From: Beroe forskalii
Taxonomy: Eukaryota > Ctenophora > Nuda > Beroida > Beroidae
DNA: 64,000 bases
Direction of reading: 5' to 3'
NCBI GenBank assembly: GCA_011033025.1
Contig: WFMF01000248.1
Location: 186,001 to 250,000 of the forward strand
Shown: in pieces, positions 1 through 64,000 of the stretch
Layout: each line of letters starts with the position of its first letter
Numbering within the stretch: position 1 is the stretch's first letter
Notes under the pieces: model-generated
Seen by the model: only the letters and a program-made list of their open reading frames with translations
Database searches by the model: none
Told to the model about the DNA's origin: nothing
Translations under genes and position numbers: made by a program

Positions 1-440
1 ACCACTTAGTCCGCACTTACGAAACCAGGAAATATTGTGTGCAGTGCTGTGATCCACTAACGTGATCAACTGATCAAGTCAGCTAGAATCGAACTTTTGC
101 TGTTAAAACCAGTGATGTCATTTTACTTTCAGTATGTTTCCTTTTATGGTGCGAAATACGTTCTCTATTTTGCCTGTAGAGTGTAGCCGTATTAGGAGTT
201 TGATATTGAATATAACGCCCTGTGAACTAGCTTCATCAATGAAATTAATCATAATGGCCAAGATCAAAACTGAGGTCTGAGGATGCAGATAGATATTACT
301 GAGTTACTGAGTTAAGACCTCATCGTCGGCATCACAAATTTAACGTCTCAATTTCAAGATAGGGTTTAAAAAATTCCGTTGAAATTGGGTAAATTTTGAA
401 ATTGAATTTAACATGAAGATACTAAATCGCAACATTTCAG

Positions 441-2194
441 AGTTATCACGGTTAACGTCCATGGACACAGAGACCCCGAGTGACTCGGTGTTACGGCAGA
501 GTCCAACCTGTGCCAGCGAAGACAACCAGGTCAACCTCCGGAAACTGGCTGAGATGCAGGACGAGTTCTTCAGGTACTTTCATCCGCAGTACGGATATGA
601 TTGAGGCAGAACTATATCATGCCTCAAAATTCATATTTATGTGACGTTTATTCTGTCAATCTCGTGTGATATTGAATGTAATCTTCTTTCACAATCACAT
701 TAGTGAGTCCTTAGGAAATTCTGTTTTATAAGAACTAAAACTTTTGACCCATTATTGCCTCTATCCCTACCACGGAAGTTGAGTTAAGCATTAAAAATCT
801 AAGTTTAGTGCTGAATTCTCCTACCGATTTAGTTTAATGATAAAACAACTGAACTCCTCTCTGTCTCTTCCCAGGTAGTAGAATCAAGCACCTTAGTTTA
901 AAGTTCAGTGCTAGATTCTCCCACCGTTTTTTTAATTCAATGATTAATCAACTAAACTTCTCTCTCTTCCCCAGCCAGTAGAATCTAACATTAGAATTAG
1001 CATTAAACTCCCTCCCCTCCCTTTGTGTTTAAATCCCTCCTCTCTGCAGTAGAATCTAGGATTAAACTCCCTTCCTCCGCAGGCGTTTAGCGGAGCAGCA
1101 CGAGGACTTCCTGCGCTCCTTCATCTCCTCCCAAACAGACATGTACCAAGCCCTGAACACGGGGCTGCGGAATGTGAACGGCAAGCGGCCCTTCCCCTCC
1201 CCCACCGGGGAGGAGGACGTGGACAAGTACAAGGACCAGGAACTCGTGGCGTGGCTCAGACTTCACCACTTCCACGACGACACCATCAGGAAGGTGAGCT
1301 GCAGAAGGTGAGGCGTGAGCAGCAGGAAGGTGAGCAGCAGGAAGGTGAGCAGCAGGAAGGTGAGCTGCAGAAAGGTGAGGCGTGAGCAGCAGGAAGGTGA
1401 GCAGCAGGAAGGTGAGCAGCAGGAAGGTGAGCAGCAGGAAGGTGAGCAGCAGGAAGGTGAGCAGCAGGAAGGTGAGCAGCAGGAAGGTGAGCAGCAGGAA
1501 GGTGAGCAGCAGGAAGGTGAGCAGCAGGAAGGTGAGCAGCAGGAAGGTGAGGCGTGAGCAGCAGGAAGGTGAGGCGTGAGCAGCAGAAATAGGACTAGGA
1601 TTTAAAGGGTAAGGTACTAGGAATAGGAAATAGGAATAGGAACTAGGAATAAGAACTAGGAATAGGAACTAGGAAAAAGAACTAGGATTTAGGAAGGTGA
1701 GCTGCAGGAGGGTGAGCGCGAACAGTCCCTGAGTCTGGAGTCCGGTGTCAGGAGTTTTGTTTAAATATTGAGATACTCAGATCAGACTGTTGCGGTCCCA
1801 ATATCGATATTAATAATTAATTATGACTCTGCTCAACACTGGCACTTCACTATTCCTATACTAATCCTATTCTTTAACAGATCATCAAGGAAGAATTTAC
1901 ATTGGAAGATTTCTATAGGAACGTCACTAAGGAAGACTTAAGGGATATTGGATTAAAGTAAGTCAATTCCACAAATTCAAAAATTAGATTACAGCTGCGA
2001 ATGAGATGCCTGAAGTTTCTATTCTTTTTAATTTATAGGCTTCTTTGGAACCAAAAAGATAAGTTGTTAAAGTTAAAACTGGGAAACTAAAACTCTTTTA
2101 CTTCAGGGTGGGACCCAGGTGTCGACTTTGGGAGTGTATTGGGAGGTTACAGAAGGCAGGGCCCGAGCAACTCAACGGTTCCCATCTGAGGTGA
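441..2194 (+). CDS. MAP3K5: ASK1/MAP3K5-like kinase, C-terminal exons (partial)
   Basis: Four exons join in phase: 441-573, 1083-1293, 1881-1957 and 2107-2194 (stop TGA 2192-2194). The gene continues upstream of the window; only the tail after the kinase domain is here. Exons 1-2 encode a charged helical stretch ([20 protein letters not shown]) like the C-terminal coiled coil of ASK kinases. Exons 2-4 encode a SAM-like domain: [18 protein letters not shown], then [20 protein letters not shown], then [11 protein letters not shown]. This order matches the C-terminal SAM of vertebrate MAP3K5/6/15. ASK kinases relay oxidative and other stress to the JNK and p38 cascades in the cytoplasm, and the coiled coil and SAM promote oligomerisation. 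Acceptors all end in AG and donors in GT. MAP3K5, 6 and 15 cannot be told apart from this fragment, and invertebrates often have a single ASK. Intron 2 begins with a minisatellite. The gene converges on the - strand CSPP1-like gene. Confidence 0.82.
1294..1590 (+). repeat. 15-bp minisatellite repeating a splice donor
   Basis: About 18 copies of a 15-bp unit, GTGAGCAGCAGGAAG, start at the first base of MAP3K-like intron 2. Each unit junction reads AGGAAG|GTGAGC, so every copy recreates the exon-end and donor consensus. A few variant units (GTGAGCTGCAGAAG, GTGAGGC) interrupt the array. Units are open in two frames, giving spurious long open frames. Confidence 0.93.
1591..1880 (+). repeat. Degenerate purine-rich short repeats in MAP3K intron
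   Basis: From about 1595 to 1700 the intron is an imperfect repeat of AGGAACTAGGAATAG-type units. The remainder up to the acceptor at 1880 is unique AT-rich sequence with nothing recognisable. Confidence 0.6.
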
Positions 2195-2760
2195 AGTCGA
2201 ACGAATGCTGAAACGTCCAGTCATTGGACGTTGCTTTGGCTTTAACAGAGATCGCTACATACAGCAAGCCCTTTCTTCACACTAGATCAAGAAGCGCTGC
2301 GTTCATTGCGTCGAATAACTTTTAAAAGTTTTAAAGTTGGACTCCGTCGCACCAACTACCACATTTTGCCGCACAATATAATGTATGATATACAATGTTC
2401 GAACGCGTGATTTTACTGTTAATATGTGAATTGTGAATATGTCGTGGGTTATGGAAACAAGTCATGGTTATGTGGATATTGTGATTTGTGTCAGGAAATT
2501 GTTAATGCTGAATCATCAGATAGATAGAGTTAGTGAATGAAAAGACTGACATTGAAAATGTGTTCTATTTCTGATTTTTGTTTTTATTATTTTCTACTCA
2601 GATTCAATAATTTTCTTATAAAACTCTTCATTTTTAAATTTAATATTCGATATCAAGCTTCTGTGTTCTTAATTTGTAACGATAATAACTATAAGTTTTA
2701 TGATTGAAATGAGAATTCAAATCAAATGTATTTTGTCATACCACATACGATGTCTGACCT
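2195..2760. other. Intergenic / 3' flank of MAP3K-like gene
   Basis: This stretch follows the MAP3K-like stop codon. It is AT-rich with no coding signal, and no clear AATAAA lies close to the stop. I see nothing else in it. Confidence 0.5.
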
Positions 2761-2828
2761 TACTCCATGTTACAGAGCCTTATTTTGCGCGCGCAAGTGC
2801 GCCTCTTCAGCGGCTCAGCGCGCTCGCG

Positions 2829-3199
2829 CTCCCTAAGCCCGCACAGATGTGTGTACGCGCAGCGCGCTTCCCTCCTGAGGAAGTGCGCAACGCAAACGAA
2901 AGTACGAAACAGCACTACAGCACAGCTGGATATACGTTTCAAATACGTGACAAAACAGGGATATACGTGTTTATTGCTAAACACGTATATCCCTGTTTGC
3001 GTTGCGCGGCGCATACACACACCTTTGCGGGCTTAGGAAACGTGAACTGATTAGCAAGGAAGTGCGTTCCCATAACCAGGGGAGTCGCGAAACGCTTGCC
3101 GCGCACTCCGTGCTTGCTAAACACGTATATCCCTGTCTGCGTTGCGCGGCGCGCTTCCTCAGGTAGGGTAGCGCGGCGCGCGAACGCACACCTATGCAG
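2829..3199. repeat. GC-rich palindromic repeat cluster
   Basis: A GC-rich island in AT-rich DNA. The segment near 2829-2900 (CCTAAGCCCGCACAGATGTG onward) returns in inverted orientation near 3000-3036 (ACACACACCTTTGCGGGCTT). A near-perfect hairpin at about 2956-2996 has arms CAGGGATATACGTGTTTA and TAAACACGTATATCCCTG around a 4-base loop. Related sequence occurs again at 3113-3195 and at 27060-27210. It looks like the end or core of a mobile element; no transposase is present. Confidence 0.7.
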
Positions 3200-6100
3200 T
3201 TGCCCTACTTTTTTTTCACGGCACCTCTTATTTATTCATGAAATTTCAAACTTATTTTGTGCGCGCACAACGTAGTTTTCCCATTTTTTAGATAATTTTA
3301 ATTTTTATAGTTATTTAAGAACAAGAACGGAACCGGAACTTAGATCTTAGAACAAGATCGTAGAACTGGATTTAGATCTTAGAACAAGATCGTAGAACTG
3401 GATTTAGATCTTAGAACAAGATCATGGAACCGGAACAAGATCGTGGAACAGGATTTAGATCTTAGAACAAGATCATGGAGCCGGAACAAGATCGTGGAGC
3501 AGGATCGTAGAACTGGATTTAGATCTTGGAACAGGATCATGGAACCGGAACAAGATCGTGGAACAGGATCGTAGAACTGGATTTAGATCTTGGAACAGGA
3601 TCATGGAGCCGGAACAAGATCGTGGAACAGGATCGTAGAACTGGATTTAGATCTTGGAACAGGATCATGGAACCGGAACAAGATCGTGGAACAGGATTTA
3701 GATCTTGGAACAGGATCATGGAACAGATCGTGGAACTGGATGTAGATCTTGGAACAGGATCATGGAACTGGAACAAGATCTTGGAACAGGATCGTGGAAC
3801 TGGATGTAGATCTTGGAACAGGATCACAGGAACCGGAACAACAAGATCGTGGAACAGGATCGTGGAACTGGATTTAGATCTTGGAACCGGAACAAGATCG
3901 TGGAACAGGATTTAGATCTTGGAACAGGATCGTGGAACTGGATGTAGATCTTGGAACAGGATCATGGAACTGGAACAAGATCTTGGAACAATATCGTGGA
4001 ACTGGATGTAGATCTTGGAACAGGATCAAGGAACCGGAACAAGATCGTGGAACAGGATCGTGGAACTGGATTTAGATCTTGGAACAGGATCTTGGAACCG
4101 GAACAAGATCGTGGAACTGAACAAGATCTTGGAACAGGATCGTGGAACTGGATGTAGATCTTGGAACAGGATCACGGAACCGGAACAAGATCGTGGAACA
4201 GGATCGTAGAACTGGATTTAGATCTTGGAACAGGATTGTGGAACTGGATTTAGATCTTGGAACAGGATCGTGGAAAAGGATCGTAGAACTGGATTTAGAT
4301 CTTGGAACAGGATCATGGAACTGGAACAAGATCTTGGAACAGGATCGTGGAACTGGATGTAGATCTTGGAACAGGATCACGGAACCGGAACAAGATCATG
4401 GAACAGGGTCGTAGAACTGGATTTAGATCTTGGAACAGGATCGTGGAACTGGATTTAGATCTTGGAACAGGATCATGGAAACCGAACAAGATCGTGGAAC
4501 AGGATCGTAGAACTGGATTTAGATCTTGAAACAGGATCTTGGAACCGGAACAAGATCGTGGAACAGGATTTAGATCTTGGAACAGGATCGTGGAACTGGA
4601 TGTAGATCTTGGAACAGGATCATGGAACTGGAACAAGATCTTGGAACAGGATCGTAGAACTGGATTTAGATCTTGGAACAGGATCATGGAACCGGAACAA
4701 GATCGTGGAACAGGATCGTAGAACTGGATTCTTGGATTTAGATCTTGGAACAGGATCTTGAACCGGAACAAGATCGTGGAACAGGATTTAGATCTTGGAA
4801 CAGGATCGTGGAACTGGATGTAGATCTTGGAACAGGATCATGGAACTGGAACAAGATCTTGGAACAGGATCGTAGAACTGGATTTAGATCTTGGAACAGG
4901 ATCATGGAGCCGAAACAAGATCGTGGAACAGGATCGTAGAACTGGATTTAGATCTTGGAACAGGATCATGGAGCCGAAACAAGATCGTGGAACAGGATCG
5001 TAGAACTGGATTTAGATCTAGGAACAGGATCGTAGAACATAGCTCACTAGATCGTGGAACATAGATCAATAGATCGTTGCACACTAGAACAAGATCATGG
5101 AACCGGAACAAGATCGTGGAACAGGATCGTAGAACTGGATTTAGATCTTGGAACAGGATCGTGGAACTGGATTTAGATCTTATGGAACATAGCTCACTAC
5201 ATCTTAGATCGTGGAACATAGATCAATAGATCGTAGCTGGATTTGGATCTGGAAACAGCTGATAGTGGAGCTGGATTTAGATCTTAGAACATAGCCCACT
5301 AGATCGTGGAACATAGATCAATAGATCGTAGCTCACTAGAACAAGATCATGGAACCGGAACAGGATCGTGTTACTGGATTAGATTTAGATCTTGGAACAG
5401 GATCGTGGAACTGGATTTAGAATTAGATCTTAGACCATAGTTCACTAGATCATAGATCGTGGAACGAACATTATTTAGATCCGGAACAGGATCGTGGAAC
5501 TGGATTTAGATCTTAGAACAGCTCACTAGATCATAGATTGGAACATATATCAATAGATCTAGATTGAACATTATCATGGAACTGAACAGATCTTGGAACA
5601 GGATCACGGAACTGGACAAGATCGTGGAACAGGATCGTGGAACTGGATTGACATCTTGGAACAGGATCATGGAACTGGAACAAGATCTGGATGAAGATCT
5701 TGGAACAGGATCACGGAACCGGAACAAGATCGATTCCGGTTCCGAGATCCTGTTCCAAGATCAACATCCAGTTCCACGATCTTGTTCCAAGATCTTGTTC
5801 CAGTTCCATGATCATGTTCCAAGATCTAAATCCAGTTCCACGATCCTGTTCCAAGATCTAAATCCAGTTCTACGATCCTGTTCCACGATATTGTTCCGGT
5901 TCCGTGATCCAGTTCCAAGATCTACATCCAGTTCCACGATCCTGTTCCAGGATCTAAATCCTGTTCCACGATCTTGTTCCGGTTCCAAGATCCTGTTCCA
6001 AGATCTAAATCCAGTTCTACAATCCTGTTCCACGATCTTGTTCCGGTTCCATGATCCTGTTCCAAGATCTAAATCCAGTTCCACGATCCTGTTCCAAGAT

Positions 6101-8435
6101 CTTGTTCCAGTTCCATGATCCAGTTCCAAGATCTACATCCAGTTCCACGATCCTGTTCCAGGATCTAAATCCTGTTCCACGATCTTGTTCCGGTTCCAAG
6201 ATCCTGTTCCAAGATCTAAATCCAGTTCTACAATCCTGTTCCACGATCTTGTTCCGGTTCCATGATCCTGTTCCAAGATCTAAATCCAGTTCCACGATCC
6301 TGTTCCAAGATCTAAATCCAGTTCTTTGGCCCTGTTCCACGATCTTGTTCCGGTTCCGTGATCCTGTTTCAAGATCTACATCCAGTTCCACGATCCTGTT
6401 CCAAGATCTTGTTCCAGTTCCATGATCCTGTTCCAAGATCGAAATCCAGTTCTACGATCCTTTTCCACGATCCTGTTCCAAGATCTAAATCCAGTTCCAC
6501 GATCCTGTTCCAAGATCTAAATCCAGTTCTACGATCCTTTTCCACGATCTTTTTCCGGTTCCGTGATCCTGTTCCAAGATCTACATCCAGTTCCACGATC
6601 CTGTTCCAAGATCTTGTTCCAGTTCCATGATCCTGTTCCAAGATCGACATCCAGTTCCACGATCCTGTTCCAAGATCTAAATCCTGTTCCACGATCTTGT
6701 TCCGGTTCCAAGATCCTGTTCCAAGATCTAAATCCAGTTCTACGATCCTGTTCCACAATCTTGTTCCGGTTCCATGATCATGTTCCAAGATCTAAATCCA
6801 GTTCTACGATCCTGTTCCACGATCTTGTTCCGGTTCCGTGATCCTGTTCCAAAATCTAAGGTTCCAAGATCTAAATCCAGTTCGTAATGATCCTGTTCCA
6901 AGATCTAAATCCAGTTCCATTTGAACGAGTGATGTGTTTTACTGGTCCCTAATGACTTGAATCGTGTTTGAATGAGCAATATTTAGTTGTTTTCCTACTC
7001 AAAGTTTTCCAAACACATCCTGTCAAGATCAAATCCAGTTCCATCGATCCCAATCCAAGATTCGATCGACCGACGAACGTTAAATCCAGTTCTACCTTAA
7101 ATCCAGTTCTACGATCCTGTTCCAAGATCTTGTTCCGGTAAATCCTGTTCCAAGATCGATCCAGTTTCCTGTTCCCGTGATCCTGTTCCAAGATCTACAT
7201 CCAGTTCCATGATCCTGTTCCAAGATCTGAATCCAGTTCCACGATCCTGTTCCAAGATCTAAATCCAGTTCTACGATCCTGTTCCAAGATCTTGTTCCAG
7301 TTCCGTGATCCTGTTCCAAGATCTACATCCAGTTCCCACGATCCTGTTCCAAGATCTTGTTCCAGTTCCATGATCCTGTTCCAAGATCTAAATCCAGTTC
7401 TACGATCCTTTTCCACGATCCTGTTCCAAGATCTAAATCCAGTTCCACGATCCTGTTCCAAGATCTAAATCCAGTTCTACGATCCTGTTCCACGGTCTTG
7501 TTCCGGTTCCGTGATCCTGTTCCAAGATCTACATCCAGTTCCACGATCCTGTTCCAAGATCTTGTTTCAGTTCCACGATCCTGTTCCAAGATCTTGTTCC
7601 AGTTCCATGATCCTGTTCCAAGATCTACATCCAGTTCCACGATCCTGTTCCAAGATATAAATCCTGTTCCACGATCTTGTTCCGGTTCCAAGATCCTGTT
7701 CCAAGATCTAAATCCAGTTCCACGATCCTGTTCCACGATCTTGTTCCGGTTCCGTGATCCTGTTCCAAGATCTACATCCAGTTCCACGATCCTGTTCCAA
7801 GATCTTGTTCCAGTTCCATGATCCTGTTCCAAGATCTACATCCAGTTCCACGATCCTGTTCCAAGATCTAAATCCTGTTCCACGATCTTGTTCCGGTTCC
7901 AAGATCCTGTTCCAAGATCTAAATCCAGTTCTACGATCCTGTTCCACGATCTTGTTCCGGTTCCATGATCCTGTTCCAAGATCTAAATCCAGTTCTACGA
8001 TCCTGTTCCACGATCTTGTTCCGGCTCCATGATCCTGTTCCAAGATCTAAATCCAGTTCTACGATCCTGTTCCACGATCTTGTTCCGGTTCCATGATCCT
8101 GTTCCAAGATCTAAATCCAGTTCTACGATCCTGCTCCACGATCTTGTTCCGGCTCCATGATCTTGTTCTAAGATCTAAATCCTGTTCCACGATCTTGTTC
8201 CGGTTCCATGATCTTGTTCTAAGATCTAAATCCAGTTCTACGATCTCGTTCTAAGATCTAAATCCAGTTCTACGATCTTGTTCTAAGATCTAAGTTCCGG
8301 TTCCGTTCTTGTTCTTAAATAACTATAAAAAATTAAAATTATTTTAAAAAATGGGAAAACTACGTTGTGCGCGCACAAAATAAGTTTGAAATTTCATGAA
8401 TAAATAAGTGGTGCCGTGAAAAAAAAGTAGGGCAA
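3200..8435. mobile_element. 5.2-kb foldback-type element with tandem-repeat arms
   Basis: The two ends are inverted copies of each other. The left end starts TTGCCCTACTTTTTTTTCAC (3200) and the right end is its reverse complement ending at 8435. About 130 bases of unique terminal sequence follow on each side, containing TTGTGCGCGCACAA and an AT-rich run. The rest is tandem repeats with a 64-base composite unit of four related modules such as GGAACAGGATCGTAGA and CTGGATTTAGATCTTG. All repeats left of about 5733 read GGAAC-GGATC and all to the right read GATCC-GTTCC, so the element is a giant inverted repeat with arms near 2.5 kb. This is the architecture of foldback (FB/Galileo/TU-like) DNA transposons. 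No transposase is present. I could not define a target-site duplication. The long open frames inside are repeat artefacts. Confidence 0.85.
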
Positions 8436-8727
8436 AAATGACGTCACCCATCAGCCTGGAATTTATCATTGTAAATATTAAATGCAACAATATTAAATGC
8501 AACAATATTAAATGCAACTGAATATTAAATGCAACAATATTGAATGCAACAAAAAGAAGGGCTGGTAATATATCACAGTTGCCAGGCGTTGACAGGCCAG
8601 AAAACGCCTGGCTCTGGCAACACTCGCCGATGGGGGGGGGGGAGTGTTTTACAGAAGCCAAAAATTGCAGACATTTATGACTCAGGTACGCCAGGTCACC
8701 GACAAAATGCAAGAGAAAACACGGCCC
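8436..8727. repeat. Short tandem repeat and 3' flank of CSPP1-like gene
   Basis: From 8472 to 8552 there are about five copies of an AATATTAAATGCAAC unit. A G10 run lies near 8632-8642. The rest is the region downstream, on the - strand, of the last recognised CSPP1-like exon. I found no further exon here with confidence. Confidence 0.6.
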
Positions 8728-11700
8728 TTACCTCGGGGCACCATTTCCAGGCCGACCAAAGTAATCGAGGGAGTGTTGGAAGTGCTTGAACTCCTCATCA
8801 CGAGACTCCTTCTTAGCTTTCTCCTTCACAACGCTCTTTTCATCAATCTGTTTCCGGAGTTCGTTCAGATACGATTCCTGGTTCCGCAGCATCTGAGAGA
8901 TACGTGTATCAGCATTGGGTAAAGTTCAAGAATTGTGTAGGTAATTGGTATTACCTAATTTTGGGATTCGAAACAAGATTCTTGCACAGCGAGAGTACGT
9001 ATCTTGTTTTCTTCAAAAATCTTGTTTTCTTCGTAATTCTATGAGTACATGTTAGCATGTTTCTTTGTTTGACGTTGTTGCGCACAACGCCAGACGTGGT
9101 GGCAGTATGCTGTATGACAGGTATCACCGTTTTAATATTTCAGATCACGTTTCTCGGACACCTCACACCAAAACAACAGACAACCCGCTTAATTAAAATA
9201 GAAAAGAAAATGTCACTTACAGCAGAGTAAACCGTTCCAATTGGCTTCTGAGATTTAAAGCGCGGGTCTTCATGACTAACATCGTTATCACCTGGGGATA
9301 TTGATATCTTCAGAAGAGAGTATGGTGTCACATTCAATGTTGTTATACCAAGTGAGATTGCGGATCAAAAGTTATGCTCGATCATACAGGCGTAAACTTG
9401 AATATTGCTAAACATGTTTATCCCTGTGTGCTCAAATTCCATTCGACCGTTTTACATATTTGAGATAAGAGTTCCTAGAAAAAACTGCCCGAAGAGGACA
9501 AGGAAGGTAGGAACTGGTTAATTATTCACTCTATAACTCATGGGAGAGAGAGAGTATTTGGCTAAATCCTTCTGACACACCCGTCTCTGCTAGATATACA
9601 GCAAACCAAATGATTCAACTTGATAGTGTGGACCAGATTCGAGTGAAGGTAATCCCGTGTACGACTGCAGAAAAAGTAGTATGGCTGGTCATTCACTCGT
9701 CAAGGAAGGCGTGTTAGAAGTAGGAGGGGTTTGACATCACTCATCAAGGAAGGCGTGGTAGGAGAAGGAGGGGCTGTCATCACTCGTCAAGGAAGGCGTA
9801 GTAGTAGTAAGAGGGGCTGGTCAGTGGTCACTGGTCATCACTCGTCAAAGAAGGCATGGTATGAGTAGGAGAGGCTGGTTATCACTCGTCAGGGAAGGCG
9901 TGGTAGGAGTAGGAGGGGATGGTCATCACTCGTCCAGGAAGGTGTGGTAGGAGAAGGAGAGGCTGGTCATCACTCGTCAGGGAAGGCGTGGTAGGAGTAG
10001 GAGGGGCTGATCATCACTCATCAAAGAAGGTGTGGTAGGAGTAGGAGGGACTGGTCATCAGTCGTCGGAGAAGGCGTTGCAGGAGCAGGCGTGGTCAACA
10101 ATTGTAGTGAATAATGACTCCACCCGCAGTGGGGGCTTTATATATGTGCCTGTTGACACCCAATCAAACATGACGAATGCACGCATTCCACATTCCAAAC
10201 ATGTGACGTTGACACCATTCGTATGTTATGACGTATGACGTATTTTGATACGTACGCATTCCACATTCCAACCATTTGACGTTGACACCATTCGTATGTT
10301 ATGACGTATGACGTATTTTGATTCGTACGCATTCCACATACCAACCATGTGACGTTGACACCATTCGTATGTTATGACGTATTTTGATTCTCACCTATTC
10401 CAGCCATATGACGTTGACACCATTTGTATCCAATGACGAATCAAACATTGATTTGCACGCATTCCACATTTTATCCCTAACGTTGACAAGCAGAGCTCGC
10501 AAAAACTGATCGAAGAAGAGCTGCGGGAGTATGAACAGTGCTCGGTTCTTTCACCCAAGTTTTTGACGTGTTTATTTCGACCTATGAACACACATACGTG
10601 CTACTCAAGTATTTCGCAGATCATTGGCAAATACCAGTTTCCCAAGTGAATAAATAGAAAACATGTGCCCAGTTTTTCCCACGCGCGCGGCTTGCGCGCA
10701 CAATTTATGTTTCACTAAATGCTTTTAGATGAAATTTGTACCACGTAAACAAACTCGCGCGTTTCATAAATTCCAATTTTCACGGGGCAAGTGCCAAAAT
10801 TAGGAATTTAGTGGCCATTGGTTGGGCGAGCCACATTTAGGCTGTATTAATTACGCGAAGTTTAAAATCAATGCTACATTGTGGTTGAATCAAAGGTGAA
10901 CATTCATTCGACATTCATGCAAATTTATCAGTGCTTTCTTTGGGTATCACCTGCAAAAGAACTGTTAAAATATTCAGATTCCTGTTTTAACTACGATCTT
11001 TTGTGAATATTGTTAGTCCTTCATAAATGCGTATAATCAAACAAATATACACTTATTTGGGAGGTCATGAAATCAATGAAAATTGGAATAGGAAATGAGG
11101 AGTACGAGGCCTTTTCATGACAATCTAATCGCTACAAACCACGCAAAACAGGCTAACAATTTACATATTGTGTCAAACAGGTTCCATATAAATTGTGCTA
11201 TCATGTACAATACTAGGGGTTCTGTCTGTTTACCGTCTATATACAATCTATCTAGTAGGAGAGGGGGCACAATACTCGGCCTCGACATACAGCCTGTGGG
11301 TTACAACGAGATGATAAGCTACTATAAGGGGCTACGATCAAATAAGTTGTTTCTCTATTCTCTGAAAATCAAATTAGTTACTTCAATATTGACACTATTC
11401 TGAGTATTCGCTCATCTCTGAAAATCAAGTTTTGCACACTTTGCAACTAGATGACATGGACTTCTGAAAAAGATAAGATTTAAATGACTGAATGAAAAAT
11501 AATCTTCATGTCTCATGTCGCTTCATTTTGGATTTGTCTCTGAATTTAGAAAACCCGGATGGCTCAGCCCTCAGCCACAGGAACGACTGGAATTCGTCAC
11601 CGAATTAATCACTGCTTTCCTGGACTTGCAATGATTAGAAATTGATACCAGCATGTCGAATGTGCTGGATTTGTATTAGTAGATTGGAATATGTCAAGCA

Positions 11701-14700
11701 CAGTCCAAATTACTCGATACAGGTGCATCTGTAGACTAATATGATGTAATTAGTGGCTCGATTCGTAGGAAATTATAGGCGGGGGATGCAGATGTTATTT
11801 TAGTATTTTGAATATTTCAAATGATATTTTTGAATATATTCTTAAAGTCTTAATATTGAACTTGGGTCGTAGCTGTTACAGTCAGAGTTATAAAGAAAAA
11901 TGAAAAGATTGGACCGAAATTCCATGAGGAAATAAACTGATGAAGGTACCGACTTGACCTGATATAATAATAATAATAATAAATAAATAAATTAAAACAT
12001 TTCTTACACGCCTAGACATCGTCAAATAAATATCAGAGAGGGAAATATTTTAGCCATTTAAGCGTGACAAACTTATAGAACTAAGAACTCAGAAGACCAC
12101 AGAGTCACAAATACCTAGAGATTACTATAACTATACGCATAGTACCAGTAAGCTATGATAGGCCCAATACAAAACAGCTTAGATAAATCATCTAACAAGT
12201 CTCACTAAAAGTTTAGGTTAAAGTAGTGGGTTTTTAAATGAACTTTTAAACTCTAAAATATCAGCTTCATCTGATTGAGTAAGGTTTCTAAGCTATTCCA
12301 AGTCCTTTGGACCATTATATAAAAATGCTGCCTCAGTCCTCGAAAAGTTTGATTTAGAAGGTATTTTAAAAGGAAAAAGTCATTGTCTAGTCTAGTACTA
12401 ATTCTTTTTGTGTCTCTCACTGATATAAGATCACATAAGTACTTAGGTGCTAAGTTGTTTATGCATTTAAACACTAATAGTGCAGTCTTGAACTTTACTC
12501 TGTAAACAACAGGCAGAAAATGCACCCTTCAAATAAGGACTTATTGATGTCCATTTCTACTTCAGTAAGCTTGAATATAAACCTGACAGCATTATTCTGA
12601 ATCTTTTGAAGCTTATGAAGATTTTTCTCTGTGATGTGAGCATATGAAGTTGAAGAGTTACAATAGTCTATCATAGACAGTATATGTGCATGAACACAAT
12701 GTTAGAAATGTCGTAATTTACTAAAAACATAAGTAAATTCTCACACAATAAATTAATCCCAGAATAAAAACCTTACTCACCGCCTTCGTAATACCCGTTC
12801 TCAATAGAATGCTGAAATAAGAGAATAAGATACGTACCTAGTGATTAACTGATTAATAAGTACACATTTTCAAGACACAGCACTATGATACGCTGAGTAT
12901 AATTTCAAACAGTGATTATGAGTAGAAACTGTTTAACAGTGAAAAAATATCACGATTTGTTTTCGGATTCTAGGATTTTTTGCTTACTCAGATTGCATCA
13001 TGATTCATGGGCATATCTATTATTTAAACTTCTAGCTTACTTGTCTGTTATAGACTAACTCTTTTACCTGTAAACCATCTCCTGTAGCTATAGACTAGCG
13101 CTATGATTAAGTTAGAGCTTTATAGTAAACAAACAAGCAGGGGTCTGGGTATGTATATATACTAATGTCTTTCTACTATTATTTGTACAGTGGAAATATA
13201 CAAGTATACTGTGAACTACCATTATACACTTCAGGCGGACTAGTCCGAAGTCTGAACCATTTACACTACGGTAATCTAAGCAGCCCAACTCAGTAGACTT
13301 TCACTATCTCAATAGTAATTGACGTCTACTTTCTCACTAGTTAGAAGGTTAGAGTCAAGGTAAGGAACAAGGGTTGGGGTTAAGTCTATGTTGGACTTAC
13401 TTGAGTATTTGAACATGTGCTGTCTTACATTTCTCGTTTCTCGTAGTTGGTAGGTACAATGATTCTCATACCTATTTATCATTGACGTTTACAACGCACA
13501 AAACTTTAGTAATAATCTCTGAAACCTTATTAGATCTTTTCACAGAACATTTGAAACTCGTCTAGCCTGCAGCCCTAGCCTTCTTGATTTTAACATTAAG
13601 ATATTATTGTAGGGTTCTAATTGGCCTCAAATTTCATTTAATATCATTGTTGCTAATGAGTTGATAAGAAATACACAAATACACGTATTTGATAATGATA
13701 ACTTGTAGAACTGAAACCATTAAGTTGTATCTAATTCATTTTATATTGTAGAAGTTAACTTTAGATTTAATTTGATTTGGTCAGAAACTAACAAAGAAAA
13801 GAAAATTGATTGCCGAAGTCTTCAATTTAGAATTATCAATTTGGGTTCCTGATTTCGATCGAAATTAATGAGGTATTATGTGGACCTATCCTTTTTGGGG
13901 GAACTAATTACCAGCGTAAACCAATCCCAGAAGTGGACCCCTGAACCTCAGAAACCGGAAGCCTCGTTTACTGACCCAGGGTAAAACAGAAGATAAGTGC
14001 ACAACGTACTCAATTGTACATGGTAAACCCAGATAATGATGTCACTTTCATGAGCCTATTTCGCTTAATGGCCTGAAGATGCATAAAATCCCTCGCACGA
14101 GAAATGGGCGGGTAGGATGTCGTCATTATCAAATCATTATGTAGTGAGTTAATGACGTTGAACCACCTATTTCCCGCACGCAGCGTTTAATATGTTCCAC
14201 TTCAATCTAAGATGGATTTAATGTATTCGTTAACTGCACTTTGTGCTGCGCGGCCTAGAAACCACTTTATGCAGCCATGTAAACAAATCAGTTGCACGGT
14301 ACTCAGGAAAATACGTTTATAGTTTTAATTATTGAAAGATTAATTCATTCAAAATTAATAATTTAGTTAGGTTTGTGTAACTTTATATGTTGGTAATATG
14401 TTCTTCAGAGGCTTGAACTGCTTTTAATAAACACAATTTGGATATATACGTCACATCAATCTAAATCCCATTTGGGTGTGTTGATTTTCATTAAATAAGC
14501 CAAAACAATTGCTATGTCCTTTTAATAACAAACAGCTGCAATGACTCCATGATTTCTAAAATAGTATTGAATATACTTGTCTCTCCACAACAAATTAAAA
14601 CACAAGGTTAATCGTATTTACTTTAAGTTTCATGGGTAAGTTCATACCGAATCGTAAGAGCACTTTGTGAAATTGAATTTCAACCCACTGACGACGATAA

Positions 14701-17700
14701 TCACATGATTTTCGAAAGCTTCTGAATACAATTCTCTCGTATCGGTTATCTCGTTTAAACTTCAACCTCTTGAGCACTGGTATATTTGTTTCTCCGAAAG
14801 AGGCTAATATTTCACATCTCCAGCCATTTTCACAAAGTGGCTGGAGGTGAAAGAGAAAGAGACATCGTGATAATCGTTTTGACAAGCAACAAATCACTGG
14901 ACGCTGAACCGTCAGTTTAGGCAAATATTTTGGATATTTCTGATGCATTAAGAAATTTGAACCATAATATGCAATTGGTATTTAAATATTTACTCTAAAT
15001 TTAAGATTCACAATGGTGAAACCACACCCTTTATTAGACAGTATCACATTTTTTTTTTCTGAATTTTTCAAATCGAAATTTGGCGACACTTTTCACAGCA
15101 CTTTCTGTGGAGGATAAAAAGATAAAAAGTAGAAAAAAGATTAATGCCTTTCCTATCGTGAGACTTTACATCTGTTTCCACGTGCCTGTTCGCTAATAGA
15201 GCTCTTAAGTGAGACTTAACACTCAGAGAACAATAAAACAATAACAGCTGACGCAATCATGCATCTGGCTGAGGAACGAAATGTATCACGTGATACCTTT
15301 TCTAAACCCCACGTGTGAAAAACAGACGGTTATATGTATTCAACTTACTACATTGTGCTATAATAATGACGTCATCTTAACCGCCTATATTTCTCATGCG
15401 AGTATTCTCCAAAGTAATTGTGAAAGTACTGAATGGAAGTGTAGTACAAGTTAAATGTTTGTATGTTATTTCTATGGTACTGGTTGCCATGGAAACAAGG
15501 TCAATTACATAATATATAGGTCTCACAGAGCTTGTAAACATAGATACAAACATATAAATAGATACGGTTGTTTGACCTATGAAGTGTTTAAGAAGGAATT
15601 TCATAGCTGACTGATATATCTGGATGTACGCACGTACTATGGGAGACAACTCAGTAGGTACTGTATAGTGTATACAAATACATTGAAAAATGGAGGGAAT
15701 AGTCCTGGATGAATTCATTTGTCAACATTCAGAAGAGCCCATGATTGCATGATTATTCAAGACAAGGCCCTTACTGCACTCATGAAGTGACGAAAATTAG
15801 AAAAAGTTTCTAACACATGATTAAAAACTGAGATTACCTTAGCCATGGAAAGAGTATGGTCTGAGCTTCTTCTGAGCGCTCGTTCGTTCGCTTCATTTTC
15901 TATTCCTACTGGAAACACCTGAAATGGGGAATAGGAAATAAATAAATATGGAGATAAAGATATGGAGTTTAAGACAGGAAGGTAAAGAAATAAGGAGATA
16001 TGAAGATATGAAGATAAAGATATTATAAAGATAAAGATTAATGATCTTTATTCTTTTAATCTTCATCTGAATTCTGAACTTTCGTCCTATAGAAAGTACC
16101 TGAAATGGAATGAAATCATCTTAAATAGGTTCAATTGTCTAATCATCATAAGTAACTGAGAAAGAGTCATCATTGAATTGGTAATTCATTTACACGAGGA
16201 AAGAATCTAATCACAGGCCACCTGTTTAAGGTACTGTGGTGATTCTAATCAGAGATTCAAGTGGTAAACTGTCTATTCATCACGGCATTCAGAGGAAGAC
16301 AGAATTGAATATAAATGAAGAGATTGGCCGGTAGTTTTTGGTTTGAGGAAATGTCCAATAACCATTTCCTTTGGAACAGTGATGTAATTAGGTATCAATT
16401 ATTTTTTTTGGTGCAGCTCATCCAATGTTCCCACTTTCCATGAACCAATGTTCGTGATTTCAATCGCCCTGACGTGTTATAATTATGCCTTATATCTGTT
16501 TCATATTATTACAAATTAATTACAAACTAAGTTACAAAAAGAAGCGATCCCGAAGCTCATTGTTGTCAGTATTATTAATTTACCAAATGTTAATTAATGT
16601 TACCAAATAAGAAAATATGAAATGCGATAAAGATGATAATAATAATTGTCACGTAAATTATAAATAATAATGGTCACGTAAATTGAGAAACGTTTTATGA
16701 TCTACAAAAGCTGTTGGTCACCACCTTAGTCGTCCTATTTCTAATTTAAAGTTAATGAATAATTGCTGTTAAAAATAATTTTCAGTTGATGATTATCGTC
16801 AATTTTTCGTGTAATATAACAGATGAGTTCATTGTCACCGAAATTATATAAATCAGTAAGCTCACTTTTGCTTCACAAAATGAATTTTATTTTGCTTTTC
16901 GTTATACTCTGCCTAATATGTGAGGCTTCACAAATGGAAGAACATATCTTAGGGGAAAAGAAGACAGGGATGCTACCTACTAGTGTTACGGAGAAGCAAC
17001 GGCACAGGAAACAGCAACCTAAGCAACAACAAAAGCAACCTAAGAAGCAACAACAACAGCAACCTGAGCAAGATCATCGGCAACCTGAGCAACAACAACA
17101 GCAACCTGGGCAACAAAAACAGCAAACTAAGAAGCAACAACAGCAACCTGAGCAGCAACAACAGCAACGTGAGCAACAGCAGCAGCAACCTGAGCAAGAT
17201 CATCGGCAACCTAAGCAGCAACAACAGCAACCTGAGCAACAACAACAGCAACCTAAGAAGCAACAACAGCAACCTGAGCAGCAACAACAGCAACGTGAGC
17301 AACAGCAGCAGCAACCTGAGCAAGATCATCGGCAAGCTAAGAAGCAACAACAGCAACCTGAGCAACAGCAGCAGCAACCTGAGCAAGATCATCGGCAACC
17401 TAAGAAGCAACAACAGCAACCTGAGCAACAACAACAGCAACCTGGGCAAGATCATCGGCAACCTAAGCAGCAACAAAAGCAACCTAAGCAGCAACAACAG
17501 CAACCTGAGCAGCAACAACAGCAACCTGAGCAGCAACAACAGCAACCTGAGCAAGATCATCGGCAACCTGAGCAACATCAACAGCAACCTGAGCAGCAAC
17601 AACAGCAACCTGAGCAGCAACAACAGCAACGTGAGCAACAGCAGCAGCAACCTGGGCAAGATCATCGGCAACCTAAGCAGCAACAACAACAACCTGAGCA

Positions 17701-20700
17701 GCAACAACAGCAACCTGGGCAAGATCATCGGCAACCTAAGCAGCAACAACAACAACCTAAGCAGCAACAACAGCAACCTGAACAGCAACAACAGCAACCT
17801 GAGCAACAAACACCCAGCATTCTAGATGAGATGCCTCAGTGTCGCTGTTCAGTACCAGCAACATTCGAGGAGCTGTTCCTTCTCCACAGATTCCGTGTGC
17901 CAAACCTTGGCTTGTGCTACAAATACTGTACCTACATCTGGGACTGCAAGGTCTTTTCCTTCAAGGTTCAGCTACAGGAATGCCTCTTATTCAACGAAGA
18001 TAACGTCACAAAAACATATTGCAGGAGTCAGAGATGATCCCAGGAATCAGTTTCAGTAGGGCTTACAGTTTGGAATGGCCTAAGTTTACAAGGGATTTAC
18101 TTGCTGAAACTTACGGGACCACTGAAAAAGATCCATCGACCCGACTTTTCATTTCCAAAGGGAAGTTCCTGGAACCAGTGTTTGTCTGCCGCACTATGTA
18201 AAAGAACCCACGATCATCGGAAACGTGGCCTATTCTAAAGTGGACTGACTGCTTTAGAGCCACAACGTGGATACTTTCACCATGGAAATACAGAGAATAC
18301 AAGGGGAAACCAGTAATCTGTGTTTTGAGCGCGGAAATGCAATACTCCATAGGTCACAAATTATGGGACTCAAGCCGTGGAAGGTGCAACCAATCTCCCA
18401 CCTTAGTTAATATTGGTTTATATGAGCCACTTGGAGACGATGAGGTGGATATCGTGCGGAAACAGGGCGACAATATCTTCAAACAATCTTACATCCTTTC
18501 ACGAGATAAAATTCGGAGGACGTACACTTTAGAGAGATTAAAATTTGACGAAAAAACGTTCACAGCATGGACAACAGATTTTAGTGGCATATCCATACCG
18601 GTAGCCTCTGAAATGTTGTCAGATTTACGGATATTCCGGCCATACGCCTGGGAAGTAACATGCCCACCCGAGGGATTAGCGGTAAAGCACAGCACAGTGT
18701 ATAACCCAGATGCTGTTCCCATGTTCATGAGAGGGACCAGAGTACGGATTGAGTGTGATAGGGGTTACGGGATTGCGGAATATAACTTCGAGAGAGTCCA
18801 GTATGTGACCTGCAGCAGTGATGTCAGACCCAAGCCATGCTTGAGAATGTCTAACTTCAGTGTAGAGAGTGATACCCCGCAACCCTTTACCACATATTAT
18901 AATGGGATGATATCTCACAACGCCTCAGAAGGGGTGAAAACAGTGGGGCAAACAGTTGATATCACGAAAACTCCTGGGGCAACAGATAATGGTGGTATGA
19001 ATGGTGCTTGCAAAGGGAAGCCCTTGTTTGCGATAGCAAGAGTTGCCATGTTACTCCTTCCAGTGATATTACACTAGAATATCTGCAAATCAAAGAATAC
19101 TAGAATAGGTTCTAGGATTTTGGATTGTTTCTTGGTCAAGGCTTATGAAACGGTATCGAATTTACCGCCCTGGTCAGGTCGGTCACCCCCTGTGGGAAAG
19201 AAATACAAACTTGAGACCTCCAAAAGGTTGGTCATTAAATGAAACTGCTAACTTTTTAAGTTCTTTGGATAACTTTTTACGTACTTTGGACGACTGGCAC
19301 ACCATATCAAGTATAAGGTCTCCACTTAATAAATCTAACTTATAGCTTCACAATAAGCTTACTTAGTAAAATTTGCATTACTAAGACCTCACTGCCCATG
19401 GGTGGAGCAGAAGCCGGGGACAGGGGGTTTTTTCCCCGGCTCAATTTATGGAGCCAGGGAATAGTATCCTTTTTCCCCGGCTCAAATTTGACAAAATTCT
19501 CAACCTCATTTGAGATTTACTTTCAAAGTTACTCTTTCCAGGCAATCTGGCCTATCTATAATTGTGTAAACATTCGCTTTTGTTATTTCAAGGCTACTTT
19601 AAGATTATGACATCATTAACCAATACAGACTTGATTCAGTGTGGTTACTGTACAGGACTCTGTCATTTGATAGGCGGTTTTACCAATCAGTAATTCAGTG
19701 CATAACACAATATTATGATGTCACTTCCATACGCCTATCATTTTTGATATGCTGTCACATGAGAACATGTAGATATTTGTCCGACCTGATTGCTTTAGGA
19801 AAACAAACATCCTTGGAACTGGGAGTGGGAAGCTAATGTTTCATACAACTACGTTACTGTTCGTCTTTCGTGATCAATAAAGTTGTCGGACTGCTATAAT
19901 TAAATTACCATAATTCAATTAGTGTTAATTTTCGAGAGAAAAATTCCCCGGCTCAAAAATCAACTTTGCTCCACCTATGTCACTGCCTATAGCCCTCTCA
20001 CAAAGTGTCAGCATCCGATATAAAGTCCCAGCCTGACAGCCACTCAGCACGTTTTCTATTAAATTAGTAACCTTGTGAGTTTGTATTTTTACGTAAAAGC
20101 TTAGCCTTGGAGGGCAACTGTATATCTAGACCACAAAACCGAAGAAGATCAGTTTGTGTGAAACTTATCAGTGAGATGGCTGCTCATGGAACAGGCAAGA
20201 CATCTGTGGCAACGTCAAGCTCATCTGTTGATGGTAAGCAAAGATCCATGATATCTTCAAAGGCTAAGTTCAGCAAGTTCTCAACAACAGAATCATTCGA
20301 TAAGTCCGAGTCAGGAGGCTATGGTTTCAAGCATTACTACGTACCAACGTACTTTGGAGACAAGAAGGAAACAGAGAAAGACTATGATTGGAACGAATAC
20401 ATGGATATGCCCATGTCGGACCAGCACAAGTTCATTGCTAAGATCAAGATATTCTGCGAGAAGCGATTTGACATTGTGATACTGGGCAAGTCTAACGATA
20501 AGAACAAGAGGTTAGGCAACATGATCTTCAAGTGCTTCCTCAACCCACTGGGAAAGGAGATAGAAGACTATATCGGGGATCAGTACGCAGGAGCACGTGG
20601 TGATACTAACCTCGAACCTCAACATGGAGGACACCAGTGAATCCAAGGCTATCCAGGACATGTTAGCTGTGAAGGAGGACACGCTGAGGTACAGCCAGAT

Positions 20701-23700
20701 CAAGGTTATCAAGGTTTACGGGTTGGGGCTGCGAATACATGTGGCAGCGAGCATTGATAAGAGTGAGAAGATAGCCCAGAACGTGACGAAGCAGCAGATA
20801 CTGACCATGGCAAATTATCTGAGCTTCAAGAAGAAGTTCAAGTCTGGTTTCGGGATGAACACTTTCCTCATAATCCTGAATTACAATGGGAAGCTACTGC
20901 CAGAGGGTAACTGCATGATAGAACTATTTGTCAAGTTATTCACCCTTCATGTGTTCAACTCTATCATTTTCTTGATTGAAGTGGAGGTTGAAAACATGGG
21001 TAAATCAGCGGAATTGATCGAAAAAGCAAAGATTGAAATCGCACAAAAGGCTTGTTGTAAGAAAGAGGTTATTGAGATACTCACGATAAAACCACTGACA
21101 GTCAACATGGCAAAGGCTGACGTAGGGGATGGTAATTTCCATGAAATTGGTGAAACAGTGGTTGCTTCGGCTATGAAGATATTCCATGCCATATCCAGAC
21201 AAACATACATTGACCCTAACCCATTTGAGCCTGACGGTATGGATTACCATGATGCCATCGCTATTATAGAGACCATCAAGAAGAAAATACCAACTCAAGG
21301 AGATGGACTGGTGCACGGTTATCAATCACATCTATACGATGGTACCTAATTAGCAGCCGGTTCTAGGAGAATTGAACAATGGGACCTGCTCATGACATGT
21401 AGCAATAGAACAACTAGTTTAGATGAACATTCTCAATCAGTGGATGGTTTATTCAACTTCATTCTGTATCTTTCATCCATCACCACAAAACCGTGGGACG
21501 GTTGGTCAGGACTCAAGTACCCCCGCAAGTTTGGATGTATTCACTTCATTCTCTTTTCAATTCGGGTTCAACCCCGTTTGGTAACGTGACCAACAGTCCA
21601 ACGGTTTTGGTGGTGATTTTATAAGGAACATTTTAGCTACTTTTTGTGTTTGTGCAAATAAAAAGAAGTTCGTGAACATTTTGCAGGCGTAAGCATAAGC
21701 CACTTATAGGTTTATCAACGTACTGTGTCTGAAATGTTCTACTGTCGATGCTCATAACTTGATTTTTTGCAATATTTCCTTATCTCTTATACAATATACA
21801 TGGCCCAGGCCAAACATTCTTAATTTCATATTTACAAATATTCAGTTGCATTCCAGCCTGATAAGCGTAACTTATAAAATATCTCATGTTACATGATCAG
21901 TTTTAATTTTGAGGTGTGGATTCTGTGGAAGAAAAATTTTATCATAATTTATGTTACAGAAAGGTTGGCAAAGCTACTTCATCTTTTTCATATGCGTCTC
22001 TGAAAAGATAATATCGGCTGAAGAGTGAAGCGTCAAATTCCGAAGGAACATTCTATAACAACGGACAATGGCATTGGTGATCCTTGATCCAAATAGCTAA
22101 ATAGCCTATGACAGGGTAGGTATAGGGGTTCACAATACATGATAAGATGAAATACCTAAACCTTGTTCAAGTTCAGCCTTACTTCCAGTCCATTTTCAGG
22201 GAAGCCTTAAATTGGACAGAACAGAGTACATTCTACACCAGCAGCTGCATTATATATTATTTTCTGTGTTAACTAGTCCATCGTTACCATGACAACGCAT
22301 AATTGTAGTAAAGTTAAAACAAAAGTATATAATGTAATTACTAGAGTGTGGTGCGTAAGTAATGAGTAAAGTGCATGTCCTTTAGTCCTCCTGCTTACCA
22401 CATATCACTAGGTAATTTAATGGTTATGATCATAATATTAATAATGACGATTGAATTTTAATATGTAATGATAATAAATATACCACTCATTATTTATTTA
22501 TCATTATTTATTCGTCTATTACTTCTCAGTGGGTTGAAGTGGTTAGATTACAGAGAGTGAGGTATTTCCTGCCTTTATTTACCGAGACATAATGATCAAT
22601 TACATGATCATCACAACCAGGAAATTAATAAAGGTCAGCAGGTATTATTAGGCGGTGAACTTCATCAGTTTTCTTATTGAAACCATGATAAAGCCACAAC
22701 TCTTAAGCGCCAATAACCTGTAGAAGACTGGTGTTCTATGATCATTGATAAACACATCTTATAATAGTCTAAAGTTGCATTTTCTGTTTTTCAGCCCCAT
22801 GGCATAGAGCGTTCACTCAGAATACAGTCTTTCAGTATAAAACGTTCACCTATTTAATGCTGTTTTGATTTCGAAGCTTCATAACTTTTATCATCTAATT
22901 TTTGATGCGGTAAAAAGTATTGAATCAATTTTATGTTGAACGAGTCCGGAAGGAGCACAGAAGGCAAACTGATTGCTATGGCAAGCAACCATTACTCAAG
23001 CTATATTTGAGACACGATGTTATGTGGTAATGTTTCTTGTGCATCATCTTTCAGTGTTCAGAATCCATTTTTTCAGTTTTCTATATAGCACGTTATATAT
23101 CGAAATAGATAGATTTCAGTATACAACGTTCATCTATTTACTGCAGAATAATAAGAACGTAGTATTTTGACTACTTAGTCTAAATAAGTTTATAGCAGCA
23201 GCACAATATAATATTCGTATGTTGAACGAGTCCGGAAGGAGCACAGAAGGCAACCGATGTTATGTGGTAATGTTTCTGTGCGCGTCTTTCAGTGTTCAGC
23301 AAGTAGTTTTCAGATCGGGAAAAAATATATATCGAAAAATATAACAACCTCAGAGGAAGGGCCTCTAACCTACAAAATAATAAACTCAGTTTCTGACTAA
23401 ATATGGACGAAAAGAGATGAGGGATTAATTAAACTCAATAATTGGAGAGGACGAGAAGGTCATTAATTATGACACCAAAAGAAACATCAACCCCCCTCTC
23501 ACCTGTTGAGCGTTGATGCAGTTCCCAGGTCTAAAGGGGTCCTCGCACTCCAGCGGCTTGCCCCTCGGCCACGAGGTGACGTGTCCACTGTCCGTCCTGA
23601 TAGGGACACCGGGGCCTGGCCGTCCCAGCTGCTCCACTATGCCCTGAAAAATGAGACTAAAGTGATGTTTCACATTCGAGTAACGTGTTTTCTGGCGTGG

Positions 23701-25978
23701 AAGTGGAGATGCTATTTGTAAATACAATCGGGTGTAGGGTATTTTAGTCAAATTAATTCAGTTCAAATCAACAGAAGATTTATATTAAGTATTTTTCCAA
23801 GCCTGCATGGTTCACCCATTCCTCACCTTATCTCCACTGACGTTGTAAAACTCCCTCAAATACGAGGCCCCACGTTTAGTGAGTGGCTCATCTCTGGCTA
23901 TCCTCCCTGAGCTATCCCGAACCACGTTGCCAACTTTACCAAAGCCTCCAAACCGTTCTTCATGGGGCGTGGCAGCCTTAAATGAGATTATGTATTGGAT
24001 AAGGATTAAGGCGACATGAAAGAGATTCATGCTATATGAGAATAATATTATGTACTGAAGTATGAAATATGTATTGAATTAGCAAACGAAAATACAAATC
24101 TTACTTGAAAACACCCTTGCATAAGCTGTGAATAGGTAACTATACTTTGCTAGGTAACTATACTTTGCTAGATGATATCATGATCATACCGCTATCTCGT
24201 TCGCTTTTGCCAGGTTTTTCTCAGCTACTTGCTCATCTAGTTTTTCTTTTAGGTGGCACTTCATGCTGGTGTCTGCCCTTCGTTTATCATGGTCCAGAAC
24301 ATGAGATCTTCGGAAACTTTGGTCTCCTGGTGAACAGAGTCTACTTTACTTGAGTACTTGATACCATACAATATTTTGAATTTCACTCTAGGTAAGTAGG
24401 TATATCATGAAAGATTAAAAAACATACACACAGAATGGAGTCCTCAGTTCTATAGCATTAGGATGACCTGCATACTATATCCCTTGGATCCCTATTTCAC
24501 TGCACAGAAGCCTTTGAGTGTCAAAAATGGCCAACTTGCATTCTGGCTGCTATCGATGTATGATTGTGCTGTGAATTCCACCGTAATTAGAAAAAAAAAC
24601 CCTCACCATCAGTACTATCTCTGATGCTCCAATTTCCACTGGCATCTACTGTGGCTTTGTGTTCATGATGAGTTGGATTACTTTTCCTCTTCCTTGTCAT
24701 TTCATTGAGCAAGCCAGCTGCAGTTTCATTCCGGATATCAGGATGGATCTGCACTGCACCCACTGGGTTGCCACTCACTGTTCTTTTGGGTGCACCACAG
24801 CCTGGCCCAGGCTTGTTAAGCTGGTCCTGTGGTGTCATGAATTATAAGTTCAAACTACCAATAGAGACATCTTACAAACTCACAAAGTCTCAATGCAAGT
24901 CAAATGTTGATTATTGAATGAGATATTTCCAGTTTGCAGTGTGTGAATTATCACAATTGATCAGATAAGTAGGTATTGATATAGATGAAAATAATTTCCT
25001 AATAAAGAATGCACTTTGATTGTCTACCAATTGGTACAAACAGAGGTCAAATTCAAGAATCAAATTAAAATAAAGATGTAAAATCTAATATTGTGTGGGC
25101 TTACTGCAAATGATCCTTCAGCATCTTTAGACTCATCAAGGGACTTATCTAATTTGTTCATGGTTAAGCCAGTGTTTCTAGGGGCACCTCCACCTTAGGG
25201 TTTCAAACATGATTAGTGATAAAATTTCTATGTTTTTTTTCATTGTCAAGTCAAACAAAATCTTGTAATCAAGAGAATTCTTAGCAGAATTAAGATTATA
25301 ACATACCTGGTTTACCCCATGGGTTGTAGGCATAGAGCATTTCTAAATCTTTTCTTTTCTCTGCACTCCTTTGCTCCTCTTCTGCCTTTTTCTGTGCTCT
25401 TAACTCCTAGAAATGTGAAATTTTATTAGATTGAATATCTGATATTGATAAAACTATAGTTGTATTAATCTAATGAAATTTCATGTCAATGCCAATGTCT
25501 GATTTATAAACTGGTAAGCATTAGCCATGGAAATAACAGTAGAACCAACCTCAAGGTATTGAGAGCCATTTTCATTCCCATTTTGAGACCTGAAATTAAT
25601 TTTAATCAAATCAAAGGAAACAAAGCCAAATTTATATGACAAAGATTATTTTTAAATCTGAATAGTACAAGTACTATGGAACCTCTAAATGTAGGCATAA
25701 CATTCACTTGATTGAGAGAAAGCATTGATGATTGATTAATTAATTACTTCTCAATATATAACCATTGTGTCATTTATGATCATCAATATTAAATTGGGCA
25801 TCAGAATTTGTTAAAATTTTTAACATTACAAGTTGAGAAGTTGATAGAATCAAGAGTAAAATCAATACAGATCAAAAGATTGGTCAATAAACCTCTGCTG
25901 GCAATTGAATACAGTGGATGGCACATGTCCTGGGGATGGACGAATACCAGCTGGAACTTTCCTTCTATGTGTTTCCAT
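8728..25978 (-). CDS. CSPP1: CSPP1-like centrosomal/ciliary protein, 12 coding exons
   Basis: The - strand exons, in order, are 25978-25893 (start ATG), 25589-25550, 25406-25307, 25193-25105, 24826-24607, 24326-24190, 23976-23827, 23643-23503, 15918-15838, 12811-12781, 9291-9221 and 8892-8732. All eleven junctions have GT donors and AG acceptors and keep phase, giving 435 codons. Reading through the last donor gives AGG then TAA at 8730-8728, a 436-residue product. The protein contains a Glu/Lys-rich helix ending YAYNPWGKPGGGAP, further Gly/Pro motifs (KPGPGCGAPKR, GRPGPGVPIR, FGRPGNGAPR) and short coiled coils (LKEKLDEQVAEKN, YLNELRKQIDEK). Repeated helix plus Gly-Gly-Ala-Pro blocks recall CSPP1, which acts at centrosomes, spindle poles and ciliary axonemes. 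The family name is from memory of these motifs, so it is less sure than the exon structure. The product is much shorter than human CSPP1 (about 1,200 residues). A 7.6-kb intron hosts two + strand genes. Confidence 0.6.
9688..10080 (+). repeat. About 44-bp minisatellite
   Basis: About nine imperfect copies of a roughly 44-base unit containing CATCACTCGTCAAGGAAGGC followed by GTGGTAGGAGTAGGAGGGGC. Copies differ by small substitutions and indels. Confidence 0.88.
10150..10490 (+). repeat. About 70-bp minisatellite with ATGACGTA cores
   Basis: Four to five partial copies of a unit of about 70 bases containing GACGTTGACACCATTCGTAT, GTTATGACGTATGACGTATT and GCATTCCACATTCCAACCAT. Units shorten toward the right end. 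Confidence 0.85.
12245..12720 (-). pseudogene. LINE reverse-transcriptase C-terminal relic
   Basis: On the - strand this region reads as the thumb/C-terminal part of a non-LTR retrotransposon reverse transcriptase. From about 12700 downward it gives IDYCNSSTSYAHITEKNLHK and KLQKIQNNAVRFIF. An open frame at 12525-12253 then gives FKTALLVFKCINNLAPKYL and FRGLRQHF. These match the usual order DYCNS, KLQxxQN, FKxLxxxxPxYL of jockey/CR1-type elements. The upstream polymerase core is missing and there are frame breaks near 12530, so this is a dead 5'-truncated copy. It lies in an intron of the CSPP1-like gene, in the same transcriptional orientation. Confidence 0.8.
14094..14182. mobile_element. 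Short MITE, about 90 bp (family M1)
   Basis: The left end GCACGAGAAATGGGCGGG and the right end CACCTATTTCCCGCACGC form imperfect inverted repeats around a core containing AATGACGTTG. Structure and core resemble the elements at 15311 and 41645. Confidence 0.5.
15311..15402. mobile_element. Short MITE, about 92 bp (family M1)
   Basis: Ends ACGTGTGAAAAACAGACGGT and ACCGCCTATATTTCTCATGC are imperfect inverted repeats. The core CATTGTGCTATAATAATGAC is shared in diverged form with the copies at 41645 and 19667. Confidence 0.55.
16880..19077 (+). pseudogene. Gln-repeat surface protein with PAN-like and Sushi-like domains, broken frame
   Basis: An ATG at 16880 opens onto a signal peptide (MNFILLFVILCLICEAS); an in-frame ATG at 16823 adds 19 residues. 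About 260 residues of Gln/Pro repeats follow (units such as QQQQQPEQDHRQPKQ). Then comes a Cys-rich module at 17835-18034 with CRCSVPATFEELF, CYKYCTYIWDCKVFSF and CLLFNED, resembling a PAN/apple fold. This frame stops at 18035-18037. Similar-quality coding continues in another frame from about 18030, is interrupted by TAA at 18199-18201, and runs on to TAG at 19075-19077. The last part has a Sushi/CCP-like module (WEVTCPPEGL, RIECDRGYGIAEYN, YVTCSSD) and a hydrophobic tail (AIARVAMLLLPVILH) suggesting a GPI anchor. One frameshift and one stop imply a recent pseudogene, an unseen small intron, or sequence errors. It lies antisense inside the CSPP1-like intron. Function unknown; secretion is inferred. 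Confidence 0.6.
17020..17812 (+). repeat. CAA/CAG-rich coding minisatellite
   Basis: Imperfect repeats of CAACAACAGCAACCTGAGCA-type units with interspersed GAGCAAGATCATCGGCAACC units encode the Gln/Pro tract. The array is open in three frames, giving spurious Asn/Ser and Leu-rich reading frames. Confidence 0.9.
19390..19985. mobile_element. Possible hAT-like MITE with GGTGGAGCA ends
   Basis: The left end reads GGGTGGAGCA and the right end TGCTCCACCT, inverted copies. Both are flanked by a similar direct repeat, CACTGCCCAT on the left and CACTGCCTAT on the right, which could be a target-site duplication. CCCCGGCTCAA is repeated three times inside. A copy of the shorter M1-like element sits within it near 19667-19745. 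No transposase. Confidence 0.4.
20176..21349 (+). pseudogene. AIG1/GIMAP-like GTPase-domain gene, intronless, frameshifted
   Basis: An ATG at 20176 (MAAHGTGKTS) starts a frame that runs to TGA at 20638-20640. The related frame continues from about 20600 to TAA at 21347-21349. A one-base shift between 20597 and 20640 separates them. The first part contains FDIVILGKSNDKNKRLGNMI, which aligns by eye with the AIG1 P-loop region (I-V-L-x-G-K-T-G-x-G-K-S, then L-G-N-T-I). The Gly and Lys-Ser of the P-loop are replaced, so GTP binding is doubtful. The second part has IKVIKVYGLGLRI where AIG1 has a DTPG strand, then GMNTFLIILNYNGKLLPEGN, like the AIG1 block G-P-H-A-F-L-L-V. There is no intron, and AATAAA lies at 21657-21662. 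It is either a decaying pseudo-GTPase gene or carries a sequence error. The family assignment rests on weak similarity. Confidence 0.45.
21350..23502. other. Rest of large CSPP1-like intron, with a 36-base direct repeat
   Basis: Mostly AT-rich non-coding DNA. A roughly 36-base sequence, ATGTTGAACGAGTCCGGAAG and following, occurs at 22933 and again at 23219. Each copy is followed within about 80 bases by CGATGTTATGTGGTAATGTT. This suggests a local duplication of about 285 bases. No other structure is supported. Confidence 0.55.
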
Positions 25979-26767
25979 ATAAATGATATTCAGCAATGGA
26001 CTACCAATTAAAATCTTCTGTACAACATTGGTGTGCTAAAACCTAAAATCTCAGATTTGATTGTATATAGTGTGTATATTCAAATATGTGTGTATATCGT
26101 CTTTTTTAAATTTATTTTTGGTAAATATGAATGAAAATACTCATGAGTAACTGGTCTGCAAACAATGAAAGTTCAAAAGATACTGCTTTATTGATTATTT
26201 TCTGTTTTAACCTTTAGATACAAATATATCACAAGTTAAAACAGTAAATGACATCTATTAGATCTCCATTGATACATGTTATCAATTGTAGATCAATCAT
26301 GCATTGATATCATTACTATCATCTCACAAATATGACTGATTGATCTCTTGAATAATTTATTCCTTATTGTATGTAAATAGGAGACACCACATAAACCTTA
26401 TCCTGCCTCTGCCCTCTTAAAATAGGCAATTGCATACACCAAGCAAATTAATTGATTAACCACTTAAAATTAAGAGTTCCATACTCTTAGATTCCCATAT
26501 TAGACACCTAAAAAAACACGGTAACATAACAATACAATACTAAGAACACTCACCTCTTCACTCAAGTTTATATCAATATTCAAGAAAAATATGCCAAAAT
26601 AATTCAAAGAGAATGAACACATTTGATGTCATCTGTGATTGATCATTCATCATCGCAGTGAAAAAAGAGGTTCTCAACACACGATTAATATAAGTTTCAT
26701 GAGTATCGCATATTTCTGAACACTTTTTACTGACCATGACAGTTTCAACTCGATGAGAAATGAAAAT
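25979..26767. other. 5' region of CSPP1-like gene
   Basis: Upstream, on the - strand, of the CSPP1-like start codon. A GTGAGTG donor on the - strand at 26553 and below could end a 5' untranslated exon (exon end 26554), but no acceptor was assigned. No coding signal. Confidence 0.3.
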
Positions 26768-27482
26768 TGGGTGAGTCTCCCATATAAAAGGGAGCCTTCA
26801 TTATCTATGACAATGACGTCACTCGGAAAAATATAATTAAGCGCACCTAGCGCTTTAAGGACTAGGTATAGGGTTAGGGTCACGATTAGGGTCAGGATTT
26901 GTTAGGGTTAGGATTAAGGTTAGGGTTTTAGTTAGGGCTATGGATAGGTTTAGGATACAGAAAATTGACGTTTAGGTCTGTGACGTCACTCAGAGCCGTT
27001 TATATGGGAGACATACCGAAAATTGCGAGAATCAGCGCCTTGCGCTCGACGCTGATTCGTTCGTTGCTAAACACGTATATTCCTGTTTGGCTCGCGCGAC
27101 GCGCTTCCCCCTTGCTAAACACGTATATCCCTGTCTGCGTTGCGCAGCGCGCTTCCTCAGAACAGGAAAGCGCCGCGCGCGTACACACACCTATGCGGGC
27201 TTAGGAAATTATCTTGGGTATCTCTCCCATATAAACGGCTCTGAGTGACGTCACAGATCTAAACGTCAATTTTTCTGTATCCTAAACCTAACCATAACCA
27301 TAACCAAAACCCTTACCTTAATCCTAACCGACCTAACCCTAACCCTAACAAATCTTGACCCCAATCCTGACCCTAACCCTAGTCCTTAAAGCGCTAGGTG
27401 CGCTTAATTGTTAATTATATTTTTCTGAGTGACGTCATTGTCATAGATAATGAAGGCTCCCGTTTATATGGGAGACCTACCT
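26768..27482. mobile_element. Two inverted MITEs around a GC-rich core
   Basis: A copy of about 250 bases at 26769-27019 and another in inverted orientation at 27226-27482 flank about 200 bases. Each copy has its own inverted ends of the type GTCTCCCATATAAA / TTTATATGGGAGAC. Each contains a TGACGTCACTC motif near both ends and a stretch of degenerate TTAGGGT repeats (CCTAACCCTAACCC on the other copy). The core holds two TTGCTAAACACGTATATYCC motifs and GC-rich palindromes shared with 2829-3199. The arrangement is that of a composite or foldback element. No transposase. Confidence 0.75.
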
Positions 27483-28128
27483 TATTTTGCTAAATAGTAG
27501 GATTTTACCCTACCCTCCGCCGCGCGCCAATTTTTGGAACCACGACCCTCCAAATTTCTGAGCAGGAGGTTAAAGCTTCGCCGCGCAATCATCAGAAGTT
27601 ACACGACCTGTTATTTAGAAATTTAAATTTGACTCTGTGAGTCAAGGAGCAAGCGATCGTTATCCGTGTTAAAAAGTCTAACAAGTGCTCATAAAACCAG
27701 GAATCTGATTAAGTGATTTAAGCAGCACAATGATATCAGTGAAGAGATAATATTAAGGAAGAATATATATTATGCCATTCATTTTGAAACTGTCGGTGGT
27801 AAAATGTTAAAACAGTGATATAAATAGTTAGTGTGTGAGTTAAATTTCATAATTGAGAACTTTTCTTCTCACTTCAATGATGAATGGTATCAATCACAGT
27901 TCACATCGAATGTGTTCATTCTCTTTTTACAAAATACAAAGCCATGATATGAAGCCATAACTGGCAATGATAAGAATAAGCTGCTGTATAAATCCCAGCA
28001 AGCAGTCTTCCTATGAGTTTTACCATTATAATTTTTATGATATGCTTGCTTCTGAATAAATTGTATGTATGCAGTACTATAAATGAAGTGTGGTGCCATG
28101 GTTTAATTAGGAGTTTTCTGTTTTCCAG
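27483..28128. other. Intergenic / 5' region of DHHC-like gene
   Basis: AT-rich DNA between the composite element and the acceptor-like TTTTCCAG at 28121-28128 before the DHHC-like start codon. No promoter motif could be supported. Confidence 0.4.
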
Positions 28129-28139
28129 TTATAGCAACC

Positions 28140-30684
28140 ATGAATAAAGCCATGGTATTGATTGGGTTTTGGACAATCATGCTTCTCTTCATTGACATAA
28201 TACTGCTACATGTTCTATGGGGCAGTGTAAGTCTGATACTTAAACATTCCCTTTGAGAACCTTTTATTTGATTCAATCATCTTGATTCAATTTGGGTTCA
28301 AGTTGGATTCAATCTGGATTCAATCTTGTTATCATATGCAAATGAATTGCAGGATTATGTGTATTTTCTAAAAATTTTTTCTAGCTTTCATTAGTTTTTG
28401 CATTTCAGGGAAAAGAGCTGGCATTCTCTCTACATGCCAGTTTCATGAACATCTTGTTAGTTCTTTGCGGGATTTCATATATCCGTGCTGCTTCTATTGA
28501 ACCTGGATTCCTTCCCAAGCCATCTATTTCTGTGGATTTCTCAGGTAATCAGGGTAATATAATCATAGGAAAATGATGAATTACACCAAAATTCAAAGTA
28601 TTATGCAGGAAATTTCATAGCAAGATAATATTTAGTATGAATGGAAATTTTAACTAACTTTTTTCCAATGTTCTTAGCTACATAATGGAAAATAGTCAGA
28701 AAAATGTTTATGGGTCATCTCTGCAGCCATGTTCAAGAAATCCTATGACAGGATGGTTCAGGGATGGATATGCTCACTATGATAGCAGAGATAGAGGACA
28801 GCATACACTTTGTGCTAAAATGACTGAGGATTTTCTTAACTTCACACGGTCCATGGGCAATGATTTAACCCAACCCAATCCTCCTATGTTTCCAGGACTT
28901 AGAGCTGGGGATTGTTGGGCTCTTTGTGCATCCAGGTGGCTTGAAGCATACAAGGCAGGTTTTGCACCTCAGGTTAAACTAGATGCAACTAATCAGAAGG
29001 CTCTTGACATTGTTCCTTTGAGCATTCTAGAGAAGTTCAATGCTGCAACAGGACAACAAGATCAATGAGAGATTAGACTTTGGATATCTTATCATTTGGA
29101 GAGACATCAGATAAGGCTAATTTTATAGTCCTGATTGATAGATCATTCCTAATCTACCAACAATATAACAGGAATACAATCTTATTCGATATATCATTTT
29201 ATTCAATAAACATTATATCTGATAAATAGTTAGTGGGAGATAATGTTTGAATTTAATAGCTAGACAAAGCTTTTAAACCATATTCTTTTTACAAAAATAT
29301 ACAATAAGTACTTGAAAACTTTTGAGTTGGTTTTTATTCATGTAAGTATGTAGTATCATTTATCTTCTCAGATTTAGATTATTATCAAGAATTTCATAAG
29401 TGGAATTATCAAACTTAATCAATAAATCACTGTTTTAATGATCATTCAGAATAATTCAATACCCGAACTTATAAACGATGATAGGAATATTTTAATATGT
29501 TCCATTGAGTCATTGACATGAATCTCTAATCGACTTTAAATCAAACAAGATATGTATAGCAAATGGTAATTGTTATTTCAGATGTCCTTCATCTTAGAAC
29601 CTAATACCTATCATATATGCATCTGTTGGCCATGGTGAGTTGCTTCTCATTTAATGCAAATATAAAACCGTTCAGATATAGATCTAACTAAAGACATCTC
29701 TACCAAGTCAAGCTGGGTTGTGTGTCGGAGCTGCTCTATCTTTACTCCTCCCCTCACGAAACACTGTTCTCTGTGTAATGGGTAAGGGATACTGTAGATC
29801 ATAGACTTGAAATGACCAAGTAATGATGATGATACCTATACAGTAAAACTTGTTTTAATTCAGTGACTGTGTCTTTACTACAAGAGCACCATATCATTCT
29901 TGTAACATCTGTCATGTGTGACCTAGCAATGGATTGTACATTAAACCATGACCAATTCATCACTCTTCCATTCCCTGCAGATGTCTCGTGCATTCCCGTG
30001 GACATTGGTACGGTTTGAGGACCTGTGTTGGGCTGCTCAACTACAAGTTCCTCCTCCAACTTCTCTTCTGGGGTGTGGTGTTCTCACTTTACACCTTGTT
30101 CGTGGGAGTTAGCAACCTCTGGGATGCTCCTCTATGGTATGTTCAGATTTTATTCTATTAACCTTAATAAGTTCGTAAAAGTAAAGTAATAAAAAGAATT
30201 TAGTTCAGTTTCAATACGTACAAGCTATTATCTTTCTATGCATTCCTTTATGTCCATAAATTTCATGAATTTGCACACTTCAGAACACATTACTCTACCT
30301 AGAATAATACTTCAGCATGATATCTAGTACCCTGAGTATATTCTCTGCTGCAGTGCTGTCCTTCTTGTTACTCGTTGAGGTAGGTTCACAATGTATTTGG
30401 GTATTTCAGGATCCAACTTTAGCCTTTAAATCAATTCTAGAATCTATAAAGTCTTGATTCGAGTTCAAGTGATGAAATCAGGCAAGTTGATTACATATAA
30501 TCTAACACCCCCTAACGCCCCCAATAAACACCATGATATATCTCATCAGATACAAAACATCAGTACTATGGAGGGAGGTTGGAAAGTCTCCATACCCAAG
30601 GTATTCGGACGAGGCAGCAGAATCTTCTGGATGTTTCCCTGCTCCTCATCTGTTTCATCCAAACCTGGTGTAGCGGATTTGTGA
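28140..30684 (+). CDS. DHHC-family membrane protein with RGHW in place of DHHC
   Basis: Six exons keep phase: 28140-28226, 28409-28544, 29682-29781, 29981-30136, 30328-30379 and 30550-30684 (TGA). All have GT-AG junctions, giving 221 residues. Exon 1 is a transmembrane segment (LIGFWTIMLLFIDIILLHVL). Exon 2 has a second one and then SIEPGFLPKP, like the D-P-G motif. Exon 3 starts the zinc-binding Cys-rich domain: VCRSCSIFTPPLTKHCSLCN. Exon 4 continues with GCLVHSRGHWYGLRTCVGLL, then NYKF and a third membrane segment. Exon 5 supplies the fourth. The family pattern C-V-x3-D-H-H-C-P-W-x3-C-V-G is matched in spacing, but DHHCPW reads RGHWYG, so the palmitoylated Cys is missing. The usual TTxE motif is also not evident. 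DHHC proteins are S-acyltransferases of internal membranes; this one is probably a pseudoenzyme. Phase and spacing are fully kept, which argues against simple decay. A DUF2237 gene sits in intron 2. Confidence 0.72.
28685..29068 (+). CDS. DUF2237 protein, intronless, nested
   Basis: A single open frame of 127 residues (start ATG 28685, stop TGA 29066-29068). It matches the DUF2237 family over its full length. Visible family features are KNVYGSSLQPCSRNPMTGWF, RDRGQHTLCAKMTEDFL, SMGNDLTQPNPP, FPGLRAGDCWALCASRWLEA and FAPQVKLDATNQKAL. DUF2237 proteins are small, found in bacteria and eukaryotes, and have no established function that I can cite. The conserved Cys and Trp residues are present, so the protein looks intact. 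It lies on the same strand inside intron 2 of the DHHC-like gene. An in-frame TAA directly upstream (28682-28684) shows it is not an exon of that gene. The lack of introns suggests a retrocopy or an old intronless gene. An AATAAA at 29205-29210 is a plausible polyadenylation signal. Confidence 0.9.
   Translation: MENSQKNVYGSSLQPCSRNPMTGWFRDGYAHYDSRDRGQHTLCAKMTEDFLNFTRSMGNDLTQPNPPMFPGLRAGDCWALCASRWLEAYKAGFAPQVKLDATNQKALDIVPLSILEKFNAATGQQDQ
29205..29210 (+). terminator. Polyadenylation signal of DUF2237 gene
   Basis: AATAAA 137 bases after the DUF2237 stop codon, in AT-rich sequence. The position is suitable, but usage is inferred. Confidence 0.5.
29211..29681 (+). other. Rest of DHHC-like intron 2
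   Basis: AT-rich sequence between the DUF2237 gene and exon 3 of the DHHC-like gene. No feature is supported. Confidence 0.4.
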
Positions 30685-32208
30685 GGGGGGAGGGTGAATT
30701 GTCAATGTATGCTGTGTTGCTAGAAGTTCTCGACATAAGAATGTTTAGAATGAACAGTGAAACAGACAATAACAATGTTAAGTGTGTGTTTATGTAGTTA
30801 CGTATGGTATTTAAAGTAAAACAGATGGATTGGTCAGTAGTTTGGGTATTTTGAGTTAGATATGTATGAATGTTTGAAGGGTGTTATTACATTGTTCATC
30901 TGTCTACGATAAAAATTCCCTATGCCACTCAATAATGTTGTGAAACATGATATTAGTGATTTAATGCGACACTGGATACAGTGAGCTCATACTGCGATGT
31001 AGAAAGTATTCTACCAAGTTACTCAAGCTCACACGACTTCTGTATAAAATTCTGTATAAAAGAAATTCAAAGTTCAGTTTCACCTTATCTGTTCACTCTT
31101 CAGTCTTATCGTAATTGTCTTCAAATTATGTTAGATTCTTTACATCAGCTAGATTCTTTCCATCAATTAGAGAACTATTAGAATAGACGCCAGACGGTAA
31201 TAAAACTATAAAAAGTTATATTTATGCTGTGTTTTGTAACTTTATATGCATTTGATAAGATAATATTTATTTTCTAAGTATTGCATGAAGGTAGATTTTG
31301 TGTAATTTGTAATATTTGTTTATTTCTGTTTTGAGTACTGTAAAAATCATCATAACAAACGCCAAATGAAATGAATATGCGATATGAAATGAATTTGCGA
31401 TATTTATGTTCTACTATTGCTATGAATTGTTCAGTTTTATTCCAGCTGAGCTGTTGGAAAATTGTCGAGTCACAATCGGAACACTTCTTTTGTAATTTTA
31501 CAAAATGAAAAGATCGCAAATGCTATGATATGTGTAGCTAATTACCTTTCCACTGGCAATTATGTGGTTGCATTTAACCAATTAAACTCATCACATTGAT
31601 ATATCACAATTTGCAACTTTGCAGTTTTGCGAAATGGCTAAATAATTGGAAATCATTGTTACATTTACACGGTTTTGTTTCGTATAATTAATACATTATT
31701 AAGTTGTATATATATCCCTCAACATTTAGGTTCGTACACATTACTGGTTTGTTCGGATGATAATATTTAGTTACAGTTTTACTTTTAAAGGTTATTCTGT
31801 GATTTATTTCTACGCCTTTATTTCTCTGTACTGTGTCCAACTTCAAATGTAATAATTTCTATATGATTTTTTGCAGACTCCTTCCCCTGATGAAACTTGA
31901 GAGAATAAATAAATTACTCATCAATTATGCGACTCTTATTCAACGACCCGATCCGTGAAATCAGAAACTTGAGAGCTTGTGTTATATTTAGAATGATTTC
32001 ATAGTTTGGAAACCTACTGTGATTATTCACTAATAACGTCATAGGCTTGCGCCTATCAATATCGGGTCCATTTTGTGATACCTCCAGAGGGCGTAGCCCT
32101 AGGGATACGTCCGGTTTAGACCCGCTGATCGTACGGTGATGGACTAAACCTTTAGGAACCGATCTAGTGTCTCTGCATCATGCTATTAAATTGTAGGAAG
32201 GACACAGA
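30685..32208. other. Intergenic between DHHC-like gene and BPNT1
   Basis: AT-rich sequence with no supported gene. GAGAATAAATAAATTACTC near 31901 could hold a polyadenylation signal of a longer DHHC-like transcript. A Leu-rich reading frame near 31080-31190 has no family resemblance. Confidence 0.4.
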
Positions 32209-35200
32209 ATGGCTCTCATGAGGACTATGGCTGCGTGTGTGACTCTGGCTGAGCAGGCTGGTAATGTCCTGCGAACTATCATGGACTCAGGCGAGTTGGA
32301 ACTTGGAAACACACAATTTTCAGGATCTCGCGAATTGTGACGCAATGATTTTTTCATCCTAAAGATGAAATGAAGAATCACGAATTGCTAAAATCTAAAT
32401 CCTTGTCCCAACCCTCGAACTCTGAATTGCCAAATTAAATCCTCGTGTGATATTCAGACCCATTTAAATCATACCTTATCATGAAATAATGTCTTTTGAA
32501 ACGTCCATTTCGCCCCTTATAACACCAGGTCTATGCAGGTAACCTTGGTATAGTGGACAAGGGCGGACAGAACAACCTGCAGACTAAGGCAGACAAGGAG
32601 GCTCAGATCCTCATTGTAAGCAGCCTCCTCCACCACTTCCCAGGGGTAAGTGGTGTCTGAGTAGCCTGAACATTGATTATTTTATGTGGAATGGTCTATA
32701 ACGTAGTGGTTAGAGTTAAGGAGTTAAGATAAGGTCTGGTTTCATTATGGTTAGGGTAAGGGTCTATGAAGTTGTTAGAGTTAGGGAAGTAGGGATTTAG
32801 AGTTAGCATAGAAAAATGAGACAATGAAGTTTCGGATTCATCGATTTGACCTTCGCGGAAGACCGATGATTATATTACTGACAAAATTTCTTCATTGAAT
32901 TTAAACCTCTACCGGGCAGATGAAAGTGATAGGCGAAGAGGATGACGTGGACATGACAACTGACGAGGCGAAGGCGAGTGTTGTGCGTGACGTAACGCGC
33001 GGTGACGTCACCAGACACACGTGTCCTAAGGAGCTCAGTGGATTGACGGAGCAGGACTTTGTTGTTTGGGTGAGTTTCAGTTTTGGGTGTCCACTGTCCA
33101 GTTCTTACCTAATTAAACGCTGAATTGATGACTTGTAACCGCCTATAATTCTTCGTTATTATCCTATAGTGAAACACTGAAACAACACTTATCTCGCGGG
33201 TAGATCCATGGAATCGCCAAGTTAGTAGTCAAATCACACGCTGATTGTTAAAGAGGACCTGTTCGTTAACACTCTGTCAATATAAACATATAAACTCTAA
33301 CCCCAGGTAGACCCGCTGGATGGTACTAAGGAGTACACGGAAGGTAGAAAGCAGGATGTCACAGTCCTCATTGGTATTGCAGCTGCAGGGGAAGCTATTG
33401 GAGGAGTCATTCATCAGCCTTGGTACCTAACTCCTGAAGGTATGCTGACTGTTTTTGATGACAGATTTGAATATTTATCGTGTGATAATGTAATACTGAG
33501 ATCTTCTGATTTCACTTGAGTACCATTCAGGATTCTGAGTGCTCCAGAACTTCAATACCTGATCCTAAGGGAATTAATAAATTCAGCCTTTGTAGGCGAT
33601 TAAACATTTGCTTCATTACATATTTTGAATCTCACTATATCTTTCTGGACAATCCATCCACTGAACCACCCGATTTTGGAAAAACGTGAATTTTTGGCTT
33701 CTATAGCCTGTTAGAAAACTATGTGTTCTGAAAACACTGTTCTCGGATTGCCGCATCATCCGACACCCCCTGAAGGAAAGGAGTGTGGGAGGACGCTGTG
33801 GGGAGTGGTGGGGCTGGGTGGGTTTGGTTTCAACAGAGTTCCTGTTCCCGAGGACAGGAAGATCATTACCACCACCCGCTCTCACATGCAGCAGTCTGTC
33901 GCGGTAAGGAAACTTATATTGATGGTAGAGTTATTATACTAGTGTAAAGTAGCAGTCCACTGATCGCTCCTGGGTGCTTTGGTGGTTCTCCCTGTCCATG
34001 AGCAGTGTACCAGGGTGCCAGGGTGCTAGGAATTGCTAGTTACTACTTAACTTGCTCAAGGTGGAACATAAAATTGGTCATGTCAATTCCCTCATAATAC
34101 AACAGAACTCCCTCAAACAAAACCCTCTTGGTGTGATAACGTTCATTATTGGCAAATAATGAACGTTTTCACACCTTACGGTTTCGTTCGAGGGAGTTGT
34201 GTTATATGAGGGAACTTGTATAACTATGCTTTCATGTTTCACCAATACGACTCACAACCTCCATTATTAAGAACCTCATGAAACTTCAGTAAATTTTATA
34301 AGCTTGAAGCTCGCATTATTAACTAATAAAAGCAGTTAGGTTTGATGTTGAGCTACGTTGTTCTTATATTTCAGCGCTCTTTGTCATATGCAAGTTTATA
34401 CATTTCCTTAACCACCCAAGTAAACGCTCTCCATTCTATTTTATCTTTTTCTATATTTTTATTATTTGGAAGCGTTCGGTAATTACAGTACACGATACTG
34501 TACAAGTTTAGTTTTGATGGAGATATTCTTGCAGCAACGATTTCTTTAACATCTCCGGCTGCGATTCTCTTTTTGAGGCTTTCTTCTTGATTATGGGCAA
34601 GAATTCCTTTCTTGTCCTTTCTTGTTAGATTGGCAAACAGTTAACGTGCGAGTGGATTGTACATGCCATAACTCAGATTTCTAAGCTAGTAGACGTAAGG
34701 GCTATAAATGCTCCCTAGTTTTTAGGGGGATTAAAACCTAGGGGGAGGCCGTATACCCCTGTGTAAACTGTAGAGCAGTCCCTTCTATCCTCCTCAGGAC
34801 TGTGGAGCAGTCCTTTCCCTCGAACTCTCAATGACAATGGAATTTAGAGTTGCCATCCATCCCCGAAAGGGGATGTGATGGTCAGTTGGGTTAAATTGCA
34901 CGAAAAAAAAAGAAAAAAGCCCCGTCTATCCTCCTCCCTCAGGACGCCATTGCAGCGTGTGAACCTACCAGTGTTATCAACATCGGAGGGTCAGGTAGCA
35001 AGTGTATTCTGGTAATTGAGGGAACTGCTGATGCCTACCTCTTCGCTTCCCCAGGTACGATATTTATATGCACTTAAATTCGTAATTCTGGGCATGTAGC
35101 AACTAACCCCATTTTCCGGGATTTTAAATACGGAATTCCGCTCGGGAATCCCGCGCAGTTTTCAGGGCATGTGGCCAAAGGGTTATAGAACCCTCTGACG

Positions 35201-38200
35201 TTTTCATGTTTTCATGCGGGTCTATAATTTATAGACACTTGCCTAATCGGGTCCATATTGGTTTAAACCCTCGCCATACGGACTCGAGCCAAAACCGGAC
35301 CCGATAGGCGCGTGTCTGTGTATTTTATGTACCCCTCCCCAGCTTGGTTTAGTGGCCGTGTAAGTTGCGGTAAACGGTCACCACTTCGACAAATTATGCA
35401 CATGCAAATTACACGTGCATTTTTTGCGCGCACAAATTAATGTAACTCTTACACGGATATGGTAGGAGGATACACAAAATTTCCATAAACACAAGTCTGC
35501 TAACCCCTCCTCAATTTATTTTTGTTTACAAAAGGCCATTGGGGGAAGGAAATTTTTAGAGCCCAAACTAAGATCAATGAAACGCTAATATGAACTTGCT
35601 AGTCTGTAGTATAATATATTCAATCAATTGTCCTAGTATGAACTTTTAAAAGGTGGTGGGGTGTCACTGTCCGGTTTGTCTTGAAATAAAAAGTGAAACG
35701 GACAAAATGAAAACAGACAAAACGAACATTATTACCTCATTAAAGTTTGTTATCATCAGGTGCATGCTGCTTCATCAGAAGAATTAGACTTAAAATAATG
35801 AATTGGAATAATAGTTTGATAGTTTGATAATTTGATGATTGAATAGTTTGATAATTTAATAGTTTTATAGTTTCATAGTTTTTTAGTTTCATAGCTTCAT
35901 AGCTTGATAGTGTCATCGTTTGATTATAGTTTCATAGTCTAATCTAATAAAATAACATAAATGAAAATAGTTTCCTAGTCTAATAAAATGATACAAATCC
36001 GTACAAATTCTTATATTGGATTATATTGGATAATATACTTCTTTAATTGGTAACAATACATGAAAAAGTGGGGATTTTTCGAAAATCTCAAATTTCGCAC
36101 TCAAACATGTGGTATGTGAATGGAATCTTCATTCGAAAAGTCCCCAAATTTGCTTGTACTGCCTCAATAACACAAATTGCCGATAGCTGATTACGAGGCT
36201 TCTGCTAGCTGATTACCAGGCTTCAGCTAGCTGATTACCAGGCTTCTGCTAGCTGATTACCAGGCTTCTGCTAGCTGATTACCAGGCTTCTGCTAGCTGA
36301 TTACCAGGCTTCTGCTAGCTGATTACCAGGTTTCTGCTAGCTGATTACCAGGTTTCTGCTAGCTGATTACCAGGCTTCTGCTAGCTGATTACCAGGCTTC
36401 AAGTAGCTGGCTGATTACCAGGTTTCTGCTAGCTGATTACCAGGCTTCTGCTAGCTGATTACCAGGCTTCAGCTAGCTGATTACCAGGTTTCTGCTAGCT
36501 GATTACCAGGTTTCTGCTAGCTGATTACCAGGCTTCTGCTAGCTGATTACCAGGCTTCAGCTAGCTGATTACCAGGCTTCAGCTAGCTGATTACCAGGCT
36601 TCTGCTAGCTGATTACCAGGCTTCTGCTAGCTGATTACCAGGCTTCTGCTAGCTGATTACCAGGCTTCTGCTAGCTGATTACCAGGCTTCTGCTAGCTGA
36701 TTACCAGGCTTCTGCTAGCTGATTACTGGGCTCCTGGTATCGCTTGTTCTTCCCTCCCTTTTTTCATCACAGATATGCATTGGACGATCCCGCTCACACT
36801 GTAACCAAGCCATGCAAGAACCGTCAATGCATATATGGCGTGTATCTTGGTTCCAAACGGAATATGAGAACTGTAGTCCGCATAGAAGACCGTAAGATCC
36901 AAAAATGAGACGAAAAGTAGGGTCCCTGGGGAATCTAATCTACTTCACATTAATACCAAGAAATGTTTTTATATGATTTTTTCACCTCGTAGTAAGCAAA
37001 AGGCTGTCATAGACTCAGATAAGCTTCAGATTTCCATCAAGGGAAGAATAATTAATGCCGTTGATGAAACTAAATTCCTTGGTGTTACTATTGATAATGA
37101 ACTGTCCTGGAAGCCACACCTTCTAAAACTTAATAAGAAGCTTAAAAGTGCATGTGGCAGGCTATACCGCATTGCTAACTCTCTGCCCGATCAACTTCAC
37201 AAACAAATTTATCATTCACTTTTTGAGTCTCACCTAAATTATGCAATCTCTGTATGGGGAGGTGTAGCCCTTAGCAACCTGGACTCAGTATTCAGAACTC
37301 AAAAGAAATGTCTCCGTATTATGTTTGGTGATACAGAGGCCTTTCTTGAAAAGTTTCGAACTTGTGTGCGAGCTCGGGAACATGGTGCACAGAAGCTAGA
37401 TAAGGAATTTTATTCTCGAGAACCCTCGAAACCACTATTTAAAAAACATGATTTACTGACTGTACAAAATCTGTACCGCTTACACTGCATAATGGAACTA
37501 GTGAAAATTATAAAGCAAGAGGAGCCTGTGTCTCTGTACCAAATCCTTAATAGATCAAAACGTAATACAAACCGATTTATAACTCCTGTTCCTTCTAAGA
37601 ATTTCACATATAGAGCCCCTTGGCTGTGGAATTGCTTTACCCAAAGTCTTGACTTAGGGAAATTTGGCTTAGATAGCGATGAAAATTTGATAAAAAGTCT
37701 GCTGAAAAGGTCTCTCCTAGAGGCACAAAACAACAACTTGGACTCCTGGAGTAACGAAAACTTTCTGGAGTTCGCTCCAATTGAGCTCACAAAAACAAAT
37801 TGTAGCTCATCTGACCAATGTTAATGCCGTTCTTTAATTCTTTAATTCAAACTCAATGCAGGTTAAGAAGAGGGTCGACCATGGCACAGGCTGGAAGGTA
37901 ATTTTTTTACTGAATTCTAAAGAATGGGTGTTGTAAGGTATGGGAAACTAACATCACTTGAGAATCAAGTGCAACAACTTTCATGTTATAATGAGAGTTG
38001 TGAAAGTTTATGAGAGTTGTACATGAATGCCGTACTTGATGAGTTAAAATTGTACGTGATAAGGTTTATCTCAGTGCTATAGACAAATGTGTCTATTGAA
38101 TAAGTATACTCTTGTGAAGATTATAAACATGACTGTGAATAACGAAAAATGGGCCCTGATTGGTGTGGCAGGTGGTCCCTAGGGGCACTCTTAAGCATAT

Positions 38201-40015
38201 AGCAACTGTGTCCTTTCTCCAGCCACATATACTGCTACACTAATCAATTGGCCCCCTGAAACGGATCTGGTCAACTAAACAGTGACTTTTAGCGAATTCA
38301 TTGGACCAGTTTCAAATAGCCTTATCAATAAGTTCATGTAAAAATATAAAATAGGTTTCTCTATACACTTGGTGTTCTTAAAGGTGCATACTTTACTGCC
38401 ATGTCATGAAGTATGTGCTCTACAAAGGGGTCTGGTATCATAATTCTCCTTTGTATAGCAGACCAAGCTCAAGAGTTATCTATTCCATGGTAGAACATTA
38501 TATGTCAAGCCATGATTCATTTAAATAGACCTGAATTGGTCTGATGAATTATAACGGTGCCTATTGATACAATACAGATAATGCAGCAGACCTCCAGATA
38601 TAATGGTTTTTACTAACTCTTCCATTATAATATTAAAACTACAAGCTTATAAGATGTTACAAATCTTACCTAGATAGTCATTAGTCATATCATTCTTAGA
38701 TTTTTAAATTATCTGTATCTACCTTATGAATCCAAGTCCTAGATGCCTAATGCGAAAAATAGTCTCTCCCTCAAATATCAATATGAGTAGTAGAATTGGG
38801 TAGCGTTATGCCTTCATCATTCTTTTGTGTGTTTTTGATTGTAAGTTGTGGAGATCAATAAAAAACTTTGTTTACCTAAAACTTTGTTTACCCAGGTTGT
38901 TATTAATAATTTAGTTGTATAACAATGTAGTATATTAATACTACATTGTCTTGAGCATCAGCCACGCCAAATTTGAAGGGTCCCGAATCCTATAGATCTG
39001 ATCAATCAATGTTCTTAAGATAGGAGGCAAAAATATAATTTAGACTATACTTCTATAGAACTATTAACTCACATGCTATTAGGTGACCAAGAATCATTAG
39101 AGCTCCCATCAGATTTCTCACTGCAAATACGTCATCATCATACGTTAACATGCGTAATATTACCAAAAATATCCCCAAATTTCGTACACACAAAATTACG
39201 ATCCCCGAAGTTATTGTTCCACGTAAATAAATTTCGTTAGGTACTTATTAAGGGGTATGCTAAGGGATCGTTCACATATTACATAATTAATTTTTGGCCG
39301 ATTTTAACCCCCCCTCCCCCTCGTAATCAAGTTTACAGTAGTTGTATTTGTTACAATAACATTTAACGTAATCATTTGGAAACACCCCCTCCCCCTAGGT
39401 GATTACGTAATATGTGAACAATCCCTAAGGGTATGGGGTCTCCGAGCACCCACTATCCCAGACTTACTTGAACGTGCACCTGTGATTTTTCCTGGGATGG
39501 AATGGTTGTTATGAATTATAAAAACTGCAGACTTCAATTCTATAAATGGTAAGTTTATTTCAAACACTTCTCGCTTTTTTAGCGTTGTAACGGCTTCCCG
39601 CTTCACTTCATGTATTATTAGTTCAAAAAGAGGATATGAAGATGCAACTTTCTGAAAATTCATTCTGGTGATGTTCCGGCTACAAATATTTTAATCACCC
39701 ATATCGATGAGTACCACACCAAACAAAATCATATTGGTTACGCTTCCAAATAGGAAGCCAAACAGAGTAGTGCCAGTAGAGATAAGACCAAACCCTGAAA
39801 CAAGTTTTCATTAGAACGATCAATATTGTATAGTTATATTATTGTATATTATATCCAGAATGGATGACATTACTTTTCGATTTATCCATTGATAGAACGC
39901 TCTGAAGTTTTGATCGATGCCTATAATACATGGAAACAGCCTGATCGGGTCCATATATTGGTTTGGACTCTCGCGGATCAAAAAGGAATACATCCACCCT
40001 TTATTTGCGTGTGTT

Positions 40016-40048
<33 letters not shown>

Positions 40049-42398
40049 TTTTTCCATCCGGAAACTCTAATATCAAAAATCGTTATCCTTAGACCCATTT
40101 ACTTTCAACACTGTACAAGAAAGTAATTATTAATTCATAAACATTCATTATTGACGTTGGGAATAAATAATGCGCGTCAACGAAAACTTACTACTTACCG
40201 AATACTAATAGTTTTGGGCTAATATAAGCAAACGCGGGTTTTCCATTCAAACAGAGGGCAATGAATGCTGCAAAAGTTGCACTACCGAAAATAAGAAGAG
40301 GAATAGGATTCTGTTTTCCCAAAACCATTGTCTCAAAATATATGATTTTGAAGCGAAAGATCTTGTTTGTACCCCTGCAAATAATATTAATTCTATTATT
40401 CGATACATCGATGATTAGGATTATAAAGTTTGTTTTTAAGATGTTTTTTCTACACATGATGAACAAGAATTGCGCTCGTTTTCTTGCCATAAGGCTATAT
40501 AAACATCTGACACAGCGAAGTTATGTCGGGTGATACTAAAATTAACTAACTCATAGATCTTATGTTATCAACAATTGTCAAAATCGGCTGACGCCTCGTG
40601 TGATTATTTTCGATAACACACTCCCTTTCACTAATTAAAATGGATATGAAAAGATAAAACAATCAAACTTGAGCCCTTATTGAAAAACCTATCAGGTTTA
40701 TGCTCGGTAGGATGTAGTTACTCCGTTCCTCTTTCAACCATTTAATAAAAGAAAATACTTAATTTGATTAATGCACAACAGCTGTGACCTCTCCTCCGAA
40801 AAAATCTCTCTAATCAAATTGTGAGAAACTACCAGTCCGAAAAACTACCGTTCTGAGAACTACCAGTCTGAGAAACTCCCGTTCTGAGAACTACCATTCT
40901 GAGAAACTCCCGTTCTGAGAACTACCATTCTGAGAAACTCCCGTTCTGAGAACTACCGTTCTGAGTAACCTCCCTTCTGAGTAACTACCATTCTGAGTAA
41001 CTACCGTTCTGAGAACTACCTACCATTGCATTCAGATACGAATGTAATAAGATATTCTCACCAGGTGCTATATGTGATAATACCTTCGAGTCCTCAAACA
41101 CATTTCTCAACGACAAAAGTAAAATGTATCTACTACAATATAAAAAATCCCTCCGCAGTTTGAGTCTGAAAGCCGTGCAACGACCTCGCGCAGCTCAAGC
41201 GTAACGTGCGCGGCTCTCAAAGTGGCAAGGTATTATTTCGTTATAAGTAATCAGTAATCTAGTTTAGTGGCAATATAAGGGCGTCAAATATAAATAAAAT
41301 ACGCCTTCGCCACTAAAAATAAGCATCGTAGCGCATATGTTTGCTGACCGGTTGATAACCAGGGAACTTGATAAAGACACGCAAATTTTCTGTTCCCGCC
41401 TAAGCTTTCTATATAGATTCCAACGAATCCAAAGACTTTTCCATGAAGGTGTATGAATGTATTGAATATTTGCGCGTCTTTATCGAGCCGTCCGATTAAA
41501 CATCGAGAAATCTGCACAAATATAAAGATATAATGCCGCGTAACAAAGAAAGAAGCACAATGAAATGTGGTGGAGCTAGGCTTCTATCTGTATACTTCTC
41601 CAGATACTGTAGAAGTCGTCGCCAGGTGTTAGTGTAAACACCCCACGCGCGAAAAACAGGCGGTTATTTTCAACCATTTGGCAGCACGCACAATGTTAAT
41701 GCCGTCATTGTGACCGTCTATTTATTTTGAGCGCATTTTAGCATATAATAATGAGTCATATGATGAGGGGGCCTCCCTTGGCATGCGGCATTCGCCACGT
41801 GTACCACGTGTACCCCTTAGTGGTGCCCCTCGGGGTTATCAAATAGCACGCGATAATCACACGACTTTGTTAAGAGAGGGATATGGCGCGATTAAGTTAC
41901 TGCACTTCTCTGAGCTGTGGATTGTAGATGATAGAACTCTATGAATATGATATGTTTGGTAATTGTGAAAGACATTGCTGCCGAGAGCAGCTGAACTCTT
42001 ATCTTCTGATGGTGCGATCGTGCAGCAATCGTTACTGAAGTGTGAAATTGTACCGAATTTTGTAAACTTCACCATGACCTTTCAAATTTTCAAAGCGCAA
42101 GGAAATATCCCGTTTACTTCCAGAATGAAATATCATGATGTGAAATATCATAAATCGTAAACGGTTCAACCGTGCGTTAAAGTTTTAAAATGCACTGAAT
42201 TCAGGTACGAAAAAGTGGGACACGTGTGCGGGTGAAGCTATCATCAAAGCGCTCGGCGGGACAATGACGGATGTATTCGGCAAACAGATCCGATACGATG
42301 CTGACGTCACGCACCCCAATAAGGCTGGAGTGCTGGCTGCGATGCGGAATCACGAGTTTTACCTGTCCAAAATACCGTCCAACATCATGGACAGATAG
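32209..42398 (+). CDS. BPNT1: 3'(2'),5'-bisphosphate nucleotidase 1
   Basis: Seven coding exons: 32209-32290, 32539-32645, 32920-33069, 33307-33439, 33776-33903, 34943-35054 and 42205-42398 (TAG). All phases agree and the product is 301 residues (human about 308). The enzyme hydrolyses 3'-phosphoadenosine 5'-phosphate to AMP in the cytosol, clearing a by-product of sulfation; it needs Mg2+ and is inhibited by Li+. The metal-binding motifs of the inositol-phosphatase superfamily are all present: VIGEEDD (exon 3), [14 protein letters not shown] across exons 3-4, and [11 protein letters not shown] in exon 7. Exons 5-6 give [33 protein letters not shown] and DAYLFASPG, all colinear with vertebrate BPNT1. 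Intron 1 uses a GC donor (CAG|GCGAGT at 32291), which restores exact length agreement with human across the junction. Intron 6 is 7.1 kb and full of repeats plus a nested gene. The last codons and the tail are partly duplicated after the stop. Confidence 0.93.
34086..34222. mobile_element. Short palindromic MITE in BPNT1 intron 5
   Basis: ATTCCCTCATAATACAACAG on the left pairs with TTGTGTTATATGAGGGAACT on the right. The centre is an inverted repeat, GGTGTGATAACGTTCATTATT against AATAATGAACGTTTTCACACC. Total length about 135 bases. No coding capacity. Confidence 0.65.
35055..36182 (+). other. BPNT1 intron 6, first part
   Basis: Non-coding AT-rich sequence. It holds a GCGCGCACAAATTAATG motif near 35427, related to the foldback element ends, and an ATAGTTT(C/G)ATAG-type short repeat at about 35810-35960. 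An inverted pair ATCGGGTCC / GGACCCGAT lies near 35245-35310. Confidence 0.5.
36183..36727 (+). repeat. 22-bp minisatellite
   Basis: About 24 near-identical copies of AGCTGATTACCAGGCTTCTG plus two more bases (CT). Variants change CTTCTG to CTTCAG or TTTCTG, and one copy near 36402 has extra bases. It lies in BPNT1 intron 6, directly before the LINE fragment. Confidence 0.95.
36935..37840 (+). mobile_element. 5'-truncated LINE, reverse-transcriptase C-terminus
   Basis: An open frame from about 36935 to the stop at 37822-37824 encodes the C-terminal part of a non-LTR retrotransposon reverse transcriptase. It starts with [18 protein letters not shown], then [45 protein letters not shown] and, near the end, [12 protein letters not shown]. 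These blocks are standard in jockey/CR1-like LINEs. The polymerase motif with the catalytic Asp pair and the endonuclease are missing, so the copy cannot move by itself. There are no stops over about 290 codons, so the insertion is fairly young. After the stop is a short AT-rich tail (CTTTAATTCTTTAATTC). It lies in BPNT1 intron 6, in the sense direction. Confidence 0.85.
37841..39263 (+). other. BPNT1 intron 6, middle part
   Basis: AT-rich non-coding sequence between the LINE fragment and the MITE. I see no gene or repeat that I can support. Confidence 0.45.
39264..39425. mobile_element. MITE family M2, copy 1, with TAA flanks
   Basis: Inverted ends: left GGGATCGTTCACATATTACA, right the complement of GGGATTGTTCACATATTACG. 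Both are flanked by TAA, a 3-base target duplication typical of PIF/Harbinger-type elements. Inside are CCCCCTCCCCC runs and TTTACAGTAGTTGTATTTGT. Two related copies lie at 45670 and 51298. Confidence 0.8.
39691..40328 (-). CDS. Small membrane protein, two exons, nested in BPNT1 intron
   Basis: On the - strand, exon 1 runs 40328-40199 (start ATG, donor GTAAGT) and exon 2 runs 39794-39691 (acceptor TTTCAG, stop TAA). Phase is kept across the junction and the product is 77 residues. It has two or three hydrophobic segments: [39 protein letters not shown] and [12 protein letters not shown]. There is no cleavable signal peptide, so it should be a multi-pass membrane protein. AATAAA on the - strand at 39559-39554 lies about 130 bases after the stop. 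I do not recognise the family. The open frame extends upstream of the chosen ATG by 54 codons, but that part is Lys/Asn/Ile-rich and looks untranslated. It is transcribed opposite to BPNT1, inside its last intron. The clean splice and membrane pattern support a real gene. Confidence 0.55.
40017..40047 (+). repeat. AAT microsatellite
   Basis: A run of about ten AAT units inside the intron of the nested small membrane-protein gene. Confidence 0.9.
40835..41025 (+). repeat. GAGAACTACCATTCT minisatellite
   Basis: Imperfect repeats of about 15 bases (GAGAAACTCCCGTTCT, GAGAACTACCATTCT, GAGTAACTACCGTTCT). Around 12 copies, in BPNT1 intron 6. Confidence 0.85.
41026..42204 (+). other. BPNT1 intron 6, last part
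   Basis: AT-rich intronic DNA up to the last BPNT1 exon. The M1 element at 41645-41735 is the only structure I can support. Confidence 0.45.
41645..41735. mobile_element. Short MITE, about 91 bp (family M1)
   Basis: The left end ACGCGCGAAAAACAGGCGGT pairs with the right end ACCGTCTATTTATTTTGAGC, an imperfect inverted repeat. The core GCACAATGTTAATGCCGTCA is a diverged form of that at 15311-15402. Confidence 0.55.
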
Positions 42399-42655
42399 AG
42401 TGGTATTAAGTAGTGTTGTAAGTGGGAGGAGTGGGATTGGTAGTGGAATCATGGACACTGGACAGATAGAGTGGGTGGTGAGTTGGGAGGTGAGTGGGAA
42501 ATAGTGTCCAAACTACCGTCCAACATCATGGACAGATAGAGGTGGGGTGAGTGGTATTAAGTAGTGTTGTAAGTGGGAGGAGTGGGATTGGTAGTGGAAT
42601 CGAGGGTATCATGGGGTGGGTGGTGAGTTGGGAGGTGAGTGGGAAATAGTGGGTG
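42368..42655 (+). repeat. Tandem duplication of BPNT1 3' end
   Basis: The sequence around the BPNT1 stop (ACCGTCCAACATCATGGACA, then GTAGTGTTGTAAGTGGGAGG) occurs at 42380-42450 and again at 42515-42595. The second copy carries the last codons but lies after the stop. GTGAGTTGGGAGGTGAGTGG is likewise duplicated at 42478 and 42622. Confidence 0.8.
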
Positions 42656-43214
42656 ATTACCGGGGGTGGCAGGCACAGACAGAGAGAGTGGGCGCTATTA
42701 AGGAATGAAACAGGCTTGAGATTGCGTGAAATGTGATTTATAATTTTATCAAATTCTATACTGTAATCTTTTATTTTACAAATTAAAAGTTGCAATTTTG
42801 ATTTTAACTAATAAATTATGATACCTTATCCTTCAGAAATACGTCTTTATATCTTTTCCTTTACCTAGATTTTTAGAGTTGATCATATTCCACATTCCTA
42901 TTTATCAAATAATTTAAATTATTAACTTTTACTTTTTTGTTTATACAACCGACTGGTCGGGCAGTTGATAAGTTGATAGAGTTAATTGGGTTTAATGATT
43001 GGGTTAAGTATTTTGATCTTTTATGTGTTTTTGATTCGAATGGGATTAAAAGTTTGGTAATTTTATATTTTTTGGAACATGATTGGACCGAGCTCACCAT
43101 AATTGTTTCGTGGATCCATCATCCAGCCTTATTTCATGAACTTGACATGTCGGTAATTCTGCATAATCCCTTGATACTGCATAATCCCGTGATTTTCACG
43201 ATTTCGATTTGATA
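42656..43214. other. Intergenic between BPNT1 and the CNRIP1 cluster
   Basis: AT-rich. AATAAATTATG near 42810 could serve BPNT1 polyadenylation. No gene is supported. Confidence 0.4.
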
Positions 43215-43585
43215 ACTTTTATCTTTACTTTTTTGCCTAAGATTGTTTAAATAGGGAGGTTTAATAAACATATAATGAAGGTATTGCTTGTGAATACTAA
43301 GGCATTAATTTAAGTTACCCTACTGTAACCTTTTATTAAGTTTTATATAACTCTTTACTTTATTGATAAGTTATTTATGTCCTATTTTATGTTATAAATC
43401 TATGAACTTCTTTGTTTTTTTGCTTTATTCTCATCATCCCTCTTTTAAGAGTGTTTTGACATGCTTCTATTATGGTCATGTTATAATATTTATTGATGAT
43501 ACTGTACTTCACAAAAGAAAGATTGACAAGTGTTTTACTACACTTACCTTAGTACGCACGAAAGTCGTATGCTTTTAAAGCAAAC

Positions 43586-43755
43586 GCCGGTTCGCAGGAC
43601 TTATAATAATCAGGACTTAGAATTATCAAGACTTAGAATAATCAGGACTTAGAATAGTCAATTTGACTTAGAATTATCAAGACTTAGAATAATCAGGACT
43701 TAGAATAGTCAATTTGACTTAGAATTATCAGGACTTAGAATAATCAGGACTTAGA
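43586..43755 (+). repeat. ATCAGGACTTAGAATA minisatellite (also 46446-46565)
   Basis: About ten imperfect copies of AATCAGGACTTAGAAT / ATCAAGACTTAGAATA lie upstream of copy A. A shorter version with fewer units lies upstream of copy B at 46446-46565, so the arrays changed in length after duplication. Confidence 0.88.
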
Positions 43756-44121
43756 ATAATACTACTCTACTTGGAAAGTGTAAATGCATGTCCACCATAC
43801 CTGATACAAAAGACCTTCTCGTACTTCAGTGCAATAATATCTTAATATTCCTATCACCTTTGCCCATGGTATAAGAAACTTTCTTGTATGTTACTCCTTG
43901 AAGATTTTCCTTACATTTAACAATATACATAGTACGATTTTATTTATCTAGGGATAATGTCAGAAGGAAGATTTCGGATCAACCTGTTAGATGAAGATGG
44001 TGAAAAGACCCTGTTTTACAAGGAAGATGGAGGGAGATTTCATAACACTCAAACTCTAAAGCTGAGAACGGACACAACATACCGAGTGGAATTAAAAATG
44101 TGAGTGCTAAGAGTTTGTTGT

Positions 44122-44640
44122 AAAACACTAATTTAAGATATGAGTTGGCCAGGATGGCCTGGCATGGACGCGTACCATCATTTTAGCATTTTGACAGTGG
44201 TCTTGAGTCTATAGGTCCAACATTGCCCATGACTCGAGGCTTTACCTGAATTGAAGTTTTACCTGACGGATATAGAACGTAGCTTTTGGTTGCATTCGAT
44301 TCGTCTCGACGACTGACGAGCTGATTATTTTAGTTTCAATTTGTTTGCCAAAATTGGATGGGTAAAACAAGTTTAACGCTCTTGATTGTTATCTCCAAAA
44401 ATGTGGCCGGCCACTTTTGGCCCATAAGAGGCCAGCATCACTTTGGTGCGCGCTTCGCATGGCCATAACTTCGTCAGCTTAGTTCTACACACATCAGGTA
44501 AAATTTCGATTTTTGGGCGCCATTTTTGCTCCGAGGCCTCACATGGGCATATTGGTCCTATGGAGTCAAGACCACCGTTAAAATGTTGGTTCACGTTCAG
44601 GCCATCCTGGCCAAGTCATATCTTAAATTCGTGTTTTCTA
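44122..44640. mobile_element. MITE family M3 in CNRIP1 copy A intron 1
   Basis: Inverted ends AATTTAAGATATGAGTTGGC and its near complement at 44615-44640, each continuing into the palindrome GGCCAGGATGGCC. About 520 bases. A second copy occupies the same site in copy B (46922-47440), so it was present before the duplication. No coding capacity. Confidence 0.75.
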
Positions 44641-45221
44641 AAATATGGGGGGGGGGGGGATGAACCCCCACCATCCTCCCCTTAAAAGCTTCCCATGCAC
44701 AAATTTACATGTCATGCCTTTGGCCTATGACCTATTTTATATTTCAATTTAACTTAAATTTTATAGTGAATTTTAGTTTTTTGACTATTACAGGGATGAA
44801 GAATTGAAGAGCGAAGAAGTTAAAGTTAATGGAGAAAAAATAACTTTGCAAAGGACGGATGATCCTAACATAGAAGCAGAAGCAAGTTTGAAATTTTATC
44901 TTTTTATGAAAAGTTTTTAGAAATATCGCTTCAATTTTGATAAATCGGATGGGATTTGAACTTTACTCAAAGCTTTTTAAAAGTGGTCAGCTACCTATAG
45001 CAAATAGCAATTTCCAAATTCATTACGATACAATATGATCTGTTCATAAATTCTTCTTTGATAAGTTTGATAACAAGGCTTCTAATCTTCTTTTGATTCG
45101 AAATAATATCAAAATACTCATTATTCACCTTGTGTGAGTTGAGTACATAGGGCTTACACGCAGGAGGAGATTTTGTAACATGTATCGTCCTTTTCGTTGG
45201 CTTTTAATTCTCATTCAGGCT

Positions 45222-45298
45222 CTCAAGACTCTAGCTGAATTGGAATCTAGAGGCGAATGCTGGCATGGGCGTATCAATGCAATGTGTGCTAAGGAAAG
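45222..45298 (+). other. Possible extra exon in copy A intron 2
   Basis: After TTCTCATTCAG there is an open 79-base stretch, ALKTLAELESRGECWHGRIN and on, followed by GTATGA. The same sequence is at 50862-50940 in copy B. Inclusion would shift the CNRIP1 frame, and copy C lacks it. It may be a fragment of another gene carried in the intron. Confidence 0.25.
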
Positions 45299-45669
45299 TA
45301 TGAATTTGGATCTGATTTACCATGTTGCTGATAATTGATAACTTTGAGTAGTGATCACTTGGAGTTTACCAAACATTGTTTAATGCAAAACAAAATTGAT
45401 GGCAAATTATATGTGAGTTTTGACAAAAATAAGCAACCATCAATTTAAGGACTTATTTTTCCATGTTACTACTACACTATAATATGCATATCTGCTATTT
45501 ATGGAATTATCTTTAGATTATCAAACACTCAAACAGGAATACGAATGTAAGTTCACCACTGAAGGAATTTCTCCTTCCAAGAAGGGATTGAGAGATGTGA
45601 TAACATTCGAAATACCAGTGCTGGAACATTCGCTGCTGGTTCGTGGGTAGCTGGTGAAAACCATAATAA

Positions 45670-45859
45670 TGGATCGTTCACATATTACGTAATCAAATTT
45701 TTGGTCGATTTAACCCTCCGTCCCCCTCGAAATCAAGTTTACAGTAGTTGTATTTGTTACAATAACATGTTATATCGCAAAAACGTGTAAAAACGTAATC
45801 ATTTGGAAACCCCCTCCCGCTCCCCCTAGGTGATTTTGTAATAATATGTGAACGATCCC
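45670..45859. mobile_element. MITE family M2, copy 2
   Basis: Ends GGATCGTTCACATATTACGT and the complement of GGGATCGTTCACATATTATT, with the same internal TTTACAGTAGTTGTATTTGT as the copy at 39264. It sits 32 bases after exon 3 of CNRIP1 copy A. Confidence 0.8.
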
Positions 45860-46757
45860 AATGTGCTATAATCATCACACTTTGTTTTTTCTAGCAGTCA
45901 TGAATAGATGAACGCCTCAACCAAATTACTTTGGGTCAGCCAAGTTGTTACATAATACTAACTCAAGCATGAAAAAAGTTCTCAACTTGGTCACAGTTGA
46001 CCCTTCTATCCTCAGATACCAATCCAGTGTAAGTACTACGAGGCATCCAAGCATTCAAATAAAGGACTTTTGATGACTCTTTTACTTTTTGTCTAAGATT
46101 GTTTAAATAGGTAGGTTGAATAAACATATAATGAAGGTATTGCTTGAATACCAAGGCATTAATTGAAGTTACCCTACTGTAACCTCCTTTTTAAGTTTTA
46201 TATAACTCTTCACTTATTCATAAATTATTTATGTCTATTCTATGTTATAAATCTATGAACTTCTTTGTTTTTTGCTTTATTCTCATCATCCCTCTTTTAA
46301 GAGTGTTTTGACATGCTTCTATTATGGCCATGTTATAATATTTATTGATGATACTGTACTTCACAAAAGAAAGATGGACAAGTGTTTTACTACACTTACC
46401 TTAGTACGCACGAAAGTCGTATGCTTTTAAAGCAAACGCCGGTTCGCAGGACTTATAATAATCAGGACTTAGAATTATCAAGACTTAGAATAATCAGGAC
46501 TTAGAATAATCAACTTGACTTAGAATTATCAGGACTTAGAATAATCAGGACTTAGAATAATACTACTCTACTTGGAAAGTGTAAATGCATGTCCACCATA
46601 CCTGATACAAAAGACCTTCTCGTACTTCAGTGCAATAATATCTTAATATTCCTATCACCTTTGCCCATGGTATAAGAAACTTTCTTGTATGTTACTCCTT
46701 GAAGATTTTCCTTACATTTAACAATATACATAGTACGATTTTATTTATCTAGGGATA

Positions 46758-49700
46758 ATGTCAGAAGGAAGATTTCGGATTAACCTGTTAGATGAAGATG
46801 GTGAAAAGACTCTGTTTTACAAGGAAGATGGAGGAAGATTTCATAACACTCAAACTCTAAAACTGAGAACAGACACAAAATACCAAGTAGAATTAAAAAT
46901 GCGAGTGCTAAGATTTTGTTGTAAAACACCTATTCAAGATATGAGTTGGCCAGGATGGCCTGGCATGGACGTGTACCATCATTTGGACAGGGGTCTTGAG
47001 TCTAACAATTGCCCAATGCCCATGACGTGAGGTTTCGGAGCAAAAATGGGGTTCAAAAATCCAAGTTCTACCTGACGGATATAAGGCGTAGCTTTTGATT
47101 GCATTCGATTCCTCTCGACGAGCTGATTATTTTAGTTTACCTATTTGTTTGCCAAAATTGGATGGGTAAAAAAAGTTTAGCGCTCTTAATTCTTATCTCC
47201 AAAAATGTGGCCAAAATGGCCACTTTAGGCCCAAAAGAGGCCAGCATCACTTTGGCAGCTTAGTTCTACCTACATCAGGTAGAATTTAGATTTTTGAACC
47301 CAATGTCTCCTCCGAGGCCTCACGCCATGGGCATATTGGACCTATGGAGTCAAGACCACCGTCAAAATGATGGTTCACGTTCAGGATTTCAGGCCATCCT
47401 GGCCAATTCATATATTAAATTCGTGTTTTCTAAATATAGGGGGGGGATGAACCCCATCCTCCCTTAAAAAAACTTCCCATGCACAAATTTACATGTCATG
47501 CCTTTGGCCTATGACCTATTTTATATTTCAATTTAACTTAAATTTTATAGTGAATTTTAGTTTTTTGACTATTACAGGGATGAAGAATTGAAGAGCGAAG
47601 AATTAACAGTTAATGGAGAAAAAATAACTTTGCAAAGGACGGATGATCCTAACATAGAAGCAGAAGCAAGTTTGAAATTTTATGAAAAGTTTTTAGAAAT
47701 ATCGCTTCAATTTTGATAAATCGGATGGGATTTGAAATTTACTCAAATCTTTTTAAAAGTGGTCAGCTACCTATAGCAAATAGCAATTTCCAAATTCATT
47801 ACTATATTGTAATTATACGGGTTGATTCACCTTGACTCTGAAACTTATTCCGGATTGATCATGGCCAGCTTCAGATTGATTCGGCTCGTTTCGATATTGA
47901 TTCGGGTTGAATCGTTTGATTCGGTTGATTTACTCGAAACAAGCGAAACAAGCTGAAACAAGCGAATCAACCCGAAACAAGCCGAAACAAGTGGAAAATG
48001 CAAAACTGCTTGTTTCGAGTTGATTCGCTTGTTTCGGGTTGTTTCGCTTTTGACAATCCTTGACATCACTCTACAATCCTTGACATCACTCTACAATCCT
48101 TAACACCACTCCAAAATCCTTGAAATCACTCGTTATCCTTGACATCACACCTTATTGTTGACATCATTCTTTATCCTTGACACCACTCCACAATCCTTGA
48201 CACCACTCCACAATCCTTGGCATCACTCCACAATCCTTGACATCACTCTGCAATCCTTTACACCACTCATTATCCTTGACACCACTCCTTATCCTTGACA
48301 CCACTCCACAGTCCTTGCCATCACTCTACAATCCTTCACATTACTCCAAATCCTTGACATCACTCTTTATCCTTGACATCACTTCTTATCCTTGACATCA
48401 CTTTTCATCCTTGACACCAATCCACAATCCTTGACATCACTCTACAATTATTAACACCACTCCAACCTCCTTGACATCACTCTTTATCCTTGACACCACT
48501 CCACAATCCTTGACACCACTCCAAAATCCTTGAAATCATTAATCACTCTTTATCCTTGACACCACTCAACAATCCTTGACAACACTGCACAATCCTTGGC
48601 ATCACTCCACAATCCTTGACACCGCTCCACAATCCTTGACACCACTTATTATCCTTGACGTCACTCCTTATCCTTGACACCTTAAAAATGCTTTAAAAAT
48701 GAGTAACTCTTAAATTGCACCGGATATGAATTTTTGAAATCCCTCTTCTTTTTGATTCATGAAATTTTGTAAAGGTGTTGATTTAAAAATCCATAAATCG
48801 GCCGCTTTTTATCCAATTTGAAAATGATTTTGCGAGGATATTCCTTATACAGTAACATTCATTCGTTATACAGTAACATTCATTCCCTCAATTGGTGTTA
48901 AAATCATTAAGATTTGACCACCACAACTTGAGTTATGATCGTTCCACGGTAATGCACAGAAATCATTTTTTGCTGTGACGCAAAGTGTTGACGACGTATT
49001 CGGTTTTCAAAAGATACAAGTTTGAAGTTTCAATCAGCTTTTCATTCTATGATGAAATTAAGATGAATGACTGTTTCTAACGTAAAATCGTCTGAAAATT
49101 ATCGCTCAACCATTTATTTTGAGTTCACTATTTCGGTTTTGCTATAGGCTCTAATACAAGTACAAATCATTTTGATACACCCTAAGTATTCAAACTGTGA
49201 GTCGGCTGTGTATTTCAAGTCCCTTGTAAAGGAGTAGACTGAGTACTGTTGCTCTGTCTGGGATCCTCATTTGATCAAGGACATTCAAGCCGTGGAATCA
49301 ATCCAGCGATACTTAACTTAAACACATTGCTGGGACCAAGGATCTTGACTACTGGGACCGTCTAAAGAAGTTTAAGCTGGTGTCTCTCCAACGCAGAAGA
49401 GAACGGTACACCATAATCTATACATGGAAGATTCTGCAGGAAGAGGCCCCGAACAGCACAAGTTTGGAATTCTACATCAATGAACGTCTTGGAGCAAAAA
49501 TCCTGCCATTCAATTAAAAGGCACAGTTCTCGGTTTCCACTGCTTACGACAATTCATTTGGGGTTAAATCTGCTCGTCTTTGGAACTTGCTCCTTAAGAG
49601 CTTAAGCAAGTCAACTCAGTTATGGAGCTAGAGGCATTCAAAATAGCTCTGGGAGAATTCCTTTTGCAATACCCGGATAAGCCACCGGTTCCGGGTTACA

Positions 49701-52601
49701 CCTCAATCAGCAACTCCTTACTCGACTGGAGCTGTGAACGAGGAGATGGAGTGCGTGGACATTACTGATCCCAACTGCAATCCCTGCTAAACCCTTCAAA
49801 ATGTATCAAAATGTATGTATGTAGGTGATTCGACGCATCTTAAGGAAGGGACAAGTCGATAAATCAGTAAGAAATTACCGATTTTTACCAATTTAACTGA
49901 TTTTAGCCGTGATATTTCTAAAAATTTTCGTTATTAATTGATATGGAGTTGTCAGACTCGGTATCCAATATTTTTTTAAGGAGTCAACCGTGGATATTGC
50001 AAAAATTAATGTCAATGCTGATGATTGGTGTTACAACCATGAAACTAAAGTGTTGTATCATTGTGTATAACTCGCTCCTTATTCCATTAGTAGAGCACTT
50101 TCAAGTGGATTGTATCCCCTGAACTTGTATTCTAATATATTTTATAACATTAGATAAAGTGAATTTCACAAACCAATAAGTAGAAGTTCATGTTTTTATC
50201 CTGCCCGAATTTCTTCTGTCTCGAATTTCTCTCCCGAATTTCTCTCCAAAACATCTTCTTTGTTGCATCTAAAAACCCGATGTGTAAAATAACGTACACT
50301 GACTTACACACAAAACGCTTTTCTACACTCTAAGACAACATTTCAGCACTTTTTTCGCAGCTTTAGTCGCATTTTTGACTCTCTTTGTGGTGTTTTGACA
50401 CTTTTTTGGCGCGTTTTTTGACGCTTTTTGACGCTTTTGGCGCGTTTTTTGACACGATTTGTCGCATTTTTGGACGTTTTTTGTCGCGTTTTGACACTTT
50501 TTGTCGCATTTTTGGACGCTTTTTGTCGCGTTTTGACACTTTTTAACGCTTTTTGTCGCGTTTTTGGACGCTTTTTGACACTTTCTGGACATTTTTTGTG
50601 CACACTTCAACTGAAATTGACATTTTTGTCGCCGTCCCCCTAGAAATGGGGGGTTATATTATGATCTGTTCATAAATTCTTCTTTGATAAGTTTGATAAC
50701 AAGGCTTCTAATCTTCTTTTGATTCGAAATAATTTCAAAATACTCATTAAGTCATTATTCACCTTGTGTGAGTTGAGTACATAGGGCTTAGGGCTTACAT
50801 GCAGGAGTAGATTTTGCAACATGTATCGTCCTTTTCTTTGGCTTTTAATTCTCATTCAGGCTCTCAAGACTCTAGCTGAATTGGAATCTAGAGGCGAATG
50901 CTGGCATGGGCGTATCAATGCAATGTGTGCTAAGGAAAGTATGAATTTGGATCTGATTCACCATGTTGCTGATAATTGATAACTTTAAGTAGTGATCACT
51001 TGGAGTTTACCAAACATTGTTTAATGCAAACTAAATTGATGGCAAATTATATGAGAGTTTTGACAAAAATTAGCAACCATCAATTTAAGGACTTATTTTT
51101 CCATATTACTACTGTACTATGATATGCATATCTGCTATGGAATTATCTTTAGATTATCAAACAGGAATACGAATGTAAGTTCACCACTGAAGGAATTTCT
51201 CCTTCCAAGAAGGGAGTGAGAGATGTGATAACATTCGAAATACCAGTGCTGGAACATTCGCTGCTGGTTCGTGGGTAGCTGGTGATAACCATAACATTGG
51301 ATCGTTCACATATTTCGTAATCAATTTTTGGTCGATTTAACCCTCCGTCCCCCTCGAAATCAAGTTTACAGTAGTTGTATTTGTTACAATGTAACGTAAT
51401 CATTTGGAAACCCCCTCCCCCTAGGCGAGTGTAAGGTGATAAAGTAATATGTGAACGATCCCAATGTGCTATAATCATCACACTTTGTTTTTTCTAGCAG
51501 TCATAAATACCTTAGTGGTAGAAATTATGATGTGTACTTATTATGACGAATGAAATTATGATCGGTACTAATTATGATGAAAAAATTTTGGGATAAAACA
51601 AACCTTTTTGACGAAAAACCAGTGGAATGAAATTTCATTATTTTTTAACCATTTTACCCGGCCCTTTGAACCAAAATTGTCCAGAGTCCTCCGAAATTTG
51701 GTCAAAAATCATAAAATAAGCTTGATGCCGGCTATTTTCTGACAAAATCATTCCTTTTGGCATGATTTACATCCATAATTGTGCTAACTTTCAACTTCAT
51801 GGTGATTGGGAAGTTAATGTTATGTGAATATCATGCCTGCACATTCACATATTGTTTTTCGACTTATGTTGTTGTGTTTTCATTTTGGATCAAATGTAAA
51901 TTTGGTCTTCGATAAGGTCTGGCAGTAAGGTAGCATATTTGGAGGTTAGGGCCTTGATTATTGGTATCAACTGAGTTGAGTGAAACTCCGTAATTTATGG
52001 CAACTCCATGATATGATAGCAACGCATTACGCAACCTTTGATTTTGAAACTTTGCTGATTGAAGTTGTATTACAAAGATGTGAAAGGGCCTTGGAACCAA
52101 CCATAATTTTTGGGCAACATGGTCATCCTGGTTGTTTCAACATGTTTTCTAAAAGTCTAAATAATGTTTGAATTTTGAGAAAGTACAAATTATGATCTGT
52201 AGAAATTATGGTGTGTAGAATTTATGATGCGTACTAATTATGATCATTTTGCGAAAATAATCATAATTAGTACGCATCATAATTTCTACCACTAAGGTAG
52301 ATGAACGCCTCAACCAAATTACTTTGGGTCAGCCAAGTTGTTACATAATACTAACTCAAGCATGACAAAAGTTCTCAACTTGTTGTTCAGTGCTCACAGT
52401 AGTTGACCCTTTTATCCTCAGATACCAATTCAGTGTAAGTACTACGAGGCATCCAAGCACTCTAATAAAGGACTTGTTCTGGCTTCGGTAATAGTGCACT
52501 ACAAGACAGAGGATCGACCTGAGGGATCAAGACCAGTTCTGAAGTATTTGCGATGTATTCGTAGGGGTTATAAAGGGAAATTGCGTAAAAAAGAATCTTA
52601 G
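46758..52601 (+). CDS. CNRIP1: CNRIP1-like copy B, intact
   Basis: Exons are 46758-46900 (ATG), 47578-47665, 51165-51266 and 52422-52601 (TAG). Phases agree and the product is 170 residues, against 164 for human CNRIP1. Exons 1-3 are nearly identical to copy A: LFYKEDGGRFHNTQTLKLRT, EGISPSKKGVRDVITFEI. Exon 4 is complete, IPIQCKYYEASKHSNKGLVL and on to a Lys/Arg-rich tail (RRGYKGKLRKKES). Intron 1 begins GCGAGT where copy A has GTGAGT, and intron 2 begins GCAAGT, so two of three introns would need GC donors. If the intron 1 donor fails, reading runs on to a stop at 47028-47030. Intron 2 is 3.5 kb and filled with satellites and a LINE relic. Intron 3 contains two MITEs. The role is inferred from vertebrate CNRIP1, a CB1 receptor tail-binding protein. 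Confidence 0.78.
46922..47440. mobile_element. MITE family M3 in CNRIP1 copy B intron 1
   Basis: The duplicate of the element at 44122-44640, with the same GGCCAGGATGGCC ends. It has small deletions and substitutions relative to copy A. Confidence 0.75.
47815..48053. repeat. GAAACAAGC / GCTTGTTTC inverted repeats
   Basis: Short repeats of GATTCGGTTGATTCG and CGAAACAAGCTGAAACAAGC are followed by their complements (GCTTGTTTCGAGTTGATTCG). The region can fold on itself. It lies in copy B intron 2. Confidence 0.75.
48054..48690 (+). repeat. 20-bp satellite (CAATCCTTGACACCACTCCA)
   Basis: About 30 imperfect copies of a 20-base unit, CAATCCTTGACACCACTCCA, with variants TTATCCTTGACATCACTCTT and similar. 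It lies in CNRIP1 copy B intron 2. Confidence 0.93.
48691..49174. other. Copy B intron 2, unique part
   Basis: AT-rich non-coding sequence between the satellite and the LINE relic. A short direct repeat, ATACAGTAACATTCATTC, occurs twice near 48848-48885. Nothing else is supported. Confidence 0.4.
49175..49800 (+). pseudogene. LINE reverse-transcriptase relic with stops
   Basis: Broken reading frames spell a reverse-transcriptase C-terminus. Near 49245 the frame gives YCCSVWDPHLIKDIQAVESI followed by QR. Near 49580 it gives SARLWN-like sequence, and near 49625-49720 ELEAFKIALGEFLLQYPDKP. Several stops and shifts separate the blocks, so the copy is dead. It differs from the LINE at 36935, so at least two LINE lineages are present in the window. 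Confidence 0.72.
49801..50334. other. Copy B intron 2, unique part
   Basis: AT-rich non-coding sequence between the LINE relic and the T-rich minisatellite. I see nothing to annotate. Confidence 0.4.
50335..50605 (+). repeat. T-rich minisatellite (TTTTTGTCGCGTTTTGACAC)
   Basis: Imperfect repeats of about 20 bases of the form TTTTTGTCGCGTTTTGACAC and TTTTTGTCGCATTTTTGGAC, about 13 copies. The complementary strand gives Lys/Gln/Ala-rich spurious frames. Confidence 0.88.
51298..51462. mobile_element. MITE family M2, copy 3
   Basis: The copy B equivalent of the element at 45670-45859, with the same ends (GGATCGTTCACATATTTCGT) and a shorter interior. It lies 32 bases after exon 3. Confidence 0.8.
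51510..52297. mobile_element. TA-flanked MITE, 788 bp, absent from copy A
   Basis: The left end CCTTAGTGGTAGAAATTATG and the right end (its exact complement over at least 23 bases) form inverted repeats flanked by TA at 51508-51509 and 52298-52299. Copy A, at 45898-45915, has the uninterrupted sequence CAGTCATGAATAGATGAACG, i.e. a single TA: the empty site. TA duplication is typical of Tc1/mariner-type elements. The interior has no transposase reading frame, so it is non-autonomous. It entered after the A/B duplication, or was lost from A. Confidence 0.9.
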
Positions 52602-53188
52602 AATAATTGTGCTGACCATATTAGGAGCCTCCTGCAGTTACTGTCGTTATGACATGAAGTCTCCATGATTTTTTATTCGTGCTATAGTTTTGATGATCAC
52701 CATTTTCATAATTCATTCTCAATTTGAATCTTTTTTTTAATAATCTTTGATTTTTCTATATTGATTTACTGCAATAATAATGATTATCAATTGTTCTCTT
52801 TATGAATATATTTTATTCTCTTTTATTTATTCATTTATTTATTTATCTATTTATTTATTAAAATTTGTGTTGTGATGTAAGTTTAAAACTTTTGTTGCAA
52901 GTTTAAAACTTACTATTTATTTATTTGTTTATTTATTAGTGTTGAAGTCCACAACAAATCCCTGAGAGAAGACAATGATATTGAAATTACTCCTTTATTT
53001 TATTCAAATCATGCCTTTGACCAAAAATGGTGATTTTTTAGATTTCAAATATATATTCTTATATTGATTATTTCACTTCTGAGGCCTAAACCAAAAATAA
53101 TAAAATAAGCTCGATGCCAAGTTTATTTTTAGGCCCTATAAAATAAACTACCTACTTACTTATATGCGTAATAACTTATTGAGGGATT
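52602..53188. other. Spacer between CNRIP1 copies B and C
   Basis: AT-rich, with a TTTA microsatellite cluster at about 52800-52940 (TTTATTTATTTATCTATTTA). No gene is seen. ATAATAAAATAAGCTCGATG near 53097 resembles a sequence inside the MITE at 51710. Confidence 0.5.
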
Positions 53189-54783
53189 ATGTCAGAAGAA
53201 AAATTGCGACTAGAACTGTCGGATGAAAATGGTAAAAAGACCCTGGTTTACAAGGAAGATGGAGGAAGGTTTGAGGATAGTCAAACACTAAAACTGAAGA
53301 TAGACACGACATATCGAGTGAAATTGATAATGTGGGTAAAACTTTTTGTAAAGAACACACCAAAAGAGGTACCGCCTAATGTAATGTATGTGGGGAGGTA
53401 AGGGACTCCTTCCCATGCACAGTAGCTCTGACAACTGGGAGGTCCCATGCCGGGTCGTCTGTCTGGATCTCTCGCAGATTCGTCCCCTGTTTCGTTTAGT
53501 AGTAATGTACTGTATGATCTTGGCCATTATGGTGTATGAGACTATAGACATGAATATCGTGACTTTGGCCCTGTTCTTGTGTTCTCAAAGTTCCAACCTT
53601 ATTCTATTTTTTGTGGCAATTCCAGGGAGAAGGAATTGAAGAGCGAAGAATTGGCTGTGAACGGAGAGAAAATAACTATGGAAAGGACTGAGGATCAAGA
53701 ATCAAAAGCAAGTTAATTTTTTTGAATTTACTAAAGTATGAAAATATCCACTATTCCTCGAGGGTTTTGATAAATCCAATGGGATTTGACCTTTGCAAAC
53801 TTTTTAAATTTTAAAGTAGTCTTAGAAGCATTACTACTTTACTAAACTACTGAGTTTTATCACAATAAACTCTCAACCACAGGGCACGGTCAAAAATAAA
53901 ACTATATTTTCCATATATCTGCTCTTACATTGCTTTGGCCCACAATAACCTTTATATTCTCTATCAGGTATACGAAGGGGAGATCACCACTGAAGGAATC
54001 TCTCCGTCCAAATCTGGAGTGAGGGATGTGATAACGTTTCAGATACCACTGGAACATTCACTACTGGTTAGTGGGTTATCATTTCGGGCCCTACTTACAT
54101 ACGCAAATGAGGCTCTTTCACGGCCCAAACTTGAAAATATATTTTTTCTCCTCATGAATGGACCAAGGCATTCAACTATTTATTTAAGTATTAAGATCAA
54201 ACTCGCATCTTTCTTCGTACTTTCGTTATACAAATTCAACCCGCCATTACACACTTTTTTTTCGATTAATAACAAATTCTAAAGAATTTTGAAAACTTTT
54301 ACATATACAAATTTTCATTTTTCATGCACCACTATTTTGCATAAAAAAGTACTAAAATCATGTTTTATTCATTGATTTTACCCTGACAAAGGGTAAATTT
54401 CAGGAAAATTTCCGTCTTGATGAACTAAATTTTCACCTCCTTTCTATGGTCAAATTTTTGAGAAAATCTTAGGTAGGGCCAAGGCCCCCTAAGATTTTTC
54501 TAGAGGAAAACTAGGGGCCTGGCCCCTAGGGGGCCGTGTAGTCCCATGAAATTCAACCCAACTCGACCTTATTATTAATAACCAACTTCTAAAGAACTAA
54601 GCTTTTTCTTTTCCCAATCAGGTGTCCATCCAGTGCAAATACTACCAGCAGTCCAAATACGCGAGTCAGGGACTGACTTTGGGAATGGTCAGAGTCAGCT
54701 ACAAGATAGAGGACGGAGTGGAGGGGGAGAAAGCGGTAGTGACTCGAGTCCGATGTGTGCAGATAGCACCTAAAGGGAAATAA
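53189..54783 (+). CDS. CNRIP1: CNRIP1-like copy C, intact
   Basis: Exons are 53189-53331 (ATG), 53626-53707, 53968-54066 and 54622-54783 (TAA). Phases agree and the product is 161 residues, close to human CNRIP1 (164). Family blocks are KKTLVYKEDGGRFEDSQTLK, VYEGEITTEGISPSKSGVRD, VITFQIPLEHSLL and VSIQCKYYQQSKYASQGLTL; vertebrate CNRIP1 has FYKVDGQRF, DTEGVTPTKSGERQP and VKFYNYHKRDH in the same places. The protein is expected to be a small soluble beta-rich adaptor, known in vertebrates for binding the CB1 receptor tail. The intron 1 donor is GTGGGT, the intron 2 donor is GCAAGT as in copies A and B, and the intron 3 donor is GTTAGT. Introns are short and free of the MITEs in A and B. It is more diverged than A is from B, so it is the older paralogue. 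AATAAA at 54906-54911 is a likely polyadenylation signal. Confidence 0.85.
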
Positions 54784-54905
54784 TAGACTTAAAGTTATCA
54801 TATTAGGTACTGAATCGCATATAATTCTACTGCATTGCATCTAGTCGAATATAATTTTTGTTGTTTTGGTAGGTACTTATGCTTGGTACAGAACTTTAGT
54901 TTTAC

Positions 54906-54911
54906 AATAAA
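54906..54911 (+). terminator. Polyadenylation signal of CNRIP1-like copy C
   Basis: AATAAA 123 bases after the stop codon, followed by GT-rich sequence (ATGTGTTTGTTTCC), a usual arrangement for cleavage and polyadenylation. Confidence 0.5.
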
Positions 54912-57283
54912 TGTGTTTGTTTCCAAGTCTTTGATTGATGTTGTTACTTTCTTAATTGCGAAATTTCAAATATTTTTTGGTGCTATTCAAGTATTTACTG
55001 GAGTTTTTTTTTCTATGATTTTAATCGTGTTATAATTTCGATGTTTACGATTTTCATGATTTATTCCTTTCTTTTGGATCTTTTTTAATTTTTAATCTTT
55101 GTATCATGATTGCTGTGATGACAATGAATATTTATTGTTCTTATATGATTGTGTTGAAGGTCCATAAGGGATGATAATGATATTATAATTATGATATTTA
55201 TTCTAAATTAGTTGATGTAAACTTTCAAAGGACCATACTTGAATTTTCAGTCTGTAAATAGGAATATCATCATAAGAATATATAACAATAATATTCAATT
55301 TTAATTTTGAACATTTGAAATCTTAAATTAGTAATTAGCACAGTAAGAAAATACTAGGCTGGTACTAGTAAATTAATACATTTTAAAGTATTCTTTGTTA
55401 ATAATTATGAGTAGTAACATTTCTGTTGCAATCACTGATTAGCTGAAAATTAATTTGTTCATTTGGAAAGAGGTATAATGGACTAAATGACTAATAGCTT
55501 AATAATAGAATTGAATGAGAAAAATAGAATTTAAGTGCGAATGAACGGATTAGAAAGTAGTATCAAAACTGTTCAAAACTTTATTGTTAACTCAGAAAAA
55601 AGGAAAATTCACCTGCGCATGTTCTTTGTGTTAAATTTTATAAAACTTCCGGGCTATTACGATATTGGTAATTAGTATCATTATATTTAATTTCAGTCGA
55701 ATGTGAAGTGTGAATTTAGTTATAAATCTGAATTAAATGCGAATTAAATGTGAATTAAATTATTAATTATCACTGTTCTCTCTAATTACACACGCCGTTG
55801 AACTTTATGAAAAAACCCTTGTGTCGATATACTGATATATCGGAGATTTGCTTCGGTGTAATTTTATACCCAGAATTTAGTTTTGTACTTTGTGCTCATA
55901 TTGTAATTCATGGTAGGGTTATTTAGTTGGAAGTGAAAAAGTGCGGGAAATTGGTGATTCGTGGGGGGGGGGGATACAAGTGCAAAGGAAGAATATTCAT
56001 ACTGTCAAATTCCCATTTTGTCCCGATCAAGATAAATAAATATTGTAAATTCTGATGGGGTTGGTAGTTTTTCTCCTTCTTTATGAGTTTATGATACGTT
56101 GTTCACATACTATTCAAATTTTCTTCCCTATATTGCAATCTATCATCAAATAAGAGAAGACCGGAAAATGGGGGTTCATTGGTTGAACGGGTGTCTGGTA
56201 GGTACGCACTACGCACTACGCATACGTTACTTCACGGTTTTTACTAGAATAACCCACCACTTTTACAGCTAACTACTTGGTTTAATAAAGATAATTATGC
56301 AAAATATTAATGAGTCTTATTTAACTGCCTGCGCCCGATTGATTGCTATTTAGTCGTGACCTAATCACACTATTATTTCCCTTGTGAATTAGTGACGTTG
56401 TAACGTCTCTTGTCCGTGTCCGGGGTACATTAATTGTTTGTGCGTCATCTTTGGGTATCATTAGCGCACACACTGACAGGTTTCTTCAGCTATGGAATTG
56501 GTTTGATTGCTCTTCCAGCCGTGCCGTAATTGATCTGGTTTATAGATACCATTGATATTATATATTCGTACATTTTATATAACTCACAGCCCATGCGACA
56601 CAGCTCCTCATTCTTCTACTTGGAGGTGGTACATACTATCAGGTTGAACACGTGCTCCTTGAAAATATGCGGTGTGATGTCAGCAATTTGCCATTCTAAC
56701 TCGTGATAATGACGTCACTTTCAACCACTTATTATTCCTCAGCAACGCATTAATCATTATCATACGTCAAGCTTGTGAGCTGAAAATGGTTTAATTTTCC
56801 TGCATTGGTTTAGCTGTTAGCGTATATATTCTACTTTGATAGGTAGTTGTGGCTTGTGTTTCAAATTATCTTCAGTCTGATGAAGCTGATTATCGTCTTC
56901 TTTTGATGTTGGGCTGTGGTCACTGCTCATAGCTTCTACTTTCCTTGACCACGCTTTTCCGTATACGCTTCAATCTTCTCAGCTTCAGCGGAATTTACTA
57001 GTTTAGTAATTTATCTTTTTCCCGTTTTCCAAAACTGATTTTTGTAGTTAACTTCCTAGCGTTTTCTAGCTGCTGCTATGTTTGCAGTCGTTTCCCTCGT
57101 CAATAATTCAAGTTTTAAAGTCGTTTTATACCTTATCTTTTCAAAGTTTCAAGTCATTCCTTTCATATCCGTCTAACATGTGACTCTTTCGTCAGCATTC
57201 ATTAACCACAGGACGCACTGCAACTAACTAATAAAATGGTCGATAACGCGTCTAACTCCAATGGCTAAGTCCACTTAACCCCA
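54912..57283. other. Intergenic and 5' region of the gene at 57284
   Basis: AT-rich with no supported gene. A G10 run lies near 55963. A tandem GCACTACGCACTACGC is near 56206. A short upstream reading frame, ATG at 57236 to TAA at 57266-57268 (MVDNASNSNG), lies just before the start codon of the next gene and could act as a uORF if it is transcribed. Confidence 0.4.
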
Positions 57284-58495
57284 ATGTCTGAGTCCATCTA
57301 CATCCAGCTCCCTTCTGACGAGGAACCCGACCCTCCTGCTCCTCTCATCACCACTAAACCCACTGCCCCTCGAACACGCCGGAAAAACAAACGGTCCCAT
57401 GTCAGTTTCTCAGGGTTAGTCCTGGATAAGAAAAGGGGGAGAAGGCAGTCCGAGCCGGCGGTGAAGAGATATGTACCCCGGAGCAATGATCCGAACTCTC
57501 CTATGGCAGCCCAAAGTCCTAATTTTGAGAGAATGACTTCTTTTCCCTTGGGACATTCTGATATGGGAGGTTCTTCAAGTCGATTGATGACCCCGGAGAA
57601 TCGTTTGATGAGGTCGCCAGAACTGGTTGATACGGTGTTTGAAACCCTTTCACTTGATCCCCTGGCGTTCGCAAACCCTGATGATGCAATGAAGCATGCT
57701 GGGGATGATCCTTCCACTCAACCAAAAGAGGCGGCATCGCCGGTCCCTTCTAACCTTAAATCATCAACGGAGTTAGGATCAAAATCGCAGTCAACTGGGG
57801 CTGACCCTCACGATAGTTCAGGGGTAGCAGCGCAAGAGAAAACCCCAGTTACCCGTGATGTTGGGGTCGGTGTTCATGACAAAGACGAGGTGGATGGTGG
57901 TAGGGCATCCCAAGCAGCCAGGTCTGAGTGTGTGACTCCTGACGAGAAAGAGGAGGAGAGGAAGGACAGGAGGATGCCAAACAGGAGTTCTAGTTTACAG
58001 CTTCCTATCAAGAAAAAAGGTACGACGATCAAGGATGAAGTTTACCAATTTGCCCCTCTTAATAAGCAATTAACCTTTTGACTCACTCCACACCACCCCT
58101 CTTTGTATTGGTCTGGATGAAAAGTTAAACATTTTCATTTTGTCACATAAACTTGTTCTTACTCTTATTTAGGTAAATGAATGTAGCTTCATGGACCATG
58201 GTTCGCCAACCACATGGAATAGAAATAGATTATTACAAACCATGAAGCTACAATTAGATATTAATCGAATAAATCTCACTTCTCATCACAAATTTTATAA
58301 GTTGATAAATCTCATCTCAAATATTTTGTTCGAGCATTTGCAATGTCCCCTATTCCAGATAAGAGTGTCCGAACCCGGCCATCTGTGAAGAGCGAAGGAC
58401 CCCGGAGACCTCGATTCAGTGTTCCGAACATGAGACGCCGGGGTGGTTCTCAAGATGGCTTCCACCTTCCTGACTACTTCCACCACTACCACGAG
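57284..58495 (+). CDS. Unrecognised Ser/Pro-rich protein, first two coding exons (partial)
   Basis: Exon 1 is 57284-58019 (start MSESIYIQLPSDEEPDPPAP, donor GTACGA). Exon 2 is 58359-58495 (acceptor TATTCCAG, donor GTTAGA). Phase is kept and gives 291 residues so far. If the first intron is retained, the frame stops at 58079-58081, for a 265-residue product. The sequence is hydrophilic and rich in Ser, Pro, Arg and Lys, with likely phosphorylation sites (RRQSEPAVKR, PNRSSSLQLP, RFSVPNM) and a basic patch (PRTRRKNKRSHVSFSG). There is no signal peptide, membrane segment or known fold. It has the look of a disordered cytoplasmic N-terminus of a larger channel, transporter or scaffold; exon 2 ends DYFHHYHE. 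I do not recognise the family. The following intron extends past the window. Codon use and the splice sites make it a convincing gene. Confidence 0.75.
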
Positions 58496-61400
58496 GTTAG
58501 AGTTTGTGTAGTGTGAGAATTTGTGGTGTGACATCATTACCAAGAGGTAGAACTGTCACTGTAGGGTGTGACGAAACTAACATGATCGCTTTCATACTTT
58601 TAAACCATGCCCATTACTGCATTGTTCATTGGTCATTCACACTTTTGCATGGCATACCGTGTCGAAAGATCGTGTGGACTGCGGGTGGATTTAATCCGAC
58701 CGCAGCATTATAGGTAAACAAAAGATTAATAGTTTAGCATACAACTATGCTCAGATCTAGTTCATAGGAAGGATAATTCATAGATGCATTCTGGCGACAG
58801 AATGCACATCCGATGTGCATTAAGCTGGTATACTATAGGTTAATTCAGGTTACATCGTTACGTCACAATGTATTAATGAACTGTCTTTTGAGTAGAGGAA
58901 ATTAGACAGTGTAATATACTGTAAATTTGTAAAGCTAGTAAAGTAGGCTGTTTGATATGAACAAGTTGATATTCTAAACTATGGTTATGACGTCACTAGC
59001 TCATTTTTATGCTCAACAATCAATGGACAGTGTAATAAATGGGCAGTGTTTTGTATGAAACTACTGCACAGTGCACACGTTGTCAACCGAGTAGCATGTT
59101 CTACGTTAATCATTGCTTCAGTGGGTATAGTAGTGTGCTTATGCGGATTACTCTCCATTTTCACTGCCCTCTTCTCCGATTGTTGAATGTTGCGTGTTGA
59201 CTTGTATACACTTTACACTATACCTTATGCAAACCTTTGTGATTCAGAATATATGGCCGAAACAGTATCTTGATACAAGTAATAAACAGAGTCGCCATTT
59301 TCCAGTAAATTTTGGGCCGAGAAATTTTCCTTGTCGTGTTCATTGAGTTTAAGTTATTGTATCGAATAATTCAGTGCACATAATAAATATGTACAAATCA
59401 TAAGTTGGCAACGTCCAGAGAATTTCTGATTACAGCTGAGGCTTCATGTATTACTGTGTATTTTCGTATTTACATATTTGCCTTGCCTTGCTAATTATCA
59501 CCTCTTTGGTAATGTGAACTGAGAAATTGAAGGTCTTTGCTCTTACGTATTTCCTGAAGTATTTTAATATTTTCGTTCATGTATTCTTTTGATCCTATCT
59601 TAGTGTTGTGTTTACTTTATTAACTCAGGAGACCTTAAATAGAAATTTAGACTTTCGGTTTGTTCGTTGAATTGTTTAATAAATAATATTAATCGTAAGC
59701 TCACGGAAAGTGGAAACTCTATTTTATTTTAAATTCTTCGTAAGACAACGCGATTTGTTTTTTAGCAGTTCTGAGGTCTTTGAAGTCAGACGCTCTTCTC
59801 TCTTCAACTCTTTGGACCATGAAATTGTGATACCTCTCATGCCTGATTCTTGGGACTTGGTTTGAAGAATGATGCACAGAAAAGATCACGTAAGTGTGCC
59901 ACCAATTCGCTAATTCAAGAAAAAAATACAATTCTGAATATCTTAATTATAATTTCGTAAGAGCACGTGAATTATGTTTGTGCTTCCGCACCGAATTAAA
60001 TTTGAGCTTGCCAAGAAAATATCAAGGAAAACGAATACAAACGGGAGAAAGGAGGTGCCGTTGCTATGGAAACCAATTTTAGTGCACGTGCAGATAATGA
60101 TCAGTTCTATGCGAGTGCTTTCTAACACGCTTCTACTGTTAAATGCTGTACTGTAGATTTTGGAAATTTGACGTTTTCTTTCAAGATCTCAAGATGGACA
60201 TAACTTGAATAACGGAGGATATTTCAGATGGATTGTTATCATAAAACTGTGGCAGAGTTCGGTCTATAATCAATGCTTAGTCGGTGATAACAGTAGTAAC
60301 TGTAATTTTGAAATTGAACGCTTAGAGCAATCTAAGGTTTACAAAAAGTGTACAATTTATTCGAGTTGAATATAGGTGAAGCAGATAACCAAGAATTGAT
60401 CCTGGCCCGGGTCAATATGAAAAAAATTGTCCAATGTCAGTAATCAGTATGGGAATCAGTTGTCAGATTTAACATCATCCTGCGGAACAAAAACGGAACA
60501 AAAGTCACATGATTTAGCACAATTACTGAGACTAATCGTCGAACTATTTTTTCACCCTGCTCCTTCATAAAATTCGTTGCGTATAACTGATCTGATTGCA
60601 ATTTTTGATGCGGTAAAATTATCCAATCAATTTGAATGGTAGTGTTCAATATTTGCAAACGAGGTGCTGCGTAGCAGCGCCGAGTGAGCTGTGTGTCTGC
60701 AGGCCCAACGGGCCTGCTAGTATTTATATAATTATACATAAAACCTCCATCATCTGGCAAAAAATACAAAAAATAAGGGACCATTGTTCTAACCATCCAA
60801 ATAGATAGACTCTCTCTAATTTCTTACCTTTGCCATGGTTGGAAAAAGTTGAGTTAACACTCAAAATATGAATAATGAATAAGATCATTGATCCCTCTAT
60901 AAGGCTTTCAGAAAAAGTTAGTAGTGGGGCAATTGGCACCTTATGATAAGTTGACGATGTTTAGTAATATTTGCCTTTTTGGTAAATTGATGACCTAATC
61001 CGCATATTTGCTTATCACACGTTTACTCACGCGCACGTGACCTAGTGGCCTATATGCACATATTTTAATAGTTCTGAGGCCTAGGCCTGATATTATTAAG
61101 CTGCTACTACCTTATATTGATAATATATGCAGCTGCTGTAATATTATGTTGTGTGACAGGTCCGTAATACAGTCCGTAATACAGTCCGTAATAACGAAAT
61201 ACAGTCGACCCTAAGGAATTTACTGTTTAAGAACTTTGTAAGAAGCCGAAGAAAACTATGATAATACGTTATTATGTTTACTGCAGTGTACACTGTACAA
61301 TCATTCACTATCGATGAAAAATTCCGAAAATTTTCATCGTATATTCTTCTTCTCAAATCTGGAAGGAATACCTACGATTTACCGCGATTAATAAATGACA

Positions 61401-64000
61401 ATGATGAAGTCTAAGACTTATTATTCTGTTCCTCCCAATAACCGAGCGAAAGACGGCTTTCAACACTTATATCTGCACTCACAGAACTATTTTAAGGACG
61501 GTATTCGGTTAAAGTGGACGGTTTATTGTCATCAGTTCACCACTTTAAACCATGGCAATGACGTCATTTCAAGCTTGCCATGTTCAGGGAGTGTTAAACA
61601 GGCCAGGGCACGCTTATAACGTACAGATGTGTACTCGTGGCCTTTCTCCATTTGGGTTGTATCATGTATGTTGAATATTATATACAAATCACCGTGCGTT
61701 TTCCTGTGTACAGCATAAATATTGCCACAGCGTATTTGAATAATTTGAACTTTTCAGTGCCAGTTTAGAGTCTGATTATACCGTTGAAGCTGATGTTAGG
61801 GGTTGGGGTTGTGAATTGATGACAACAAGTTGAATATTTCATTTGTTCGTGGTATAAATTTTTTGGGCTTCTGAAGTGAAACTAAATTAATTATGGACTC
61901 CTTGACGGTTAAGCCTGAATTAAAACTTGACAACTTAATACAAGCGTTATAAAGCATAATTTAACTCTTATTTTTTATGCTAATATTTAAAAGTTGACTC
62001 ATTGATATCATGCTTCTATTCCTTCGTTTTTAATTTTTAAAACCTTTATACCAACCCAACGGTCTATCGGAACTGACACCTTGTAAAATATTCTTGCTTC
62101 ATCTTGCCTTGAATTTTGTAGTTTGTACTTGAGATTTTGTTGATACTTTGATACTCAAATATACCTAATTTGAATCGTTGCTTAGTTTAATGAATCCGTT
62201 ATGTGATGGCGTTCCACTGCTGGTATTCTACTGTTATTACAAATTTAAGTTGAAATTTATAAAGAAGTAAAGACCTTAATTCTTTTGCATCGTTATTTTC
62301 ATATTTTGACTCGATTTTGTTGCTTTGCATAGTAGCCCCAGAGCTTACCGTGTGTTGGTAAAGCTGCGCTTGACATCAGCTCCCTCCATGACGTCATCAA
62401 CGTACGCGAGGGCAATGCGAGGCAATCACCATGATGTGGAGAGGAGACCTGCCAAACAGCACTAGAGCACTATAGTATCTTACCAACAGATCCATTTGGC
62501 ATTGATCAACCAGCGGGCGAGTTGACCATCATATTTTACTCGCGCGCTAATTGCTTAATTGGTTGATTTCATGACAAGATCTCAGCATACTCGAGAAAAA
62601 CTCGGTCTGTTTCATTAAACAAAAACAATCATCAGTTAGGTTTAAAATTATCGATGTTATTATCAATGTATGTTATTATTAATTATATTATGTACGCTAT
62701 TAATTAGATTAAATTCATTATTCCTTGAATTTTATCCATCAAACTATTCAAGTAGAAGTAGGTTATGCTCACCCATCAGGAATCATCATTATGGTGCCGT
62801 TTCATTTCCATCGTCTTATCAATAATTTGAGTCATTAAAACATACCAATAAAAGAATACGTACTTACGTAAATAACTAGGACTTATTATAATAGATGAAT
62901 TTGTAGATTTTCTTATCCTCTATATTATTTTTGAAATTTTAGTTAACAGTTTTTGAATTGATCAATATATTGTCAATAACAGTTGATAAGCACTTTAATT
63001 GTCATTGGAAAGGTTTATTAAATAAGTAAATACCTTTCAATAATGTTAAGAAATGGCACGCCTTGTTACTGGACGGCATTAAATCATCTGTACGTATAAG
63101 ACAAGCGGGTCAGAAGGAATTTAGCATTATTCAGAAAACTTGGTTCATTGATTTAAAATTCACATGAGTTTTCTGTACATTATAGAATTTGTACCTACAG
63201 CAAGCTTAAAACTTGGTGACATGTGTATATTAATAGGCCTATCAGTAGAAAACCTGAAAACAGCTCTTGTAAATTCTTATTTCTTCAATTCATATTATAG
63301 GCTGCCGCTTTCATAAGATTTTTGGAGGAAGATCCAGTTCTGTGTCGTACTTTTCCATACTTTTGAGCCCATATTTGTAAAAGAGTCACCTCTATCAGTG
63401 ATAGAGGTGAATCTCTTCGGAAATCATGATGAATTAAATTTCTAAAAACGATAATTAACGATCTACTGCATTAGGAATAGTGTTATCACTGACACTGTTA
63501 ATATTTCTTACGTTTGTCAGCGACTAACTGACTCAGGGCTGTTGCCATGGTATCTGGTATTTACACCCTTACGACTACCAACATTACGGCTTACTTTCCG
63601 TCGACACAAGCAATTTGCACAATTTGAATTCTTTTTCTGTTCTGTCTCCGCCATACTTGTTTTTAAGTGTTTTACGTTTAGCTTTCAGTCGTTTCTATTT
63701 TTGTCGAATATTTGCCGTGCCCGAAAAAGAGCCGGTCAATCGCTCGACGCTCAAACGCCACAATCTCACCATGTACTACTAGAAAAACTTTGCAAACCAA
63801 CCGAATTAGAAAGTCTTTTAATTTCCAGAACTCCATTAGAGAGAATTAGCTCCAGATTTTTAAAATTACTCTCAAATCAGCTATGGGTGGCGCGCACATT
63901 AATTTATATCGCGTTTGAGAATTTGACGTCATTATCATGGTTTTTAGTGGTGAATTAGTGACGTAATTACAGTGGTTGATAATTATAACGTCATCCCGTC
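58496..64000 (+). other. Long intron or intergenic region to window end
   Basis: No exon could be supported in these 5.5 kb. It is AT-rich, with isolated ACGTCA-containing segments near 58970, 61560 and 63920-63998 that resemble the short dispersed elements elsewhere. ACAGTCCGTAATACAGTCCG is a short tandem repeat near 61165-61195. A perfect 25-base palindrome lies at 63386-63410. Reading frames such as the one at 63542-63958 show no family resemblance. Confidence 0.45.

Follow-up and report, generated by a model that had tools for sequence, protein, structure and literature searches.

In human DHHC20, the Asp, first His and Cys of the DHHC motif (D153, H154 and C156) are the catalytic residues (PMC10622425, PMC8059564). 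According to one of these papers, D153 polarises H154, H154 deprotonates C156, and H155 binds zinc, while W158 has been proposed as the gate of the acyl cavity and acyl-CoA is bound at its phosphates by positively charged residues in the domain (PMC10622425). The two zinc sites of DHHC proteins are described as being formed by six Cys and two His residues (PMC7586229). Motif variants that are still active have been reported, including DHYC in the yeast proteins Akr1, Akr2 and Pfa5, and DQHC in human DHHC13 (PMC4192757, PMC8107437).

The best documented non-catalytic DHHC protein appears to be GABPI (CG17257) of Drosophila melanogaster, which carries DHHS and was judged inactive (PMC4192757). 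A second paper calls it non-enzymatic, lists a wide range of interactors for it and raises a possible role as substrate presenter (PMC9374236), and it is described as being required for the activity of the glycosyltransferase beta4GalNAcTB, without palmitoyltransferase activity of its own (PMC6258472). As GABPI already shows that this kind of protein exists, the surprise offered by a further case is limited. Non-catalytic members may be overlooked, because the family is counted as enzymes by motif and surveys drop members that lack it. One family survey removed hits without the DHHC motif (PMC5359973), and another study removed sequences without conservation in DPG, DHHC-CRD or TTxE (PMC4109852). 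No report of an RGHW-type or fully stripped DHHC member appeared among the papers listed in searches of the open-licence literature on non-catalytic or variant DHHC proteins and on GABPI.

Gene structure and the RGHW site

The window, the whole 64-kb stretch of Beroe forskalii DNA that was analysed, carries a DHHC-family gene in which RGHW stands in place of the motif. The gene (28140-30684, + strand) has six exons and five introns, all GT-AG. Joined, the exons comprise 684 bases and are in phase, specifying 227 amino acids and a stop, or 225 amino acids if exon 3 uses an acceptor 6 nt downstream, at 29682. The features of the locus are:

28140..28226, + strand: exon 1, with the start codon and hydrophobic segment 1; 29 codons, phase 0; donor AGT/gtaagt
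28409..28544, + strand: exon 2, with hydrophobic segment 2; acceptor tttcag, donor CAG/gtaatc
28545..29675, + strand: intron 2, which houses the nested DUF2237 reading frame
28685..29068, + strand: intronless, complete DUF2237 (PF09996) reading frame inside intron 2, separate from the DHHC protein
29676..29781, + strand: exon 3, with the first part of the Cys-rich domain (C91, C94, H104, C105, C108)
29981..30136, + strand: exon 4, with C111, H118, C125, the RGHW site, CVGLLNYKF and hydrophobic segment 3
29997..30008, + strand: RGHW (residues 116-119), replacing DHHC, from the spliced protein and its alignment to DHHC20
30316..30379, + strand: exon 5, with hydrophobic segment 4 (mean hydropathy up to 2.03); acceptor cttcag, donor GAG/gtaggt
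30550..30684, + strand: exon 6, with STME, a VFG..FW.FP stretch and the stop codon

Pfam DHHC (PF01529) was the only Pfam family found in the 227-residue protein (35.1 bits, E 1.6e-8), and exons 3 and 4 alone scored 45.6 bits (E 9e-12); since both scores exceed the cut-off of 28.7 bits, the family assignment is not due to chance. Among the 11 phmmer matches listed against sequences of solved structures, eight were DHHC enzymes, headed by yeast ERF2 (E 1.1e-8) and followed by ZDHHC5 and DHHC20. The alignment to ERF2 starts at residue 12, spans EPG and reaches into the Cys-rich domain, and the probable membership of exons 1 and 2 in the gene rests on this alignment, on phase and on hydrophobic segment 2. 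Four hydropathy peaks were found, a pair on either side of the Cys-rich domain, and the predicted topology has the order seen in the family; the peak in exon 1 reaches a Kyte-Doolittle 19-residue mean of 2.51. EPG (residues 60-62, exon 2) and STME (residues 188-191, exon 6) are the counterparts of the DPG and TTxE motifs, respectively, and each keeps part of its motif. The VFG..FW.FP stretch in exon 6 resembles the C-terminus of DHHC20 in a second, non-significant phmmer stretch (residues 200-218), and the C-terminal tail past the TTxE counterpart is shorter than that of DHHC20. At the position of the PaCCT Asn (N266 in DHHC20), reported to be important for structural integrity (PMC8059564), a non-significant alignment places Ser. 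The likely loss of this Asn would count against full structural conservation of the RGHW protein.

Exons 3 and 4 join in phase (AAT GG/A TGT) to give HCSLCN-G-CLVHSRGHWYGLRTCVGLLNYKF, and the spliced protein reads C91RSC94SIFTPPLTKH104C105SLC108NGC111LVHSR116GH118W119YGLRTC125VG. Aligned by phmmer with human DHHC20, the protein shows the same Cys and His spacing and has R, G and W in place of D153, H154 and C156, while the His of RGHW (H118) aligns with the zinc ligand H155. By this alignment, eight of eight zinc ligands (six Cys and two His, in two predicted CCHC sites) are kept at exact spacing. The gate residue W158 is also lost, and 11 of the 13 residues between C148 and C162 are changed, with length and frame unaltered. 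Exon 3 has T and L where the family has R/K135 and R138, which we take to be among the basic residues that bind the acyl-CoA phosphates.

The main points of a preliminary description of this DNA held up: a DHHC-family gene with RGHW for the catalytic tetrapeptide, exons 3 and 4 in phase with the exact Cys spacing of the family, and six exons that are open and in phase with four hydrophobic segments. Its count of 221 codons must be corrected to the 227 codons plus stop (or 225) given above, and the start of exon 3 that it placed at 29682 stands as a possible alternative acceptor, the other acceptor giving 29676. It made no mention of the His aligned with H155, or of the DUF2237 frame in intron 2. 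It also held that an unseen extra exon supplying DHHC would overturn its reading; this was looked for and none was found. The 64-kb window held no exact match to GAYCAYCAYTGY, and its 48 matches with one or two mismatches compare with a shuffle mean of 52.8. Scanning 26000-34000 in six frames, both for tetrapeptides resembling DHHC and for C-x13-C-V/I/L-G, recovered the RGHW exon only, and an alternative exon was rejected on both searches. No stops, frameshifts or broken splice sites were detected in the six exons and five introns, and no second copy or haplotig of the locus was found, the DNA of 29570-30860 matching only itself in the assembly.

The nested DUF2237 frame scored 152.2 bits across profile positions 1-114 of 115, and was the one match to this family in the genome search. 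It lies on the same strand within intron 2, and transcription of the DHHC gene has to pass through it. An AATAAA occurs 3' of the frame at 29205 (the hexamer is also present elsewhere nearby), and such a possible polyadenylation signal in intron 2 could shorten DHHC gene transcripts. The DUF2237 gene has an acceptor-like ttcttag and a TAATG overlap, which may hint at transcription shared with exons 1 and 2. A fusion protein made by splicing exon 2 to the DUF2237 frame was rejected, as a stop is reached within three codons (by eye). Elsewhere in the window, what looks by eye like a long inverted repeat element lies at 26760-27480: two near-complementary stretches, several hundred bases in length, that contain TTAGGG-like and AACCCT-like runs. 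A Q/P-rich repeat frame at 16820-19077 ends in a weak match to the PAN domain (21.0 bits, against a cut-off of 21.4), and the long frame that comes next has no Pfam match.

Kept and lost positions, and the other DHHC genes of the genome

The 21-position family consensus quoted in PMC4192757 served as the reference. The RGHW protein keeps 12 of the 21 positions, namely the eight zinc ligands together with P136, V163, G164 and N167, and has lost nine (R/K135, R138, D153, H154, C156, W158, V/I159, N161 and F171). All eight ligands are kept, compared with four of the 13 other positions (one-sided Fisher p = 0.0024), and this selective keeping of zinc ligands is, judged from the alignment, not the pattern expected of random decay; the preliminary description, on the grounds of the open frame and the membrane segments, had likewise suggested a retained protein. 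Under a neutral model, the probability that the eight ligands are kept and D, H and C lost was at most 1.6e-3 at any distance (maximum at 0.14), and jointly with an open frame of 227 codons it was 1.8e-5 at distance 0.1 and 1.2e-6 at 0.18; the model (HKY) assumes gradual change without indels, and its figures would not cover one local event confined to exon 4. As R138 and R/K135 were lost in exon 3, the loss was not one local accident in exon 4. Third-position GC was 0.50 in the RGHW gene, 0.27-0.37 in the introns, 0.49-0.80 in ten paralogue exons and 0.305 in the DUF2237 frame; as the last of these, a surely coding frame, falls below the RGHW gene, this measure decides nothing on neutrality.

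Matches to PF01529 in the assembly led to 16 other loci, representing about 14 independent ones because the pairs on contigs C524 and C3 are near-identical. The motif reads DHHC in 15 of the 16 and DHHN in the remaining one (C891), so that D, H and H are present in every case. Rows for the first half of the domain came from nine of the 16 loci, the others being omitted because the exon was incomplete or not in hand, and paralogue splice joints were judged by eye; R138 is present in eight of the nine rows and R or K at 135 in seven. Among weaker candidates, C336 lacks the Cys-rich domain and C658 showed no motif in the scan, while C183 and C611 lay outside the census reading. The nearest paralogues share 27-31 percent identity with the RGHW protein over 50-60 amino acids. 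In the RGHW gene a phase 2 intron precedes the C148 codon by one base, an arrangement shared by C394 and C245 (read by eye). Because the exons of these two paralogues start at the same place and phase, the RGHW gene is, on intron position, an old member of the DHHC family and not a retrocopy.

The DHHN locus (C891, 539900-549800, reverse strand; L060, also L033) continues with W-FDQCVG in the next exon (by eye). Its third membrane segment runs into an in-frame TGA, before which no GT donor was seen, and stretches resembling TM4 and PaCCT lie downstream of that stop. It is possibly a second non-catalytic member, or a relic. The catalytic Cys is replaced in both this locus and the RGHW gene, but C891 changes only the Cys, its other motif residues being recognisable, and its frame stops after the third membrane segment. 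With its DHHN motif and in-frame stop, C891 indicates that DHHC genes can decay in this lineage. The near-identical DHHC gene pairs, each on a single contig (L019/L020 on C524 and L028/L029 on C3, about 11 kb and 55 kb apart), may be recent duplications or collapsed haplotypes. With 104 homeodomain matches, the assembly is recognisably that of an animal. On another contig (L036, C1134:40-1344), a COX1 was observed that is AT-rich, very divergent and contains four in-frame TGA codons; the DNA after it is mostly non-coding and AT-rich, and the contig might represent contamination or a mitochondrial chromosome of an unusual kind.

Competing explanations

With modest confidence, we favour the explanation that the RGHW gene encodes a pseudo-enzyme: a member of the DHHC S-acyltransferase family that has been retained without catalysis and acts through binding. 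From the protein sequence, the family fold is predicted to be kept, with four spans, both zinc sites of the Cys-rich domain, and what is left of DPG and TTxE; the alignment of H118 with the zinc ligand H155 makes this structural reading much firmer. That the protein is expressed, folds and has lost its activity we infer from the gene. As the catalytic Asp, His and Cys and the conserved basic residues are gone, no acyl-enzyme would be expected to form, and acyl-CoA binding would probably be poor. Action would most likely be by binding, with a client protein presented or piloted, or by pairing with an active DHHC enzyme; both the role and the partner are guesses, for which GABPI and the fly glycosyltransferase provide the model. 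A more specific proposal, that selection kept the double-zinc membrane scaffold while everything used in catalysis was shed, from Asp, His and Cys to the gate Trp and the basic residues by the first zinc site, is offered more tentatively, as a substantial possibility.

The most serious alternative is a young pseudogene, one whose catalytic function was lost too recently for stops or frameshifts to have built up. The joint loss of catalytic, gate and acyl-CoA-side residues and the largely altered stretch from C148 to C162 would fit such a history; C891, with its DHHN and its stop after the third membrane segment, adds to its plausibility, and transcription may be hindered by the DUF2237 gene in intron 2. 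Set against this are the ligands kept as a class while most other consensus positions were lost, the intactness of five introns and the whole frame, and the low probabilities of the neutral model, which become lower still when the open frame is included and would not apply had the motif been lost first in one local event. On balance we consider a young pseudogene less likely, and the choice between it and a pseudo-enzyme rests on the pattern in this one gene. An acyltransferase that has dispensed with the acyl-enzyme, the substrate attacking acyl-CoA directly, seems improbable. It draws on Swf1 and Pfa4, which are described as staying partly active with Cys changed to Arg (PMC8107437), and on this account the earlier statement that catalysis should be impossible was too strong. 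Those mutants, however, keep the Asp and first His, both of which are replaced in the RGHW protein along with W158, R138 and R/K135, and mutation of the first His of Erf2 is reported to have abolished transfer to Ras (PMC8059564).

Two further explanations concern the origin of the RGHW stretch. That it is a sequencing or assembly error, the true gene reading DHHC, would be helped by the presence of the locus in one copy only, but isolated errors would not change so many residues between C148 and C162 in frame and at the same length, and R138 and R/K135 were lost in another exon too; we consider this very improbable. Least credible is a microinversion of about 38 bases within exon 4 that destroyed the motif. 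One reverse frame, VLKPYQCPREC, is reminiscent of VLKMDHHCPW, but 15.5 percent of 3000 shuffles scored as high as its 15.9 against the profile, as did 13.5 percent of 3000 pieces drawn at random from the window, and one codon would have to go on one side and one be gained on the other. The profile consisted of 13 rows, in three of which (C275, C3 and C1024) the first few residues were joined across an unverified splice; these joined residues were excluded from the later paralogue-row and neutral-model analysis. A templated replacement from nearby DNA was rejected, as the best ungapped match of the 39-base stretch was 22/39, compared with 20-24 in three shuffles, and no exact match of at least 12 bases to it was found elsewhere in the window.

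Comparison with described DHHC proteins

If the retained pseudo-enzyme is the correct explanation, the DHHC fold serves a purpose that is independent of acyl transfer. With all zinc ligands kept and all catalytic residues lost, the two jobs of the domain would be cleanly separated, and the RGHW protein would be a natural tool for asking what the scaffold alone does, in a role that is directly testable.

The RGHW protein shares with DHHC20, ZDHHC5, ZDHHC9 and ERF2 the eight zinc ligands at exact spacing, the CVG..NYKF stretch and four predicted spans, while their DPG and TTxE correspond to its EPG and STME. It is unlike the DHHC S-acyltransferases in lacking the catalytic Asp, His and Cys as well as W158, R138 and R/K135, and in its short C-terminal tail. 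The active variants Akr1, Akr2, Pfa5 and DHHC13 keep the Asp and Cys, whereas here only the zinc-binding His of the motif is kept. GABPI is, like the RGHW protein, a DHHC-family membrane protein in which the catalytic Cys is gone, but the one change in its motif is from Cys to Ser, D, H and H being intact, while the RGHW protein replaces D, H and C; GABPI has also been described as six-pass, in contrast to the four spans predicted here. The likeness would therefore be one of mode of action, by analogy and not by orthology, and the RGHW protein, if a pseudo-enzyme, would be a more complete one than GABPI.
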